Positions 1 through 64,000 of a DNA stretch of 64,000 nt are shown piece by piece (positions within the stretch are counted from its first letter, which is position 1; every line of letters begins with the position of its first letter). Location of the stretch: positions 1,426,001 through 1,490,000 of the forward strand of contig NZ_CP017917.1 of NCBI RefSeq assembly GCF_002119525.1, given 5' to 3'. The position numbers were made by a program, and so were the translations under genes. Source of the DNA: Vibrio syngnathi (GTDB lineage: Bacteria > Pseudomonadota > Gammaproteobacteria > Enterobacterales > Vibrionaceae). Under the pieces are notes generated by a model. It did not search any database and was not told where the DNA came from. It was given only the letters and a program-made list of their open reading frames with translations.

Positions 1-180
1 AAAGCCAGGGATCTCACGAACACTTTGCAATAAACCAATATCCGCACCATCAAAATTCGCTTTCTCAATCACGAAGTTATTAAGCAGCGCCATCCAGCTC
101 GAAAACGCGATAGGGACAACAATTGAAATCAGTAATAAGAAGTTTTGCGGCGTTTTCCAGCTCGCGGTTTTATCGAACAT
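1..180 (-). CDS. MFS transporter, N-terminal part only
   Basis: The complement reads as an open N-terminus from an ATG at 180 to the window edge (about 60 residues). It starts MFDKTASWKTPQNFLLL, then a hydrophobic first membrane segment and the loop NFDGADIGLLQSVREIPGF, which is typical of the start of a major facilitator transporter (segment 1 followed by a loop that monitors the second helix). The ATG lies 11 bases inside the 3' end of the upstream kinase-like gene, so the two are probably translationally coupled. The rest of the gene is outside the window, so no substrate can be given. Confidence 0.7.
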   Translation of the reverse strand, partial: MFDKTASWKTPQNFLLLISIVVPIAFSSWMALLNNFVIEKANFDGADIGLLQSVREIPGF

Positions 181-1345
181 TGACGGACTCCTGTTCGTCT
201 AATTGGTTAAGCACTCGTAAGGTTAGTTGCTCGGTATACGGGTTGATCTTCCAATGCTCTAGACTCCAACCTTTAACAAAACGTTGAAAATCGGCCCACG
301 CGACGTAAAACATTGGTCGCCACGCGGCTTCAACATCCTCGGAAGAAAGTTGTGGTTGATAGTGCGTGAGAGCCTCTTTCAAGTATCGAAAGTAAGCCTC
401 TAATATATCGTGTTCAAGCTCTGCGCAATCTAGCGGCCTAACCGCGCTGCTCATGAACAAGGCGACGTCTTTCATCGCACAGCCACGCCCCACATATTGG
501 AAATCAACGGCAGCAGCGCGCTCGCTTTTTAAATCAAAGCAGAAGTTGGCAAGCTTAGCGTCACCATGTACCAAGGTTTGATATGGGCACGCCCTCAATA
601 GATTATCAATGTGCTGCGCTTGGCTCTTAAGCGGTAAATCAGCCAATGCGTTTAACTCGTCAGGCCGAGTGTCTAAATGCCAATATGTGCCGACTTGCCA
701 CAATGCAGCTGAATGTTCTTGATCTACATTGATGTGCTTTGCGTGAAAATTAGCGAGCCATTTAAGGCAAGCATCGCGTTGGTTTTGCTCTTCTAGTGTG
801 TAACCAGACGCCAGCTCAGGCTGAGTATCTTGGATTGCTAAATCATCAAAAGCAGCAAGCACATCAAACTGAGAAGTTAACGGAAAACCGATTTCGGCCA
901 AGTCTTGCATCACAATCAGCCACTCGTGCTCTTGTAACTCACATTGCAGCCCTACAGGTACAGGGCAACGCTCATCCCACTGTTGGGTAAACGACTGATA
1001 CCACGCGGTCTCAACTTGGTAAGAGTGCACCTTTCGTTGATGAGAAAGTTTGGTATTCCAACCCTTTGGGTGTTCTGCTTTATCCGGCAATGCGACATGT
1101 TTAACAATTACGCTGTTGAATGAAGAACGCCTTTCTTTAGAAAAAATCAAACGAACTAATTCACCATACCCGCCCCATAGGCTTTGAATCACCTGGACAT
1201 CAAACCCTTGGTGACAACCCAGTGAGGTCGCTATTTTTTGATAAAGCTCATTTTGATAAAGCTCTTGTTGATAAAGCTCTGGCTGATTTTGACTTGAACT
1301 CGCTATCGCTTGAGCTCGATTGTTTGACGATATTGATTGAGACAT
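170..1345 (-). CDS. APH/choline-kinase-like phosphotransferase
   Basis: A 391-residue protein of the aminoglycoside phosphotransferase/ecdysteroid-kinase-like fold. The catalytic loop is visible as LVHGDAKLANFCFD (Brenner motif HGDxKxxN) and the Mg-binding DFQ as AAVDFQYVGRG about 20 residues later. Enzymes of this fold move the gamma phosphate of ATP onto a small hydroxylated molecule; the substrate here is unknown. The N-terminus has a repeated ELYQ unit encoded by a 15-bp tandem repeat. It lies 10 bases after the GNAT gene and overlaps the MFS gene by 11 bases, so the three look like one operon. It could modify the molecule the MFS protein carries, which is inference. Confidence 0.75.
   Translation of the reverse strand: MSQSISSNNRAQAIASSSQNQPELYQQELYQNELYQKIATSLGCHQGFDVQVIQSLWGGYGELVRLIFSKERRSSFNSVIVKHVALPDKAEHPKGWNTKLSHQRKVHSYQVETAWYQSFTQQWDERCPVPVGLQCELQEHEWLIVMQDLAEIGFPLTSQFDVLAAFDDLAIQDTQPELASGYTLEEQNQRDACLKWLANFHAKHINVDQEHSAALWQVGTYWHLDTRPDELNALADLPLKSQAQHIDNLLRACPYQTLVHGDAKLANFCFDLKSERAAAVDFQYVGRGCAMKDVALFMSSAVRPLDCAELEHDILEAYFRYLKEALTHYQPQLSSEDVEAAWRPMFYVAWADFQRFVKGWSLEHWKINPYTEQLTLRVLNQLDEQESVNVR
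1238..1282 (-). repeat. 15-bp tandem repeat in the kinase N-terminus
   Basis: Three consecutive 15-bp units begin at 1238, 1253 and 1268, each starting TTGATAAAGCTC on the plus strand. On the coding strand they give the repeated peptide ELYQ plus one residue. The unit is a multiple of three, so copy-number change keeps frame. Confidence 0.85.
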
Positions 1346-1355
1346 ATACTCGTTG

Positions 1356-1646
1356 CTATGCTTTATCGGATAAAAGATGTGCCCACTGTGGCTGCCTATT
1401 CATATAGTGAATCACATAGCTACAAATCGGTACAATTTTAAAACCTGCTTGTTCAATTTCTGGCAATACCGACTCCATCATCACCTTACCGAAGCCCTTA
1501 CCCTGAAGCTCATCAGGAATACGTGTCGATGTGATATGTAGTACATCTCCGTCCTTTTGGTACTTAACAACCGCGAACTGGTTGGGTTTTAGCTCAACTG
1601 TGATCTGGTTCGCTTCTTGATCCCATTTTGTTGCGTGCATTCTCAA
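1356..1646 (-). CDS. small GNAT-family acetyltransferase (YjdJ/NATD1 type)
   Basis: A 96-residue single-domain acetyltransferase of the short COG2388 type. The acetyl-CoA loop is visible as ELQGKGFGKVMMESVLPEI, matching the R/Q-x-x-G-x-G/A signature, followed by FKIVPICSYVIHYMNRQP, the conserved end of this small family. Function in bacteria is largely undefined; it is expected to be a cytoplasmic N-acetyltransferase. The ATG at 1646 has an AGGAG ribosome site about 7 bases upstream. It is first in the leftward operon with the kinase-like and MFS genes, and is divergent from the PilZ gene. Confidence 0.8.
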   Translation of the reverse strand: MRMHATKWDQEANQITVELKPNQFAVVKYQKDGDVLHITSTRIPDELQGKGFGKVMMESVLPEIEQAGFKIVPICSYVIHYMNRQPQWAHLLSDKA

Positions 1647-1955
1647 CTCCTGAAAATAATTGATACGACAAACAATAAAAATTTGAAGTATTCATTCCTT
1701 GTAATAGACTAACTCAAGCTCATACAAATAGAACTAAGTACTTACAAACAAAGTAAATAACTCTGTGCCAGCGGCTTAATAACGAATTAGTAAAGATAAA
1801 GGCACTCTATAAACCCACGTAAGTACATTCGCCTAGTTTATGTGATTGCACTTAATTTATGTAATTGCACCTACTAAATCTAGCACGTATTTGCCCCTTA
1901 TTAGTAAGTTACCAATATAACAAACAGACGCATGTTGGCGCATGGAGAACATATA
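1647..1955. promoter_or_regulatory. divergent intergenic region with a 15-bp direct repeat
   Basis: This 309-bp AT-rich gap must hold promoters for the GNAT operon and the PilZ gene. Its only marked structure is a direct repeat, TTTATGTGATTGCAC at 1837-1851 and TTTATGTAATTGCAC at 1856-1870 (14 of 15 bases, 19-bp period), about 85-120 bases before the PilZ start. The roughly two-turn spacing would suit a dimeric regulator. The regulator is unknown. Confidence 0.45.
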
Positions 1956-2702
1956 ATGAACGCACCACTGAAGAAGCCTTTGGAGCATAATCAGGCACTT
2001 CAAGACCCTCGTAACCGTACCGTTTCTACGTTAAATAGCACTGATGCACTGGCCATGATTGAACACGGCAGTGAACTGACGTTAAATGTATCGACTCCGG
2101 TTGGCACCAAGTTTCTCGCCACCACAAAATTTATCGGTACGCACAGTGATAACTGCATTGTGGTAGAAGTTCCTGATGTATCTAACGAGGATCTGAGCTT
2201 TTATTTTCAAGAAGGTTTTTGGATGACAGCTCGTGCGTACTCTCTTCGTGGAGAAGGCGCTCTGATCCACTTTAAAAGCCAAATTCACCATAGGGTTGGG
2301 GATCCCTTCCCTATTCTTGTGCTCTCTACACCAAGCTCGATGCAAGTCACTCAACTGCGTAAAGAGACACGCTACGAGGTGAACTTAGCTTCCAGAATCA
2401 TCTTCAACGATCAACGAGCAAACTGTGAGATTAGAGACTTATCGAAAAGTGGTTGTCGTTTTGTTACCTCACCGACTTCTCGTGCAATTCAAATTGCCGA
2501 TCGAGTATCAATTGAAGTTACACCTGAGAACTACAATGGCCCACTTATACCGCCATTGAGGGGCATCATCTGTAATCTCCAAAAATCAACGCACTACGCT
2601 CGATACGGTGTCGAATTTGATGAAGCTGGCCGTTCTAACGCCAAACACTTGTTGGCGAAGCTGAAGTTCGATGGAACCAAGCTCTGCTTACGTAATGCTT
2701 AA
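1956..2702 (+). CDS. PilZ-domain c-di-GMP-binding protein (YcgR-like)
   Basis: About 248 residues with an N-terminal YcgR/PilZN-like beta-barrel region and a C-terminal PilZ domain. The two c-di-GMP motifs are clear: RKETRYEV (RxxxR) at the domain start and, about 35 residues on, RDLSKSGCRF (D/N-x-S-x-x-G). Proteins of this layout sense c-di-GMP and slow flagellar motors or affect surface behaviour; the exact partner is not shown here. I chose the ATG at 1956 rather than the in-frame ATG at 1932, because GGAGA lies 7 bases before the former. A strong terminator follows. It stands alone, divergent from the GNAT operon. Confidence 0.85.
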   Translation: MNAPLKKPLEHNQALQDPRNRTVSTLNSTDALAMIEHGSELTLNVSTPVGTKFLATTKFIGTHSDNCIVVEVPDVSNEDLSFYFQEGFWMTARAYSLRGEGALIHFKSQIHHRVGDPFPILVLSTPSSMQVTQLRKETRYEVNLASRIIFNDQRANCEIRDLSKSGCRFVTSPTSRAIQIADRVSIEVTPENYNGPLIPPLRGIICNLQKSTHYARYGVEFDEAGRSNAKHLLAKLKFDGTKLCLRNA

Positions 2703-2740
2703 GCGCCTGCCATAAAAAACCAAAGAAAAAGAACCCAAAA

Positions 2741-2775
2741 AAAAACAGCCATCGAGAATATCGATGGCTGTTTTT
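2741..2775. terminator. bidirectional intrinsic terminator
   Basis: A perfect 15-bp stem, AAAAACAGCCATCGA with its complement after a 5-base loop, has A-tract and T-tract flanks. It serves the convergent PilZ gene (ends 2702) and Lon-like gene (ends 2822). Confidence 0.93.
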
Positions 2776-2821
2776 CATTTACGCTTAACCGTTGTTTGGT
2801 TAGTTTACCTTAGGCATTAAG

Positions 2822-5182
2822 CTATTTGCGTAGCGCATTGAGTTTAGCTTGAGCGATACCGAAGATAGTATCGATTGGATAGCTCCCCTCGTCACTCGCC
2901 TCACCGGCGGCTTTGCCTGTAAACAGCTCAATCGCTTCGGTCACATGGTCGATAGCCCAAATATTAAACTCGCCCTTTTCAACCGCTTTTACGATGTCAT
3001 TACGCAGCATCAAATTGTGAACATTTGAACGTGGGATGATCACCCCTTGCTCATTTGAACGTCCTTTGATTTCGCACACATCAAAGAAGCCTTCAATTTT
3101 CTCGTTCACACCACCTATTGGCTGGGACTCACCGAACTGGTTCATCGAACCGGTAATCGCGATGTCTTGACGGTTTGGCTGCTTAGAGAATGCAGACACC
3201 ACCGCACAGAACTCGGCCATACTCGCGCTATCACCATCAACGCCACCATACGATTGTTCGAAGGTGATATTGGTCGTAAGCGGTACTTTCGCTGTCTTAC
3301 CAAATACCGAAGAAAGGTAAGCCGATAAGATCATCACCCCTTTCGAGTGAATACTGCCACCTAGGTCTACGTTTCTCTCGATATCAATCACTTCACCGTC
3401 ACCATAAGCCGTGGTTGCCGTGATCCGGTTCGGTGCGCCAAACATATGATCAGTCGTACTGAGTACAGACAGCGCATTGACCTGTCCAACCGCCTGACCA
3501 TCCACATGAATCAGTGTTGTACCGTTGGTGAAGGTTTCCATTACGCTGTCTTGCAGTCGCCCGACACGCATCTGTTGGTTAGATAGCGCCTGGTCGACAT
3601 GCGTAGCACGAATCAGGTTCGACTTCGCCCCTTTCGCCACGTAGTTTGACTCACGAAGTAGGTTGGCAATGTGTGCCGAGTGTAGCGACAACTTACTTTG
3701 GTCACCCGCCTGACGAGAGCTGTGCTCAATAATGCGAGCAATCGCTTTACGGTCACAATGCAGCATGTTGTTGTCGTGCACGATGCTTGAAATGAAGCGT
3801 GCGTAATGCATTTCAGAATCCGCAGTACGCTTCATCTCATCTTCAAAATCGGCCGTCACACGGAACAATTCACCAAACTCCGCATCGTAGTGTTGCAGCA
3901 GTTGGTAAGTTCGATAATCACCAAACAAAATGATCTTCACATCCAATGGAATAGGCTCTGGATCAAGCGATACCGCACCCGTTAACGTGACCTCTTTTTC
4001 TAATGACGTGAAGCTCAATTGACGCGAACGTAGCGCGCGCTTCAAGCCTTCCCACACATAAGGTTGTTCAAGTACTTTCACGGCATCCATCAGCAATACG
4101 CCGCCATTGGCTCTATGTAAGCTACCGGCACGGATTAATGAGAAGTCCGTAAATACAGTGCCTTTAAACGTTGCCGTCTCGACATAGCCAAACAGAGAGT
4201 GATAATTCGGATTCTCTTCAACCACGATCGGCAGCGTCTCCTCCTTCTGGCTCACAATCACGTTAACCTTGTAACGACGTGGCATTTTCTTATCCAAAGA
4301 GGCGGTCGCAACTTCTGCTTGCTCTGTGCTCTCTTCCAAGAAAATATCTGCGTTGTCGACAATGTCTTTACGCAGTGCCGTCAGGTACTTTTTGATATCT
4401 GGATATTGGCTGTAGTCTTGCTTCAACTGCTTGATGAAGTGCGTGATCACATCTCGCGCCGTATCATCATTAAGCTTTTGAATTTTCTCGGTATACGTCT
4501 CTTCAAGCTCGGTCAGCTCGCGAGAAATGGTTCGTAGGCCCACTTCCAATCCATCAATGGTTTTATCGAACTGGTCTTGCTCTTCCGGCGAAAGTAGATC
4601 GAAGCTCTCTTCGGTATGAAGATCATCCCCATTCATTGCGACAAACTGGTAATCCCCCTGAGTCGTGATCGTCAGGTTGATGCCCTTGTCTTTCGCTTCT
4701 TGGCTAATTGTTTCGAGCGCAGCTTGTTGCTTCGTGGCCAATTGGTTTTTAAGCCTATCTGCACGGCTAAAGTACATCTCATTGTCGAATGCGAGCGGCA
4801 TGGCTTTAAGCAATTTACGCATCAGCTTTTCAATGTCTTGCTTTAAGCTGCTGCCCACGCCACGTGGTAACTTGAGTACCTTCGGTGTGCGAATATCTTC
4901 AAAGTTCGCGATATAACACCAATCAAAAAGCTCTTGGACCTCTTGAGTGTGTCGGTTTAAATAGCGCAAAATCATGGTGCGCTTACCCAAACCATTTCGC
5001 CCTATCGCATAAATGTTGTAACCCTTTTCCTTGATTGACATCGCGAACTCAACGGCCTTTTGTGCACGTTCTTGCCCGACGATTTCGTCAATTGGAGCCA
5101 GTTCTTTGGTCGACTTACATGGTAGCTTATCGAGTTCCGCTACCTTATACAGCTGTTCTGTATTGAGTCTTTGCATCGCCAT
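2822..5182 (-). CDS. Lon-like ATP-dependent serine protease
   Basis: A 786-residue AAA+ protease of the LonB/YcbZ-like group (AAA_32 plus Lon_C), longer than E. coli YcbZ. Walker A is GRNGLGKRT at about residues 61-69. The C-terminal protease domain carries the serine/lysine dyad: S652 in GGVDGDSAS and K695 in GGVNEKIEG, 43 residues apart as in classical Lon. The motif is GDSAS rather than GPSAG. It is expected to degrade or process cytoplasmic proteins using ATP; substrates are unknown. The ATG at 5182 follows a GGAGG ribosome site. It is monocistronic, ended by the shared terminator at 2741-2775. Confidence 0.9.
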   Translation of the reverse strand: MAMQRLNTEQLYKVAELDKLPCKSTKELAPIDEIVGQERAQKAVEFAMSIKEKGYNIYAIGRNGLGKRTMILRYLNRHTQEVQELFDWCYIANFEDIRTPKVLKLPRGVGSSLKQDIEKLMRKLLKAMPLAFDNEMYFSRADRLKNQLATKQQAALETISQEAKDKGINLTITTQGDYQFVAMNGDDLHTEESFDLLSPEEQDQFDKTIDGLEVGLRTISRELTELEETYTEKIQKLNDDTARDVITHFIKQLKQDYSQYPDIKKYLTALRKDIVDNADIFLEESTEQAEVATASLDKKMPRRYKVNVIVSQKEETLPIVVEENPNYHSLFGYVETATFKGTVFTDFSLIRAGSLHRANGGVLLMDAVKVLEQPYVWEGLKRALRSRQLSFTSLEKEVTLTGAVSLDPEPIPLDVKIILFGDYRTYQLLQHYDAEFGELFRVTADFEDEMKRTADSEMHYARFISSIVHDNNMLHCDRKAIARIIEHSSRQAGDQSKLSLHSAHIANLLRESNYVAKGAKSNLIRATHVDQALSNQQMRVGRLQDSVMETFTNGTTLIHVDGQAVGQVNALSVLSTTDHMFGAPNRITATTAYGDGEVIDIERNVDLGGSIHSKGVMILSAYLSSVFGKTAKVPLTTNITFEQSYGGVDGDSASMAEFCAVVSAFSKQPNRQDIAITGSMNQFGESQPIGGVNEKIEGFFDVCEIKGRSNEQGVIIPRSNVHNLMLRNDIVKAVEKGEFNIWAIDHVTEAIELFTGKAAGEASDEGSYPIDTIFGIAQAKLNALRK

Positions 5183-5422
5183 CGCCGCCTCCTTAGTCCT
5201 TCATTACTTGGGTGTAGATAAAATCAGTGTAGATGTAATTACCTATAAATTTAGTGACTTACGCTGCACAGCTGTTCAACTGAACAAATAACACTCAATT
5301 TACCTCGTTTTTAGCATTAATCAGAGATTCAATTCACCAACTTAACGTGTGAATGATTTTAATTTGCAATTGATAATAAATATCATTAACATTTTGGGAT
5401 ATTTAAAATTAAGGATGTGGAC

Positions 5423-5917
5423 ATGGAAATTGAACGCTGCTGGATGCACTACCTAAAAGCTGAACAGTTAATGGAACAAGGTCATTGGCCCGAAGCACAG
5501 CGCCTCTATAATGATGTTCTCACCTCTCTTCCTCATCACATCCAAAACGCGGCATACCAAAGTGACATCAAACCCTGCCAGTTTGCTTGCTTAATTTCAG
5601 GCCTTAGAGACGCCAGTGTCGCTCAATCAGAGATTCTCAATCGTTTAGGCCAACAGCAACAAGCCTTCGATACCTTGAACCAATCTTATGCATTGATGCA
5701 ATTTATCTCTCTTGAAGGTACAGAGTTGATTCAACGTACCTTTAGGTTATTGGAAAAGCAGAGCGAAGATTTACTCAATCACCTGATCGCATTTTGCAGT
5801 GCTCAGCGCAGCTCACATTGGATGCTCGAGCTAGAACAAATTCAACGCGCTCATCACCATTTTGGGCAACTTAAAACCACTTCAGAAGTTCAATCTTCAC
5901 CTAATGTCTTAAATTGA
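5423..5917 (+). CDS. hypothetical TPR-like helical protein
   Basis: About 164 residues with no family I can name. The N-terminus (CWMHYLKAEQLMEQGHWPEA) has the spacing of a tetratricopeptide helix pair, and ILNRLGQQQQAFDTLNQSY resembles a second one, so an all-helical TPR-like scaffold is likely. No signal peptide or membrane segment is visible. I place the start at ATG 5423, 7 bases after AAGGA; an in-frame GTG at 5417 is less well placed. It ends 12 bases before the double ABC ATPase and is probably co-transcribed with it. Confidence 0.65.
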   Translation: MEIERCWMHYLKAEQLMEQGHWPEAQRLYNDVLTSLPHHIQNAAYQSDIKPCQFACLISGLRDASVAQSEILNRLGQQQQAFDTLNQSYALMQFISLEGTELIQRTFRLLEKQSEDLLNHLIAFCSAQRSSHWMLELEQIQRAHHHFGQLKTTSEVQSSPNVLN

Positions 5918-5929
5918 TAAGGATATATC

Positions 5930-7558
5930 ATGTCGGACCGGGCCATTCTTAAAGTTAATAATCTCTCCGTTAAATTCATAACCAATGATGGAATCATTGA
6001 TGCGGTAAAAAAGATTAACTTTACTCTTAATTCTAGTGAAACCTTGGCCATTGTTGGCGAATCGGGTTCAGGTAAATCTGTCTCTTCCAACGCTTTGATG
6101 CGTTTGCTTCCTGACAACGCCATTATCGATGCTCAATCGGAAATCGAATTTGAAGGTCAGTCGATACTCAAAAAGACTGAACGAGAGATGCAGTCAATTC
6201 GTGGTGACAGGATCGGAATGATCTTTCAAGAACCAATGACCTCTCTCAACCCATACTTACGCGTGGGCACTCAAGTGGCGGAAGCCATTATGTGTCATCG
6301 TAATGTATCGAAACCTCAAGCGAAACAGCGTGTACTCGAACTTTTCGACCTTGTACACTTACCAATGCCAGAACAGGCATACAACAAATACCCACATGAG
6401 TTTTCAGGCGGTCAGTTGCAACGCATCATGATCGCAATGGCTCTGATCAACGAACCAGACATTCTGATTGCAGACGAACCGACTACGGCTTTAGATGTAA
6501 CAGTTCAGGCTGAAGTGCTTTCTCTTATCAAAGAAATTCAAAGCAAGATGGGCATGGCGATTTTGTTCATTACCCATGATCTCGGTGTAGTGAAACACTT
6601 TGCCGACCGAGTACTCGTGATGTGTAAAGGGGAATTGGTCGAAGAAGGACTCACTCAAGAGCTATTCGAAAATCCTAAGCACGATTACACACGCATGCTG
6701 ATCAACTCAATTCCGAAAGGCGCTAAGGTTCCTGTAGAAGCATCGGCGCCAGAGCTACTGTGTGCCGATGATATCCGTGTTCAATTCTTGGTGAAATCCC
6801 ACTTCATTAAGAGTAAGAGTCAATATTTCGAAGCCGTAAAAGGCATCTCATTGACCCTGAAACAAGGCGAAACATTAGGTATTGTCGGTGAATCTGGCTC
6901 AGGTAAATCAACACTAGGACGCGCACTAATCGGCTTGCTGCCAAGTACAGGGCGTATTGTTTACAAAGGCCAAGACGTGAGTTTGTTAACCGACAAAGAA
7001 CGTCACAATCTCAAGAAAGATGTACAGATGGTATTCCAAGACCCTTATGGTTCTTTATCACCACGTATGACCGTTGGGGAAATCATCACTGAAGGTTTAA
7101 CGGTACATCAACCTCATCTATCCAAGAAAGAAAGATTAGAACGAGCTCGCAAAGCATTGATTGAGGTTCGCTTAGAACCCAATTCAATTAACCGCTATCC
7201 ACATGAGTTCTCGGGCGGACAAAGACAACGTATTGCGATTGCTCGCGCGTTGATTCTTGAACCATCTTTCATTCTATTGGATGAACCGACTTCAGCACTC
7301 GATCGCTCTGTACAACTGACGGTGATTGACCTGCTAAAAGACATTCAAGCCAAGCACAATATCGGCTTCCTATTCATCAGCCACGACCTTTCGGTAGTCA
7401 AAGCCTTATCGGATCGTGTATTGGTGATGCAGAAAGGTGAAGTGATGGAAGAAGGGTCTGCAGAAGAGATTTTCAATGCACCGAAAAATGACTACACCAA
7501 GAAATTAATCGCAGCGTCATTCGACTTAGAAAATAAATCGAAAAAAAATGCCGCGTGA
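5930..7558 (+). CDS. YejF-like double ABC ATPase, peptide/nickel transport type
   Basis: A 542-residue tandem ABC ATPase. Each half has Walker A GESGSGKS (about residues 43-50 and 320-327), a signature (FSGGQLQR, FSGGQRQR) and Walker B with DEPT; both halves end with the oligopeptide-transporter C-terminal extension (YTRMLINSIP, YTKKLIAASF). Length and order match YejF of the YejABEF peptide/microcin C importer. A tandem ATPase is normal for this family, not a recent fusion. Unusually, no binding protein or permease gene lies nearby; the only operon partner is the small TPR-like protein upstream. It may power permeases encoded elsewhere. Confidence 0.85.
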   Translation: MSDRAILKVNNLSVKFITNDGIIDAVKKINFTLNSSETLAIVGESGSGKSVSSNALMRLLPDNAIIDAQSEIEFEGQSILKKTEREMQSIRGDRIGMIFQEPMTSLNPYLRVGTQVAEAIMCHRNVSKPQAKQRVLELFDLVHLPMPEQAYNKYPHEFSGGQLQRIMIAMALINEPDILIADEPTTALDVTVQAEVLSLIKEIQSKMGMAILFITHDLGVVKHFADRVLVMCKGELVEEGLTQELFENPKHDYTRMLINSIPKGAKVPVEASAPELLCADDIRVQFLVKSHFIKSKSQYFEAVKGISLTLKQGETLGIVGESGSGKSTLGRALIGLLPSTGRIVYKGQDVSLLTDKERHNLKKDVQMVFQDPYGSLSPRMTVGEIITEGLTVHQPHLSKKERLERARKALIEVRLEPNSINRYPHEFSGGQRQRIAIARALILEPSFILLDEPTSALDRSVQLTVIDLLKDIQAKHNIGFLFISHDLSVVKALSDRVLVMQKGEVMEEGSAEEIFNAPKNDYTKKLIAASFDLENKSKKNAA

Positions 7559-7665
7559 AGGGAACTAATCAACATTAACAGCGTCTTATAAGTACATTCT
7601 GAATAATCTCCTAATGGATTGAAATCTAGAATGGATATAGCAAAAACTGGTTTGGCCGCCAAAAG

Positions 7666-7693
7666 AAAAATGTCGCATGGATGCGGCATTTTT
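7666..7693 (+). terminator. intrinsic terminator after the ABC ATPase
   Basis: A hairpin with arms AAAAATGTCGCAT and ATGCGGCATTTTT ends in a T run, about 110 bases after the ABC gene stop. One G-T wobble is present. Confidence 0.85.
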
Positions 7694-7856
7694 CGTTTCT
7701 GGCGTATATGAAAAATCAACTCAGTGATTCGAGCCAGTGATTATGAAGGTCTGCTCAAGTTGACGGACTTTAAACAGGGTTAGCTGATAGTCGGGTCATA
7801 GTAGCAGAGCAGATTCGCTCAACTCATTTTTGGACACAAACGTGCTAGAACTATTG
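7694..7856. other. intergenic, nothing recognised
   Basis: Between the ABC terminator and the first attC-like site I see no ORF with a ribosome site, no clear hairpin and no repeat shared with the rest of the window. Confidence 0.5.
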
Positions 7857-7916
7857 CACTAACAAGCTTCTGCCTGATTAGAAAAAGTATCTTGAAACCT
7901 TAAATGCTTGTTAGGC
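7857..7916 (-). repeat. attC-like recombination site (60 bp) after the PIN gene
   Basis: On the minus strand the site runs from R-box GCCTAAC (7916-7910) to R'-box GTTAGTG (7863-7857). CTAACAAGC and GCTTGTTAG are perfect 9-bp complements at the ends. It starts about 5 bases after the stop codon of the PIN gene, the usual position of an integron attC. Inner L boxes are not obvious, so this site is weaker than the one at 9095-9190. Confidence 0.6.
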
Positions 7917-7920
7917 GAAT

Positions 7921-9063
7921 TTAGTAAATGTCCTGCACCTCTAGCTTTTCTAGGCTTACATCACAACTGATATTACTTTTCTCGGCGCCAAGATACGACA
8001 AATGCACTTGGAGCTGGCTTGTTTCAATATCGGTTTCGATGCCACTTAACTCCACAACCCCCTTAAACACAACCTCGATGCTACCTGTCACTCTAACTTT
8101 GCTTGATTCTTCAATTTCAGATTTCGAGAGCGCTTTTCGATATTCATATGAGAGTGATTCATACGCATCATTTTCACAATAAAATGACAGTTCTGCTTCA
8201 CATTCAGCAGCAAGCACATACGCAAATTTTCCATTACCCAAGTAGCGAGGGTAATCGACAAAAATTTCCTTTAAATTCCGAACATGCACTTCATGTTCAG
8301 TTAGCTCAATATTACTAAGGTCATATGGTAGCTCTACAAAGTCTTCATCATAAAAGCCTTCGACTTCAACTAGATAGTTGTCCGTTAGATACTGAGAAAT
8401 CTCATAGCTAGAATCAGACGTTGAAAGAGTTTCTATTATAGATGTGACTTTTCTTTCACTTGCGTTCAGTTCATCAAGAGTTGCTTTCAGCTGCGGGATT
8501 CTGATTACGTCAGTGAGGTCTTTAAAAAGGACTACATTATCGATGTCTTTTATTGCTTCAATTAATGCGCCATCTTTGGCAACAACAAACAACTCACCTT
8601 CTTTCGCCAGCTTGTTTATAGCATCTAAAATCACAGCATCTGGGATGTCTTCTCTTTGCTTTTTATTACGGAACGCCCCTGTTCCAGAAAAGTAAGATTT
8701 AAAGACATCATCAATTGAAGTATCCGAGATTAATGGCACCAAAACCTTATTATCTTCTACCCATGTATCTACGAATCGATCTGCTTCTTTTATTGACGAT
8801 GACACAAAATTTGTAAACTGTCTTACGACAAACTTATCTTTATCCAAAATAGATTTTCTATTTAGATTGTCTAATGCTGAGTTTAGTTTCTTCAATTCAC
8901 CTTCAGCTTGGTCTTGTCTTTTACTTTTATATTCCTTCAGTACCATTTCAGGAATAACTAAGCAAATTGCATCACTTTTGATCAGTCTCTGTAAAACTTG
9001 GAATCGAGATGATTGCAAACCTTCCTGATGCAGAATGTTGGTATCTAAAAGAATTTTAATCAT
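7921..9063 (-). CDS. PIN-like domain protein (DUF4935 type)
   Basis: A 380-residue protein beginning MIKILLDTNIL, with the first PIN acidic residue at D7. A conserved Glu follows in CLVIPEMVLKEYKS, and a second acidic cluster in REDIPDAVILDAINKLAKEG precedes LFVVAKDGALIEAI; together these form a PIN nuclease-like fold of the DUF4935 class. The C-terminal half (about residues 230-380) is a predicted beta-rich region with no name I recognise. PIN proteins cut RNA; the target here is unknown. Base composition is lower in GC than the sugar genes. It is bounded by attC-like sites, suggesting arrival as a gene cassette beside a HEPN-type gene. Confidence 0.75.
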   Translation of the reverse strand: MIKILLDTNILHQEGLQSSRFQVLQRLIKSDAICLVIPEMVLKEYKSKRQDQAEGELKKLNSALDNLNRKSILDKDKFVVRQFTNFVSSSIKEADRFVDTWVEDNKVLVPLISDTSIDDVFKSYFSGTGAFRNKKQREDIPDAVILDAINKLAKEGELFVVAKDGALIEAIKDIDNVVLFKDLTDVIRIPQLKATLDELNASERKVTSIIETLSTSDSSYEISQYLTDNYLVEVEGFYDEDFVELPYDLSNIELTEHEVHVRNLKEIFVDYPRYLGNGKFAYVLAAECEAELSFYCENDAYESLSYEYRKALSKSEIEESSKVRVTGSIEVVFKGVVELSGIETDIETSQLQVHLSYLGAEKSNISCDVSLEKLEVQDIY

Positions 9064-9094
9064 TTTATTTCTGGATACTCCAAATTATCGATTC

Positions 9095-9190
9095 GCCTAA
9101 CGCCGAAATAATCGGTGACATACACGTGCTATGTCTAAGCTTAAGTAAGTCGGCACGCGTATGGAATCCGACGCAATTGCTTTGTTATGC
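9095..9190 (-). repeat. attC-like recombination site (96 bp) after the HEPN gene
   Basis: On the minus strand it runs from GCATAAC (9190-9184) to GTTAGGC (9101-9095), which fits the attC core consensus GTTRRRY exactly. The TAA stop of the HEPN gene lies inside the first core, a common cassette feature. On the plus strand the end reads GTTATGCGTTGTC, which as I recall matches the end of the V. cholerae superintegron repeat. The length is within the known attC range. Confidence 0.7.
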
Positions 9191-9676
9191 GTTGTCTATA
9201 ATTTTAATCATGAATTGACAAGCTTTAGTCATATTGCTTTCTTGTTCAGAAAGTTTATAGCGCCATTTAGGACCGTGGAACAAGTTATTTCTGAAGCGAT
9301 AAACCACGAATAGACACCCAACGAGTTTAGTAATTTGATCCGTAGAATCCTCTAACAACATCGAATCTACTTCAGGCGGGTTTCTACTTTTTTCTAACTC
9401 TAATGCAGCGTACCTGTCATTGAAGCTTCCACCAGAAAGGTAGCGTTCCTTAAAATAGGTAACGAGTTCATTCAAACCAATCTCTGAAATTTTTCCAGAA
9501 TTTTGCAAATTGGTCGCCAAATTAAAAAAACTCGTTCTATTAGCACTACAGTTTAAAACTTGAGATTCGAAGTAGCTCCAGATCAGAAAAAATTCGCTTA
9601 TCGCTTTTTTTTCTTCAGGGCTTAGATTTGAATAAGTGCTTTCTTTACTACATATCCAATCTGTTGGATCAATCAT
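9185..9676 (-). CDS. HEPN-like hypothetical protein in a cassette
   Basis: About 163 residues, mostly helical, with the HEPN ribonuclease signature R-x4-H seen as R129-NNLF-H134 in VYRFRNNLFHGPKWRY. HEPN proteins act as RNases in toxin-antitoxin and defence systems, and also occur as non-catalytic helpers. No named family was recognised beyond this. I chose the ATG at 9676, 7 bases after GAGGTG, over the longer ORF start at 9730. The stop lies inside an attC-like core. The neighbouring cassette encodes a PIN-like protein, so both cassettes carry candidate RNA-cutting folds. Confidence 0.6.
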   Translation of the reverse strand: MIDPTDWICSKESTYSNLSPEEKKAISEFFLIWSYFESQVLNCSANRTSFFNLATNLQNSGKISEIGLNELVTYFKERYLSGGSFNDRYAALELEKSRNPPEVDSMLLEDSTDQITKLVGCLFVVYRFRNNLFHGPKWRYKLSEQESNMTKACQFMIKIIDNA

Positions 9677-9726
9677 ATACACCTCAATAATAACTTGTCG
9701 CGACACTAAAAAATGAATGCGTTGAC

Positions 9727-9733
9727 ACATAAC
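9727..9733 (-). other. candidate upstream cassette junction core
   Basis: GTTATGT on the minus strand has the same pattern as the Vibrio core GTTATGC and lies about 50 bases before the HEPN start, where the left boundary of that cassette would be expected. No complete attC or attI is visible beyond it. Confidence 0.35.
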
Positions 9734-9793
9734 ATTTTAATATCGTGCCAGCACGAATTCATGTATTCAGAATATCTCAAAAATCCCATCTAA

Positions 9794-9824
9794 CAAACTG
9801 AAATTATACGTATAATTCAGTTTG
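9794..9824. repeat. 31-bp near-perfect palindrome
   Basis: CAAACTGAA and TTCAGTTTG enclose TTATA-CG-TATAA, with a single bulged A. There is no T run, so it is not a standard terminator. On the minus strand it is followed by GTTAGAT, another sequence fitting GTTRRRY, so it may be a degenerate recombination site at the edge of the cassette pocket. Confidence 0.5.
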
Positions 9825-10106
9825 AATCTGATTTCTGGTTGAAAACCGTGCAAGCAAATATTGCTCCCAATTCAAGGCATATTATCAATCAAAAACTTCC
9901 CTTTAGTTCTCAATTATTTAATAGCTTAGAAATAGTGAACAACATATTCGTGCGTAATTGTGATTGAAGGTTAGTCTGATTGTGGATCAGAACATTTAGC
10001 TACATTGTTGGAACTCTAGGCATGAGGAAAAGTAAGGCAAGTTGCAGGGTTTCAAACTAAGTTCAATCCCTCTCTGGCTCACTTTGGGACAGAAGTGCTT
10101 TAGCTT
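9825..10106. other. intergenic, nothing recognised
   Basis: AT-rich sequence between the palindrome and the peptidase fragment. It has no supported ORF. It may hold further decayed DNA, but I could not match it to anything in the window. Confidence 0.4.
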
Positions 10107-10172
10107 ACCTGCCCCATGCCCTGCATTGACATCAATACGAATCATCATGGGCGCACCACCTTGATGCTTGCC
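10107..10172 (-). pseudogene. fragment of a second prolyl oligopeptidase gene
   Basis: The complement encodes 22 residues around [18 protein letters not shown], the catalytic-His motif of S9A prolyl oligopeptidases. It aligns without gaps to 27137-27202 in the intact gene of this window: 54 of 66 bases and 19 of 22 residues by hand count, with most base changes silent. The match ends abruptly after GHGAG, and the LacI stop lies 7 bases upstream of it. It is therefore a remnant of a diverged copy, in the same orientation as the intact gene, at the opposite edge of the sugar locus. Confidence 0.85.
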
Positions 10173-10178
10173 TTGAAA

Positions 10179-11192
10179 TTAACGATACAGAGACTTGGTC
10201 GACTCTCTGACGATTAAATCAATCGGTGGCAATCGAGCCTCATGCCTCTCGCCAGATAACAAGTTCAAGATCGACTGAGCACACACCTCGCCAATCTCTT
10301 CAATCGGCTGCCTTAATGTTGTTAACGCGGGCGTGAAATACTTAGACGTAGGCAAGTCATCAAACCCAATCACCGACACATCTTCTGGCACTTTATAACC
10401 GTGATCATGCAACGCCTTAATAGCGCCGTAAGCGGTTTGATCATTGGCAGCAAACAAAGCAGAGAAGTGAACCTTAGATTCAATCAACTCGACCGTTTTC
10501 TCGTAACCAGATTCACTACTGAAATCACCCTGCTTAACGAGTTTTGGCATCACTTTAATACCTGCCTCTTGAAGTGCTTTCTTATAGCCTTCAAAACGAT
10601 TACCCGCATCAGGTTGGCTTGATAGCCCTTTAATATGAGCAATGTTCACATGTCCTTGTTGCAGTAAATGTAGGGTTGCCATGTACCCACCCAACACGTT
10701 ATCAATATTGATGGCGCGGACGTTATTCTCAACAAAATCGTAGCCAACCATCACGATAGGAATGTCTTGTGCGTACTTGGCAATTTCTTCCTGAGTAATG
10801 CTTCCTGTCACGATGATCATGCCATCTACGTTACTTTTTGCTAGATACTCCAACGCGTGCATTTCTAACTTTTTCTGCCAATGCCCTGTCGCGATCACTA
10901 ATGAATAGCCTTGAGCGATCAGAGTTTTCTCCATGTCGTTGAGGATACGACTGGTGTAGGGGCTGTCAGGGTGTTGCACCAAGACACCAATAGTAAGCGA
11001 GCGTCGGTTGGTGTTTTCTTGCATTTGGAAGTTAGGTTTGTAGCCCGTGTCTTTAATGGCTTGCTCAATGTTTTGGCTTTTATCGTCCGACACATAAGTG
11101 GTTCGATTAAGGAAGCGAGACACGGTACTGGGAGAAACACCAGCCAATCTTGCTACATCGTATACTGTTGTTTTTTTTGTTTTAGTGCGCAT
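10179..11192 (-). CDS. LacI-family regulator (sugar locus, first copy)
   Basis: A 337-residue LacI/GalR regulator. The N-terminal helix-turn-helix reads TVYDVARLAGVSPSTVSRFLN (about residues 9-29), followed by the hinge and a periplasmic-binding-protein-like effector domain ending in VSVIGFDDLPTSKYFTPALTTLRQP. It probably represses nearby genes until a sugar binds. It lies downstream of the GH116 gene on the same strand, 96 bases away, and is the last gene before the accessory pocket. The ATG at 11192 has only a weak ribosome site. The exact ligand is unknown; a beta-glucoside is inferred from context. Confidence 0.9.
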   Translation of the reverse strand: MRTKTKKTTVYDVARLAGVSPSTVSRFLNRTTYVSDDKSQNIEQAIKDTGYKPNFQMQENTNRRSLTIGVLVQHPDSPYTSRILNDMEKTLIAQGYSLVIATGHWQKKLEMHALEYLAKSNVDGMIIVTGSITQEEIAKYAQDIPIVMVGYDFVENNVRAINIDNVLGGYMATLHLLQQGHVNIAHIKGLSSQPDAGNRFEGYKKALQEAGIKVMPKLVKQGDFSSESGYEKTVELIESKVHFSALFAANDQTAYGAIKALHDHGYKVPEDVSVIGFDDLPTSKYFTPALTTLRQPIEEIGEVCAQSILNLLSGERHEARLPPIDLIVRESTKSLYR

Positions 11193-11217
11193 CTCGATAC
11201 CCTAATCAAGTGACATT

Positions 11218-11238
11218 CGGGGAGCTTGAAGCTTCCCG
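11218..11238. other. stem-loop between GH116 and LacI genes
   Basis: CGGGGAGCT and AGCTTCCCG pair (one G-T) around a 3-base loop. No T run follows, so it may be a weak terminator or a processing hairpin between the two leftward genes. Confidence 0.4.
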
Positions 11239-11288
11239 TCAATTTCAACCTACATACCACTGCTTTAGCTGAAGCTTGTGTCATTAAG

Positions 11289-14200
11289 TTAATACAAGTA
11301 GGCGAAGATCATCCCCGGTCTAAAGTAGCGGCCAGCCGTATATTTCAAGCCAGTACTCAATAGCCATTTGTGTAAGCCTGCCAGCTTTTCTAGCGGAATT
11401 TCACCGCCCATCATTTTAACAAAACTGTCAGTATCTTTCGTTAATGTTGGGTTGATACGACCGTCAGACAGCACACACTTTTGACATTTAAGTACACTTA
11501 GCCAGTTTTTCGCATCATTTTGCGACACTTTAAATACTTCTATAAGATCTTTCTCATTGACAGACACAGAGCAATTGAATCCCTCTGGCGCTGCAAATGG
11601 AATTTTCGAATAGTCATAGAGCGCGGTATACACAGTATCCATCAATGTTTCTGCTTGTTGCGATTTCCCCGCTAAGTTCAACGCCGTTGCCACGCTAAAC
11701 TGAACACCAATCCACACATCTTGTGCCTGAAATGCTTCATGTGGTGAACCGTCGGCTAACGTCATATTCGCAACACCCAACTTAGGACTATTAATTTCAA
11801 AGTTGTGCTTATAAACATAGTCCAATGCGCGTTGGATGTTCTGTTGTGGGAAAATGCCTTCCAAGCCGATGAGTTTTAGGTAGCTGTCGGCCAACAAGGT
11901 ATCACCAAAACTGTTATCGGAATCAGGTACTAGTTCTAGATATTCTTGAGTAAAGGCTTGAGGTGCGGTCTCACTCAGCAAGCATTTCTTAGAGACTCTT
12001 TGAGATGCCTTACTGATATTGATAGAAGTATCCGTTTCATTTAAATAGGCATTGAGCGTGTTCTTGTCAGCAATCGCATCACCCGTCAAAGTCAGGCCTA
12101 AGGTTTCCAGTGCTTGGTAGCCTTCACCCGTTAAATGCTTGGCTTGAACTGGCGTCACGAAGAAGTGGTAGTAACCCTCTTTGTCATCCCACAAACTTTG
12201 TTCAACCGTTGCCAACGCCTTTTTAGAACGCGTTAAGTAACCGGTAGCTCGCTCGCTTTCACCCATCAATTGTGCAAGTTCACTCGCCGCTTGCAGGCCA
12301 GCAACCCAAAGGCTCGCACAGTAAATTGAGATGCCATGAGAAGCGAGGTTATCAAAGGTATCGTCTGTGCCTCGGGTTAGTGGTAAATCGTCACCTTCAG
12401 CGATCAAATTCGATAAGAAATCGATGCTTTCAGTTACGGCTTGCCAGCACTCTTTAACCACAGAGATATCTTGAGTGTTTTGATAATGGCGGTACACCAT
12501 CAGAATGTACTTCGGCGCTAGGTCCTTCCATTCTTTCACGTTGTGCCAGCTGTAAGCATCTGGCTGGATGTCGAATGGGCTGCCCAAGTCGTGGATTACC
12601 GCACCTCGAATGGCACGCACGCCTTGGTACTTGTCATCAATCAATTCGGCATTAGGCGTCGCTTCATATTCCCAGTATCGGCGCTGAGTAAAGTCTTCCG
12701 CCAAAATGGCTTTCGAGAACTCTTTCATCACGCAGCCATCAAGCTCAGGCAACAAATAAAGCAATGAGAATGAGCCATAGAAGTACACATCAAGAGAGTT
12801 AAAGAATGGGTAGTCGACACACTCTTTCACCAAGAACTTATCTTCCTTATCCCATACCGTTGATTCGGCTAGGAAGGACAATGAATTCATCGCCATCGTC
12901 GCATAACGCAATGCCGATTCTGGCTGCGATATCTTGCTTTGAGCTTGCTCTAGGAAAGCCGTTTGTTGCTTCACGATCTGTTGCTCAATCGCTTCGAGTT
13001 CAGGCAATACGTCTTCTAGCATCGGCAGAGCTGGTTGCGTTTGCGGGTAAAATTGCGTGTAAGCCTTGTCTGAATGCCAACCATTTAGCATGACTTTACT
13101 GTGTGCCATCACCTGTACAAAACGCAGGTCAACAGATTCACCGGCTTCAAGCTCAACCTGAACCACCACCAATGCGCTCAACGCTTCACGCCCTGTGTAA
13201 ATTCCTGTTTGGAATTCCGCGTTGGTACGGCCTGTTTTCAGTGCGAACTCTGTTTGCTGAGCAGTCTTAGAGGTATAAAGCGTTGGCTTCACAGAGATCG
13301 ACACCTTGCCAGATTCTGTCAATTGATTATCCGCTTGAACACCAAACACCACTTCGCCTTCAATATCGCTTTGATAAGGCGATTGGCTAGACAGTTGAAC
13401 ACCCGTAAAGCTGTGTCTTTCACCCTTTAAGTTAACCACTTCATGCTGCTGAGCGATAGGATTTTGAGACAAGATACATGCCGAATCCTGAATGCCATCA
13501 CGGCCTTTTTGGTAGGTTGAGCCAATCAAGTTTTGAAGCGGCTGAGCAAGCGTAATCACGCGTGGTTGCGATGAATTATTGGTTAATTCGAAGTGATTCC
13601 AGTGCATCGGTAAAGAACATAGGCGTTTGTTCTCTTTAACGATCGGAGAGACGACCTTACGCTTTATATTAATATCGTCGAAGCTACTGTATTTATATTC
13701 AGCCAGTGGATATAAAGCTTGATATTCTATATCACTGCCATTAACACTATCTATATCATTATTATCACCCGCAGTGAGTGATAATAATCTCGTTGTATCA
13801 TTTATTAATAAACCATTAAAGAAATCTAAGGCTACATATAATTGACAAATAGTTGAACCTGAATCTTCTGCAATCAACAATTGAGTCTTATTTGAAAATT
13901 CAACGTTCCATTTTGTAAAGTTATTTTTATTTTCTTGGTAGAATCGACCATTTTTTAATGCTGTTTGAATGAGACTAATCGCATTCGACATTTCTCTACT
14001 TTCAATCTTTTTGCCATCAAACAAAGCAGGATAGAAGTTCAGGTGAACGCTTAGCTCTTGTTCATTAAGAACTTGCAGCGTGTCGATGGTTGGCACATTC
14101 ATCACTGACGCATAAAAATCATTAAAATTAATAACTTGCTCTGAACAATCGACAAAGATTCCCGGAATAAAGCTGAAGTTAGGAGTGTTGCCGTTTGGTG

Positions 14201-14363
14201 TGAGTGTAAATGTGTTACCAATTCCGCCGACTGCCATACCGGTATTTTCTGGTGTAGTCGAAATTGGCGTGTACCAAGGTTGAATAAATTCAACTGCATC
14301 ACCTTTTTTACACAGATGTTCTGAATTTCCTGAGTAACTCGTATATGGAATTTTATTATTCAT
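11289..14363 (-). CDS. GH116 beta-glucosidase/glucosylceramidase-like enzyme
   Basis: A 1024-residue glycoside hydrolase of family GH116 (GBA2-like): an N-terminal beta-sandwich then an (alpha/alpha)6 domain. Key residues can be lined up with human GBA2 and TxGH116 from memory: nucleophile E514 in LVKECVDYPFFNSLD, His in VIHDLGSPFD, acid/base D671 in GTDDTFDNLASHG, and late Glu (FAAPEGF) and Arg (GRYFRPGMIF) of the sugar pocket. A stretch between the last two is longer than in GBA2. It has no signal peptide, so it is probably cytoplasmic and cleaves imported beta-glucosides or xylosides. It is divergent from the epimerase gene, with only 65 bp between. Confidence 0.85.
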   Translation of the reverse strand: MNNKIPYTSYSGNSEHLCKKGDAVEFIQPWYTPISTTPENTGMAVGGIGNTFTLTPNGNTPNFSFIPGIFVDCSEQVINFNDFYASVMNVPTIDTLQVLNEQELSVHLNFYPALFDGKKIESREMSNAISLIQTALKNGRFYQENKNNFTKWNVEFSNKTQLLIAEDSGSTICQLYVALDFFNGLLINDTTRLLSLTAGDNNDIDSVNGSDIEYQALYPLAEYKYSSFDDINIKRKVVSPIVKENKRLCSLPMHWNHFELTNNSSQPRVITLAQPLQNLIGSTYQKGRDGIQDSACILSQNPIAQQHEVVNLKGERHSFTGVQLSSQSPYQSDIEGEVVFGVQADNQLTESGKVSISVKPTLYTSKTAQQTEFALKTGRTNAEFQTGIYTGREALSALVVVQVELEAGESVDLRFVQVMAHSKVMLNGWHSDKAYTQFYPQTQPALPMLEDVLPELEAIEQQIVKQQTAFLEQAQSKISQPESALRYATMAMNSLSFLAESTVWDKEDKFLVKECVDYPFFNSLDVYFYGSFSLLYLLPELDGCVMKEFSKAILAEDFTQRRYWEYEATPNAELIDDKYQGVRAIRGAVIHDLGSPFDIQPDAYSWHNVKEWKDLAPKYILMVYRHYQNTQDISVVKECWQAVTESIDFLSNLIAEGDDLPLTRGTDDTFDNLASHGISIYCASLWVAGLQAASELAQLMGESERATGYLTRSKKALATVEQSLWDDKEGYYHFFVTPVQAKHLTGEGYQALETLGLTLTGDAIADKNTLNAYLNETDTSINISKASQRVSKKCLLSETAPQAFTQEYLELVPDSDNSFGDTLLADSYLKLIGLEGIFPQQNIQRALDYVYKHNFEINSPKLGVANMTLADGSPHEAFQAQDVWIGVQFSVATALNLAGKSQQAETLMDTVYTALYDYSKIPFAAPEGFNCSVSVNEKDLIEVFKVSQNDAKNWLSVLKCQKCVLSDGRINPTLTKDTDSFVKMMGGEIPLEKLAGLHKWLLSTGLKYTAGRYFRPGMIFAYLY

Positions 14364-14428
14364 TTTAAAACCGCCATTGAATATTTTTTTCTTCTTGTTA
14401 ATATCTTTTTTAAAATGGAGACATCAAC
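14364..14428. promoter_or_regulatory. short divergent promoter region, GH116/epimerase
   Basis: Only 65 bp of very AT-rich DNA separate two divergent genes, so their promoters must overlap. A GGAG ribosome site precedes the epimerase ATG. No LacI-type palindrome was found here. Confidence 0.4.
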
Positions 14429-15376
14429 ATGTTTAAAATTATAAATGAAAAATTTGGAAATATTGACTCTGTCACATTAATAAACCACCAACATGGTATA
14501 GAACTTCAAATAATCAATGAATTTGGCGCTGTTATAAATAAATATATTGTCAACAACAGTCCATTCTCTTTTATTTGTGGTTATCAGAATTATGATGAAC
14601 TGCTCAACCAACATCCGTTCTTTTCCCGCAGTGCTAAATTATTCCCTTTTCCAAACCGTTTAAACTTAGGTCGTTACAGTTTCGATGACCAAAACCATCA
14701 ACTCCCAGCTAACTTTCCTTGGTCTGATCACGCCGTACATGGCCTGCTCTACAACCAACCTTTTTCAATCACAAACAGCGTAGCCACTGAAGAATCCGCC
14801 AGTGTGACGTTGCAATATCAAACGTCGTCTTTGCATCCTGCTTTCCCGTTTGCGTTCAACCTTGAAGTCACCTTCACTATCGATATCACGGGTAAACTCA
14901 CTTGCTCAACGACCGTCTCTAATCTTGGTGATTCTGCATTCCCATTCGGTGATGCTTGGCATCCTTATTTCTCACTCGGCACTGAGCTAGCACAATGTGG
15001 ACTCGCTATGTCACCTTGCTCTGAAGTCATCCACGAAAACGACCTACCCAATGGTGAAAAACTGGCTTTTGACTGTTTGTCTTTGGACGATTCACTGACT
15101 AATCAAAGCTTAAATCATTGCTTTGAATTTGATTCCAAGACAACCAATCAACTTGCGTTTACGCGCTCAGATTCGTCTGCCGCTATTCGCTATCAACAAG
15201 ATGAAAGCTATCCATTCGTTCAGCTGTACACGCCGACTAGCGAGCAAAGTATTGCAATAGAACCAATGACTTGCCCAGCTGATGCATTCAATAACCAGAT
15301 TGGCTTATTGACGCTTAGCCCGAACCAATCTCAAACCTTTACTTGGCTATGCCAAGCCACCTATCAACCAAAATAA
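14429..15376 (+). CDS. aldose 1-epimerase family protein
   Basis: A 315-residue galactose-mutarotase-like beta-sandwich protein. Family marks are the early FPFPNRLNLGRY segment, HAVHGLLYNQPF with the catalytic-type His, and FGDAWHPYFSLG with the second conserved His region. Such enzymes interconvert alpha and beta anomers of aldoses. Here it would help handle free glucose or glucose phosphates released from beta-glucosides by the neighbouring glycosidases and phosphorylase (inference). The ATG at 14429 follows GGAG. It is the only rightward gene in the sugar locus and ends at a clear terminator. Confidence 0.85.
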   Translation: MFKIINEKFGNIDSVTLINHQHGIELQIINEFGAVINKYIVNNSPFSFICGYQNYDELLNQHPFFSRSAKLFPFPNRLNLGRYSFDDQNHQLPANFPWSDHAVHGLLYNQPFSITNSVATEESASVTLQYQTSSLHPAFPFAFNLEVTFTIDITGKLTCSTTVSNLGDSAFPFGDAWHPYFSLGTELAQCGLAMSPCSEVIHENDLPNGEKLAFDCLSLDDSLTNQSLNHCFEFDSKTTNQLAFTRSDSSAAIRYQQDESYPFVQLYTPTSEQSIAIEPMTCPADAFNNQIGLLTLSPNQSQTFTWLCQATYQPK

Positions 15377-15472
15377 CCAAATCAAGGCAACTGCTGAATG
15401 CGAAATCAGCCCCTCAGAGAACGCATTGCTAATGAAACAACTACAACGAAAGAAGCAAACTAAAGAAACAAT

Positions 15473-15503
15473 AAAGGGCGCATAAAGCGCCCTTCTCTTT
15501 TTT
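15473..15503 (+). terminator. intrinsic terminator after the epimerase gene
   Basis: AAAGGGCGC and GCGCCCTT form the stem around ATAAA, followed by CTCTTTTTT. It lies about 100 bases after the epimerase stop and touches the 3' end of the convergent GH94 gene. Confidence 0.9.
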
Positions 15504-17913
15504 AACCTAAAACAACCTCAATAGTATGTTCACCTGACGTGAATACCGGTGCTTTGTTGCCTTCAATCACCTCACCATTCACCTTCATTTGTGCCACACC
15601 CTTGCACACGTTATTTGGGTTGGTGACATGAATGTTGTATGTCGCGTCGCGGAACTGACGACGTACTTTGAACTCAGGCCACTCAGCAGGAATACATGGG
15701 TCCACCAGCAAGCCATCCACTTCAGGGCGAACACCTAGAATCCATTGCGTACCCGCCACATATGTCCAAGATGATGTACCAGAAAGCCACGCATTACGCC
15801 CTAAACCGAACTGTTTGTGCTCGTCACCCAGAATATTTTGTGGGTAACAGTAAGGTTCAGATTCAAAGGTATCAATGTCGTCATTCTTAGAAGCCGGGTT
15901 GATTTGACGGTAGTACTCGTAAGCACGCTCGCCGTTGCCCATTTTAGCTTCTGCGATCATCACCCATGGGTTTGAATGCAAGAAGATGCCGCCGTTCTCT
16001 TTCGCACCTGGTGGGTAAGTTGAAACACCGCCTAGCTGTGGATCAAAGCCGTTGTAACCAGGAGTTGAAAGCTTGATGCCATTGGTGGTGTTTAGTTTGT
16101 TGTAAACCGAATCTAGTGCTTGCGTGGCACGTTCTTGAGTCGCGAAACCAGAAATTACAGGCCAGCTTTGACCATTGGTGTAGATCTGCCCTTGCTCATT
16201 TTTATGAGAACCAATCGGCAAGCCCTGCTCATCAAAGTAACGCACAAACCATTCGCCATCCCAACCGCATTCATTCACCGTATTCTGCATCTGTTGGTAC
16301 TGATCTTTAAACTTAGCTGTCAGTTGCACTTCGCCACGCAACTCACACAAGTCCAACATGTCGAGCAGTGCTTTGCCGTACATGTTCGCCACCATCATCG
16401 ACTCAGCACCCGTTGGCAGGTTCACCGTGTCATTCCAGTCAGCAAAACCTAACAACGGTAGACCGTGCTCACCAGTATTGGTGTAAGTAAACTCAATCGC
16501 ACGGCACAGGTGATTCCAAACCGTTCCCGTTTCAACAGGGTTGCCGGCCTTGTCTTTTTGATAGAACGGGATCTCTTTATTCAAGAAGTCTGCATTACCC
16601 GTTTCTTTCACATATTGCGTCACCGCGTAGATGATCCACAGGTGATCATCACCGTAGTAATCTGGGCGATCTTCTTCTTCACGCGAGTCACCGGCGTTCG
16701 CTTCCATCGTTGATGGGAAGAACTGGTGCATCGCTGAACCGTTGGTGTTTTGCACAGATAACAGACGCTCAATGAACTCACGCGCTTCTTCTGGCATGTG
16801 AGTAATTACACCTAAAGTGTCTTGCGAAGAATCACGGAAACCGATACCACGAGCTCCATAGCCAAGCTGATACAGAGACAGGTAACGAGACCAGTTTTTG
16901 GTTGTGTGACACTGACGCGGGTTATGTACGTTCAGCATTGAATTCATTGCCGGATCTGGCGTTTCAACCTGAACCGCTTGTAGGTAACCATCCCAATGTT
17001 CAGCCAGTTCTGCGAAAGCAGAATCGACCACTTGATGGTCACGATATTTAGCCAGCAGAGGAAGTGCGGCTTCTAGGCTCTGTTCTTGCGCGATTTGTAC
17101 AATCGTACGCTCTGTCTGCTCTGGAGATAACCAACCTAGGCGCAGGTTCAGTGCACCAATGTTGTCGCCACGCAAACACTCAGTATTGCCTAATTCATCA
17201 TTGTTTAGTGCTTCTGGTGCTGCCCATGTACCGTAGCCCAAATTACCTAGGAATGATTGGCGATCACCATCAAAAGACGTCGCAGGGCGATCCGCTGTCA
17301 TCAGGTTCACCGCGTAGTCACGCTTCATGAAAGCATACTGCTCAAGCACGGTATGACCCGACTCTTGCTGATGCGCTTTCAGCGTCATGGTTTGTGGAAC
17401 CCAATCGGCATTCAGTAGCTGTTTAAGCGCATCGAAGTGCGTGAATTCGTAAACAGGCACCACATCAACGTGCAGTGCTTTGTCTGAAATGTTGGTGACT
17501 TTGATGTCTTGTAGCAGTACTTGGTCAGCTTTCGGTACAAAGAAAGTCGCTTCACAACGCACACCAAATGCTTCTGCAATGATGGTGGTGTATGACAAAC
17601 CGGTATGGTTTTCAAACTTATCTAACGGCTTCAAGGTTGGCGTGTAGAAAGGTGAGAACACCTCTACGTTGCCCGCTTCATCACGCACCTTGAGGTACAT
17701 GGTCGAGCCTTTGAAGTCTGAGTTTGGCAGTTGAGCAATGTACTTAGTGATACGGTTGAGCGCAGGATCGCCCTTACACAACAACACGCCACCGTTGCTA
17801 TCAACAATGCCACCGAAATCTAATGTGCCCACATAGTTACACCATTTGATCGGTGTACACGGTGTGGTTGCTACGTATTCTTTGTTTTTATCGTCAAAAT
17901 ATCCGAATTTCAT
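15502..17913 (-). CDS. GH94 disaccharide phosphorylase (cellobiose-phosphorylase-like)
   Basis: About 803 residues, the usual length for GH94. It opens MKFGYFDDKNKEYV and has GYGARGIGFRDSSQD and the catalytic-acid motif GFADWNDTVNLP near the middle, then STYPPGAKENGGIFLHSNPWV. GH94 enzymes split beta-linked disaccharides with phosphate, giving glucose-1-phosphate (or a related sugar phosphate) and saving ATP. Cellobiose is the first guess, but the sequence differs enough from Cellvibrio gilvus cellobiose phosphorylase and Vibrio chitobiose phosphorylase, as I recall them, that laminaribiose or another glucoside is possible. The start is one of two adjacent ATGs (17916, 17913). It is last in the leftward ABC-transporter operon. 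Confidence 0.85.
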   Translation of the reverse strand: MKFGYFDDKNKEYVATTPCTPIKWCNYVGTLDFGGIVDSNGGVLLCKGDPALNRITKYIAQLPNSDFKGSTMYLKVRDEAGNVEVFSPFYTPTLKPLDKFENHTGLSYTTIIAEAFGVRCEATFFVPKADQVLLQDIKVTNISDKALHVDVVPVYEFTHFDALKQLLNADWVPQTMTLKAHQQESGHTVLEQYAFMKRDYAVNLMTADRPATSFDGDRQSFLGNLGYGTWAAPEALNNDELGNTECLRGDNIGALNLRLGWLSPEQTERTIVQIAQEQSLEAALPLLAKYRDHQVVDSAFAELAEHWDGYLQAVQVETPDPAMNSMLNVHNPRQCHTTKNWSRYLSLYQLGYGARGIGFRDSSQDTLGVITHMPEEAREFIERLLSVQNTNGSAMHQFFPSTMEANAGDSREEEDRPDYYGDDHLWIIYAVTQYVKETGNADFLNKEIPFYQKDKAGNPVETGTVWNHLCRAIEFTYTNTGEHGLPLLGFADWNDTVNLPTGAESMMVANMYGKALLDMLDLCELRGEVQLTAKFKDQYQQMQNTVNECGWDGEWFVRYFDEQGLPIGSHKNEQGQIYTNGQSWPVISGFATQERATQALDSVYNKLNTTNGIKLSTPGYNGFDPQLGGVSTYPPGAKENGGIFLHSNPWVMIAEAKMGNGERAYEYYRQINPASKNDDIDTFESEPYCYPQNILGDEHKQFGLGRNAWLSGTSSWTYVAGTQWILGVRPEVDGLLVDPCIPAEWPEFKVRRQFRDATYNIHVTNPNNVCKGVAQMKVNGEVIEGNKAPVFTSGEHTIEVVLG

Positions 17914-18009
17914 CATCACTATCCCTAGCCCCTCCCAAATCAGGAGGAGCCAAAACAATTTGTCGTAAGTTGGTTGGTGTCAGCTCAATGACTGACTTAA
18001 ATTGACTGG

Positions 18010-19101
18010 CTAGCTCGCTAGCGAGTTCTCACTCAGAGCATCGAACAAGTGGAAAGCATCCAAATCCAAGTAAAGCGTCAGATCTTTTACATCGACTTCA
18101 GCCGCTTGGGTTTCAACCATCAACGGTTGACCGCCAATTTCTGTTTTCAGAAGAATGCTTGCGCCCAGTAATTCCTTGTCTTTGATTTTCACAGGGAATG
18201 GCAGCACGCGGTCGTGATCAACTTGCTCGGCACGTAGGTGAATGTCTGTTGGACGAACACCAAAATGCAGAGCTAGGTTCTTAGACGCCAGAGACTTAAA
18301 GCGCTCAGGCAGTGGGATATGAACATCGCCAATTTCAACGAAGTACTCGCCTTCTTTTTCAATCAGTTTTGCTTCCAACATGTTCATTGACGGGTTACCA
18401 ATGAATTGCGCGACAAACTTGTTTGCGGGACGCTGGAACACCTCGGTTGGTGTACCAACTTGAGCGACATAACCGTCTTTCAGGATCACGATACGATCCG
18501 CCAGTGTCATCGCTTCGATCTGATCGTGGGTTACGTAGATCGTGGTGGTTTTAAGTTCACGGTGTAGGTGTTTGATCTCTTCACGCATCACGCCACGAAG
18601 TTTTGCATCGAGGTTAGATAACGGCTCATCAAACAAGAAAACCTTCGGCGTACGAACCATCGCACGGCCCATTGCCACACGCTGACGCTGGCCACCAGAA
18701 AGCTCTTTTGGCTTACGATTCAGTAGTGGATCAAGCTCTAGCATTTTCGCCGCTTTTAGCACTTCTACGTCGATTTCTGCTTTTGGCATGCCCTTCAGTT
18801 TAAGAGCAAAGGCGATGTTCTCGTAAACGGTCATGTGCGGATACAGTGCGTAGCTTTGGAATACCATCGCTAAGTCACGGTCTTTCGCGTCGACTTTATT
18901 CATCAGCTTGCCGCCAACCACGATGTCACCAGAACTGATACTTTCAAGGCCAGCCAGCATGCGTAGCGTTGTCGATTTACCACAGCCAGATGGGCCAAGG
19001 AAAACCACGAACTCACCGTCTTCAACCGTAAAATCAAACTCTTTGACGACTTCAACATCACCGAATGATTTTTTGATGTTCTTAAATTCTACTTTAGCCA
19101 T
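18010..19101 (-). CDS. MalK/UgpC-type sugar ABC transporter ATPase
   Basis: A 363-residue ATPase of the carbohydrate uptake type 1 family. Walker A is GPSGCGKST at residues 36-44, the Q-loop is MVFQSYALYPHMTV, the signature is LSGGQRQR and Walker B ends FDEPLSNLDAKLR. A C-terminal MalK-like regulatory (TOBE/OB) region follows, with FGVRPTDIHL. It drives import through the two permeases encoded upstream. Its ATG shares one base with the GH1 stop (TAATG), so translation is coupled. It is the ATPase for the locus importer. Confidence 0.93.
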   Translation of the reverse strand: MAKVEFKNIKKSFGDVEVVKEFDFTVEDGEFVVFLGPSGCGKSTTLRMLAGLESISSGDIVVGGKLMNKVDAKDRDLAMVFQSYALYPHMTVYENIAFALKLKGMPKAEIDVEVLKAAKMLELDPLLNRKPKELSGGQRQRVAMGRAMVRTPKVFLFDEPLSNLDAKLRGVMREEIKHLHRELKTTTIYVTHDQIEAMTLADRIVILKDGYVAQVGTPTEVFQRPANKFVAQFIGNPSMNMLEAKLIEKEGEYFVEIGDVHIPLPERFKSLASKNLALHFGVRPTDIHLRAEQVDHDRVLPFPVKIKDKELLGASILLKTEIGGQPLMVETQAAEVDVKDLTLYLDLDAFHLFDALSENSLAS

Positions 19102-20450
19102 TATCTGTTCTCCTCAGCGCGCTCTAGCAGCATATTTCGGTACGCAATTGCGCTCTGTTTCAATGTTCTTTCTTGGGTGGTGTAGTCAACATGGACAATG
19201 CCAAAACGCTGGCAGTAGCCGAATGCCCACTCAAAGTTATCCATCAGGCTCCAAGCGAAGTAACCGTCGACTTTCACGCCCGCTTCAACGGCGTTGTGAA
19301 CCGCTTCGATATGACCTTGGAAATAACGAACTCGTTGCTCATCCATCACTTGTCCGTTAACGCGCTCGTCGTTACCTGCAGCACCATTCTCTGTGATGTA
19401 GATAGGTGGCATATTTTCGTAACGAGCATCCAGTCTTACCAATAAGTCGGTTAGACCTTGTGGGTTGATCTCCCAGCCAATGTAAGTGTGTTCAGCTTCA
19501 GTTTGTTTCACCGATTCAATATCGCCGTTCTCATTGAAGCGAGCGACATTGCGTGTGTAGTAGTTGATGCCAATGTAATCGACAGGTGCGCTGATGATGT
19601 CTAAGTCACCTTCAAGGATCATAGGCATGTTCATCGCTTGGCGTTCAACCACCAACTGTGGGTATTCGCCCTTCAATACTGGGTCGATAAACCAGTGGTA
19701 GTTTTCCGCTTCACAGTAGTCGGCTGCACCTTGGTCTTGTGGCGTCAGCGGGTAAGCTGGCGTCGCGTTGAATACCACACCATGCTTAGCATGAGGTGCA
19801 TTCTTGCGAAGGATCGGCATTGCCAAACCGTGTGCCAACATTAGGTGGTGAGATGCTAGGTAACCCTCTTTTTCACCTTTGATACCTGGCGCGTGTTCGC
19901 CCCAACGGTAACCTAGGAATGCAGAAACAAACGGTTCATTGAGCGTGGTGTACACATCGATGTTGTCACCAAAGTATTTGCTCACCACTTCTGCGTATTC
20001 TGCGAATTGATAAGACGTTTCGCGGTTTAACCAGCCACCCTTATCTTCAAGATATTGCGGTAGATCCCAGTGGTACAAAGTCACATACACTTTCATGCCG
20101 CGAGCATGACACTCGTCGATGATCTGACCGTAAAACTCTAGGCCTTGCTGATTCACCACACCGTCTTGCGGCAGGATGCGCGGCCATGCAATAGAGAGAC
20201 GGTAAGCATCAACGCCTAAGCCTTGAATCATCTCGATATCTTGTTTCCATAAGTGGTAGTGGTCACACGCCACATCACCATTGTCGCCGTTATCGACCTT
20301 GCCCGGCGTCTTGCAGAAAGTGTCCCAGATAGAGGGTGTACGACCGCCCTCTTCAACGCCGCCTTCAATTTGGTATGAAGATGTCGCGACACCGAATACA
20401 AATTCCTTACTGCGTAACTTTGAATCACTTGGAAGTTGATATTTATTCAT
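19101..20450 (-). CDS. GH1 beta-glucosidase
   Basis: About 449 residues, the full length of a family GH1 enzyme. The acid/base is E172 in YTTLNEPF and the nucleophile is E354 in IYITENGAA. The N-terminus FVFGVATSSYQIEGG and the WDLPQYLED segment are standard for the (beta/alpha)8 fold. There is no signal peptide; it is expected in the cytoplasm, hydrolysing imported beta-glucosides to glucose. I start at ATG 20450 (MNKYQLPSDSK); the longer reading frame to 20582 runs into the permease gene. It lies 17 bases after the permease stop and overlaps the ATPase start. Confidence 0.94.
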   Translation of the reverse strand: MNKYQLPSDSKLRSKEFVFGVATSSYQIEGGVEEGGRTPSIWDTFCKTPGKVDNGDNGDVACDHYHLWKQDIEMIQGLGVDAYRLSIAWPRILPQDGVVNQQGLEFYGQIIDECHARGMKVYVTLYHWDLPQYLEDKGGWLNRETSYQFAEYAEVVSKYFGDNIDVYTTLNEPFVSAFLGYRWGEHAPGIKGEKEGYLASHHLMLAHGLAMPILRKNAPHAKHGVVFNATPAYPLTPQDQGAADYCEAENYHWFIDPVLKGEYPQLVVERQAMNMPMILEGDLDIISAPVDYIGINYYTRNVARFNENGDIESVKQTEAEHTYIGWEINPQGLTDLLVRLDARYENMPPIYITENGAAGNDERVNGQVMDEQRVRYFQGHIEAVHNAVEAGVKVDGYFAWSLMDNFEWAFGYCQRFGIVHVDYTTQERTLKQSAIAYRNMLLERAEENR

Positions 20451-20467
20451 TGTTATAACCCTTAAAC

Positions 20468-21361
20468 CTAACCTTTGACTGCGCCGGACGTTAAACCACT
20501 GATCATCTGTTTCGATGCGAACAGGTAAGTAATCACGAGCGGTAAAATAGAAATTGTGGTGCCTAGCATTACCGCGCCCCATGGCGTATTCGGAATGCCT
20601 TGAACGCTTCGTAGCGCCTGTGTAATCACGTAATTATCTGGGTTGTTAAGCACCACGAGAGGCTGCATAAACATGTTCCAGAAGAAAACGAACTGAACGA
20701 TAGCCAGTGTTGCTAAGGCAGGCTTCATCAGTGGCAATACCACACTCCAGTACGTTCTGAACTCACCAGCACCATCCAATTTCGCCGCTTCAAGTAGCTC
20801 TTTTGGAATCGATGCAATCACGTGCTGACGCATCAAGAAGATACCAAATGGTGTGGTGGTGAACGGTAGCCATACCGCCATGTGGTTATCCAGCAAGCCT
20901 AAGAATTTCACGATCATGAAGTAAGGGATCAAGCTAAGCACCGGCGGGATCGCCATTGAGCCAACCAGCATGCCGAACAACACGTTCTTACCGCGGAACT
21001 TAAACACAGCAAACGCGTAGCCACCCATGCTACAAAACAGCAGCGAGATGGTGGTGCCTAAGAAAGCCACGTAAATCGAGTTAAACATCGCTTTCCAAAA
21101 CGGCATGATTTCAAGCAATTTGGCGTAGTTAATCGCCAGGCTATCGCCAATCGCAAAGCTAATGCCCGTACCGAAAATTTCAGAACGGTCACGAGTTGAT
21201 AGCAGTGCCGACCATACAAATGGAAAGACTGTAATCAGCGCTGAAACAACCAGTAAGATGCCTAACATGACCATCAAGATCTTAGTCAGAATGAACATGC
21301 TGCGTTCGCTTGGTATCAGTCCACTTAGTGGTGAGGTATTTGTCTTAATTGATGTCGACAT
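20468..21361 (-). CDS. MalG-type sugar ABC permease
   Basis: A 297-residue inner-membrane permease with about six hydrophobic segments and the EAA loop (KELLEAAKLDGAGEFRTYWSVVLPLMKPA) that docks on the ATPase. The N-terminal region, with a long first helix and a periplasmic loop, matches the MalG/LacG/AraQ class. It forms a heterodimer with the next-upstream permease. Its ATG is 1 base beyond the stop of that gene, and the GH1 gene follows after 17 bases, so it sits inside a tight operon. Confidence 0.93.
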   Translation of the reverse strand: MSTSIKTNTSPLSGLIPSERSMFILTKILMVMLGILLVVSALITVFPFVWSALLSTRDRSEIFGTGISFAIGDSLAINYAKLLEIMPFWKAMFNSIYVAFLGTTISLLFCSMGGYAFAVFKFRGKNVLFGMLVGSMAIPPVLSLIPYFMIVKFLGLLDNHMAVWLPFTTTPFGIFLMRQHVIASIPKELLEAAKLDGAGEFRTYWSVVLPLMKPALATLAIVQFVFFWNMFMQPLVVLNNPDNYVITQALRSVQGIPNTPWGAVMLGTTISILPLVITYLFASKQMISGLTSGAVKG

Positions 21362-21362
21362 C

Positions 21363-22349
21363 TTAATGTTCCCCTAAGCCTTTCTTACCGAAGAGTAAAA
21401 ATTGAACCAATGTACAAGTCGCGATGAGTGCAAACAGTAACCACGAGATAGCAGATGCTGTGCCCATTTCTAGCCATTCCCAACCCACTTTGTAGAGGTA
21501 CATCGAGATAGTTAAACCAGATTGGCCAGTACCACCTGTACCACGTGTTAGTACGAACGGTTCTTCAAACATTTGCAGGTTACCGATGATGGTCATCGTG
21601 ATAGCAAAGAAGATGAATGGACGAATCATTGGTAGTGAAATATTCCAGAAGCGGCGGAAGGCATTGGCACCATCCATACGTGCAGCTTCTAAGATGTCTT
21701 TAGGAATCGTCATTAAACCCGTGGTGTAAAGGACGATGTTAAAACCGGTGTATTTCCAGAAAACCATGATTGCGATAGACGGCTTCACCATAGTGGCATC
21801 GTCTAACCAACGGATTGGTTGGAAATCGTTAACCCAAGCGAATGCCCAACCAAACAGCGTGCTATCGGCCAGAGCCATCAGCGTTTGGTTAATAATTCCT
21901 GAGTTAGGAGAGTACATATTGAAGAAAATCAGTGACGCTGCGACCGTTGATGTGATGAACGGTAGAAAGTACGCTGATGTTAGCCAGTGACGCATACGGT
22001 CACCCATTGAAACCAACATGTAAGCCACTGGAATAGCGACTAAGTGCTGAGCCACGCCTGAAGTAATCGCTAGCCAAAGCGTGTTCTTCAATGAACGCCA
22101 TAGCCATGGGTCCGTTAAAGCAATGTGATAGTTCTCAAAACCAACGAACTCCATCGCATCCATGCCTCTTACCGGGTTCCACTCGTGGAACGACAGGTAA
22201 ACAGAGAACAACAGCGGGAAGATCCCAAATACAGAAAAAATGATCAGAAACGGCAGAAGAAATCCATACGGTGTAAGCGCTTTCAAATTTAGACGAGAAA
22301 AAAGGCTTTTGTCCGCAGGTTCTATCGTTGTGCTCGCTGTATGATTCAT
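21363..22349 (-). CDS. MalF-type sugar ABC permease
   Basis: A 328-residue inner-membrane permease with six predicted segments and the EAA loop (KDILEAARMDGANAFRRFWNISLPMIRP). The phrase LSFHEWNPVRGMDAMEFVGFENY in the first periplasmic loop is typical of the LacF/UgpA class, which receive sugar from a binding protein. It partners the MalG-type permease directly downstream. It lies 66 bases after the binding-protein gene in the same operon. Confidence 0.93.
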   Translation of the reverse strand: MNHTASTTIEPADKSLFSRLNLKALTPYGFLLPFLIIFSVFGIFPLLFSVYLSFHEWNPVRGMDAMEFVGFENYHIALTDPWLWRSLKNTLWLAITSGVAQHLVAIPVAYMLVSMGDRMRHWLTSAYFLPFITSTVAASLIFFNMYSPNSGIINQTLMALADSTLFGWAFAWVNDFQPIRWLDDATMVKPSIAIMVFWKYTGFNIVLYTTGLMTIPKDILEAARMDGANAFRRFWNISLPMIRPFIFFAITMTIIGNLQMFEEPFVLTRGTGGTGQSGLTISMYLYKVGWEWLEMGTASAISWLLFALIATCTLVQFLLFGKKGLGEH

Positions 22350-22415
22350 AGTAACGACCTCTTAAAAAGGAAGCGCGTTATCCACGCTTCCTCACTTACT
22401 TAAAGTAAAAACAAA

Positions 22416-23663
22416 TTAAAGATTACGCGTGCGACGCTTGATTAGACGCTCTGCCTCTTTAAGCGCAGTCTTGATGTCTTTGCCTTCATCAAGTACTTCC
22501 ATCAATGCGTTCTCTAAGATAATAGAACGTGCAACGTGGTCGCCTTGTGCTGGAGATACTGGTTTGATGTTCTGTGCCACTTCAGCAAACAGTAGACGAG
22601 CTTTTTGCCCACCTAGGAATTCCATCTCTTCTTGGAAAAGCTCATCGTCATACGTGGTGATGTTCGCTGGGAAAGCAGCAATCGTTTCGAAGTGTTTAAG
22701 CTGTACTTCACGATCCGTCGTCATGTATTCAATCAACGCCCAAGCTTCATCTGGGCTTTCTGATTGAGTTGGGATAGATAGGAATGAACCGCCCCAGCTG
22801 CCGTAGATACCATCAGGTAGGTTTTCTACTGCCCACTTACCTTTAGTTTCAGGAGCAATCCAGTTGTTTAGGTGACCAAGAAGCCAAGCGCCAGAAAGTT
22901 GAGTTGCAAATGTGCCGTTGCGGAAGCCTTCGTACCATTCGTTAGACCAAGCCAGAATGCGGCCGTCTAAGCCTTTGTCGCGAATCTCTTTTGCTACTTC
23001 AAAAGCGTGAACAAAACGCTCAGATGTCACGACTGGGTTGCCATCTTTATCAAAGTACAGACCTTCACCTTCAGGAACCGTCGTGAAGATAATCGCTTGT
23101 GCCACGTCGGCTGCCGAAGCGATAAGTTGTACGTTTTGCTCTTTCAGTTTTTCACCAGCAGCGATGTATGAGTCCCAATCTTTGATTGCGTCTTCTACAT
23201 TAATGCCTGCTTTTTCGAACACGTCAGTGCGGTAGTACATAACGCCAGGACCTAGGTCGACAGGGATGCCGTACATGTCGCCATCAGCGCCTTTGCCCTG
23301 TGCCCATGCGTAAGGTGCGAATCGTTCTTCGTACTTATCTGCACCGTAGTTTTCAGACAAGTTAACTAGGCCACCAGAACCCACGAATGGACCAATTTTC
23401 TCAACGTCCACAACAATCACATCACCCGCACCAGAACCCGTAGCAAGGTTCGTTGTCAGTTTCGTGTGGTGGTCACCGTGGTTGTTCATAAGGTAATCAA
23501 CTTTGATCCCCGTTTCCTTTTCGAAATCAGGCAGCAATACCTTTAGGCTGCTATCAAAATCAGGGAAACCGTCAAAACGAATTTCTTTGTCAGCGGCATT
23601 CACAGCTGTTGTACCTAATCCTAAAGCAACCGCGCATGAAAGCGCTAAGGTCTTAAATTTCAT
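22416..23663 (-). CDS. extracellular sugar-binding protein of the ABC importer
   Basis: A 415-residue periplasmic binding protein. The signal peptide MKFKTLALSCAVALGLG ends at AVNA with cleavage before ADKEIRF. The mature part has the family 1 sugar-binding layout (GIKVDYLMNNHGDHHTKL, YGIPVDLGPGVMYYRTDVFEKAG, and WGGSFLSIPTQSESPDEAWALIEYMTT). It would deliver beta-linked oligosaccharides to the permeases; the specific ligand is inferred from GH1, GH94 and GH116 neighbours. The ATG follows AAGGA. It is 18 bases after the LacI gene, with which it is probably co-transcribed. Confidence 0.92.
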   Translation of the reverse strand: MKFKTLALSCAVALGLGTTAVNAADKEIRFDGFPDFDSSLKVLLPDFEKETGIKVDYLMNNHGDHHTKLTTNLATGSGAGDVIVVDVEKIGPFVGSGGLVNLSENYGADKYEERFAPYAWAQGKGADGDMYGIPVDLGPGVMYYRTDVFEKAGINVEDAIKDWDSYIAAGEKLKEQNVQLIASAADVAQAIIFTTVPEGEGLYFDKDGNPVVTSERFVHAFEVAKEIRDKGLDGRILAWSNEWYEGFRNGTFATQLSGAWLLGHLNNWIAPETKGKWAVENLPDGIYGSWGGSFLSIPTQSESPDEAWALIEYMTTDREVQLKHFETIAAFPANITTYDDELFQEEMEFLGGQKARLLFAEVAQNIKPVSPAQGDHVARSIILENALMEVLDEGKDIKTALKEAERLIKRRTRNL

Positions 23664-23681
23664 GTTCTATCCTTAATGTTT

Positions 23682-24689
23682 TTATAGGGTAACTGGTAAA
23701 TCCAATACCGAGTTTCTAGTGACCAACGTCGGCAGCAATTTAAAGTTCACGTCATGTTTTATTTTTTTTAGCTTTTGTAGAGTGAGCTGCACTGCTTCAA
23801 TGCTCATCTCTTCAATGGGGAAGTTAATGGTGGTCAAACTAGGGGTCAGATAGCGCGCGAAGATGGTGTTATCGAAGCCCACCAGTGATACATCTTTAGG
23901 AACAGACAGTCCCTCTTGATGCAACACCTCGAAGGCGCCAAATGCCATGTGATCGTTTGAAGCAAATACGGCCGTGAACCGACACTTACGATTAATCAGC
24001 TTCTTCATAGCACTGATGCCCGTCTCTTCAGTAAAGCCCGCTTCCGAGACTAATGCTTCATCGTATGGCACACCCGCTTCTTCCAAAGCCTTTCGATAAC
24101 CTTGCAAACGCCCCCTAGCATCTGCTTTATCTAAAGGCCCGGTAATACACGCGATATCCGTATGTCCCTTTTGCAAAAGATATTGAGTAGCGAGTAGCCC
24201 CCCGACTTCGTTATCAATATCTATGCAACTCATCGCCATTTCTGGGATGAAGCGGTTAATCAAAACCACAGGGGTCCCCTGTTCTTCCAATTCAATTAAA
24301 TAATCATCACTGAGCAGTTGAGTATGAAGAATCAAAGCATCAACTCGACGCCCCAATAAAAACTCCACAGACTCACGTTGCCCTTGCTCAGTGTTAGAAC
24401 CCGCCGTGACAACAGCGTGGTAACCAAAGCGGCGTAGGTTTTCTTCTATGCAATGCAAAATGCCTGAATAGAACGAACCGCCAAGTTCTGGAACAACAAC
24501 ACCAACACTACCTGTACGACTTGAAGCCAAGGCTTGAGCGATGGAGTTCGGACGATACCCCAACTCTTTGATCGCTTTTTCAACCTTTAGCTTCTTGTCA
24601 TGACTGACTCTACTGGTGCCATTAATGACTCTAGACACTGTCGCCTGAGACACACCTGCATGTTCTGATACGTGTTTAATTGTCGCCAC
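23682..24689 (-). CDS. LacI-family regulator of the ABC/GH1/GH94 operon
   Basis: A 335-residue LacI/GalR regulator with N-terminal helix-turn-helix TIKHVSEHAGVSQATVSRVINGTSRVS and a C-terminal sugar-binding core ending SLVGFDNTIFARYLTPSLTTINFP. The start is a GTG at 24689 with GAGG about 5 bases upstream. It is the first gene of the leftward operon LacI, binding protein, two permeases, GH1, ATPase, GH94. A LacI-type palindrome lies 24-39 bases before its start, suggesting self-repression and repression of the whole operon. Related sites occur before the porin gene. Confidence 0.92.
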   Translation of the reverse strand: MATIKHVSEHAGVSQATVSRVINGTSRVSHDKKLKVEKAIKELGYRPNSIAQALASSRTGSVGVVVPELGGSFYSGILHCIEENLRRFGYHAVVTAGSNTEQGQRESVEFLLGRRVDALILHTQLLSDDYLIELEEQGTPVVLINRFIPEMAMSCIDIDNEVGGLLATQYLLQKGHTDIACITGPLDKADARGRLQGYRKALEEAGVPYDEALVSEAGFTEETGISAMKKLINRKCRFTAVFASNDHMAFGAFEVLHQEGLSVPKDVSLVGFDNTIFARYLTPSLTTINFPIEEMSIEAVQLTLQKLKKIKHDVNFKLLPTLVTRNSVLDLPVTL

Positions 24690-24712
24690 TCGAACCTCGA
24701 TACTTCATTAGC

Positions 24713-24728
24713 TTGTAACCGCTTACAA
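24713..24728. promoter_or_regulatory. LacI-type operator before the ABC operon
   Basis: TTGTAACCGCTTACAA is a near-perfect palindrome (14 of 16 positions symmetric) with the central CG typical of LacI-family operators, just upstream of the LacI gene start. Confidence 0.7.
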
Positions 24729-24812
24729 AACGATTATTAAAGAAAGGCGTCTTGGTTGAAGTGAGTGTCATCACACTAAAGTTGGAGGTAAAAAGGCCAG
24801 TTGTGGAAATCA

Positions 24813-24826
24813 TGAAAGCGCTTACA
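24813..24826. promoter_or_regulatory. second LacI-type operator
   Basis: TGAAAGCGCTTACA has a central CG and near dyad symmetry. It lies about 125 bases before the LacI start. ATGAAAGCG recurs before the porin gene (26726-26734). Confidence 0.6.
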
Positions 24827-24840
24827 GATTCGCTTCACGC

Positions 24841-24857
24841 CATGAAACTGTTTCATG
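24841..24857. promoter_or_regulatory. 17-bp perfect palindrome
   Basis: CATGAAACTGTTTCATG is a perfect dyad around a central T. Its left part with two more bases, GCCATGAAACT, recurs at 26778-26788 before the porin gene. It is a candidate operator for a locus regulator. Confidence 0.5.
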
Positions 24858-25135
24858 GGAGCATGACCCTATAGTTAGTCAGTTTTGTTAAAAGTTATAG
24901 TTCAGTGAAGGGGTTTCAACATAACTATCGGCGTATCCAATACAATTGACGTCTAGTATTCCTCCTATCTAGCCTATTGATATGCAAGGGCTACGATGCG
25001 ACTTAGCCATTACAATTAACAAGGGTAAATCAACGTGTGTGAGATAAATTTAAATAATATGAAACGGGGTATTGAAGACGGTATGGAGAATAAGTGAAGA
25101 GGTAATACCAAATGATAGAACAGGTCTTCAAGACG
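24858..25135. other. intergenic between porin terminator and operon promoter
   Basis: No supported ORF, repeat or hairpin was found. This stretch, together with 24690-24857, separates the 5' end of the ABC operon from the 3' end of the porin gene. Confidence 0.4.
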
Positions 25136-25160
25136 AAAAAAGGGCACATAAAATGTGCCC
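25136..25160 (-). terminator. intrinsic terminator for the porin gene
   Basis: On the minus strand GGGCACAT and ATGTGCCC pair around TTT and are followed by TTTTTTC. It lies about 165 bases after the porin stop. Confidence 0.85.
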
Positions 25161-25274
25161 AAGAATGGAGTTAATTGAAACGTGCCCTAATCAACCTGCC
25201 TTTAGGGCTAAAATAGACAGTATTACGTGCTCTTAATAAGCATAGATATTTGAAAGCATGGCTATTTCAACATG

Positions 25275-25307
25275 AACGCTTTGAAAATATGCCTAATTCA
25301 AAGCGTT
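25275..25307. other. stem-loop just after the porin stop
   Basis: AACGCTTTGA and TCAAAGCGTT are perfect complements around a 13-base loop, 20 bases beyond the porin stop. No T run follows. It may protect the porin mRNA 3' end. Confidence 0.45.
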
Positions 25308-25325
25308 GCTCTTTCTATCAGTTGA

Positions 25326-26672
25326 TTACCACCATGCTTCAAACATTGCTCCGAATGACAGGGTATCTACGTTACCATTGTCTTTTGTTTTTGGAGCGCC
25401 TTTAGTCTCTACATCACCCACGGTTGTGTAGAAGCGAAGCATTGGACGGCTCCAAGGTAAGCCACCTAGAGAAACGTTTTGAGAAAGTGTTACTTTCCAC
25501 GCGTTCTCTTCACCGTCGTCATCGTAGTCAACCATGCCGTAGCCCGCTTCTAACCAAGTAGAATGAACATCATTCCATTGATATTGTGGACGAACGATAC
25601 CCGCGTATTCGGTGTTGTCGCGAGTTAAGTCTGCACCAGAGTTGTCTTTGTACGACACTAGGTAATCAATGATGAATTTATCCGATGCTGCGTAGTTACC
25701 TTCAATACTTGCGTAGAAAGTTTTATAGTCGCCTTTCAACTCAAATACCGATGAATCTGCACCGTCACCATATTTCACTATTAATCGATTGGAATCGCCT
25801 AAGCCTAACGTCGCACCCACTAAGTAAGCCGTTTCATCACTGACTTTAGTACCAGGTGTTACCACTTTTTTTGTTAAACCTGTATCTTGATCGATTACGT
25901 ACTCAGTAGAGCTTGCTGTATCCGCTTCATCAGAAGCAAAACCGTAGTTCGCGTAGAAATCTAGGTTACCAATACCAGCGTCAATACTGTGTAGCTTCGC
26001 TGTCACCGCGTATCGACCATTGTCATTTACGAGGCCGCCTTTCACTTGACCGACAAAGCCCATGTCTAGCTTAGCGCCACCGAAATCTAGGTTGTTAAAG
26101 CCTGCGCCTTGACCATCGTGTGTCATCCAGAAGTAATCATTCAAACCTTGTTGCGGACGTTGATGGAAGTCGCGACCAGCCCACATGTAAAGTTCTGGTT
26201 GGCTTTCAAATACGTTAGTTACACCAGCGTACATTTTTTTCATACTTAAGCCGCCGTCGTCAGCCCAAGCGTCTGCCTCCCAGTGGTCTGCCATGAATAC
26301 AACGTCCCAAATCGCACCATTGTCAGCTTCGAAAAGTTTAGCTAGCTGAACCTCACCACCATTGGCTTCGTTACCTAAACGACCGACAGAACGACCTGTT
26401 GTACCTATGTCTACGTAACGTTCATCACCGCTCTTGTAGTGAGCGCCGTAACGAGCATAACCAGAGAAGACAATGCCTTCTGGCACCTTAGTTTCTGCAG
26501 TTAAAACCGCGGGTTGTTGATCGTTAACATAATCAATATCAACAACCTTAGATTCTAACTCTTGGATTCGTTTTTCTAGTGCTTCGATATTAGTATCAGC
26601 AGCAAAAGAAGAGAGTGAAGCAAGCGAAGCCGCCACTGCGACCGTTATTGGCAAAAGCTTAAATTTTTGCAT
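25326..26672 (-). CDS. LamB/ScrY/BglH-like carbohydrate porin
   Basis: A 448-residue outer-membrane porin. It has a signal peptide (KLLPITVAVAASLASLSSFA), a short coiled coil (NIEALEKRIQELESKV) as in ScrY/BglH, then a LamB-type barrel with FSGYARYGAHYKSG, the segment MWAGRDFHQRPQQ and a final aromatic residue (FEAWW) for barrel insertion. It would let oligosaccharides cross the outer membrane for the binding protein of the neighbouring operon. It is transcribed alone, leftward. Upstream are a LacI-type palindrome and two short elements shared with the ABC operon promoter, suggesting joint control. Confidence 0.88.
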   Translation of the reverse strand: MQKFKLLPITVAVAASLASLSSFAADTNIEALEKRIQELESKVVDIDYVNDQQPAVLTAETKVPEGIVFSGYARYGAHYKSGDERYVDIGTTGRSVGRLGNEANGGEVQLAKLFEADNGAIWDVVFMADHWEADAWADDGGLSMKKMYAGVTNVFESQPELYMWAGRDFHQRPQQGLNDYFWMTHDGQGAGFNNLDFGGAKLDMGFVGQVKGGLVNDNGRYAVTAKLHSIDAGIGNLDFYANYGFASDEADTASSTEYVIDQDTGLTKKVVTPGTKVSDETAYLVGATLGLGDSNRLIVKYGDGADSSVFELKGDYKTFYASIEGNYAASDKFIIDYLVSYKDNSGADLTRDNTEYAGIVRPQYQWNDVHSTWLEAGYGMVDYDDDGEENAWKVTLSQNVSLGGLPWSRPMLRFYTTVGDVETKGAPKTKDNGNVDTLSFGAMFEAWW

Positions 26673-26725
26673 TGTATTTCCCTATTATTTTTTTGAGTTT
26701 TCATCGGACAGGGAAATATTAAGCA

Positions 26726-26788
26726 ATGAAAGCGTTGAAAAGTTAGTTGCTGTTCACACTGATAAATCAGCCCAAATGCCATGAAACT
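26726..26788. promoter_or_regulatory. elements shared with the ABC operon promoter
   Basis: ATGAAAGCG at 26726 and GCCATGAAACT at 26778 match 24812 and 24839 upstream of the LacI/ABC operon, in the same order and orientation but at different spacing. Confidence 0.45.
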
Positions 26789-26863
26789 TTTAGAGTTATC
26801 ACCAGATATGGTTATCTATTTACAATCAGATAGATAGACGTAGAAATTCGTAATAATACAGCT

Positions 26864-26877
26864 TGAAATCGCTTTCA
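26864..26877. promoter_or_regulatory. LacI-type operator upstream of the porin gene
   Basis: TGAAATCGCTTTCA is symmetric as TGAAA-N-CG-N-TTTCA, with the central CG of LacI-family sites. It lies about 190 bases before the porin start. The rest of the gap 26789-26967 shows nothing else clear. Confidence 0.55.
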
Positions 26878-26967
26878 TTTCATCAGTAATGGTGGCGGCT
26901 ATCACGGAAAAGGGTGTGGTGAAATTAGGGAAATATGGTGCAGTTATGATTGGTTTTCACAAATATG

Positions 26968-27005
26968 AAAAACCTCAAAATCTAAGGTAGATTTTGAGGT
27001 CTTTT
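26968..27005 (-). terminator. intrinsic terminator after prolyl oligopeptidase
   Basis: On the minus strand ACCTCAAAATCTA and its complement TAGATTTTGAGGT form a 13-bp stem around a 3-base loop, followed by TTTTTC. It lies about 45 bases after the peptidase stop. Confidence 0.9.
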
Positions 27006-27046
27006 AGTCTGAGTCAAATACCTAATTATCTAAAATCAAGTATTGG

Positions 27047-29107
27047 CTAAAGTGAATCTAGAGACTCTATTCCCATATTGAACAGAGTAAATGCGTAGAT
27101 ATCAGCAGTGAGTTCAATCGCTTTGCTCAGCGGCATACCGGCACCGTGGCCAGCATTAACATCGATACGAATCATCACGGGCGCACCGCCTTCATGCTTA
27201 TCTTGCAGCTCTGAGATGAACTTATAAGAGTGAGCGGGCACTACGCGGTCATCGTGATCAGCGGTGGTAACCAATGTTGCAGGGTAATCGACGCCACGTA
27301 CCACATTGTGAACTGGCGAATAGCCAAGCAGATACTCGAACATCTCTTTACTTTGTGCTGACGTGCCAAAATCGTACGCCCAGCCTTCACCAGACGTGAA
27401 GGTGTGATAACGCAACATGTCCAACACACCAACCGCAGGTAAAGCCACTTGGAACAGCTCAGGCCTTTGTGTCATACAAGCGCCTACAAGCAAGCCTCCG
27501 TTAGAACCGCCGCGAATCGCTAGCTTGTCGCTGCTGGTGTAGTTTTCTGCGATTAAGAACTCCGCTGCGGCAATGAAGTCGTCAAACACATTCTGCTTTT
27601 GCTGCTGAGTGCCAGCTTTGTGCCACGCCTTGCCGTATTCGCCACCACCACGTAAGTTCGGCACTGCATACACACCTCCCAATTCCAACCAACTGCCCAC
27701 TGTACCCGAGAAAGAAGGCGTTAGGCTGACATTGAAACCACCATAGGCGTACAACATGGTTGGATTATTGCCGTCTAACACTAATCCCTTCTTGTAAGAG
27801 ATAAGCATCGGAACCTTGGTGCCATCCTTCGAGGTATAGAAGACTTGTTTAGACTCAAATTGATCCGACTCAAACGGAGACTCAGAGCGTTGGTAGATTT
27901 CAGAGCTTCCAGATTCAACATCAAAAGAGAAAATCGTTGGCGGCGTTACATAGTTGGTAAAGGTGTAATGAAGCTGGGTTTGCTCGTTTTTTCCACCTAA
28001 GCCACTGGCCGTTCCGAGACCAGGTAAGTGGATTTCACGAACCAGATTGCCTTGGTAATCCAGCTGCTCAATCTTAGACACCACATCGACCATGTAATGA
28101 GCAAACAAGTAACCACCGCCAGTGCTGATATCTAACGGCTGTGGCTTTTCGGGAATGATATCGAGCCACTGTTGACTGCGAGTATCAAAGCTCACCACCT
28201 TGCCGTTAGGCGCATCAAGATTGGTGTATAGAATAAAGACTTCATCTTGGTTATCGATGAGGTACGTGTCGCTATCAACATGATCAATCAGCGTGTTCAG
28301 TGATTGTTCCTCTGAACCTAAATCGATATAGAACAGTCTGTTACCCGATGTCGACTCTCGCCCTAGAATGATCAAGTAACGGTCGTCTTCGGTGGTGTAA
28401 CCCGACACATAACGGTGTTGCTCGGCGTTGTTCGCACCAAAAATCACTTTGTCGCTGGCTTGCTCTGTGCCCAGTTCATGGAAGTAAAGTTTGTGTTGTT
28501 CGGTACGCGCAGAAAGCAGGCTGCCGTCTGGCTTATCGTAACTAGAGTAATAAAAGCCACGATTACCCAACCAAGAAATGCCGGTAAATTTAGCGTCGGT
28601 GATTTCGGCTTCAAGCTGCTTTTTAGTCTCAGTATCAATCACAAAGATCTTACGCCAGTCACTACCACCCTCTGAAATGCTGTATGCCACTAGGCTGTAA
28701 TCTTTAGAAAACGACACCGAACCCAGAGATGTTGTGCCATCTTCCGAGAAAGTGTTCGGATCTAGGAATACTTCAATCGACTGACCTTCTTTCTGACGAT
28801 AAAGAATGCTGTGATTCTGCAAGCCATCGTTCTTATAGAAGTAGGTGTAATCACCTCGCACAAACGGCTGCGAGCTCTTTTTGTAGTCTTGCGCTTTCGC
28901 TAATCGCTCTCGCAGTTCTGCGCGATACGGGATTTGAGCGAGGTAATCAAACGTCACTTCATTCTGGCTTGCCACCCACTGCGCGGTTTCGTCACTTCTG
29001 TCGTCTTCTAACCAGCGATATGGGTCTTCGACTATCTGATCAAAATAGTCATCGCTGACGATCTGTTTGTTGGTGACTGGATATTGATACTCTTTTAAAT
29101 AGCTCAT
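27047..29107 (-). CDS. prolyl oligopeptidase family serine peptidase (S9A)
   Basis: A 686-residue cytoplasmic-type S9A peptidase: an N-terminal seven-bladed propeller and a C-terminal alpha/beta hydrolase. The triad is S535 in [12 protein letters not shown]619 in [13 protein letters not shown] and H654 in VNAGHGAG. The start [15 protein letters not shown] and [17 protein letters not shown] are typical. It cleaves short peptides after proline. There is no signal peptide. It lies 11 bases after a LysR gene on the same strand. A diverged fragment of a second copy lies at 10107-10172, at the other side of the sugar locus. Confidence 0.94.
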
Positions 29108-29118
29108 CGTGATCCTTG

Positions 29119-30036
29119 TTAAAAATAGTGTGAAATCGTCAGGTAACGCGTTCTGATGTGTTCAATCAATAACTTAATCTTGTTTGGCGGCTGGCGAGTA
29201 AAGGGGTACACCGCATAAATACCGAGCTTTTTACCGACTAAGTCAGGGAAGATGTCCACCAGCTGGCCATTACGAATATCGTGATAAACCAGACAACGTG
29301 GTACGTACGCGACCCCATGACCGCCCAACGCCGCCTTTCTTAATGCCGTCGCATTATCGGTAGAAAAAGAACCCGAAACGCGCACTATGTATTTATCGTT
29401 ATCAGTAAAGCCATCTTTACTATGCAGAAATTGCCACTCACTGGCACCTGTTGTTTGATAGGCGTATTGCAGGCAGTTGTGCTCCACCAAATCTTTGGGC
29501 TGCATCGGCTTACCGTTCTTGGCGATATAAGACGGAGAAGCACACACCACCCATTGTGAATCCAAGATATGACGGGCAATTAAGCTGGAGTCTTCCAAAT
29601 AACCCGTTCGAATAACCAAGTCGAGACCATCATCAACCAGATCCACAAAGCGATTGTTAAGAGACATATCGACCGTTAAACCTGGGTGCATATTACAAAA
29701 CTCGGCAACAGCGTCTGCGAGAATCAAATCTCCGGAGATAGTAGGCACTGACATTTTGATATGACCACTAACATTTTCACCAAAGCCTGAAACTGCGTCC
29801 ATAGCCTCTTGAGCCGCCTGCTTCACATTTTTGGCTCCGTGTAACATTGCCTTACCCGCCTCGGTAAGCGTCAATTTACGCGTGGTTCGATATAATAGCT
29901 GCACGCCAATCTCTTCTTCCAAACGCGCAATTCTCTTACTAACTACCGAATTTGTAAGGTTATTTTGCTCTGCAACCTTACTAAAACTGCCCAGCTCTAC
30001 TACCTGTGAAAACAGGATCAAATCGTCTGCTCGCAT
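29119..30036 (-). CDS. LysR-family transcriptional regulator
   Basis: A 305-residue LysR regulator: N-terminal winged helix ([39 protein letters not shown]) and C-terminal effector domain of the CrgA/DsdC-like class, with [18 protein letters not shown]. It is divergent from the lactate permease (247 bp between starts) and 11 bases ahead of the prolyl oligopeptidase gene. LysR proteins often control a divergent neighbour, so the lactate genes are the likely target, though the peptidase may be co-transcribed with it. Its ribosome site is weak. Confidence 0.88.
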
Positions 30037-30190
30037 CTGATTATGCCAATTTTGGAATTAATTATTTTCATTATTTCCCTATATCAATAAAAAATAAAGG
30101 GGTAAATTCACGCCAAATTAACAAAACAATTACAAAAACAGCTTTTGCAATCACATCGGTTACAAATAAAGCGACTCTAATTACAACAAT

Positions 30191-30207
30191 TGAATCCTCG
30201 AGATTCA
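30191..30207. promoter_or_regulatory. candidate LysR-type site in the lactate promoter region
   Basis: TGAATC and GATTCA flank CTCGA as an interrupted dyad of the T-N11-A kind. It lies between the LysR start and the lactate permease start. Confidence 0.4.
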
Positions 30208-30283
30208 GATTACACCTACAAAACTAATAACGTGTTATTCACTTCAAACATGAACGTTTGAAAACAAGTACGAGGAAGTACCC

Positions 30284-31981
30284 ATGAGTGAAACTCTACT
30301 AGCATTATTGGCCTTTTCGCCAATAGTTGTTGCAGCGATTCTGCTGGTTGGCCTGAACTGGCCTGCAAAAAAAGCGATGCCAGTGGCATTTGCATTAACC
30401 GTTGCTATCGCCCTATTCGCATGGGATATGTCTAGCACTCGCGTGCTGGCTTCAGTATTCCAAGGCTTCGGCATTACCGTATCGGTTCTCTGGATTGTGT
30501 TTGGCGCCATCTTCTTATTAAACACTTTGAAACACACCGGAGCTATCACCACCATCCGCAACGGATTTACTGACATATCAGCAGACCGTCGTGTACAAGC
30601 GATCATCATTGCTTGGTGTTTTGGTTCATTCATTGAAGGTGCGTCTGGCTTCGGCACACCCGCTGCAATCGCCGCTCCGTTATTGGTTGCAATTGGCTTC
30701 CCAGCGTTAGCTGCGGTACTGATGGGCATGATGATTCAATCTACGCCGGTATCGTTCGGCGCGGTGGGTACACCTATCATTGTTGGCGTAAACAAAGGTT
30801 TGGATACGCACAACATCAGTGAAAGCCTGATTGCCAATGGTTCAACATGGGATGCTTACCTACAACAGATCACATCAAGTGTTGCAATCATCCACGCCTG
30901 CGTTGGTGTGATGATTCCTGTATTGATGGCAATGATGCTGACTCGCTTCTTCGGTAAGAATAAAAGCTGGACTGAAGGTCTTGATATCCTGCCATTCGCA
31001 CTGTTCGCAGGTGCCGCTTTCACCATTCCTTACGCACTAACAGGTGTTTTCTTAGGTGCTGAGTTCCCATCACTGATTGGTGGTTTGGTTGGCCTTGCGA
31101 TTGTTGTAACAGCAGCGAAACGTGGCTTCCTAGTACCAAAATCAAAATGGGATTTTGAGAGCGAAGATAAGTGGCCAGCAGAATGGTTAGGTTCTTTGAA
31201 AATCGATCTAGACGACAATAGTAACCAAAGCCATAAGAAAATGAGCATGGCGATGGCATGGGCACCTTACGTGCTGCTCGCTGTCACTCTAGTTGCTAGC
31301 CGTGTGAGCCCTGAGTTCAAAGGCCTGCTTAAGAGCGTTAGCTTATCGTTCAGCAACATCCTTGGTGAGACAGGCGTAAGCACTGCGATTCAACCTTTGT
31401 ATCTACCTGGCGGCATCTTGGTCTTCGTCGCGCTAGTTGCGGTTCTAATGCAATCTCGCAGCGCTGCTCCACTGGCTAAAGCTTTTGGTGAATCGAGTAA
31501 GACACTGATTGGTGCTGGCTTTGTGTTGGTGTTCACCATCCCGATGGTACGTATCTTCATTAACTCAGGTGTGAACGGTTCTGATTTAGCGAGTATGCCA
31601 GTAACAACTGCTAACTTTGCAGCTGACCTAGTCGGCGGCGCATTCCCAGCGTTAAGTGCAACGATTGGTGCGTTAGGTGCCTTCATTGCAGGCTCTAACA
31701 CAGTTTCAAACATGATGTTCAGCCAATTCCAATTCGAAGTAGCACAAACTCTGTCCATTTCTAGTGCGGTGGTTGTCGCTCTACAAGCGGTGGGCGCTGC
31801 AGCAGGTAACATGATTGCGATTCACAACGTGGTCGCCGCATCGGCAACCGTAGGCTTACTAGGACGTGAAGGTGCAACGTTACGTAAAACGATTATCCCA
31901 ACGTTCTACTACTTGGTGATGACAGGAATCATCGGCCTAGTGGTTGTCTACGGTTTCAAAATGACAGACGCACTTATGTAA
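30284..31981 (+). CDS. lldP: L-lactate permease
   Basis: A 565-residue LctP-family lactate/proton symporter with about 12-14 membrane segments. Family marks are [37 protein letters not shown], and late [19 protein letters not shown] and [20 protein letters not shown]. It brings lactate into the cell for the two dehydrogenases downstream. The ATG follows GAGGAAG by 7 bases. It is the first gene of the lactate locus; a large stem-loop separates it from lldD. Confidence 0.94.
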
Positions 31982-32006
31982 ATCCATAAGTCGTTACAAA
32001 AGCACT

Positions 32007-32111
32007 TGGCGTTAATACTCAATTCCCCGACTGCAACACCGTCTAATAAGACAGTTGATGAGTTTCGGAATGGATACTAAAACACATCAACACCCCCGAG
32101 TATTAACGCCA
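32007..32111 (+). other. long structured element between lldP and lldD
   Basis: TGGCGTTAATACTC (32007-32020) and GAGTATTAACGCCA (32098-32111) are perfect 14-bp complements enclosing 77 bases that contain smaller hairpins (GTCT-AATA-AGAC at 32041-32052; GTTGATG with CATCAAC). No T run directly follows. It may end or process the mRNA between the two genes, or be a decayed repeat. Confidence 0.6.
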
Positions 32112-32186
32112 TTTTATTAAGAAAACAAGCAGCCCAAGCCAAGCTCTCATAGAAGGGCAACATCCCAAGAATTTAGGACTGAAATT

Positions 32187-33326
32187 ATGATCATATCCGC
32201 ATCGACTGATTACCGCGCCGCAGCAAAAGCAAAATTACCACCGTTTCTTTTCCACTACATTGACGGCGGTTCTTACGGAGAACATACCCTACGCCGCAAC
32301 ACGGCCGATCTTGCAGAGATCGCACTCAAGCAGCGTGTACTTAATGACATGTCGGACCTAAATTTGGAAACCGAATTGTTTGGCGAAAAGCTAGCGATGC
32401 CGATTGCATTAGCTCCTGTTGGTTTAACAGGTATGTACGCACGACGTGGTGAAGTACAAGCAGCAAAAGCCGCCGACAACAAAGGCATCCCTTTTACGAT
32501 GTCGACCGTATCGGTATGCCCGATCGAAGAAGTCGCGCCTAAGATTGAGCGCCCAATGTGGTTCCAACTTTACGTGCTAAAAGACCGTGGCTTCATGAAG
32601 AACGTATTGGAACGTGCCAAAGCGGCAGGCGTAACAACGCTGGTATTTACGGTAGACATGCCAGTACCTGGCGCTCGCTACCGTGACATGCACTCAGGAA
32701 TGAGCGGTCCAAATGCAGCAATACGCCGCGTATTTCAATCTATGCGTCATCCTAGTTGGGCAGTTGATGTAGGTTTACTAGGTAAACCGCACGACCTTGG
32801 CAATATCTCTACTTACCGAGGTTCTCCAACCAAACTGGAAGACTACATCGGTTGGTTGGGTGACAACTTCGACCCGTCGATTTCATGGAAAGACCTAGAG
32901 TGGATCCGTGATTTCTGGGATGGCCCAATGGTCATCAAAGGCATTCTTGATGAAGAAGATGCAAAAGACGCCGTGAGATTTGGCGCAGACGGTATCGTAG
33001 TTTCAAACCACGGTGGTCGTCAGCTAGATGGCGTTCTATCAAGTGCTAAAGCGTTACCTGCAATTGCAGACGCAGTAAAAGGCGACACCAAGATTCTGGT
33101 CGACTCTGGCATTCGTACTGGCTTAGATGTGGTTCGTATGATGGCGATGGGCGCAGACTGTACCCTACTTGGCCGTTCATTCGTCTACGCGTTAGCGGCA
33201 CAAGGACAAGCAGGCGTTGAGAACCTACTTGATCTGTACGACAAAGAGATGCGCGTAGCCATGACACTGACGGGCGCAAAGACAATCAAAGACTTAACTC
33301 GTGAATCTTTGGTAGGGCTAGATTAA
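32187..33326 (+). CDS. lldD: FMN-dependent L-lactate dehydrogenase
   Basis: A 379-residue member of the alpha-hydroxy-acid oxidase family. The catalytic His is H275 in [13 protein letters not shown], the same number as in E. coli LldD. FMN-binding parts are [27 protein letters not shown], and [28 protein letters not shown]. It oxidises L-lactate to pyruvate and passes electrons to membrane quinones. AGGA lies before the ATG. It follows the permease by about 205 bases and precedes the D-lactate enzyme. Confidence 0.95.
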
Positions 33327-33394
33327 GCCGCCACGATTCTGATTTAGATTCAGATTCAAACTAATGCTTTGGTCTACTTAGACTGAAGTTCAAT

Positions 33395-33434
33395 CGGTGT
33401 CACAGCAATTCCACTGCCGTTGTGACACCGTTTA
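33395..33434 (+). terminator. probable terminator after lldD
   Basis: CGGTGTCACA and TGTGACACCG form a perfect 10-bp stem with a 16-base loop, followed by TTTAAG. The T run is short. Confidence 0.6.
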
Positions 33435-33459
33435 AGCACTGGAAAATAAAATAAAAACG

Positions 33460-33725
33460 AGGGCGTGTTGATCTTTCGAGCTGATTTTTGCAGCGAGTTG
33501 CTGGGTATTTATACAAGACAGAGGCGTCGATGTGTAGCTAGCCTACATGAGAAGCCGATAACGTAGTAGAAATGGCCAGCAAACGCTGCCCGAAGGGTTC
33601 GACTAAAAGCGTTTTACTCTTTGTTGAGGGAAATTTGCTTAGAATGACTAGGCTACTTCCCCCTCGCCGCGATTAAAACGCTTTTATCTCGAACAAAATT
33701 TAACCACGAAAGGTCAACACGCCCT
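33460..33725. mobile_element. MITE-like non-coding repeat with 19-bp terminal inverted repeats
   Basis: The ends AGGGCGTGTTGATCTTTCG and CGAAAGGTCAACACGCCCT are inverted repeats matching at 18 of 19 positions. The 266-bp interior has no ORF but has inverted stretches such as AAAAGCGTTTTA against TAAAACGCTTTTA. Its right-hand 99 bases (33619-33717) match 55217-55315 in opposite orientation at 78 of 99 positions without gaps. It ends 35 bases before the D-lactate dehydrogenase ATG. No target duplication is clear. Confidence 0.8.
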
Positions 33726-33760
33726 GATCAGTGCCAAATAAGAAGCACAAGGAAGCAAAG

Positions 33761-36616
33761 ATGGAGACAACCACATCTAATGAGCGAGTAATAGACGCAC
33801 AAGCTTATCAGCAGCTTGAAGCGATACTGGCTCAAAAAATAGAAACGGAACGCATTGTCACTCAAGAGGCAAAGCGCTTGGCTTACGGCACCGATGCGAG
33901 TTTTTATCGCTTGGTGCCGAAAATGGTTCTAAGGCTGAAAAGCTTAGACGAAGTCATATTCACCATTCAAAGCTGTCGCGAGCTGGGCATTCATTTTACC
34001 TTTCGCGCCGCGGGTACCAGCCTTTCAGGACAAGCGGTTTCAGACTCGGTACTCATCACTCTCACCGACGACTGGCGCGGCCACGAGATCGTCGATAACG
34101 GCAATCAAATCATTCTTCAACCGGGTGTGATTGGTGCCGATGCCAACAAATACCTCGCCCCTTTCCAACGTAAAATCGGCCCTGATCCAGCTTCAATCAA
34201 TACTTGTAAAATCGGTGGTATTGCCGCGAACAATGCTAGTGGCATGTGTTGTGGTACTGCTCAAAACTCGTATCGCACCGTCGAGAGCATGAAGATCGTA
34301 TTGAGTGATGGTTCCCTACTTGATACAGCGGATAACGCCAGCGTTGAGGCTTTCAAGCAATCACACAAAGCGCTGTTTGAAGGCATTGTTGATTTACACA
34401 GACAGACTAGCTCAAATCAAGAACTGGCAGACAGAATCCGCCATAAGTACCGCCTGAAAAATACCACTGGCTACGCGCTTAATGCATTGGTCGATTACCA
34501 CGACCCAATTGAGATCATCAAACACCTGATGATTGGCTCAGAAGGTACGCTAGGCTTCATCGCAGAGATCACCTACAACACGGTTATCGAACACCCAAAC
34601 AAAGCTTCAGCTCTGTTGGTGTTTGCCGATATCGAACAAGCAAGTAAAGCCGTTACTACGCTATCAAAAACACCGGTTGCTGCGGTTGAATTGATGGATG
34701 GCAGAGCACTGCGTTCAGTGGCTGATAAACCGGGTATGCCCGCCTTTATGCCTAGCTTGGACTTGGAATCTGCGGCTATTTTGGTTGAATCACACGCTAG
34801 CTCCCAGCAGGACTTAGATTTACAATGTAAATCAATTTTGGACGCATTGACTGAATACACGATTGTTGAATCGGTGCCTTTCACTTCCGATCCAAAGACA
34901 GTCGCGACTCTGTGGGGCATTCGTAAAGGTATGTTCCCTGCGGTTGGTGCGGTTCGTGAAGTCGGTACGACCGTTATCATTGAAGACGTGGCGTTCCCTG
35001 TCGAAAACCTTGCTAATGGTATTCGAGAGCTGCAAGAGCTGTTCGATAAATACGACTACAGCGAAGCGATTATTTTTGGTCACGCCCTCGAAGGCAACCT
35101 GCACTTTGTATTTACTCAAGGCTTCGACAGCCAAACAGAAATCGATCGCTATGGCGGTTTCATGGATGACGTTGCCGAACTGGTCGCAGTCAAATACCAA
35201 GGCTCATTGAAAGCGGAGCACGGTACTGGCCGCAACATGGCGCCTTATGTAGAGCTAGAATGGGGTAAAGATGGCTACGCCTTGATGCAACAGATCAAAG
35301 CGCTGTTTGACCCAGAAAGACTGCTCAACCCCGGCGTTATTATTAACGACAATCCAAATTCACACATCACCAATTTGAAGCCAATGCCTGCTGCCGATGA
35401 CCTTGTCGACCGCTGCATTGAGTGTGGATTTTGTGAGCCTGTTTGTCCATCTCGCACTTTAACCCTATCGCCACGTCAACGCATTGTTCTCTACCGAGAA
35501 CTGCAACGCCGCCGAGCTGCGGGTGAAGAAATAGAAGCAAGCGAACTAGAGAAAACCTTCGAATACCAAGGCATCGATACCTGCGCTGCAACTGGCCTGT
35601 GTGCCGAGCGTTGCCCTGTTGGCATCAACACCGGTGATTTGATTAAGAAGCTCCGTATTGCCAAGTACGAGAAATTTACGCCAATCGCTAAGTGGACAGC
35701 GGATCATTTCTCGACCACCACTAAGCTGACCAAGGCTGGCCTCAAAACCAATCAAGTGGCGAGCAAAGTATTAGGCGCAAATACCGTCGGCAAGCTAACC
35801 AATGGCTTGCGATCTATCACCAAAGGCGCGACGCCGGTTTGGATGCCTGAGATGCCACAATCCAATAGCCACTCGCTAGTCTCATCACCAGTGACAGCAG
35901 AATCCTCAAGCAATCACAAGAAGGTGGTTTACCTCCCTTCGTGTGCGAGTCGAACCATGGGTCAACAAAGCGATGCGGGCGATCAACGTCCTCTAACGGA
36001 AGTGACCATGTCTTTGCTTAACAAAGCCGGATTTGAGGTTATTCTTCCGAAGAAGCTAGATGACCAATGTTGTGGCATGCCTTACGACAGCAAAGGAATG
36101 ACCGATTTAGCCCAATCTAAAGCGCAACAGCTCGAAGAAGTGTTGTGGCAAGCCAGTCGTCAGGGTGAATACCCAGTCTTAATGGATACTAGCCCATGTG
36201 CTAAACGCAGTATTGAACAGTTCACCAAACCGTTAGATGTATTAGAGCCAACAGGATTTGTGAATCAATACCTGCTTGAACACCTGACGCTTGAGCCGCT
36301 ACAAGAGACCGTGATGTTGCATGTGACTTGTAGCTCTCGTCGAATGGGTTTGGAAGGCGCGATGTTGAGCCTTGCTAAAGCGTGTACCGAAGAGGTCATC
36401 GTTCCTGAACATATTCAGTGTTGTGGTTGGGCGGGTGATAAAGGTTTTACTACGCCAGAACTGAACGAGGCTGCGGTACACCCACTAAAAGAACAAGTAC
36501 CGAGCAACTGTACTCGTGGCTTCAGCAACAGCCGAACCTGTGAGATCGGTTTGTCACATCACAGTGGTATTCCGTATCAATCAATCTTGTACTTGGTGGA
36601 CGAAGTGGCGCAGTAG
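33761..36616 (+). CDS. FAD/Fe-S D-lactate dehydrogenase (quinone)
   Basis: About 951 residues combining an N-terminal FAD-binding (PCMH) oxidase domain (RAAGTSLSGQAVSD; NNASGMCCGTAQNSY), a ferredoxin-like part with two 4Fe-4S motifs (CIECGFCEPVCP and CAATGLCAERCPVG), and a C-terminal CCG pair (DQCCGMPYDSKG, IQCCGWAGDKG). This layout is that of the Dld-II type D-lactate dehydrogenase, feeding electrons to quinone. I start at ATG 33761 (METTTSNERV) with AAGGAAG 7-9 bases upstream; the longer frame to 33731 is unlikely. A MITE-like element lies directly upstream, so its promoter may lie within or beyond that element. Confidence 0.9.
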   Translation: METTTSNERVIDAQAYQQLEAILAQKIETERIVTQEAKRLAYGTDASFYRLVPKMVLRLKSLDEVIFTIQSCRELGIHFTFRAAGTSLSGQAVSDSVLITLTDDWRGHEIVDNGNQIILQPGVIGADANKYLAPFQRKIGPDPASINTCKIGGIAANNASGMCCGTAQNSYRTVESMKIVLSDGSLLDTADNASVEAFKQSHKALFEGIVDLHRQTSSNQELADRIRHKYRLKNTTGYALNALVDYHDPIEIIKHLMIGSEGTLGFIAEITYNTVIEHPNKASALLVFADIEQASKAVTTLSKTPVAAVELMDGRALRSVADKPGMPAFMPSLDLESAAILVESHASSQQDLDLQCKSILDALTEYTIVESVPFTSDPKTVATLWGIRKGMFPAVGAVREVGTTVIIEDVAFPVENLANGIRELQELFDKYDYSEAIIFGHALEGNLHFVFTQGFDSQTEIDRYGGFMDDVAELVAVKYQGSLKAEHGTGRNMAPYVELEWGKDGYALMQQIKALFDPERLLNPGVIINDNPNSHITNLKPMPAADDLVDRCIECGFCEPVCPSRTLTLSPRQRIVLYRELQRRRAAGEEIEASELEKTFEYQGIDTCAATGLCAERCPVGINTGDLIKKLRIAKYEKFTPIAKWTADHFSTTTKLTKAGLKTNQVASKVLGANTVGKLTNGLRSITKGATPVWMPEMPQSNSHSLVSSPVTAESSSNHKKVVYLPSCASRTMGQQSDAGDQRPLTEVTMSLLNKAGFEVILPKKLDDQCCGMPYDSKGMTDLAQSKAQQLEEVLWQASRQGEYPVLMDTSPCAKRSIEQFTKPLDVLEPTGFVNQYLLEHLTLEPLQETVMLHVTCSSRRMGLEGAMLSLAKACTEEVIVPEHIQCCGWAGDKGFTTPELNEAAVHPLKEQVPSNCTRGFSNSRTCEIGLSHHSGIPYQSILYLVDEVAQ

Positions 36617-36660
36617 CATCATTCACGATGCAAAAGGTATTAGCTTAAACCTAAAACGAA

Positions 36661-36692
36661 AAATGGCAGCCCAATCAGGCTGCCATTTCTTT
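36661..36692 (+). terminator. intrinsic terminator after the D-lactate dehydrogenase
   Basis: AAATGGCAGCC and GGCTGCCATTT form an 11-bp stem with a 6-base loop, then CTTTATT. The A-rich left side makes it usable on both strands. Confidence 0.88.
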
Positions 36693-36739
36693 ATTCGATT
36701 TAAAACGTATTACCGAGCTAGATATTGCTGAGCTAACGG

Positions 36740-36982
36740 CTACTGAGCTAGGCGCATCAACTCTTCTGGTGAGTAGTGTTCTGCTTCTGCACCTTTGGCG
36801 ATTAAGTCGACCACTTTAAATTCGCTCATGTCACCAAACTCTTTAGTTAAGTAGTCACGAAACGCTTTCTCGTTCGGCCATTTACCTCGCACGATATAGC
36901 CCTCTTCTTTGTCAAAATCTTCCGTTTCAAAGAAGGAAAAATCGGTCATACCAATATTGTGGCAATACAAAACAAGATACAT
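36740..36982 (-). CDS. small conserved hypothetical protein
   Basis: An 80-residue acidic protein (MYLVLYCHNIGMTDFSFFETED) with no family I recognise, no signal peptide and no membrane segment. The ribosome site GAGGAA lies about 7 bases before the ATG at 36982. It follows the AraC-type regulator by 24 bases on the same strand and is probably in its operon. Its protein-like composition and clean start support a real gene. Function unknown. Confidence 0.65.
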   Translation of the reverse strand: MYLVLYCHNIGMTDFSFFETEDFDKEEGYIVRGKWPNEKAFRDYLTKEFGDMSEFKVVDLIAKGAEAEHYSPEELMRLAQ

Positions 36983-37006
36983 AATTATTCCTCAAAAACG
37001 GGGTTA

Positions 37007-37876
37007 CTAATAAAAACTCACAGGGAGGTAGAAATCAAGCTCAAACACTTCATCACTATTAAGAAAATGGTTCCGATGATAATGCACATACGCAGGAGTC
37101 GAACGCTGTTTGAAACCAGAAGCCGGTAACCATTTTTCCAATACCATACTGATCTGTGGTAGCAGCTCACCATAACGACCATTAAGTCGAAATACGGCAT
37201 GCAAACCGCCTGGAATCACCATTTGGTTCACCACACTTCGATACTTAATCGGCTCATCAATCGCGATACAAGCTACATAGCGACACTGATCCATTTCAAC
37301 CCAAGCAGGGTTTGAGTGATGCAAACCGAACTGACTCGAAAAATCACGCTGTTCCGAGTTCGCCCACGCTTTCAATATCAACCACGCGTTGCGAATAGAG
37401 CGGTTATAACCAGTATGTCGAACATAAGCTGCCATTCGGTCTGATACTTCAACAATTTTAGGTTCCGGCAACTCCCGCTGCGACACATTCAAATAACCCG
37501 CAGCCACTTCAGGATCTTTCAGATAAGGTTTTTCTGCAATCTGTAAATCATGCTTACGCCATTCTCCGGGCGACATATTAAAAGTCGCTTTAAATGCTCG
37601 GCTAAACGAAGACACAGAGCTAAAGCCACATTTATGGGCGATCTCAACCACAGACGAGCTGGTATCGAACATTAATTGATTGGCCGCGTACTCCATTCGA
37701 GTGCGTCTAATGTATTGATGCAACGACTCCCCAACCACACTTTTGAACGTGCGATGAAAGTGTTGCTCTGAATACGCAGCAATCTCAGAGAGCGCTTTTG
37801 CCGACAAAGGCTGACTGATGTCTTGGTGAATATGGAACAAAACATCATTGATTCGGGATATGTGTTGTCGTGACAT
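37007..37876 (-). CDS. AraC-family regulator with GyrI-like domain
   Basis: A 289-residue regulator with two N-terminal AraC helix-turn-helices (LSEIAAYSEQHFHRTFKSVVGESLHQYIR; VVEIAHKCGFSSVSSFSRAFKATFNMSPGEWRK) and a C-terminal GyrI-like small-molecule-binding domain (residues about 130-289, with YRSVVNQMVIPGGLHAVFRLNGRY), the Rob/BmrR-type layout. It may respond to a toxic or signalling compound. It is divergent from the aminotransferase gene, with 115 bp between starts, and could regulate it. The small hypothetical gene follows. Confidence 0.88.
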   Translation of the reverse strand: MSRQHISRINDVLFHIHQDISQPLSAKALSEIAAYSEQHFHRTFKSVVGESLHQYIRRTRMEYAANQLMFDTSSSVVEIAHKCGFSSVSSFSRAFKATFNMSPGEWRKHDLQIAEKPYLKDPEVAAGYLNVSQRELPEPKIVEVSDRMAAYVRHTGYNRSIRNAWLILKAWANSEQRDFSSQFGLHHSNPAWVEMDQCRYVACIAIDEPIKYRSVVNQMVIPGGLHAVFRLNGRYGELLPQISMVLEKWLPASGFKQRSTPAYVHYHRNHFLNSDEVFELDFYLPVSFY

Positions 37877-37991
37877 CGTTCAAATAGCATAAATGGACGT
37901 GTTTAAGAGCATAAACGGACACGTCAGTTTTTACAATTGCCGTGTAATATCAAGCGATAGAATAAAAACGATAAACGACGAGACACAACAC

Positions 37992-39140
37992 ATGGAAATC
38001 GCACAGTCATTACAACAGATTCAATCTTCATACATTCGAGAGATCCTCGCAGCCGCAAGCGATCCTAATGTTATTTCGTTGGCCGGTGGTTTACCCGATG
38101 CGAAAACATTCCCTATCGATTTAATGAAGCCTACGCTAGAAAACCTAGCGAACATGCCTGAAGTTTTCCAATACGGCTCGACCGCCGGTTATGGCCCGTT
38201 GCTTGATCACCTAACACAAAGCTACCAATTGCCAGAATCTCACACGGCAATGATCTGTACTGGCTCTCAGCAAGGTTTGGATTTGATTGCACGTGCTTAT
38301 GTTGATCCGGGTGATGTGGTTGTGATGGAAGCGCCAAGTTACCTAGGTGCGATGCAGGTTTTTGGCTTAGTTCAAGCAAACATTGCGACTGTGTCTCAAA
38401 CAGAATTTGGCCCGAACCTGGATGAGCTGGAAACGTGCTTTGCACAGCAAGCGCCAAAAATGTTCTATGCCGTGCCTGATTTCCACAACCCAACTGGTGT
38501 GTGCTGGGCAACAGAAACTCGTCAAAAAGTGGCTGAACTGTGTATCAAATACAACGTGGCCTTCATTGAAGATGCGCCATACCGTGAGCTACGTTTCACA
38601 GGTACAGAACTGCCGTTGGTTTCTTCGTTCTGCCCTGACAACTCTATCGTTCTTCGTTCATTCTCTAAGATTGCATCGCCAGGTCTACGTATTGGCGCGG
38701 TAACAGGCAAACGCAGCTACCTTGAGCCACTGATCAAAGTGAAGCAAGGCGCAGACTTACACTCAAGTGTACCAATGCAAGCACTGCTGGTTGGTCTTCT
38801 AAAACATGAAGACTTTGGCGTGCATATGGAAAACATTCGCACCCTGTACAAGTCTCGTTATGAAGTGCTGTTTTCAGAGCTAGAAAAACAATTGCCTGCA
38901 GATTGCGTGTTAAAAGCCGTAGATGGCGGGATGTTTATTTGGGTAGAAATCCCAGAGTGCGATACCTTCGAATTAGCTAAGACTTTGCTATCGAATGGCG
39001 TCGCGGTAGTACCAAGCCCAGTATTCTATCCAAAGGCCGATGAAGCAAAAGCCGCACTGCGCTTAAACTTCACTAACGCCAACCCAGAAGAATTAACAGA
39101 AGCGGTGAAACGCTTAGCGGAAGTACTGAACCAAGCGTAA
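37992..39140 (+). CDS. PLP-dependent aminotransferase (class I/II, LysN-like)
   Basis: About 382 residues of the fold-type I aminotransferase class related to 2-aminoadipate aminotransferase and MocR-like enzymes. Family marks are DPNVISLAGGLPDAKTFP, AMICTGSQQGLDLIARAYVDPGD, YAVPDFHNPTGVCW and the PLP-lysine in VLRSFSKIASPGLRIGAV. It moves amino groups between an amino acid and a 2-oxo acid; the substrate is not evident. I start at ATG 37992 (MEIAQSLQQ), where similarity begins, rather than the upstream in-frame ATG at 37893. It stands alone and ends at a strong terminator. Confidence 0.9.
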   Translation: MEIAQSLQQIQSSYIREILAAASDPNVISLAGGLPDAKTFPIDLMKPTLENLANMPEVFQYGSTAGYGPLLDHLTQSYQLPESHTAMICTGSQQGLDLIARAYVDPGDVVVMEAPSYLGAMQVFGLVQANIATVSQTEFGPNLDELETCFAQQAPKMFYAVPDFHNPTGVCWATETRQKVAELCIKYNVAFIEDAPYRELRFTGTELPLVSSFCPDNSIVLRSFSKIASPGLRIGAVTGKRSYLEPLIKVKQGADLHSSVPMQALLVGLLKHEDFGVHMENIRTLYKSRYEVLFSELEKQLPADCVLKAVDGGMFIWVEIPECDTFELAKTLLSNGVAVVPSPVFYPKADEAKAALRLNFTNANPEELTEAVKRLAEVLNQA

Positions 39141-39170
39141 TCGCTGATTAAGTCAGACAGATTCAATACC

Positions 39171-39209
39171 AAGGCCCTGATGTATTTTTACAGCAGGGCC
39201 TTTTTGGTT
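39171..39209 (+). terminator. intrinsic terminator after the aminotransferase
   Basis: AAGGCCCTG and CAGGGCCTTTTTGG form the stem and T run; the loop is AT-rich. Confidence 0.9.
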
Positions 39210-39313
39210 TGGGAATACGTGTTGTAATTCGAACCAGATAAAACGGTTTCATTGCATTTCTTAGTCCAAAAACCACACTGATAACAATGCTAAATAGCCC
39301 TACTTTTGGTTGG

Positions 39314-39342
39314 TTTTTGTCCTTCCTTGGCTTGGTTATACT
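39314..39342 (+). promoter_or_regulatory. candidate promoter of trhO
   Basis: TTTTTG and TATACT are separated by 17 bases, about 110 bases before the trhO start. Nothing else clear is seen between 39210 and 39454, apart from a small CTGAGT/ACTCAG hairpin around 39375. Confidence 0.35.
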
Positions 39343-39454
39343 GCGGCGGATTTTAATAAGCCAATATGGGCAAACCTGAGTAAATCAAACTCAGTATGTA
39401 TCATAAAAGGCAACCGCTCTGGATTTACGTTCCAGCTCGCAGAAAGGAAAAACC

Positions 39455-40444
39455 ATGTCTCAATATGTTGTATGTGCTCTATATAAATTCGTAGCACTTG
39501 ATGATTACCAAGAAGTTCGCCAACCACTCACTGACGTGTTAGAAGCTAACCAAATCCGCGGTACTTTGTTACTTGCGAGTGAAGGTATCAACGGTACTGT
39601 TGCAGGTAAGCGCGAATCTATCGACGCCCTTCTTCAATGGTTCAAACAAGATTCTCGTTTGGCTGATGTTGTTTACAAAGAGTCGTTCAACGAAGAACAA
39701 CCATTCAACCGCACCAAGGTTAAGCTTAAGAAAGAGATCGTAACCATGGGTGTTGAGGGCATCGACCCACGCCATGTTGTCGGCACTTACGTGAAACCAA
39801 ACGAATGGAACGCATTGATCTCTGATCCTGATGTAATTCTGGTTGATACTCGTAACGACTACGAAGTGGACATCGGCACATTCAAAAATGCTGTAAACCC
39901 AAACACAGAAACCTTCCGTGAATTCCCTCAGTACGTTGAAGAAAATCTTGATCCTAAGAAGCACAAGAAAGTCGCGATGTTCTGTACCGGCGGTATTCGT
40001 TGCGAAAAATCAACAGCCTACATGAAAGAGCAAGGCTTTGATGAGGTTTACCACCTTGAAGGCGGCATTCTTAAGTACCTAGAAGAAGTACCAGAAGAAG
40101 AGAGCATGTGGGAAGGTGACTGCTACGTATTTGACGGTCGTGTTGCAGTTAACCACCAGCTAGAGAAGAGCGGCTACGATGTGTGTAACGCTTGTCGTCT
40201 GCCAATCACAGACGAAGACAAAGCGTCTGAGCACTTCGAGAAAGGCGTAAGCTGCCCTAAGTGTATTGATAAACACAGCGACGAGCAGAAAGCTCGTTTC
40301 CGTGAACGTGAAAAGCAAGTTCAACTGTCGAATGCTCGTGGCGAAACCCACGTAGGTGGCGAAGCCGCTCACCTTATCGAGCAACGTAAGAAAGAAAAGC
40401 TAGCACACAAAGAGCAGCAACGCTCTGGTAAGAAAGCGAAGTAG
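39455..40444 (+). CDS. trhO: tRNA uridine(34) hydroxylase, rhodanese-related
   Basis: A 329-residue protein of the YceA/TrhO family. It has an N-terminal ferredoxin-like acylphosphatase-type region ([25 protein letters not shown]), a rhodanese domain with the active-loop CTGGIRC (from C177 to C183), and a Cys-rich C-terminal zinc-like part ([27 protein letters not shown]). It hydroxylates U34 of certain tRNAs as the first step to 5-methoxyuridine and related wobble modifications. AGGAAA precedes the ATG. It is monocistronic, between two terminators. Confidence 0.96.
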
Positions 40445-40466
40445 TTTTTAATATTACTAAAATAAC

Positions 40467-40511
40467 AAAGGGCATCAGCGAATCCACAATGGAACGCCAA
40501 TGCCCTTTTTT
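40467..40511 (+). terminator. intrinsic terminator after trhO
   Basis: AAAGGGCAT and ATGCCCTTTTTTG pair across a longer loop, with a good T run. Confidence 0.88.
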
Positions 40512-40600
40512 GATCCTGCTCTCGCTTTGTGTCTAAGAACACATTTATCTTCAAAAATAGGCTCTATACTGAAGATAATTCGACTAGAGAGGAAGTGCCA

Positions 40601-40858
40601 ATGCTCAATGAAAACCATGCCTTTATCTTAGATTTCCCAGATCTTAAATTAGACATTGTTCAGCTCAACCACGACGACGAAAAATTCAAAGCAGACATGC
40701 AGAAATACCACCAACTCGACTACGACATCCGTCAGCTAGAAATCTCTGGCAGCCCTATCGATGACGACAGCATGCACAACCTCAAAGTTGAACGCATGGC
40801 GCTAAAAGACTCGCTACACAAACAGCTCACGCGCCACCACGCGCTTAAGATCGTATAG
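40601..40858 (+). CDS. YdcH-family (DUF465) small protein
   Basis: About 85 residues, acidic and helical, with the DUF465 core KYHQLDYDIRQLEIS, then MHNLKVERMALKDSLHKQLTRH; it probably forms a short coiled coil. The biochemical role of the family is unknown. I start at ATG 40601, directly after GAGGAAG, rather than the longer in-frame ATG at 40529. A good terminator follows. The protein matches the usual 70-85 residue length of the family. Confidence 0.85.
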   Translation: MLNENHAFILDFPDLKLDIVQLNHDDEKFKADMQKYHQLDYDIRQLEISGSPIDDDSMHNLKVERMALKDSLHKQLTRHHALKIV

Positions 40859-40883
40859 AAAAATCAATCCAAGACTTTATTCT

Positions 40884-40910
40884 AAGCCATGCACCACGCA
40901 TGGCTTTTTG
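40884..40910 (+). terminator. intrinsic terminator after the DUF465 gene
   Basis: AAGCCATGC and GCATGGCTTTTT form a 9-bp stem with a T run. Confidence 0.9.
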
Positions 40911-40998
40911 GTTTCATCACATCGCAAATCTAAGCTAATTCGGCTTCTTCAATTATGTTACTGTTTGCTTATTCAAAAGCGTTTAATAAGGAAGCTGA

Positions 40999-41460
40999 AT
41001 GACAATAGAAGAAGAGAATATACAATTCCAGCTCGTTTCAAATTCTGAATTCGAAGAACTGTTTGCGTGTGTTAAACAAGGTCTTTTCATACACGTAGAT
41101 AACGTTTTCGGATGGGACGACGACTTCCAACGTCAACGCCTAATCAATGATTATCATCCCTCTTGGTTTCATTGGATATATAGCGAAAATGAGAAAGTAG
41201 GACTAGTCTGCTTTAAGCCTTATGACAACGCATACCATGTTCACCTTCTGATCATTTCCCCTCAATACCAAGGTCGTTCGCTTGGCAAGCAAGTCATGGC
41301 TCTCATACATAAGAGAGCTATGGAAGAGCAACGAAGCCAAGTCACTCTGTCGAGCTTTAGAAGTAACACTCGCGCCATTAGTTTTTATCAGGCGCTTGGC
41401 TACCAAATTGTTGATGATAGTGATACTAATTTCGTGGGGATGACTCTCTATTTAAACTAG
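40999..41460 (+). CDS. GNAT-family N-acetyltransferase
   Basis: A 153-residue acetyltransferase. The acetyl-CoA loop is LLIISPQYQGRSLGKQVMALI (Q-x-x-G-x-G type), followed by VTLSSFRSNTRAISFYQALGY, the usual GNAT beta6-alpha4 part. Cytoplasmic; substrate unknown. AAGGAAG stands before the ATG. It converges with the manA gene, ending 11 bases before its stop. Confidence 0.85.
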   Translation: MTIEEENIQFQLVSNSEFEELFACVKQGLFIHVDNVFGWDDDFQRQRLINDYHPSWFHWIYSENEKVGLVCFKPYDNAYHVHLLIISPQYQGRSLGKQVMALIHKRAMEEQRSQVTLSSFRSNTRAISFYQALGYQIVDDSDTNFVGMTLYLN

Positions 41461-41471
41461 AAGCGACTTCG

Positions 41472-42676
41472 CTAATTAAACGCTCTCGCCACTCGCCCTT
41501 TGCTGCTCAATTCGTAATGGCCAATATAAGCTGGGATAAATACCGATTGCCCTTTGGTGAGGGTTAAGTGCTCGCCTTTCTGACTCATTAGCACTAGATC
41601 ATCATCTATTGCCATTAAAATTTCAGCGCCACTTGTGATAACTTCTTCTTGATGAGGACGATGAAAGATATTGAAATTGAAGTCACTGACCGGGATATCA
41701 TAACAATCACATTTACCCAGTTTTGATGGCTCTAACAACAAGCCTTCGAACGGAATTGGCGTGAATTTTGTGCAGGCGACTAACTCAGCGACATCAATGT
41801 GTTTTGGCGTTAAACCTGCTCGTAGCACGTTGTCTGAATTTGCCATAATCTCAAGCCCGGTACCTTTAATGTAAGCGTGCGGAGTGTTCGCATTCAAATA
41901 CATCGCTTCACTCGGCTCCAATGTGATCAAGTTAAGCAGCAGAACACAAAACAAACCGATATCGTTCGGGTACTGATGGCTAAGCTCAGTAACCAAAGCA
42001 AATTCAGCTTGGTCTTGATGAGACTCTGCGTAAGTCAGAAGTTGATCTAATGCTTGATGTTTACGTTGGTCATCTAGCGTTAACAGATCGCGGAAAAAAG
42101 CTTCTAAGCCTAGAGAGTCAAGATTGTTACCAAACTCTTCAACCAAACCAGCCAGCTCGCTCGAATCCAACTTTCTGAACAGACCTAATATTTCATCGAA
42201 TTCTCGAAAGCCATTCATCGCTTGATATTCAGTGATCGCGTAAACCAATTCAGGTTTATGGTTAGAGTCTTTGTAATTACGATGCCCTGCAGTCAGAGGG
42301 ATTCCTGCTTGCTCCTCTCTCGTAAAGCCTAACTCGGCTTGGTGCTTGTTTGGGTGGACCTGGACCGATAGCGCTTTTTCCGCTGCCAAGATCTTAAACA
42401 AGAACGGCAGTTCACCGAACTCCTGCGCAATATCAGTAGATAAATAAGCGGGTTTATTCTTGTTAATCAGCTCAGAGAGAGGCACCAAATGTTGGTCAAG
42501 CTTAACCATTGAGCAACCTTTTGGATGCGCTCCCATCCAAACTTCCGCTTGCGGCTCTTGTGACTCATTCTTAAAGCCAAACAGTTCACGTATCGAAGAA
42601 ATACTCCCCCATGCATAATTTTGGATGGTGTTTTCCATTGGGAAAAATGAGTGTTCTGAGAAGTGGCTGAGTGACA
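41472..42676 (-). CDS. manA: mannose-6-phosphate isomerase, class I
   Basis: About 401 residues. NTIQNYAWGSISSIRELFG begins the family, and zinc-ligand regions include VQVHPNKHQAELGFTREE, KPELVYAITEYQAMNGFRE and NTPHAYIKGTGLEIMANSDNVLRAGLTPK. It interconverts mannose-6-phosphate and fructose-6-phosphate, letting imported mannose-6-phosphate enter glycolysis. I choose ATG 42676, with GGA about 8 bases upstream; GTG 42707 is an alternative. It lies downstream of uhpC but has its own upstream region, which matches that of uhpT. Confidence 0.93.
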
Positions 42677-42782
42677 TGGCGTTTTCCGTAGTGAGCCCTT
42701 TGAACACAATTCAGAGAGCTGATTTCTAATAACGTAAATAATTAGAAAGACTACAGAGAGCAGCTAGAACCCACATGAGATG

Positions 42783-42852
42783 AGGTCTTAGACGCAATAG
42801 GAAAAATTCTTAGAAACAGGTGAGAACCATGAAAAGCGTGAAAAGAGTCACA
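42783..42852 (-). promoter_or_regulatory. manA upstream block shared with uhpT
   Basis: It aligns without gaps to 48121-48190 (45 of 70 positions by hand, in conserved clusters), at nearly the same distance from the start codon (107 versus 111 bases). It contains a CRP-like site, GTGA-N6-TCAC at 42838-42851, and TCTTAG at 42786 and 42808 (CTAAGA on the coding strand), 22 bp apart. These are candidates for CRP and UhpA binding. Confidence 0.75.
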
Positions 42853-42944
42853 TTTGAATGCTACGTATAAAAAACGCTGAAGATAGGGTAGCTGCATAAT
42901 AACCAGAGGACCATTAGCAGCTATCTTATTTACGAAGAAATCCC

Positions 42945-44297
42945 TTAAAAGCCAGAGCGAACCTCTGCACTTTTCTGAGGCGATTGAGCTTGTAGGAAAG
43001 GCAGTAGCAGCAAGCCAATAACGGCCGCACAAGTCGAGATGGTAATGAAGAACCCACTCCAGCCATAAGTTTCTAAAACGAGCGCTAATGGGTAGCCAGA
43101 AAGTGCTGCACCCATATAGGCAAATAAGCCAACAAAGCCTGTCGCAGCTCCTGCGGAGTCTTTATGTGAGCATTCCGCGGCAGCCATACCTATTAGCATT
43201 TGAGGGCCAAACACAAAAAAGCCTACACAAAACAGCCCAGCCGCTTGAAACACAAAGTTGGTTAGAGGCATAAGCCATAAAGCGGATACCGAGAGGAAGA
43301 TACCAATCGCGAATAGGATATTCATGGGACCACGGTTACCACCAAACAGCCTATCCGATCCCCATCCAGCAACAAGTGAACCAACGAAACCGCCAATCTC
43401 AAACAGAGACAACGCAGCGTTGGCGTTTATCAAACTATAATCGTGCTCTTCGGTGAGATATAAATTGCCCCAGTCGTTAACTGCCGTTCTTACGATGTAA
43501 ACCAACACATAGCTAAAGGCAAGCAGCCAAATGTACTTATTGCTGAACACATAGGTTTTCAGGATCTCTCGATAGCTTAACCCTTGCCCATGGCTCTCTT
43601 GCGCCAATTCTAGATGGTCATTGCGCCACTTCCCTACCGTCGGAAGCCCCATGGTCGTGGGCTTATCACGTAAGCGCCAACAGACAATAAGACCAATAAA
43701 AACACCAATCACACCCGGCCATATAAACCCAGATCGCCAACTGTATTGGAGAGTTAGATAGCCGACGAGAATAGGAATCAATGCCCCACCAACGTTGTGT
43801 GCTGTATTCCATATAGCCCAGCGAAAGCCTCTTTCGGAGCGAGAATACCAGGTCGTCAATAACTTGGAACACGATGGCCAGCCCCAACCTTGGAACCATG
43901 CATTAAGCACCCAAAGCGATATAAAAGCCGCCAACGAACTAGAAAAACCAAACGCGATATTGATCAAGCCTGTCGCGATTAGGCCGAGCCCCATGAAGTA
44001 ACGCGGGTTCGACCGATCCGATATCGTGCCTGAAATAAACTTAGATAAGCCGTAAGAAAGATAGAAGAGCGTGCCAATCAAGCCGATATCGCCTTTGTCT
44101 AAACCAAGATCGGTGATCATGGCTGGCGCGGCATAATTAAAGGTTTTACGAGTGAAGTAAAAACCTGCATAGCCGACATACATTCCTATCATGATGTGGA
44201 GACGCCAATAACGATAACGCTGATTGACCTCATCATCGCCTAGAGTATGACTTTTTGACGTTGTTGAGCGCAGAAATCCAAACATATTCATTCTCAC
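42945..44297 (-). CDS. uhpC: hexose-phosphate sensor/transporter-like protein
   Basis: A 450-residue membrane protein of the organophosphate antiporter family with about 12 segments, closely matching E. coli UhpC (RYRYWRLHIMIGMYVGYAGFYFTRKTF; NAWFQGWGWPSCSKLLT; FFVFGPQMLIGMAAAECSHK). UhpC binds external glucose-6-phosphate and activates UhpB. A GTG at 44297 overlaps the uhpB stop by 4 bases; ATGs at 44291 and 44285 are alternatives. It is third in the uhpABC operon. Confidence 0.93.
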   Translation of the reverse strand: MRMNMFGFLRSTTSKSHTLGDDEVNQRYRYWRLHIMIGMYVGYAGFYFTRKTFNYAAPAMITDLGLDKGDIGLIGTLFYLSYGLSKFISGTISDRSNPRYFMGLGLIATGLINIAFGFSSSLAAFISLWVLNAWFQGWGWPSCSKLLTTWYSRSERGFRWAIWNTAHNVGGALIPILVGYLTLQYSWRSGFIWPGVIGVFIGLIVCWRLRDKPTTMGLPTVGKWRNDHLELAQESHGQGLSYREILKTYVFSNKYIWLLAFSYVLVYIVRTAVNDWGNLYLTEEHDYSLINANAALSLFEIGGFVGSLVAGWGSDRLFGGNRGPMNILFAIGIFLSVSALWLMPLTNFVFQAAGLFCVGFFVFGPQMLIGMAAAECSHKDSAGAATGFVGLFAYMGAALSGYPLALVLETYGWSGFFITISTCAAVIGLLLLPFLQAQSPQKSAEVRSGF

Positions 44298-45790
44298 ACT
44301 TTAGGTAATGTAACGCTGATATTAGTACCCGAAGAAGAGTCATTAGCGTTGATTGTCATCTTGCCACCGAGCGCCTGAACACGCTCTTGCATACCACGAA
44401 CACCCATTCCTTTGAGAAGATCCTGCGCTGTAAAACCAACACCATTGTCTGTAATTCGAAGATAAGCTTGATCGTCTAGAATCAGTTCTATTCTAATTTC
44501 ACTTGCTTCAGCATATTTGTGGGCATTGTTTAAAGACTCTTGGCACAGTCGGAAGAGAGTAACCTTGAGCGTGTCACTCAAACATGAGTAGTCACCGTGC
44601 CAATTTAACTGGATATCAACACCGTGATCCGAGAACTCCATTTCACGTATGAGCTGTTCAACGGAGTCCTTCAGGTCAAGGTCGTCCAACATTTTTGGTC
44701 TTAGCTTCGTTAGCAAACGCTTGGTGGTGTCATAAACATTCAACGATAATGATTCAATCGTACCAGCACAGCGAACGCTCATTTCAGCTGCATCGACACG
44801 TTTGATAATGCTCGCTTGAGTCCGAATTGCCGTGATGTTCTGGCCTATCTCATCATGTAACTCACGGGCAATATCACGACGAACCGATTCTTCAGCAGTG
44901 ACTAACTGACGGGAAAGGTTTTGATTCCTAAAGAGCTCACTGCGTAATTTCGAGTTGAGATCTTTTTGTTTTTGAACAGCTAAACCAAGCAAAATACCTG
45001 TGATGGTCTGAGCGGAAAGAGACAAGAGTAAATCAGTAATTTCGAGTTTGGACGTGCCACTGTGGGCTGCAATCAACGCGACGCTATTTAGAAGGGTAGC
45101 GAGCAAAGCGCCTTGCCATCCATAACGAACGGCGAGCAAGATAATAGGGATAGCCATACAGAACGGGGCGAAGCGCCTTAGCTCATCTGGCAAACTGGTT
45201 TGTATCAAAATACTGACGACCAACAAGAGGCTGTATAAAGCGATGTGACGGATTTTGAACTCAATGACATTGTTGATTAAGTAAGAGCTCAGTGGCGCCC
45301 ACTTGTTTTGGAATAGGTAGTTCCAGACTAGATAGCACATCGGCACCAACATCAAACCACCTGTGATACTCACCAACCACACCATGTAAACAGCTGGGAC
45401 ATGAGAACCCACAACGGCAACATTAATAAATGCTGTGACCATGATTAAGCTTGCCATCACTAACAAGTGACGATTCAGGTCACCAGAATAATAACGTTTG
45501 GCAATTAGAGTGGCTGGAATACTTAGTCCACTGGCGATTAGTATCGTCAGCCATTGGGGTTCATCCAGTAATAGAGCCAAAGCGATCGCGAGCCCCCACT
45601 CTGCAACGTAAATGGCAGGCCAATATTGTGTACGAGTGTGCAGCGTCATTCCCAATCGAAGCGAGAATGGGAAAAGCAGAATGGCTAACTCAGGGTCATT
45701 AATGAAATAGAAGGCAATAACCCATAAACAGAACCATGCACAGCCAGCCATAAAAACCCCGCATAAGGAGGTGGCTAGATAAGAACGCAT
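44294..45790 (-). CDS. uhpB: UhpB sensor histidine kinase with MASE1 domain
   Basis: A 498-residue membrane histidine kinase. The N-terminal half has about eight hydrophobic segments (MASE1-like sensor). The phospho-acceptor lies in VRRDIARELHDEIGQNITAIR (HisKA_3 type), and the ATP-binding domain shows CQESLNNAHKYAEASEI and ITDNGVGFTAQDLLKGMGVRGMQERV. It receives the signal from UhpC and phosphorylates UhpA. The start shares one base with the uhpA stop (TAATG), so translation is coupled. Confidence 0.93.
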   Translation of the reverse strand: MRSYLATSLCGVFMAGCAWFCLWVIAFYFINDPELAILLFPFSLRLGMTLHTRTQYWPAIYVAEWGLAIALALLLDEPQWLTILIASGLSIPATLIAKRYYSGDLNRHLLVMASLIMVTAFINVAVVGSHVPAVYMVWLVSITGGLMLVPMCYLVWNYLFQNKWAPLSSYLINNVIEFKIRHIALYSLLLVVSILIQTSLPDELRRFAPFCMAIPIILLAVRYGWQGALLATLLNSVALIAAHSGTSKLEITDLLLSLSAQTITGILLGLAVQKQKDLNSKLRSELFRNQNLSRQLVTAEESVRRDIARELHDEIGQNITAIRTQASIIKRVDAAEMSVRCAGTIESLSLNVYDTTKRLLTKLRPKMLDDLDLKDSVEQLIREMEFSDHGVDIQLNWHGDYSCLSDTLKVTLFRLCQESLNNAHKYAEASEIRIELILDDQAYLRITDNGVGFTAQDLLKGMGVRGMQERVQALGGKMTINANDSSSGTNISVTLPKV

Positions 45791-46398
45791 TAGTACTGGT
45801 CTTGAGTGAACAATTTAGCTAACTCAACGTTGTTCTTAACATTGAGTTTGTCCATGGCATTGGCACGGTGCACATGTACTGTTTTATGGCTAACCTCTAA
45901 CTCGACGGCAATAGATTTCACGTCGAGCCCTGTCGCCAATAACTGGCACACTTCGCTTTCTCTGCGGGTGAGCTGATTTAACGAGGCTTTATTCTTCATT
46001 GGTGTCGCAAGTTTTATGGCGATATCTGGCGTAAGGTAGCAGCCACCATTTGCGCTCGTGTGTACGGCCTGAATTAACTCATCAGGGCTACAGCGTTTAC
46101 TGAGATAACCTTTAGCTCCTAACTCTAATGACTTTTCAACCATTGCCGGAGAGTCATGTACGCTCAACATAATGCTAGCAATGCCAGATGGAATCTCTTC
46201 CAATAAGCTCAGGCCACTTTCATCTTGCATTGAAATATCCAAGATAACGACATCAGGGTGACAACTTGGCAGCCCGAGGCGCGCTTCTGCCGCAGAGTTA
46301 AACTCCCCCACGACCGTTATATCAGTTTCAAGACTGAGTAATTGAGCGAAGCCAGATCGAACAATGACGTGGTCATCAACAAGCGCAACATTAATCAT
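45790..46398 (-). CDS. uhpA: UhpA response regulator, LuxR/NarL type
   Basis: About 202 residues: a receiver domain ([18 protein letters not shown]; phospho-acceptor Asp in [24 protein letters not shown]) and a LuxR helix-turn-helix ([40 protein letters not shown]). It activates uhpT. I start at ATG 46398, where E. coli UhpA similarity begins; a TTG at 46410 is in frame. A terminator-like hairpin lies just upstream, so it may have its own promoter. Confidence 0.94.
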
Positions 46399-46427
46399 GA
46401 TATTAACCAAAATTAAGAGTAAGAAAG

Positions 46428-46451
46428 AAAAATAGCCCCAACAGGAGCTAT
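46428..46451 (-). terminator. terminator between uhpT and uhpA
   Basis: On the minus strand ATAGCTCC and GGGGCTAT pair around TGTT (one G-T) and run into TTTTTC, some 30 bases before the uhpA ATG. It should reduce read-through from uhpT into uhpABC. Confidence 0.75.
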
Positions 46452-46509
46452 CTAAAATTAAGTTTATTGGTAGAGATGATACTGAATCGAACTAACAATT
46501 GGTATGATC

Positions 46510-46539
46510 TCACGTGCTTTAAACCAATAAAGCACGTGA
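46510..46539. other. perfect 12-bp stem-loop downstream of uhpT
   Basis: TCACGTGCTTTA and TAAAGCACGTGA are exact complements around AACCAA. No T run. It may stabilise the uhpT mRNA 3' end. Confidence 0.5.
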
Positions 46540-46615
46540 AACTGTCTATCCGAAACTCTCTTTGCGACAACAAATGCGCGAGAGAAAATACACAATAACA
46601 GGCTCACCAGACTCG

Positions 46616-48010
46616 CTATGCGTTTTGAGCCGCTAGGTGCATCTTCTTCGCGTGACGAATCTTCTTCTCTTCCGCAATAGCAACGAACAACAGTAAAACA
46701 ATACAAATGGCAGCAGAAGTATCGAGTGCTGCAAATGTACCTTTCCAACCTGTTAAGCCGAAAATAGGCGTTCCGTCTGCAATCATGCCTAAGCCAAGTT
46801 TGGCAAAACTGTCACCAATTAGGTAAGCAAATGTGCCTTTCACGCCATCAGCCACACTGATTGCTTTCTTAGGAACAAAACCTACCGCAGCAACACCAAT
46901 CAACAGCTGAGGACCGAATACTAGGAAGCCAAGTACGAATAGTGATGCTAGGTACATGAACTCGCTCGTTGCATGCTGATAAAACTCTAGAGATACAATA
47001 ATCAGTCCAAGCGATACACAAGCAACTAAAGCACGACGTCCGTTAGCAAGGTCTGATAAATAACCCCACATTAATGTACCGACCAGAGCGCCAACTTCAA
47101 ACAGAGTAAAGCCTGAAATAGCCGTTTCTTTTGATAGACCTAACTCTTGATACGCATAAACGGTAGACCATTGATCGATACCAATACGAACAATGTACAA
47201 AAAGATATTCGCGAAGCAGAGTAACCAGATCACTTTATTTTTAAGGATATATTCAACAAAGATCTCTTTCTTAGTCATTTGATTTTCTTCAGCAATAGTA
47301 TCTTCTTCGCTGATTTCTTCGTCAAACAACTCTTCAACTGTACCTAAACCGTATGCTTCTGGAGAGTCGTTACCAAAACGCATCCCAATAAAACCAACCA
47401 CAATCGCGATGATAGATGGGAACACGAACATACCAATTACGTTGCCATCAAAAAAGTAGTTAGCGCCAAACAGCGCTACACCAGCAGCACCTGCACCACC
47501 TACGTTGTGTGACATGTTCCAAAGACCTAAATACGATCCACGCTTATTACGAGGCGTCCATTTAGTAATAGTCGAATAACTTGAAGGACCACCGGTACTT
47601 TGAAAGAAACCACTCAATGCGTAGAAGGCAACCATCATGAATAAGCTAGCGCTGCCGCCACCCAAGCTGAAACTAAAGCCCAACATGGCAAGGCCAGATA
47701 GGATAAGCATGAATGGCAGGAACTGCTTGGTATTTTTGCCATCCGCGTAGTAGGAAACAACCGTTTTACCAATACCATAAGTAATTGAAAAACCAAGACC
47801 AATAAGACCTAGATCGGTCATTGATAATCCATAAGTAGAAATCATGTCGTTTTGCGCGACATTGAAGTTCTTACGGATTAAATACATGGTCAAATAGCCA
47901 ATGAATACGACTAGGTACGATTGTAGGAATGGTTTAAACCACATTTTTCTTCTAGTTTCGACCGGAAGATCCAGCGTCGGTTTTCTAACCTGATCTAGGA
48001 ACTTTAACAT
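46616..48010 (-). CDS. uhpT: hexose-phosphate:phosphate antiporter
   Basis: About 464 residues, near-identical in layout to E. coli UhpT from [18 protein letters not shown] onward ([65 protein letters not shown]). It imports hexose phosphates in exchange for phosphate. I start at ATG 48010, not the longer in-frame ATG at 48043; AAGAGAG lies before it. It precedes uhpABC here, whereas in E. coli uhpT follows uhpC. Confidence 0.96.
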
Positions 48011-48120
48011 TGTGAACTCTCTTATTATTGATGAGGTCTGCACGGAACATTACTGACCATGCACTCTTTGCAATTCGATGATGAAATAATAAGGAGTCTA
48101 AAAAGCGACCGCATGAGAGA

Positions 48121-48190
48121 GGGTCTTAGAATAACTAGGAAAAATTCTTAGTTCAGAATTGGGAGTCAAGAAAGCGTGAACAGCATCACT
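48121..48190 (-). promoter_or_regulatory. uhpT upstream control block (CRP-like and repeat sites)
   Basis: It contains GTGA-N6-TCAC at 48176-48189 (a CRP-like core) and TCTTAG at 48124 and 48146 (CTAAGA on the coding strand), 22 bp apart. The block matches the manA upstream block. E. coli uhpT is known to need CRP and UhpA; the repeated CTAAGA is a candidate UhpA site by position only. Confidence 0.7.
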
Positions 48191-48304
48191 TTATTTAAAA
48201 TGTGTTATGTCGTGAAGAGGTATTGGAAAGGTGTCGTTAGTTAAGGTATTTAATAGGTGCCCCAAGCAAACTAAACATCGATTGTATTGAACAGTTGATT
48301 GAAG

Positions 48305-48335
48305 TCTAAAGTGGCTAATAAAAAGCCACATTAGA
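48305..48335. other. stem-loop after the phosphatase-like gene
   Basis: TCTAAAGTGGCT and AGCCACATTAGA pair with one mismatch around AATAAAA. No T run. It may end or protect the 3' end of the large upstream gene. The rest of 48191-48377 shows nothing else. Confidence 0.45.
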
Positions 48336-48377
48336 TTCGCTTTACGGTATCGTAACCTAAACGATAAATAATAGAGT

Positions 48378-51293
48378 TTAATTATTCTTAGACACATCCA
48401 AATTATTCAGCAACGACGGAAAGCCCCAACCGTTCTCGCCTTCGACCACCGATTCTCCGGTTAAGTATTCAAACAGCGTTGGCGCTAAAGATCCGTTAGC
48501 TTCAATTTTTAATGGTTGTGAGTTTTCACCAATTGGCGCTCCCCAGAATCCGATGAAGGCATCTTTCTCTAAGTAATCCTCTCCAGCGTGACGCCCTGGT
48601 ACCTTGGTGTTGTAGCCAATTCCCGCTTTAGGGAACAAGTTAACCGTGCCAGCCCTATCTTCAAGGTAAATATTGACTAGTTGATTCACTGAATCTGGTC
48701 GAGGGGTTGGTTGCGTTAATGAAGTCCATTCAGCACTGCTACACCAGGTTGTCACATCGATCTTAATTGCTCGATTAATACATTTTTCTACCAATTGAGA
48801 ATACTGTGCAAAGTCGGCTTCACTCGGTGATGCTAGATAAGGGTTAAGCTCTTGAGTATTCAACAAAATCGGCGCTCGGTTGTCTTCCAATGACTCATAG
48901 AAAAGCTTGTCACCTTCACGTGTGATCAATTCATCGACCCGTTTTAAATCACGGTTGCCAATCACACGAACAGCACAACGTTGTTGATCACATGTGCTTT
49001 CTCTGACGACCATATAATCAAGACTCTCAGGCAAGCGTTGCGCTATCTGATTAATGATATCGATATTCTGACCAGCTGGCGCTGCAATCGGAGACCACTG
49101 CGTGAGTTCTTGGTAAACCGGCTGAACCTGCCACCCTTGAGTCGAATTAAAGAAGTCCATCATGAAGTTACCACCAGCAGTAGAAGCAACCACCACATCC
49201 AATTCTTTCGAGCTTGGGTAGCTTAGCGCATTGGTAATTTTAGGCCCTTCCCCCTCGTCTGAAGATATCTTCTTAACCACAATGGGATACTCTAGCTGTG
49301 CCTGTAAGCCTTCAAATACCTGCTTTTCGGGATTGAGCGCGTAGAACACCGGCGTTAAACCATGATCCCCAGCCATGCCCCATAGCGTTTTATCGTAAAC
49401 GCCGGCACTGCGGTAGGTCGCTTCAATCTGGCGAATCCAATAGTCCAGTCGGTTGAGCTCTCCAGTCGGCATCAGAATTTCGTCACTAAAAGGACCGGTA
49501 AAGTGTGCGAAGTGATCCGGCCATGGGTTATACACCAAGGTGTAATCTGGCATCCCTTTTCCATCTAAGTCGGCAAACTGAGTGATCGACTGTTTAACCT
49601 GAGCTCTCTTTGAAAACTTAGTGAAAAAATCAAAGCCAGATATAGACTGATACGCCTCAATATCTTCTATCAAGGCTTGACGCTTTTCTTGCAAAACCAC
49701 TTCGACTTCTGAACGTTCTTGAAGCTCTTTAACGCAACGTTTCTCACCATAATCACGCAGTGACTCACCCAAACCTAGGTTTACTAGCCCATCGTAAGTG
49801 GTGTGAGCATTCCAATCGTATTGGGCGTTGCAGTTCAACGTTTTCAGGTAATCAAGGCGATCAAACATGGTTTGCACCTTGTTGTTTGCCATCAACACAT
49901 CCAGCTGTAGGGCATCATTACCGAAGAAGTAATACGCTCGGTCGATCTCTCGGTCAACAAAGTGGAAATTAGGGATACCAGTGCCACCTTGCCCCGATAC
50001 TTTCGCGCCCGTTTTAATGATCGGTAGATTACGTACGCTGATCGTCGGAGTAGAAGAGATACCCACTCGGCTTATATTATTTCGATTCTCTTTATAGAGT
50101 GTTTTGAAGAACGGAAGGTAATTCGGATCACGGTAGGTTTGTTCAGACAGAACCTCCATGAATCTCACCTGCTGTTGATGTTCTGGCTCAATGACCTTTT
50201 CTAACTGAGGTTTATATTGCGCTCGGTTTTTATGATTTTGGTAAGCCACTGAGATGAAAGGCGTATTCTCATCGACCAAACCTTCGATCAATCCTTGCTG
50301 TAAACCATCGACCGTCACTTGGACCGCAAAACGTTTGTGTTGTTGGGAATCTAAGAATTGAATGAGCGCGTCAGGCTGGTCACTGAACGCTTGCTGCATC
50401 CAATCATCGAGTGCTGCTGCGCGTTCTTCTTTAAACACAAATTGTCGGTAAGCTTTCAGCAAGTTTAAGCGCACAAAATCAATAAGCGTGATGGTAAGAG
50501 CTTGTGCTTTGTTATTCGGCTTATCAGCGTTTTCTGGTTTACCATCTTCTGCAATCGCCAACATTGCAGACTTCATATCGCCGTCATCCATTCCCAATGC
50601 CGCTTTACCGATCAAATCAACGATGATCGGTTGAATCTGAGCGATGATCGCTAGATCTTCAGGGCTATTGGTTAAGTAGGTGTAATTCGCAGGGAGCGTG
50701 TCCATATCCTGCCAAACACCAATTTCGAATAACGCATCGTAGATAACCACCATGTTGGCAATGAAGTGTTCATCGATACGAATGCCTTCATGATGTCCCG
50801 TTGCTTCAGTCGAGGTATCTGGCTCGTGATGCTCAGTGGTTGGCTTATCTCCAACATGATAAAGGCTATGTTCAAAGCCCTTTAGCGCCTGCTTATCATA
50901 AACCGTCGACAGGTAAGATTTGAATACATCTTCACTGCCCAAGCCTGAATAGCGGTCGTAATAACTATAGAGAAAATAACCCAAAGGAATTGAGTACGTC
51001 GGGTTGGATAACTGAGCAACGACTCTGGCTTTGGTTTTGACATCTAAAGGAAGAGCGAGAATATACGCATCTAATGTAACGCCACCAATAGTGAAAAGTG
51101 CTGCATCACGAGTGAGTTTGGCAGAATAACTTAGGCTTGAAAGCACCTGATTTTTCAACACTTCACTGGAGCTAAACACGCCACCAATGACGGGCGTTGT
51201 TGATATATCAGCCGCACTCGGAGCTGACGCAAGCGCCAACGATAAGACACTGAATAAACTGGCGTAACTGCGAACGTGAGAATAAGAGCTCAT
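48378..51293 (-). CDS. secreted alkaline-phosphatase-superfamily enzyme
   Basis: About 971 residues. The signal peptide has YASLFSVLSLALASAPSAADIS. The N-terminal 400 residues show no recognised domain. The C-terminal half has the metal-binding phosphatase/phosphodiesterase pattern: WGMAGDHGLTPVFY, the DGKGMPDYTLVYNPWPDHFAHF segment, and PGRHAGEDYLEKDAFIGFWGAP with late His ligands. It is expected to be periplasmic or secreted and to cleave a phosphate or sulfate ester. The ATG at 51293 follows AAGGAAA. It lies upstream of uhpT on the same strand with about 370 bp between, so a role in releasing hexose phosphate for UhpT is possible but speculative. Confidence 0.7.
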   Translation of the reverse strand: MSSYSHVRSYASLFSVLSLALASAPSAADISTTPVIGGVFSSSEVLKNQVLSSLSYSAKLTRDAALFTIGGVTLDAYILALPLDVKTKARVVAQLSNPTYSIPLGYFLYSYYDRYSGLGSEDVFKSYLSTVYDKQALKGFEHSLYHVGDKPTTEHHEPDTSTEATGHHEGIRIDEHFIANMVVIYDALFEIGVWQDMDTLPANYTYLTNSPEDLAIIAQIQPIIVDLIGKAALGMDDGDMKSAMLAIAEDGKPENADKPNNKAQALTITLIDFVRLNLLKAYRQFVFKEERAAALDDWMQQAFSDQPDALIQFLDSQQHKRFAVQVTVDGLQQGLIEGLVDENTPFISVAYQNHKNRAQYKPQLEKVIEPEHQQQVRFMEVLSEQTYRDPNYLPFFKTLYKENRNNISRVGISSTPTISVRNLPIIKTGAKVSGQGGTGIPNFHFVDREIDRAYYFFGNDALQLDVLMANNKVQTMFDRLDYLKTLNCNAQYDWNAHTTYDGLVNLGLGESLRDYGEKRCVKELQERSEVEVVLQEKRQALIEDIEAYQSISGFDFFTKFSKRAQVKQSITQFADLDGKGMPDYTLVYNPWPDHFAHFTGPFSDEILMPTGELNRLDYWIRQIEATYRSAGVYDKTLWGMAGDHGLTPVFYALNPEKQVFEGLQAQLEYPIVVKKISSDEGEGPKITNALSYPSSKELDVVVASTAGGNFMMDFFNSTQGWQVQPVYQELTQWSPIAAPAGQNIDIINQIAQRLPESLDYMVVRESTCDQQRCAVRVIGNRDLKRVDELITREGDKLFYESLEDNRAPILLNTQELNPYLASPSEADFAQYSQLVEKCINRAIKIDVTTWCSSAEWTSLTQPTPRPDSVNQLVNIYLEDRAGTVNLFPKAGIGYNTKVPGRHAGEDYLEKDAFIGFWGAPIGENSQPLKIEANGSLAPTLFEYLTGESVVEGENGWGFPSLLNNLDVSKNN

Positions 51294-51406
51294 CAAATTT
51301 CCTTTAGATCAACACACTTCTATAAATGCGACTTATTGTTTCAGTTTGCATTTATTAGTCAACCTATGAAAACGTTTGTTTTCTGATTCAAAGAGCCCGA
51401 AAACTC

Positions 51407-51745
51407 TTACAATCGCTTACCGCTGCCGTCTTCCCACATTACTTCGCATTCATCTTTGATAGCCGCTTTCAATAGTTCAACTAACGGAAAAGCTCGGCTC
51501 CCGATATTGACAGGTACTTCAGCAACCTCTTCTTCATTATCGTTATCAGCATTTTCTTGCTCTACTTGCTTGCTCTGCTCAGAGGCGATCGCAGCACGCA
51601 AATTGTTTAACGCTTGAGAAACCTCTGCAGCATCAATTGCACCTGGGATCGTGCCACTATGTCCAAGCATCTTAATAAACTGAAGACCGACTTCACCAAA
51701 CATCGTGACGCTAGCATGAGCTTTGCAACTAAAGGTAATTAACAT
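51407..51745 (-). CDS. DUF1840 family protein
   Basis: A 112-residue protein matching DUF1840: an N-terminal MLITFSCKAHASVTMFGEVGLQFIKMLGHSGTIPG, a central Glu/Asn-rich variable linker (EQENADNDNEEEVAEV), and a conserved C-terminus SRAFPLVELLKAAIKDECEVMWEDG. The function of the family is unknown; cytoplasmic. GAGAGG precedes the ATG by 6-7 bases. It stands alone, downstream of a 300-bp gap. Confidence 0.85.
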   Translation of the reverse strand: MLITFSCKAHASVTMFGEVGLQFIKMLGHSGTIPGAIDAAEVSQALNNLRAAIASEQSKQVEQENADNDNEEEVAEVPVNIGSRAFPLVELLKAAIKDECEVMWEDGSGKRL

Positions 51746-52045
51746 TATGAGCCTCTCCTAATTTAGGTATCTATAAACATTAGCTATCTACAAACTATGT
51801 TGAGTAACGCTTTGGAAAGCAAGTAAATAATAGCCAACTCAATTCTTGCAACTCGAACTTTAATTGTCCCACTCACGGACATCTCTGCACCGTTAGTGAC
51901 GCACATCACTGTTTATTGTGAACCACTTATTATTTAAATATGAAACCTTGATAGTAGTCACACTAAAAAGATCACTAACACTCTGCTATCACTTTTATTT
52001 AATCTACTATTAACACCAATTATCAAAATCTTTGGCACAAATCAC
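51746..52045. other. intergenic, promoters only
   Basis: A divergent AT-rich gap between the DUF1840 and diguanylate cyclase genes. I see no clear operator, repeat or hairpin beyond weak matches. Confidence 0.4.
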
Positions 52046-53269
52046 ATGAAAAGGCTCGTCGGCAGACACCTAGAAGAAATGGCGGACATACGATCCACTC
52101 GCAAGCAAAAAATTGTCCACTCCTTTTCACTGGCTGCCGCTGCGTTATTCACATTCTACACTTGGGCTTACTTCCAAGGTCAGCATTACACGCTGTCAAT
52201 TTTCGAATTGTGTTTTGCACTTATCGCTATCTCCAATGCATATTACGTGAAAAAAGTCACTGCCGCTGAGTATTCAGAATTGATTCTAAGTGGTGTTCTG
52301 CTCGTTCAAGGGGTCATTCTATTCTTGTACAGTCACGCCATTCCGGAGCGGACACTTTGGCTCTACCCGATTCTGGCTGCCGTCATTTTCATAAACGATT
52401 TCAGAATTGGCATTATATTCAGCACCTCATTTTGTGTATTTATCAGCACCTTAATTACAGCCATACCTAGCAGCTTTTCTTTACCTTTTAGCAGCTCACA
52501 CCGGTTTATTCTTAGCTTATTTACAATGAGCTTGGTATGTCACACATCAGCTTATTACTACACAAAAGCCGTCAGCTATATTCAACGTCTATACAAAGAA
52601 GGGATTGAAGATCTGGCCTATAGAGATCAGCTAACGGGCTTGGCAAACCGTTGGAGTTTTGAACGCTGGGCAACAGAAAAGCTTGCAACAGTAGACAGTG
52701 ATAGCTCTCTTACTGCCTTAGTGTTTTTAGACATAGATGACTTTAAAGGCATTAACGATAGCTACGGGCACGACGTCGGAGACAGTGTCCTGCAGCATTT
52801 TGCGAACCGTTTAAGCAACAACATCCGAACCAGAGATAGGGTAAGCCATGAATACGATTATTCGATTGCGCGCTTTGCTGGAGATGAGTTTGTTTTGATG
52901 CTCTATGATGTGCCAACTCGTAAAGATCTAGACGGTATTTTGGATCGGATTTGTGGGCTATTCGAAAGTGGTTGCCAGACAAACGAGAGAATCAAGGAAT
53001 TGACACTCAGCGTTGGGGTTTCGTTGTACCCGCAAGATGCTAAAGAATTACATGAGCTGACGAGATGTGCTGATAAAGCAATGTATGTTGCCAAACATTC
53101 AGGAAAAAACCGATATGCTTATTATCACGACAATCCCGTATCAACCTTGGTAGAAGAACTACCGACGAATCTAGCCTTCTCAAAATCGGAATCATCTGAG
53201 CTTGAAGGTTGTCTTGAAGCGAAGGTCGAAGGGAACAATGTTACGTTATTAAAAACGCGTCCACGCTAG
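52046..53269 (+). CDS. membrane diguanylate cyclase (GGDEF)
   Basis: A 407-residue protein with about five or six membrane segments in the first 190 residues and a C-terminal GGDEF domain. The active loop is RFAGDEFVLML (A278 to F282); the first Gly of GGDEF is Ala, a variant known in active enzymes. The metal/GTP motif is LDIDDFKGINDSYGHDVGD. No inhibitory RxxD is clear before the loop. It would make c-di-GMP from GTP at the inner membrane, linking to the PilZ protein elsewhere in the window. The ATG at 52046 has no good ribosome site; ATG 52079 is an alternative. Confidence 0.88.
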   Translation: MKRLVGRHLEEMADIRSTRKQKIVHSFSLAAAALFTFYTWAYFQGQHYTLSIFELCFALIAISNAYYVKKVTAAEYSELILSGVLLVQGVILFLYSHAIPERTLWLYPILAAVIFINDFRIGIIFSTSFCVFISTLITAIPSSFSLPFSSSHRFILSLFTMSLVCHTSAYYYTKAVSYIQRLYKEGIEDLAYRDQLTGLANRWSFERWATEKLATVDSDSSLTALVFLDIDDFKGINDSYGHDVGDSVLQHFANRLSNNIRTRDRVSHEYDYSIARFAGDEFVLMLYDVPTRKDLDGILDRICGLFESGCQTNERIKELTLSVGVSLYPQDAKELHELTRCADKAMYVAKHSGKNRYAYYHDNPVSTLVEELPTNLAFSKSESSELEGCLEAKVEGNNVTLLKTRPR

Positions 53270-53547
53270 CCTGCCATATACATGGCCCATAAACTCACTA
53301 AGCCAATAACAATAATCCATACAACTTGTCGTACTAAGTTTCGATTTTCGTTCTTAGATTTAGCAACCGTTTTGAAAGCGGCTTGCTTGGCCGAGTGTAT
53401 AAAAGGCCCATCTGCCTGGTGCTTTCTAACACGGCGCTTAACCGCTTTATTCGCAACCTCTGTAAAACGTTGACCTTGCTCAGTTGTAAAATCGTTATCA
53501 AAGCCCATCCGACCTTGCCTTTCGCCATGTTTTTGCTGTACTGCCAT
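53266..53547 (-). CDS. small protein with C-terminal membrane anchor
   Basis: About 93 residues: a basic, helical N-terminus (KRRVRKHQADGPFIHSAKQ) and a single hydrophobic segment at the end (VVWIIVIGLVSLWAMYMAG), so a tail-anchored inner-membrane protein is likely. I start at ATG 53547 with AAGGAGG 5 bases before it. The stop shares the CTAG of the convergent diguanylate cyclase stop, TAG on each strand. Family not recognised; function unknown. Confidence 0.7.
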   Translation of the reverse strand: MAVQQKHGERQGRMGFDNDFTTEQGQRFTEVANKAVKRRVRKHQADGPFIHSAKQAAFKTVAKSKNENRNLVRQVVWIIVIGLVSLWAMYMAG

Positions 53548-53705
53548 AGCGGCCTCCTTGGCGGTCTGCTCTCTGTTCAAGTATAGACATAATTTCATAT
53601 TCTTACCTGTTCAAAATTTTCGAATAAGTCACTCAACACTGTGCCATCTTCTTTTTAAATCAAATTACATAAACTACAGCTATTCAAGTTTATGAGGATT
53701 TCAAA

Positions 53706-54578
53706 ATGACGAGTGTAAGAGCAGTAGATCATGTGATTGCAGCACACGCTACCTCCGATGGTGATGGCGTGAAAATACAAAGACTCGCTGGTTTCAATAA
53801 CACACGTTTCTCTCCATTTTTGATGATTGATGAACTTAAGTCGGATGAAAGCAAAGATTATGTTGGCGGCTTTCCTCCACACCCTCACCGTGGGATAGAA
53901 ACGCTCACTTACATGCTACAAGGTCACTTCCAGCACAAAGACCACATGGGGAATGTTGGAGAGCTACGCAGCGGTGGCGCACAGTGGATGGCCGCGGGGC
54001 GTGGTGTGATTCACAGCGAAATGCCAATGATGGAAGAAGGTGCGCTGCATGGTTTTCAGATTTGGATAAACCAACCTGCGTCAAACAAAATGCAGCCAGC
54101 GCAATATCACGACTTCCAAAATGAAAGCATTGCAGAACACCAAAGCGAACAAAATGGTTTGTTAAGAGTGATTGCCGGAGGGTTCGAACTGCATAACCTA
54201 GCTGACCATGATTTAGAGGTTTTGCGAGCGCAAGGCCCACTACAGAAAACAGGTGTGCCGTTAAGCGTGGCGGATTGGCGAGCTCATTCTGGGCAAGAAA
54301 TGACGTTAGGGACAAATGTTAATCACAATGCCATGACTTACGTGTACCGAGGCAGCATTAAGATCAGCGATAAAGTCATCAACCAAGGTCAGCTTGCACT
54401 GCTCACCAAAGCTGACTTGCTGTCTTTGGGTAGCTTAAAAGATTCAGGTGTACTGATTTTTTCTGGTGAGCCGATTAACGAACCTGTTGTGCACTATGGT
54501 CCGTTCGTCATGAATTCGATGGAAGAGATTGAACAGACGATTCAGGATTACAACAACGGCGTATTTGAGACTTACTGA
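53706..54578 (+). CDS. pirin family protein
   Basis: A 290-residue bicupin. The metal-binding first cupin has FPPHPHRGIETLTYMLQGHFQHKDHMGN, with the three His and Glu ligands, then GGAQWMAAGRGVIHSEMP. Pirins are iron-binding; some have quercetin dioxygenase activity and others act as redox regulators. The cellular role here is unknown. It is cytoplasmic. GAGGA precedes the ATG. It is transcribed alone. Confidence 0.9.
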   Translation: MTSVRAVDHVIAAHATSDGDGVKIQRLAGFNNTRFSPFLMIDELKSDESKDYVGGFPPHPHRGIETLTYMLQGHFQHKDHMGNVGELRSGGAQWMAAGRGVIHSEMPMMEEGALHGFQIWINQPASNKMQPAQYHDFQNESIAEHQSEQNGLLRVIAGGFELHNLADHDLEVLRAQGPLQKTGVPLSVADWRAHSGQEMTLGTNVNHNAMTYVYRGSIKISDKVINQGQLALLTKADLLSLGSLKDSGVLIFSGEPINEPVVHYGPFVMNSMEEIEQTIQDYNNGVFETY

Positions 54579-54606
54579 TTTACAGATGCTGTCTTTGAGC
54601 TTTGCG

Positions 54607-54655
54607 TTTTTCGCTTTGAATTTTCGCTTTGAATTAAAGATTGAAGATTGAAGAT
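54607..54655. repeat. short tandem repeats after the pirin gene
   Basis: A TTTCGCTTTGAA-type unit occurs twice (13-14 bp), and GATTGAA occurs three times in tandem. They lie in non-coding DNA before the terminator and suggest slippage expansion. Confidence 0.65.
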
Positions 54656-54751
54656 TGAAGAGATTTTACAAGGAACAATGAATTTTGGTCATCCATTTGA
54701 TGACTGCAAAAACAAGTGACACTATCCACTGCCGGTTACTATCACTTATTT

Positions 54752-54779
54752 AACCACGCTTTGAGAGCGTGGTTTTTTC
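54752..54779 (+). terminator. intrinsic terminator after the pirin gene
   Basis: AACCACGCT and AGCGTGGTT pair and run into TTTT; also usable as the end of the convergent ppnP gene. Confidence 0.88.
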
Positions 54780-54802
54780 TTATTGGTCAGTCAGAGACTA
54801 AT

Positions 54803-55084
54803 TTACAGGTACTCACACAGGTAAGCTGTCGCTTCTTTGACCTGTAGATCAAATGAAGAGTCACCCGCAACGTCAAAAGACTCACCAGATTGGTATGTCG
54901 TCCAGTCATCATCGCCAACACGCTTTACAACCAAAGCACCTTTAACAACGGTCATCTTTTCTGGAGCTGCAGTACCGAATGTGTATTCACCAGCGGCCAT
55001 CACACCAACACTTACGTCAGCACCAGACTGGTTAAACGCTAACGACTTAACGCCACCTTCAAAATATGTGTTTTCTTTAATCAT
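54803..55084 (-). CDS. ppnP: pyrimidine/purine nucleoside phosphorylase
   Basis: A 93-residue single-cupin protein matching the YaiE/PpnP family end to end: MIKENTYFEGGVKSLAF, then SVGVMAAGEYTFGTAAPEKMTVVKG and YQSGESFDVAGDSSFDLQV. It splits nucleosides with phosphate to a base and ribose-1-phosphate, with broad specificity. AAGGAAG is 4-5 bases before the ATG. It is monocistronic. Confidence 0.95.
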   Translation of the reverse strand: MIKENTYFEGGVKSLAFNQSGADVSVGVMAAGEYTFGTAAPEKMTVVKGALVVKRVGDDDWTTYQSGESFDVAGDSSFDLQVKEATAYLCEYL

Positions 55085-55216
55085 TGTACTTCCTTGTTAT
55101 CTCAAAATTGCATTACGAGGCTCAACGAATAAGCCTATGCGTAAATTTAGGTGCTAATTGTTTTAACCAATTCGAGACTGTCCTACAAGAAATAAATGAA
55201 TAGTGCTTAGGATCTG

Positions 55217-55315
55217 TCGACCTTTCGAAGTTAAATTTCGTTCGAGATGAAATCGTTTTAGGCGTGGCAATGGGTATACAACCTAATCATTCTAAGTAAA
55301 TATTCCTTAACAAAG
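55217..55315. mobile_element. truncated copy of the MITE-like repeat
   Basis: These 99 bases match the reverse complement of 33717-33619 without gaps at 78 of 99 positions. The outer inverted-repeat end is degraded beyond GACCTTTCG, and the rest of the element is absent, so this is an old remnant in the ppnP/DUF2850 gap. The remaining parts of 55085-55467 hold the divergent promoters and nothing else I can name. Confidence 0.75.
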
Positions 55316-55467
55316 CATGAAGACTGAATGTGTGGGTAAAAAATCACTGAGACAGTTTGATTCAAAAGAACATTCGATCCTGCTTCTAACTCTTATAAGA
55401 ACCTTTGCAACCTATCGTTTTATTTTATAGAATCATCACCAGTATGAGTAACTAAAATGAAGAGATA

Positions 55468-55932
55468 ATGGCTAAAAATACCACGAAAAGCAGCGATATA
55501 TTGGCCAATTCGTTACTCTACGCCTTCTTAATGGCTGGCTTTATGATTACCCTCACCGTCGGCTATTTCGGCTACCAAGCCTACCAAAAATCTGTAAGCC
55601 CAAGTAACGTCCATGGCACATGGATCGAGATTGGTGCTCCACCTTACAAAACAGATATTCTTACACTTTCCGATGATGGTGTGATGATGAACTATCGTTT
55701 CATCAGTACCTCGTTTGATTTTGATGGTAACGATGTCACGATCAACACAGGTTCAGGCCCAACGATTTATACCATTAGCGGTACCTACAATTCACCTCGT
55801 TTAAAGCGGTTAGTGCCGAACACACCATCCAAACAATTCATAAAAGAAGGGTATGAAGATACTGTAGCGGGTGATACTCAAGGCCTCATGCAGCAACGAC
55901 GCTCAGTATTAGCTGAGCAATTCAAAAAATAA
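55468..55932 (+). CDS. DUF2850 family membrane-anchored protein
   Basis: A 154-residue protein with one N-terminal membrane segment (LLYAFLMAGFMITLTVGYFGY) and an outside beta-rich domain (VHGTWIEIGAPPYKTDILTLSDDGVMMNYR), which is the DUF2850 family seen mainly in Vibrio. The function is unknown. It is probably anchored in the inner membrane and faces the periplasm. A GAGATA-like ribosome site lies before the ATG. It is transcribed alone. Confidence 0.8.
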   Translation: MAKNTTKSSDILANSLLYAFLMAGFMITLTVGYFGYQAYQKSVSPSNVHGTWIEIGAPPYKTDILTLSDDGVMMNYRFISTSFDFDGNDVTINTGSGPTIYTISGTYNSPRLKRLVPNTPSKQFIKEGYEDTVAGDTQGLMQQRRSVLAEQFKK

Positions 55933-56055
55933 TACTTTCAACAGCGCTTTGTTTAGTAACCCCTCTTACATCAATACTACCTGCCCCTTACAAGCACCGG
56001 TATGACGTGCTTCAGATTGTGATGCCGCTTCAGTTTGCGATATTTAATAATAGCT

Positions 56056-56130
56056 TACCGCACTTTTTCATAACTTCATGTCGTGTATTTTCACTTATGA
56101 GACTTTCCTTCTGAGTGCGGTTTTATTTTA
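56056..56130 (+). terminator. possible terminator with long loop
   Basis: ACCGCACT (56056) and AGTGCGGT (56113) are complementary and followed by TTTTATTTTAT; the loop of about 49 bases makes this uncertain. It would end the DUF2850 gene. Confidence 0.45.
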
Positions 56131-56238
56131 TAAAACATGGACTCAGCCTCTCACTCATTAAGCAACAGAATTGTAACAAGATACAATTTTTTAGTTGTCC
56201 ATCGAAAACAGATTTATTTTCAGTCATGAAATTAAAAC

Positions 56239-56327
56239 TCTCTCGAATACTGATGGGCAAGCTCCTTCAAAACTGACGGGAGCCGATTCTAGGACCACTT
56301 GGTTCTAAACCTTCAAGGAATGAGAGA
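56239..56327 (+). promoter_or_regulatory. structured 5' leader of the chitinase mRNA
   Basis: TCTCTC (56239-56244) can pair with GAGAGA (56322-56327), which overlaps the likely ribosome site 6-7 bases before the ATG. Inside are two hairpins: GCTCC/GGAGC (56261-56283) and TAGGACCA/TGGTTCTA (56290-56307). A closing helix that holds the ribosome site is typical of a riboswitch or attenuation leader, but no known class is matched. Confidence 0.4.
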
Positions 56328-56333
56328 AATAGT

Positions 56334-58874
56334 ATGATTCGTATAAACACCTGTGCTGCGAGTATTGCTCTAGCGCTATCTGGTACAGCATTGGCCGCGC
56401 CAACAGCACCTAGCATTGATATGTACGGTTCCAACAACCTACAGTTTTCTAAAATTGAACTCGCGATGGAAACCACCTCTGGCTACAACCAGATGGTTAA
56501 ATATCACGATAAAGCAAAAGTCGACGTTAAGTTCAACCAATGGAGCGGAACGTCAGGAAACACGTACAACATCTACTTTGATGGCGTTAAAGTAGCGACG
56601 GGCCCAATTACTGGCAGCCAAACCACGGCTTCATTCGAATACGGCCAAGGCGGCTTATTCGATATGGAAATTGAAGCGTGTGATGAAACAGGCTGTGCCA
56701 AGAGTGCACCCGCTCAGATCACCATCGCTGATACCGATGGATCACACCTAGCGCCACTTGCGATGAACGTGGACCCGAACAACAAGTCATACAACACAGA
56801 CCCAAACACGGTAGTAGGTACTTACTTTGTTGAGTGGGGTATCTATGGCCGTGATTACACAGTCGATAACCTACCTGCTGACAATTTGACCCATATCCTT
56901 TATGGCTTCATCCCAATTTGTGGTCCTAACGAATCAGTGAAATCAGTGGGCGGCAACAGTTACAACGCACTCATGACAGCATGTCAGGGCGTTAACGATT
57001 ACGAAGTGGTGATTCACGACCCTTGGGCGGCTTTCCAAAAGAGCTTCCCGCAAGCGGGTCATGAATACAGCTCCCCTATCAAGGGCAACTACGCAATGAT
57101 GATGGCGCTAAAACAGCGTAACCCTGATTTGAAGATCATCCCATCGATTGGTGGTTGGACGCTGTCTGACCCATTCTTCGACTTCACAACCAAAGCTAAC
57201 CGAGACACCTTCATTGCATCGGTTAAGAAATTCCTTAACACGTGGAAATTCTACGATGGTGTAGATATTGACTGGGAGTTCCCTGGTGGAGGCGGTGCGG
57301 CGCCAGACCTTGGTGACCCTGTGAATGATGGCCCAGCTTACATTGCACTGATGGCAGAGCTTCGCACGATGCTTGATCAACTAGAAGCGGAAAACGGTCG
57401 TACTTACGAGCTAACATCAGCGATCGGTGTTGGTCACGATAAGATTGAAGACGTGAACTACGGCGAGGCTATCCAGTACATGGATTACATCTTTGCAATG
57501 ACTTACGACTTCTACGGCGGTTGGAATAACGTTTTAGGTCACCAAACAGCACTCAACTGCGGTAACTTCATGCGCCCTGGTCAATGTGATGGCACAGGCC
57601 TTGATGAAAATGGCGAACAGTACACAGGCCCAGCCTACACTACAGACAACGGCATCCAATTGCTTCTTGCGCAAGGCGTTCCAGCGAACAAACTTGTGGT
57701 TGGTACAGCAATGTACGGTCGTGGTTGGGAGGGCGTATTACCGTCATCACTTTCAGATCCTAGCGATCCAATGACAGGCGTGGGTAATGGCAAACTAACC
57801 GGCAGCTCTGCGCAAGGCGTATGGGAAGATGGCGTTATTGACTACAAAGGCATAAAAGCGAACATGCTTGGTGCAAACAACCAAGGCATCAACGGCTTTG
57901 AATATGGCTACGACGAAATGGCAGAAGCGCCTTACGTTTGGAACCGTACTTCGGGCAAGCTGATCACATTTGATGATGACCGCTCAGTAAAAGCAAAAGG
58001 TGCATACGTTCGTAGCCTTGGCCTTGCGGGTTTATTCTCTTGGGAAATTGATGCGGATAACGGCGATATCCTGAATGCGATGCATGAAGGTCTAGCAGGT
58101 GGAACTACTGACCCTGTAAACCGTAAACCAACCGCAGCTGCGGGCGCAGACCAATCGGTTGAAGGCCCAGCTTCTGTTTCTCTAGACGGTAGCGCTTCAA
58201 AAGACAGCGACGGCACGATTGCGAGCTATGCTTGGTCACAAGTAAGCGGAACGGCAGTAACTCTGGCCAACGCGAATGCGGCTGTTGCAAGCTTCGATGT
58301 GGTTGAAGTCGCTGAACAAGAAGTACTCACGTTCAGCCTAACGGTAACTGATAACGAAGGTGCTACTGCAACTGACACCGTTGTTGTAACGGTAACTCCT
58401 AAAGACACAGGCCCAGTCAATACAGCACCAGTTGCTGTGGTTACGGCTCCTTCTGAAGTGAATGCGGGTGATGTAGTCGTGATTGATGCTTCGGCTTCGA
58501 GCGATGCGGATCAAGACACGCTGACCTTCACGTGGGATGTACCTGCAGGTATTGATGCTACTGTTCAAGGCGCTTCAGTAAGCTTTGTCGCGGCAGGATA
58601 CACGCAAGACACGGTACTGAACTTCTCTGTGACAGTCAGTGATGGCACAGAAACATCAGTCGCGGCTACTTCAGTGAAAGTTCTTAAGAAAACCACAGGC
58701 GGTGGCACGTGCACTAACGCTTGGGATTCAAATGCGGTCTACACTGGCGGTGATCAAGTGACTCAAGGCGATAAGGTTTGGGAAGCGAAATGGTGGACAA
58801 CAGGTGAAGATCCAACAACGACTGGCCAATGGGGCGTGTGGAAAGAGATCGGCCCAGCAAACTGTGCTAACTAA
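56334..58874 (+). CDS. chiA: secreted GH18 chitinase A with PKD and CBM5/12 domains
   Basis: An 846-residue secreted chitinase. Signal peptide (CAASIALALSGTALAAP); ChiA N-terminal fibronectin-like domain to about residue 135; GH18 barrel with DGVDIDWEFPGG, catalytic E315 (the same number as Serratia ChiA), and a chitin-insertion region; two PKD-like repeats (about 590-790, NRKPTAAAGADQSV and NTAPVAVVTAPSEV); and a C-terminal chitin-binding CBM5/12 (CTNAWDSNAVYTGGDQVTQG). It cuts chitin outside the cell, probably exported by the type II system. Its leader is structured. A strong terminator follows. Confidence 0.95.
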   Translation: MIRINTCAASIALALSGTALAAPTAPSIDMYGSNNLQFSKIELAMETTSGYNQMVKYHDKAKVDVKFNQWSGTSGNTYNIYFDGVKVATGPITGSQTTASFEYGQGGLFDMEIEACDETGCAKSAPAQITIADTDGSHLAPLAMNVDPNNKSYNTDPNTVVGTYFVEWGIYGRDYTVDNLPADNLTHILYGFIPICGPNESVKSVGGNSYNALMTACQGVNDYEVVIHDPWAAFQKSFPQAGHEYSSPIKGNYAMMMALKQRNPDLKIIPSIGGWTLSDPFFDFTTKANRDTFIASVKKFLNTWKFYDGVDIDWEFPGGGGAAPDLGDPVNDGPAYIALMAELRTMLDQLEAENGRTYELTSAIGVGHDKIEDVNYGEAIQYMDYIFAMTYDFYGGWNNVLGHQTALNCGNFMRPGQCDGTGLDENGEQYTGPAYTTDNGIQLLLAQGVPANKLVVGTAMYGRGWEGVLPSSLSDPSDPMTGVGNGKLTGSSAQGVWEDGVIDYKGIKANMLGANNQGINGFEYGYDEMAEAPYVWNRTSGKLITFDDDRSVKAKGAYVRSLGLAGLFSWEIDADNGDILNAMHEGLAGGTTDPVNRKPTAAAGADQSVEGPASVSLDGSASKDSDGTIASYAWSQVSGTAVTLANANAAVASFDVVEVAEQEVLTFSLTVTDNEGATATDTVVVTVTPKDTGPVNTAPVAVVTAPSEVNAGDVVVIDASASSDADQDTLTFTWDVPAGIDATVQGASVSFVAAGYTQDTVLNFSVTVSDGTETSVAATSVKVLKKTTGGGTCTNAWDSNAVYTGGDQVTQGDKVWEAKWWTTGEDPTTTGQWGVWKEIGPANCAN

Positions 58875-58924
58875 AAATAGGGTTTTGATAAACGCTAACT
58901 AAGCGTCGACTAAACACCTAAAAG

Positions 58925-58961
58925 CAAAGGCCAACCAGATAATGTCTGGTTGGCCTTTTTA
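58925..58961 (+). terminator. intrinsic terminator after chiA
   Basis: AAAGGCCAACCAGA and TCTGGTTGGCCTTTTT form a 14-bp stem with a 5-base loop and T run. Confidence 0.94.
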
Positions 58962-59007
58962 GAGTTTGTTTTCTTAATTGGCGTTCTACTTGCTTGATTC
59001 GTTAAAC

Positions 59008-59856
59008 TTAGCCAATCAAGTTATCAAAACTCTCAAACACTTGCGGGCACTTCATCACTCGTCCGTGGCCTTGACCTTGAGTCGCGATTAAGGTGACACG
59101 ATCCATTTCATTGGCAGCGCGCTGAGATACATCAAACTTAGTAAACTTGTCTTGTTCATCATGAACAATGATCGTTTGAGATTCACGAAGCGCCAGTTTT
59201 CCATAGGGATCAACAGACTGAATTGGGTAGTTAAACTGCTCTTCTACTTCTCCGACTACCGCTTCAAACAGCTTCATTGAATAACCAGAACGCGCAACGC
59301 TGCCAAATAGGTTTTCTAGATAATCCAATACAGGGGCAATCAACAATAATGGCTTATCTTCCAATTTAACGTGCTTGCACTCCAACGCAGAAGCGGTACC
59401 CATACTGTGACCGACCAAACCTGCCACTTCACCAACCGAATCTAGAACAGCTTCTAAACCATTCACAAACGCTGGGATATGACCATGTACGCCATCACTG
59501 CCACCATGAGCAGGATGATCGTAAGCCAAGGCCGTAAAACCTTTAGCAGCAATATGCTCCATCAGAGGGAAAAACTGACTCGCGGTACCAGACCAGCCAT
59601 GAGTCAGTACCCAGACGGGACCCGTACCTAAAGAGTAAGTTTTCAAAACACCATCACGGCCTTTGATTTCACTCTTGATAAGCCCTTGTGGATCCGCGTT
59701 TTTTTGCTCGGTACGCATCGGAGTGAGCAACAGTTTACGTGCCGTTTTCTTTGCGTGGCTCGGTGCTAAAATGTAGTGCAGATTCGTCGTAGCGCCAATT
59801 AGGCTGCGCTTGAAGCTGAACTTGTTCGATGTATTAAAATAGATTTTGTCACTCAT
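59008..59856 (-). CDS. alpha/beta hydrolase
   Basis: About 283 residues of the alpha/beta hydrolase fold. The oxyanion/entry segment is VWVLTHGWSGTASQF, the nucleophile elbow is GHSMGTASALE, a later Asp lies in IIVHDEQDKFTKFD, and the His in TQGQGHGRVMKCPQV. It is probably a cytoplasmic esterase or lipase-like enzyme; the substrate is unknown. I start at ATG 59856 with AAGGAA before it; the upstream in-frame ATG at 59880 has no ribosome site. Confidence 0.85.
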   Translation of the reverse strand: MSDKIYFNTSNKFSFKRSLIGATTNLHYILAPSHAKKTARKLLLTPMRTEQKNADPQGLIKSEIKGRDGVLKTYSLGTGPVWVLTHGWSGTASQFFPLMEHIAAKGFTALAYDHPAHGGSDGVHGHIPAFVNGLEAVLDSVGEVAGLVGHSMGTASALECKHVKLEDKPLLLIAPVLDYLENLFGSVARSGYSMKLFEAVVGEVEEQFNYPIQSVDPYGKLALRESQTIIVHDEQDKFTKFDVSQRAANEMDRVTLIATQGQGHGRVMKCPQVFESFDNLIG

Positions 59857-60048
59857 GACCGTTCCTTGTATCACCATCATTGTTGGCGGATCGAGCTCGG
59901 CCCTAAAATCGAACGACCGTGCTATTTGTTAGTATAAAAAATGGCGAAAGCGCTGTTTATGACTGCTTGCCGCCACTTCTCTAAAATTTTCTTGTAAACC
60001 TTACTTCAGCAATACTCACATGATTTGCGAGTTAACCTGCTGTATGTA

Positions 60049-60642
60049 TTAAACCGCCTTCCAGCTAGCGACCAAGCGCTCTACGCCACTCCAAAAATGG
60101 GTGTGGCTCGCTTGTTGCCCTCGTAACGAGTAGAACAAGTTCGCGCTCAAATAAAGCCCATACAATTCAAAGGTAGCCTGCTTCGGGTCTAAATCGGCTC
60201 TAAACTGTTTGCTCTCAACCGCTTTTGCTACCTGAATCGTCAAGTAATCAATCCACACTGAAATGGTTTTCTGCAGTGCTTTCTGAATCACAGAGGTTTC
60301 ACTGCCCGCATCTTTCCAAGCGTCAATAAACATGCAGCTGCCTTGGAACGAGTGGTTCCAGCCCAGCCAGTTATCGAGCAGTTGTTTAAGCTTGGCTTCA
60401 ATATCACCATCCCCCAGCTCTCGTGCGGGAATGATGACTCTTTCAGTGAATATGGCGTTGGAATACTCGAGTACAGAGAGTTGCAGGTTCTCTTTAGAGT
60501 TGAAGTGCGCAAACAAGCCACTCTTAGACATGCCACACTGCTTGGCTAACTCGCCAATCGTCAAACTCTCAAGTCCATTCTCACTCGCTAGCTCGAATGC
60601 ATGGCTCAAAATATACTCTTTGGTTATCTTTCCTTTGCTCAT
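60049..60642 (-). CDS. TetR/AcrR-family regulator
   Basis: A 197-residue TetR repressor: helix-turn-helix ITKEYILSHAFELASENGLESLTIGELAKQCGMSKSGLFAHFNSKENLQ, and a C-terminal TetR_C-like ligand domain. It is divergent from the AEC transporter gene, with 161 bp between starts, and likely represses it. Ligand unknown. Confidence 0.9.
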   Translation of the reverse strand: MSKGKITKEYILSHAFELASENGLESLTIGELAKQCGMSKSGLFAHFNSKENLQLSVLEYSNAIFTERVIIPARELGDGDIEAKLKQLLDNWLGWNHSFQGSCMFIDAWKDAGSETSVIQKALQKTISVWIDYLTIQVAKAVESKQFRADLDPKQATFELYGLYLSANLFYSLRGQQASHTHFWSGVERLVASWKAV

Positions 60643-60803
60643 TATTCACCAATAACAAATTTGATACACTATTTTTAGCACGTTCGTTCTTTTTTTCAAG
60701 ATTTTTTACTTAACCCTTGGTATTCATTTTGTCTTATCAAAGAATTGTGGAAAAATGCGACAGTATTCAAAGGAAATTGAAATCGACTAACAAAGGAAAA
60801 AAA
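60643..60803. promoter_or_regulatory. divergent promoter region, TetR/AEC transporter
   Basis: The gap has a GCACGTTCGTTC segment near 60679-60690 close to the TetR start, a possible operator half, but no clear palindrome. Confidence 0.3.
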
Positions 60804-61760
60804 ATGAACACACTTTGGGAACAGTTTGCGTTTTCGGCGTCAGTAACAGGCCCTATCTGTTTAATGCTGTTTCTTGGTGTGATGCTTAAGCGGATCGGCT
60901 TAATCAATGACAATTTCATTGATGTCGCGTCTAAGGTGGTATTTCAAGTCACCCTACCCGCGATGCTATTTCTGAGTATTGTTCAGTCTAACCACGACTT
61001 TGCAGCCAGTAGCGCGCTAGTTGCCTTTGGCGTCATCGCTAACTTTGTCTTTTTCTTGTTCACGATTTTCTCAACCAAATTAGTATTCAAAGGTTCGAAA
61101 GATCAAGGTGTGATTGTCCAAGGTGGATTCCGCGCTAATACCGCGATCATCGGCCTCGCCTATGTGGCTAATATCTATGGTAACCAAGGTGTGGCACTGG
61201 CTGCTATCTATGTCGCATCCCTAACCGTGCTATATAACATTCAAGCCGTGATTGCACTGACACCAAAAGGCGAAGACACTGGCGCGAAAGCGGTTAAAGT
61301 GATCGCAAAGTCGATAACCAAAAACCCGTTGATCATCGCTATTTTCTTAGCGGTTATCTTCTATGCGCTTTCGATTCCTATCCCCAAAATGGTCACTGAC
61401 GCTGGTCAATACTTTGCCAACATGACATTACCTTTGGCCCTGCTGTGCACCGGTGGCTCGCTAGATATCAGCTCACTCAAACAAGAAAAGTTATCGACGT
61501 GGTTCGCCTCTAGCTACAAGTTAATCGCCTCACCTTTACTGACTACACTGGCTGGTTGGTACTTAGGGTTTGAAGGGCTCGATCTCGGGCTTATCTTCTT
61601 GATGAGCGCAGCTCCGACCGCTGCTGCTAGCTATGTTATGGCACGTGCAATGGGTGGAAACTCCACATTGGCTGCCAATATTATCGCGTTAACCACTGTC
61701 GTTTCACTTATCACTTGCACCCTTGGTATATTTGCACTGACTGCAATGGATTTAATATAG
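60804..61760 (+). CDS. AEC-family transporter (auxin efflux carrier/malonate type)
   Basis: About 318 residues with ten predicted membrane segments and the AEC pattern (GPICLMLFLGVMLKRIGLIND; RANTAIIGLAYVANIYG; FANMTLPLALLCTGGSLD; SAAPTAAASYVMARAMGG). Such carriers export or import small organic acids such as malonate or malate; the substrate is unknown here. I start at ATG 60804 with AAAGGAAAA before it, not the longer frame from 60717. Probably regulated by the divergent TetR protein. Confidence 0.88.
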   Translation: MNTLWEQFAFSASVTGPICLMLFLGVMLKRIGLINDNFIDVASKVVFQVTLPAMLFLSIVQSNHDFAASSALVAFGVIANFVFFLFTIFSTKLVFKGSKDQGVIVQGGFRANTAIIGLAYVANIYGNQGVALAAIYVASLTVLYNIQAVIALTPKGEDTGAKAVKVIAKSITKNPLIIAIFLAVIFYALSIPIPKMVTDAGQYFANMTLPLALLCTGGSLDISSLKQEKLSTWFASSYKLIASPLLTTLAGWYLGFEGLDLGLIFLMSAAPTAAASYVMARAMGGNSTLAANIIALTTVVSLITCTLGIFALTAMDLI

Positions 61761-61794
61761 CTGCGACAGGCTTCAAAAAATCAATATAAGCCTT

Positions 61795-61820
61795 AAATCA
61801 AAGGCCTCCACCTTTGATTT
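61795..61820. terminator. stem-loop between AEC and acyltransferase genes
   Basis: AAATCAAAGG and CCTTTGATTT pair around CCTCCA. The T run is weak, so it is a possible terminator. Confidence 0.5.
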
Positions 61821-61882
61821 AGGACTAACGGATTCCACATAAAGACTGTTAGATTTTACGAAATTTTTCTTAGAGATCTGAT

Positions 61883-62923
61883 ATGTCTTCCGTTCAAAAT
61901 ATGCCTTCACAACGCATCGCCAGTATAGAGTTAGGTCGAGTGATGGCTATCTTGGCGATCATTGGCTTACACGGCCAGATGGCCCTTACTTATTGGCAAA
62001 TAGATGAAGTGCCTTGGATCGGTTATGTGCTCAACCAAGCCGCTCGTTTTGCGGTACCTCTGTTCTTCCTGATTTCTGGTTACCTTATTCAGCCCAAGTT
62101 GGCTGCATCGCCATGGGAAACCGTCCTGAACTACTCTAAACCACTGCTTAAAGTTTGGTTGGCATGGAGCATCATTTGCTTAGTGATGCCATTCAATCTC
62201 GCGAAGGTAGGAGAGTTTGGCTATCTAGGTGAACGTGAAGGCTATTGGGGTTTCTTAATGAGCACTCCTCTTAACTCATTCTTAGAGGGAGGTCTGGTGC
62301 ATTTGTGGTTCATTCCAGCCCTTGTTTGCGCAGTGTTGATCATCGCTTTATTGATTGATTTGAAACTCAACAAACTGTTATTACCGATCGCTATTGCACT
62401 CTATGGCTATGGTGTTTTGGCAGGAAGCTACGCAACGCTGACCGGATTAGAAGCACCCTTCTTCACGCGTAACGGCCCGTTCTTTGGCACATTAATGGTG
62501 ACCTTAGGTTTCCTTATTCGTCAGAATCAATGGAAGGTGTCATCAACTAAAGCGTTGGGGTTATTAGCGTTAGGCATGTTGATTCACTTTGCTGAGGCGG
62601 CATGGTTAACTCGGTTTGATATCGCCTTTAATATTCACGATTTCTTATTTGGTACGGCTTTGTGGGGGATTGGTGTGTTCATGTGGCTTTTAGCTAATCC
62701 AAACATGGGTAACTACGCTTGGGTTCGTGCCATTTCAAATCGTATGCTGGGTATCTACGTCAGCCATTTGCTGATCATTATCGTGTTGTTCAATGTCTGT
62801 GGAATATTGGGCATCACTGAACTCGCTAAAGATATCACCGTGTTCTTCGGCACCTTTATCCTCAGTTTTATATTGATCGCTGGTATAGAAAAAACGCCAC
62901 TGCGACACTGGTTACTTCGTTAG
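61883..62923 (+). CDS. membrane acyltransferase, family 3 (OafA/YrhL-like)
   Basis: A 346-residue membrane acyltransferase with about ten segments. Family marks are the N-terminal SIELGRVMAILAIIGLHGQMA, with the conserved His region, AVPLFFLISGYLIQP, HLWFIPALVCAVLI, and ISNRMLGIYVSHLL. It would add acetyl or another acyl group to a sugar, glycan or other envelope molecule. Target unknown. A GAG ribosome site precedes the ATG. It is separate from the AEC gene by a stem-loop. Confidence 0.85.
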   Translation: MSSVQNMPSQRIASIELGRVMAILAIIGLHGQMALTYWQIDEVPWIGYVLNQAARFAVPLFFLISGYLIQPKLAASPWETVLNYSKPLLKVWLAWSIICLVMPFNLAKVGEFGYLGEREGYWGFLMSTPLNSFLEGGLVHLWFIPALVCAVLIIALLIDLKLNKLLLPIAIALYGYGVLAGSYATLTGLEAPFFTRNGPFFGTLMVTLGFLIRQNQWKVSSTKALGLLALGMLIHFAEAAWLTRFDIAFNIHDFLFGTALWGIGVFMWLLANPNMGNYAWVRAISNRMLGIYVSHLLIIIVLFNVCGILGITELAKDITVFFGTFILSFILIAGIEKTPLRHWLLR

Positions 62924-63019
62924 TACTCATCTAGCTAACGACGCATTACAGGCCTTGTGACAAACCTCTGTCTGTAATTTTCCTTGCTACAACATTCTTT
63001 TGTGTAACGAGGTTCGCCT

Positions 63020-63053
63020 TGCCAGTGAAAGCACTAACTCGCTTTCACTGGCA
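63020..63053. terminator. 13-bp stem-loop between convergent genes
   Basis: TGCCAGTGAAAGC and GCTTTCACTGGCA are perfect complements around an 8-base loop. It lies between the convergent acyltransferase and AraC genes; T run weak. Confidence 0.6.
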
Positions 63054-63081
63054 GCCTTAAGCTTCAACATGCCTTTTCCAC

Positions 63082-63921
63082 TTATGCGTTACTCTCTTTT
63101 AACCACTGACGTGGAGACACACCCGATACATGCTGAAATGCGCGTGAAAAACCTGAATAACTGCTGTAACCCACTTCATCAGCGACCCAGTTGATGGGCT
63201 TATTTTGCAGTAGCAGAGATTGAGCTACGGAAACGCGCCACTTTTGCACGTAATCTCCCGGTGTTTCACCCACTTCACGCTTGAACGCCTCAATAAATTG
63301 AGTACGAGACATCGCTGCCAGTGACGCCATTTCTACAACCGAAAAGTGACGAGCAGGCAACCGGTGAATGGCCGTCACTACAGGAGCAAGCCTTGGGTGT
63401 GCAAGAGCAGAGAAAACGCCGCTATCGATCTTCTGTTGTTCAATGAGATGACGGAAAATTAAAGCCATCAATGCATCACTCAATCTATCCATTAGATATT
63501 GTTGCCCCGACGATTGTTGTCCTGAAGATTCTTGCCCCGACTCTCGAAATAGCACCTCAATCACGGGCATTAAGTTCGGTGCATCTTCAAACGGAATCAC
63601 TATCATGTCGGGCAGAGCCGATAATAAAGGATTCATCTGCCCTGAACGATACTCTACATTCGCACACACAAGCTCTGCGCCTTCTCCCACACCTTCAATT
63701 GCATGTGGTGTGCTATTCGGCAGATAAATAATACAGGGCTGAGAAAGCTGCCTGCATTCCGTATGAGCACCAGACAAGGTCAACTCCCCCGAGCTTAATA
63801 CATGAAGGTGCCCTTCTTTGCCTTGTTGCGCGTTAAATGACGACACCCCACACAGGTTTCCAGAATAGAAAACGCCAGTGCGTATCGAGAAGTGTTCCAT
63901 TAATTGTGACAGCAGATCCAT
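63082..63921 (-). CDS. AraC-family regulator with cupin-like sensor domain
   Basis: About 279 residues: an N-terminal AraC-binding/Cupin_6-like domain (MEHFSIRTGVFYSGNLCGVSSF; LHVLSSGELTLSG) and a C-terminal double helix-turn-helix (SVVEMASLAAMSRTQFIEAFKREVGETPGDYVQKW; VADEVGYSSYSGFSRAFQHVSG). The linker has a repeated SGQ(E/Q)S unit. I start at ATG 63921, just after GGAGG. It is leftward and convergent with the acyltransferase gene. Target genes are unknown and may lie outside the window. Confidence 0.9.
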   Translation of the reverse strand: MDLLSQLMEHFSIRTGVFYSGNLCGVSSFNAQQGKEGHLHVLSSGELTLSGAHTECRQLSQPCIIYLPNSTPHAIEGVGEGAELVCANVEYRSGQMNPLLSALPDMIVIPFEDAPNLMPVIEVLFRESGQESSGQQSSGQQYLMDRLSDALMALIFRHLIEQQKIDSGVFSALAHPRLAPVVTAIHRLPARHFSVVEMASLAAMSRTQFIEAFKREVGETPGDYVQKWRVSVAQSLLLQNKPINWVADEVGYSSYSGFSRAFQHVSGVSPRQWLKESNA

Positions 63922-64000
63922 GCACCCTCCGAACAATTCGCTTACTTTTAAGTTCTTTTGTCCCTTTATAGACCGGACAAGTGGGCTAAATTACTTCAAA

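Follow-up and report, generated by a model that had tools for sequence, protein, structure and literature searches.

Sedentary chromosomal integrons of Vibrio are reportedly banks of defence genes, and such integrons are a source of cassettes of the kind considered here. The locus described below bears on how cassettes get out of these large arrays and onto plasmids or into other places in the genome. Like a CALIN, it has cassettes and attC-type sites but no integrase close by. Tyrosine recombinases of the FimB/FimE type have lengths near 200 aa, the size of the candidate recombinase proposed here. In the pdif/XerCD modules of Acinetobacter plasmids, cargo is similarly bordered by short sites, each made of two arms and a 6-bp core, and the recombinase acts in trans. 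Further parallels are offered by SE-6283 and SE-6945, strand-biased circularizing elements (SEs) with Vibrio hosts, tyrosine recombinases, a 6-bp element between inverted arms and selected insertion sites.

The window, i.e., the whole stretch of DNA analysed, comprises 64 kb (G000:C2:1426001-1490000) from a genome of two contigs; coordinates below refer to the window. The genus is taken as Vibrio, since positions in two genomes of the comparison set coincide with Vibrio plasmids (G006:C3:4641-4895 with V. crassostreae AP025478, G047:C3 with V. pelagius AP025505). An initial annotation had recognised an island of two same-facing genes, each closing at an attC-like site. This cassette island is confirmed, with both genes on the minus strand, while the interpretation placed on it is partly supported. 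The borders proposed for it, 7857 and 9733, were both too narrow. On the right, a repeated leader continues to a core at 10086-10091; on the left, the end begins at 7831, and the 60-bp site taken as the border is part of a recurring left-end unit at 7831-7916. The island thus spans 7831-10091 (about 2.26 kb), and the ORF list contains nothing in this interval beyond the two cargo genes. We consider it probable that this segment belongs to a Vibrio family of dispersed integrative modules and is itself non-autonomous, being loaded with cassettes by the integron integrase and moved in trans by a tyrosine recombinase of about 198 aa. Its ends, its sites, their recurrence with other cargo and the cassette boundaries are documented by the sequence comparisons that follow.

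The first cassette carries a gene for a HEPN-like protein (minus strand). Its ORF is open from 9730 (181 aa), and the true start is probably Met19, giving 163 aa at 9185-9676, because the Colwellia homologue begins there. As claimed, the stop codon TAA lies inside the GCATAAC of a 96-bp site at 9095-9190 (minus strand; R'' GCATAAC, R' GTTAGGC). This attC was probably not derived from the resident array, since its own genome has no second copy below E 3. The cassette starts at an attI/attC R-box-like GTTATGT (9727-9733, minus strand), which is complementary to the terminal GCATAAC at 6/7 positions. One other Vibrio genome carries this cassette in an array with superintegron-type attC sites (judged by eye): a contig of G012 (C5, locus L002) matches window positions 9175-9728 over 554 bp at 93.5% identity, from the interior of the start box to about 10 bp beyond R'', and the start of that copy adjoins an IS3-like element with the 5-bp repeat GTGTC. 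Judged by these sequences, the HEPN-like gene is a genuine integron cassette.

The second cassette carries a PIN-domain gene of 380 codons (7921-9063, minus strand). It starts at GTTAGGC and ends at GCCTAAC, with complementarity at 7/7 positions, and its attC-like site (7857-7916, minus strand; R'' GCCTAAC, R' GTTAGTG) forms the inner part of the left-end unit, which we call LE-B. The PIN stop does adjoin this 60-bp site, as had been proposed, at a distance of 4 bases (stop 7921-7923, before GCCTAAC), and the attC core bases fit the pattern described. No copy of the PIN cassette within an integron array was found among 196 genomes of the genus; its start-box complementarity nevertheless indicates that the PIN gene is probably an integron cassette. 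Rfam models matched nowhere in the window, and folding of the sites as single strands is modest (z -1.3 to -2.4 relative to shuffles). The attC calls therefore rest on comparison, not on folding.

With two attC sites, called by eye, and no integrase nearby, the locus does resemble the CALIN-type array suggested for it; a search of this genome for integron integrases gave a single match above the cut-off, located on the second contig (C1:1946553). The reading is incomplete, however, because recombination sites and the repeated ends of a mobile module enclose the array, so that the label misses the probable route of arrival.

The first of these ends is a non-coding right-end leader of 352 bp (RE; 9734-10085, minus strand), which reads into the first cassette. 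A search with the right flank gave matches at unrelated places in many genomes. Matches to positions 9735-10080 were present in 42/196 genomes of the genus, and in 17 of these the match covered 250 or more of the 346 bases. In an alignment of 19 loci, the window included, the limits of the leader are sharp, with TAAC (GTTA on the gene strand) at the inner limit and CACTTTGGGGCA at the outer. The inner GTTA, corresponding here to the first-cassette start box, is present in 13 of the 15 leaders in the inner-end alignment, from which L072, L075, L078 and L055 were left out as their inner or outer ends differ. In all 19 loci, the first ORF of 90 aa or more on the cargo side is transcribed in the direction leading away from the leader. 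The cargo itself varies: 5 of 19 proteins from 16 leader loci scored above the curated Pfam cut-offs, as a tautomerase, a cupin, an alpha/beta hydrolase, a HAD hydrolase and endonuclease I. A second leader copy in the same genome (L058) has a right site scoring 30.6 on the matrix described below and no left site above 14 within the 6.5 kb examined. No convincing conserved RNA fold was found in the leader, and a promoter scan of 7500-10200 gave 7 candidates against 8.3 expected.

The left-end unit LE-B (7831-7916, plus strand) consists of a core, an arm, a 10-bp spacer, a third, inverted arm at 7859-7866 and a conserved ATTAGAAAAAGTATCTTGAAACCTTAAATGCTTGTTAGGC. A query of positions 7828-7918 matched 100/196 genomes, although among the matches listed many span only the inner 38 bp or so. 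Similarly, 31 plasmid records matched window positions 7700-9180, and the best 20 of the 31 fall on the left end. The third arm is an inverted copy of the core arm, located 10 bp further inside, and the two covary: across 36 left ends a mean of 6.47 of 8 positions agreed, as compared with 5.61 +/- 0.14 for swapped pairs (0/1000). An outer site scoring at least 18 was detected in 22 of the 29 LE-B loci from the genus search, leaving 7/29 without one. If the left end serves as an attC, the start of the adjoining cassette should complement its R'' box. An exact complement of the form GTTNNNN was found near the gene start in 14 of 28 readable loci and was missing in the other 14; swapped pairs gave 1.74 +/- 1.27, and 0/2000 reached 14. 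These 28 come from 40 loci, the others having no box (6), no gene (5) or no match (L074, at E 1e-3), and removal of the likely duplicates L093/L136 and L094/L137 left 12/26. Genes at left ends are therefore, in many cases, integron cassettes for which the left end serves as attC. The Vibrio parahaemolyticus plasmid CP080480 also has a left end of this type; next to it are a DUF3265 gene, dfrA6 and qnrVC6, according to the annotation, and a second site follows.

Both outer borders of the module are formed by similar sites. The left, attL-like site (7819-7848, plus strand) has a host-side inverted arm at 7819-7830, the core TGGACA at 7831-7836 and a module-side arm, CAAACGTGCTAG, at 7837-7848; the right, attR-like site (10074-10103, plus strand) has a module-side arm at 10074-10085, the core GGGACA at 10086-10091 and a host-side arm, GAAGTGCTTTAG, at 10092-10103. 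The architecture is like that of loxP or dif, with a 6-bp core flanked on each side by a 12-bp arm (about NAAAYGWGTTAG), the two arms being inverted relative to each other; an earlier definition (arm, variable N6, arm) was replaced by this one after the recombinase loci described below. A matrix was built from 55 distinct arms of leader and left-end sites, one of which (L074) adjoins a recombinase gene, with 2 of the 36 underlying rows coming from the window itself. In a scan of the 64 kb, the two borders ranked highest (31.5 right, 30.9 left), followed by a site at 16.2; the best score in 30 shuffled windows was 20.4. The left core is TGGACA in 13 of 16 aligned rows and the right core GGGGCA in 15 of 20 (GGGACA in the window), but part of this conservation is by construction, as the aligned rows were located via core strings. 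The right sites of L055 (incomplete), L073 and L081 are absent from the site alignment; the latter two carry GGGGCA outside the search range. Homology to four relatives with other inserts ends at these sites (left 7835-7848, right 10080-10086), and homology between the plasmids CP080480 and pAQU1 ends at the last base of the core. A transposon or MITE with TG..CA ends was considered and dropped, because left ends matched poorly and no target duplication was seen by eye.

These borders bear on one alternative, that the integron integrase alone placed both cassettes into an attG-like secondary site and that no other mobile element was involved. The cassettes are real, the genome encodes an integron integrase, and insertion at attG was reportedly published by Loot et al. 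in 2024. Such an event would, however, leave unexplained why a 352-bp leader and a left-end unit recur with other genes, and why matching 30-bp sites lie at both outer borders; we regard it as unlikely.

A candidate for the enzyme acting at these sites lies beside the leader of L074. It is a tyrosine recombinase of 198 aa in which the R, HxxR, H and Y residues can be recognised by eye, and its homologue on pAQU1 matches PF00589 (E 1.1e-17). Relatives at E 1e-20 occur in 82/196 genomes. At this threshold the genome analysed here (G000) has no member of the family, so the copy in the window may be a fossil. In the 30 best-scoring recombinase loci, a sample that is biased to close relatives and includes the locus of the query, a site scoring at least 12 was present within 70 bp past the stop codon in 24, at 60-200 bp before the start in 20 and at both positions in 14; the background frequency of such sites is 0.148 per kb. 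The recombinase gene is hence flanked by the same type of site as the module, which suggests that recombinase and sites form an autonomous unit of about 0.7 kb. Against this, co-occurrence with the module ends is weak: recombinase and RE are found together in 24/196 genomes (17.6 expected, p 0.019), and recombinase and LE-B in 46 (41.8 expected, p 0.14, not significant). The recombinases beside the integron integrase were dropped as candidate mobilisers; they adjoin IS91-like transposase genes (by eye), and the best site there scores 14.1. A separate observation, which counts against the proposed model, is that left and right cores differ (TGGACA versus GGGACA or GGGGCA), unlike those of systems with identical overlaps.

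Tyrosine recombinases and two-arm sites also raise the question of whether the module is itself of the SE type. SEs are frequent in Vibrionales, use selected insertion sites and have a 6-bp spacer between inverted terminal motifs (PMC10214605, PMC9345347). They need intA, tfp, intB and srap and have imperfect terminal repeats of 13-19 bp, and all 37 tabulated SEs are at least 6.4 kb. The interval 7831-10091 is a module of 2.26 kb with two cargo genes and none of the four SE core genes, and the candidate recombinase is a single protein of about 198 aa. This distinction is drawn from the description of SEs rather than from their sequences. An SE-type origin is, in our view, quite improbable.

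The two proteins differ in how firmly they can be assigned. The PIN assignment is borne out by a match to the Pfam family PIN_12 (PF16289, E 4.5e-21; 76.4 bits, cut-off 32); the AlphaFold model is poor (mean pLDDT 33.7). HEPN domains are all-helical and carry an Rx4-6H motif. For the other protein, the R-x4-H spacing pointed out initially is present as an R-N-x-x-x-H motif (FRNNLFHG), and RNNLFH is kept in 5/5 in-frame sequences, from the window, Colwellia, two rhizobial plasmids and a V. parahaemolyticus plasmid (the L002 row is not counted). On the structural side, the AlphaFold model (pLDDT 53.5) is too weak for a match, and Foldseek against the PDB at E 0.001 gave none. Pfam, PADLOC and NCBIfam have no profile matching the protein, and it is the motif that leads us to call it HEPN-like. 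Neither protein has a relevant sequence match in the PDB.

A two-part RNA-targeting defence or toxin system had been named as a possibility; in its full form, this reading would have the two proteins act as the components of a single defence or toxin-antitoxin system against RNA and move as a pair. The genes are indeed adjacent and on the same strand, and the neighbours of the PIN homologues are suggestive: among the four loci with more divergent PIN homologues in the genus (L004, L006, L007 and L008), the gene overlaps an AbiH gene in L007 and lies behind a CAP12-type TIR gene in L006. These neighbours point to RNA-cutting defence or toxin roles, but with each cassette standing alone: both genes have cassette boundaries of their own, and each occurs without the other. 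In a survey of the 196 genomes of the genus, plasmids and, for HEPN only, GTDB contigs, the HEPN-like gene was present in 2/196 genus genomes. The copy in G012 (90% identical) has no PIN match in its genome, and the 10.5-kb Colwellia TT2012 locus (75% identical) has none below E 0.8. Conversely, the sole close PIN match among the 196 genomes consists of the last 31 codons (94% identity) in G150, a genome with no HEPN match; the final 92 bp of the gene are 98.9% identical there and are followed by a different left end. Neither protein matched an anti-phage family in PADLOC. A joint system is therefore not supported by such separable cassettes, and we consider it very unlikely.

The module lies between genes for OppF and LacI. 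Comparison of this place with other Vibrio strains, a check proposed at the outset, covered 29 loci and showed that the island is missing in relatives and hence is not conserved there. Measurements in ten relatives put the conserved flank blocks, which end at 7701-7702 and resume at 10173-10180, at a distance of only 35-110 bp, and nothing is inserted there. Between the same border sequences, four nearer relatives carry inserts of another kind: an RHH/RelE-like pair in G088 and an acyltransferase-like gene in G018 (both by eye), a mixed insert in G103 and, in G011, the DRT1 defence system with Drt1a (E 0) and Drt1b (E 3.5e-58). As these four carry different inserts between the same borders, the locus is a hot spot. 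A decayed chromosomal integron that lost its integrase and was later cut by unrelated insertions would account for an attC array without an integrase, but is highly improbable given the 35-110 bp in ten relatives, the integrase-bearing integron on the other contig and the recurrence of the ends elsewhere with other cargo.

Returning to the mobile module, we infer each catalytic step, and the functions of both proteins, from these comparisons. The chromosomal integron integrase would load or swap cassettes at the attI-like box and the attC sites, with the left end doubling as the last attC and the cassettes reading away from the leader, which may drive the first of them. A tyrosine recombinase of about 198 aa, supplied by the 0.7-kb relatives with the same sites, would act in trans, excising the whole module and inserting it at matching sites, here in the OppF-LacI hot spot. 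Each of the two products, HEPN-like and PIN, is probably an RNase in its own right that acts in defence or as a toxin. A broader and distinctly more tentative proposal is that of two-tier gene exchange, in which integrase-less cassette platforms, each with an attI-like leader and a fused attC/core-site end, borrow the integrase of the sedentary integron while a minimal tyrosine recombinase in trans moves the platforms between chromosomal and plasmid hot spots via 30-bp two-arm sites. If true, integron cassettes, including defence and resistance genes, would have an export route that has so far gone unrecognised, and the module offers a testable route for their exit from sedentary integrons. 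Some accessory regions of Vibrio hold defence genes without a known mobility gene (PMC12824646), and a module of this kind may account for them too, as the candidate recombinase would act in trans.

No description of the module ends or of the recombinase family of about 198 aa was found in the accessible text of open-licence PMC papers, including PMC10214605, PMC9345347, PMC12753305, PMC12595487, PMC12824646 and PMC11023631; as the search covered open-licence PMC papers only, this is no proof of novelty. The comparison with described systems nevertheless sets the module apart. Unlike CALINs, it has repeated ends and recombinase-type sites and recurs with other cargo at many places. As compared with pdif/XerCD modules, the site sequence appears to be different, the candidate enzyme is a dedicated recombinase rather than XerC or XerD, and the cargo includes integron cassettes. 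SEs carry intA, tfp, intB and srap in 6-59 kb, whereas the module has two cargo genes only. The candidate recombinase shows a weak resemblance to FimB/FimE through the NCBIfam family PRK09871 (tyrosine-type DNA invertase, E 0.041), but this match is far below the cut-off, and the candidate, together with the sites on either side of its gene, makes up a unit of about 0.7 kb. Finally, sedentary Vibrio integrons hold such cassettes, as the HEPN copy in the G012 array illustrates, whereas here the cassettes lie in a separate, repeatedly inserted module.

The module family has several end types. Left ends of other types occur in L005, L031, L061, L066, L067, L072 and L077, among other loci; they have stretches in common (for example, '..TTAGCAATTCATGAATAACT..GGTATGGAAA..'), and several bear the same kind of site as the module borders. 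One such locus, L005 (G150:C9, at a contig end), contains the PIN gene reduced to its last 92 bp (98.9% identity), and this remnant adjoins a gene judged by eye to be IS66-like and a left end of a different type.

A second copy of the leader, the repeated right end of the module, was observed in the same V. syngnathi genome (89%, near 2374000 in L058, G000:C1:2371000-2377500). This copy reads into a gene for a 373-aa protein (N-terminus MSKSKLISIDTSIFG), which appears PIN-like by eye and had neither a Pfam (E 0.01) nor a PADLOC match. The right site of this locus scores 30.6 with the site matrix, and no left site scoring above 14 was found there. Elsewhere on this contig (L059, G000:C1:1936000-1955000), a 285-aa tyrosine recombinase occurs twice ahead of the integron integrase, together with a 368-aa IS91-like transposase (by eye) and further recombinases; additional copies lie on both contigs.

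Homologues of the HEPN-like gene were detected in other settings. In G012:C5 (L002 1-2030), the HEPN cassette lies within a superintegron-type array, and its very start carries an inserted element that looks IS3-like by eye and has a GTGTC repeat. Several rhizobial plasmids carry distant homologues. On pSinA from Sinorhizobium (L011 5447-6489), a HEPN-like homologue immediately follows a GIY-YIG (MUG113/T5orf172) nuclease gene.

On pAQU1 (NC_016983 18639-30676), two module-type sites enclose a stretch that encodes a type I restriction system and a homologue of the ~198-aa candidate mobiliser recombinase; a RES gene lies there as well. At the OppF-LacI hot spot, where the window module lies, G011 (L065, G011:C1:1482000-1489000) carries a DRT1 defence system (Drt1a and Drt1b) bounded by the same border sequences as the window module.
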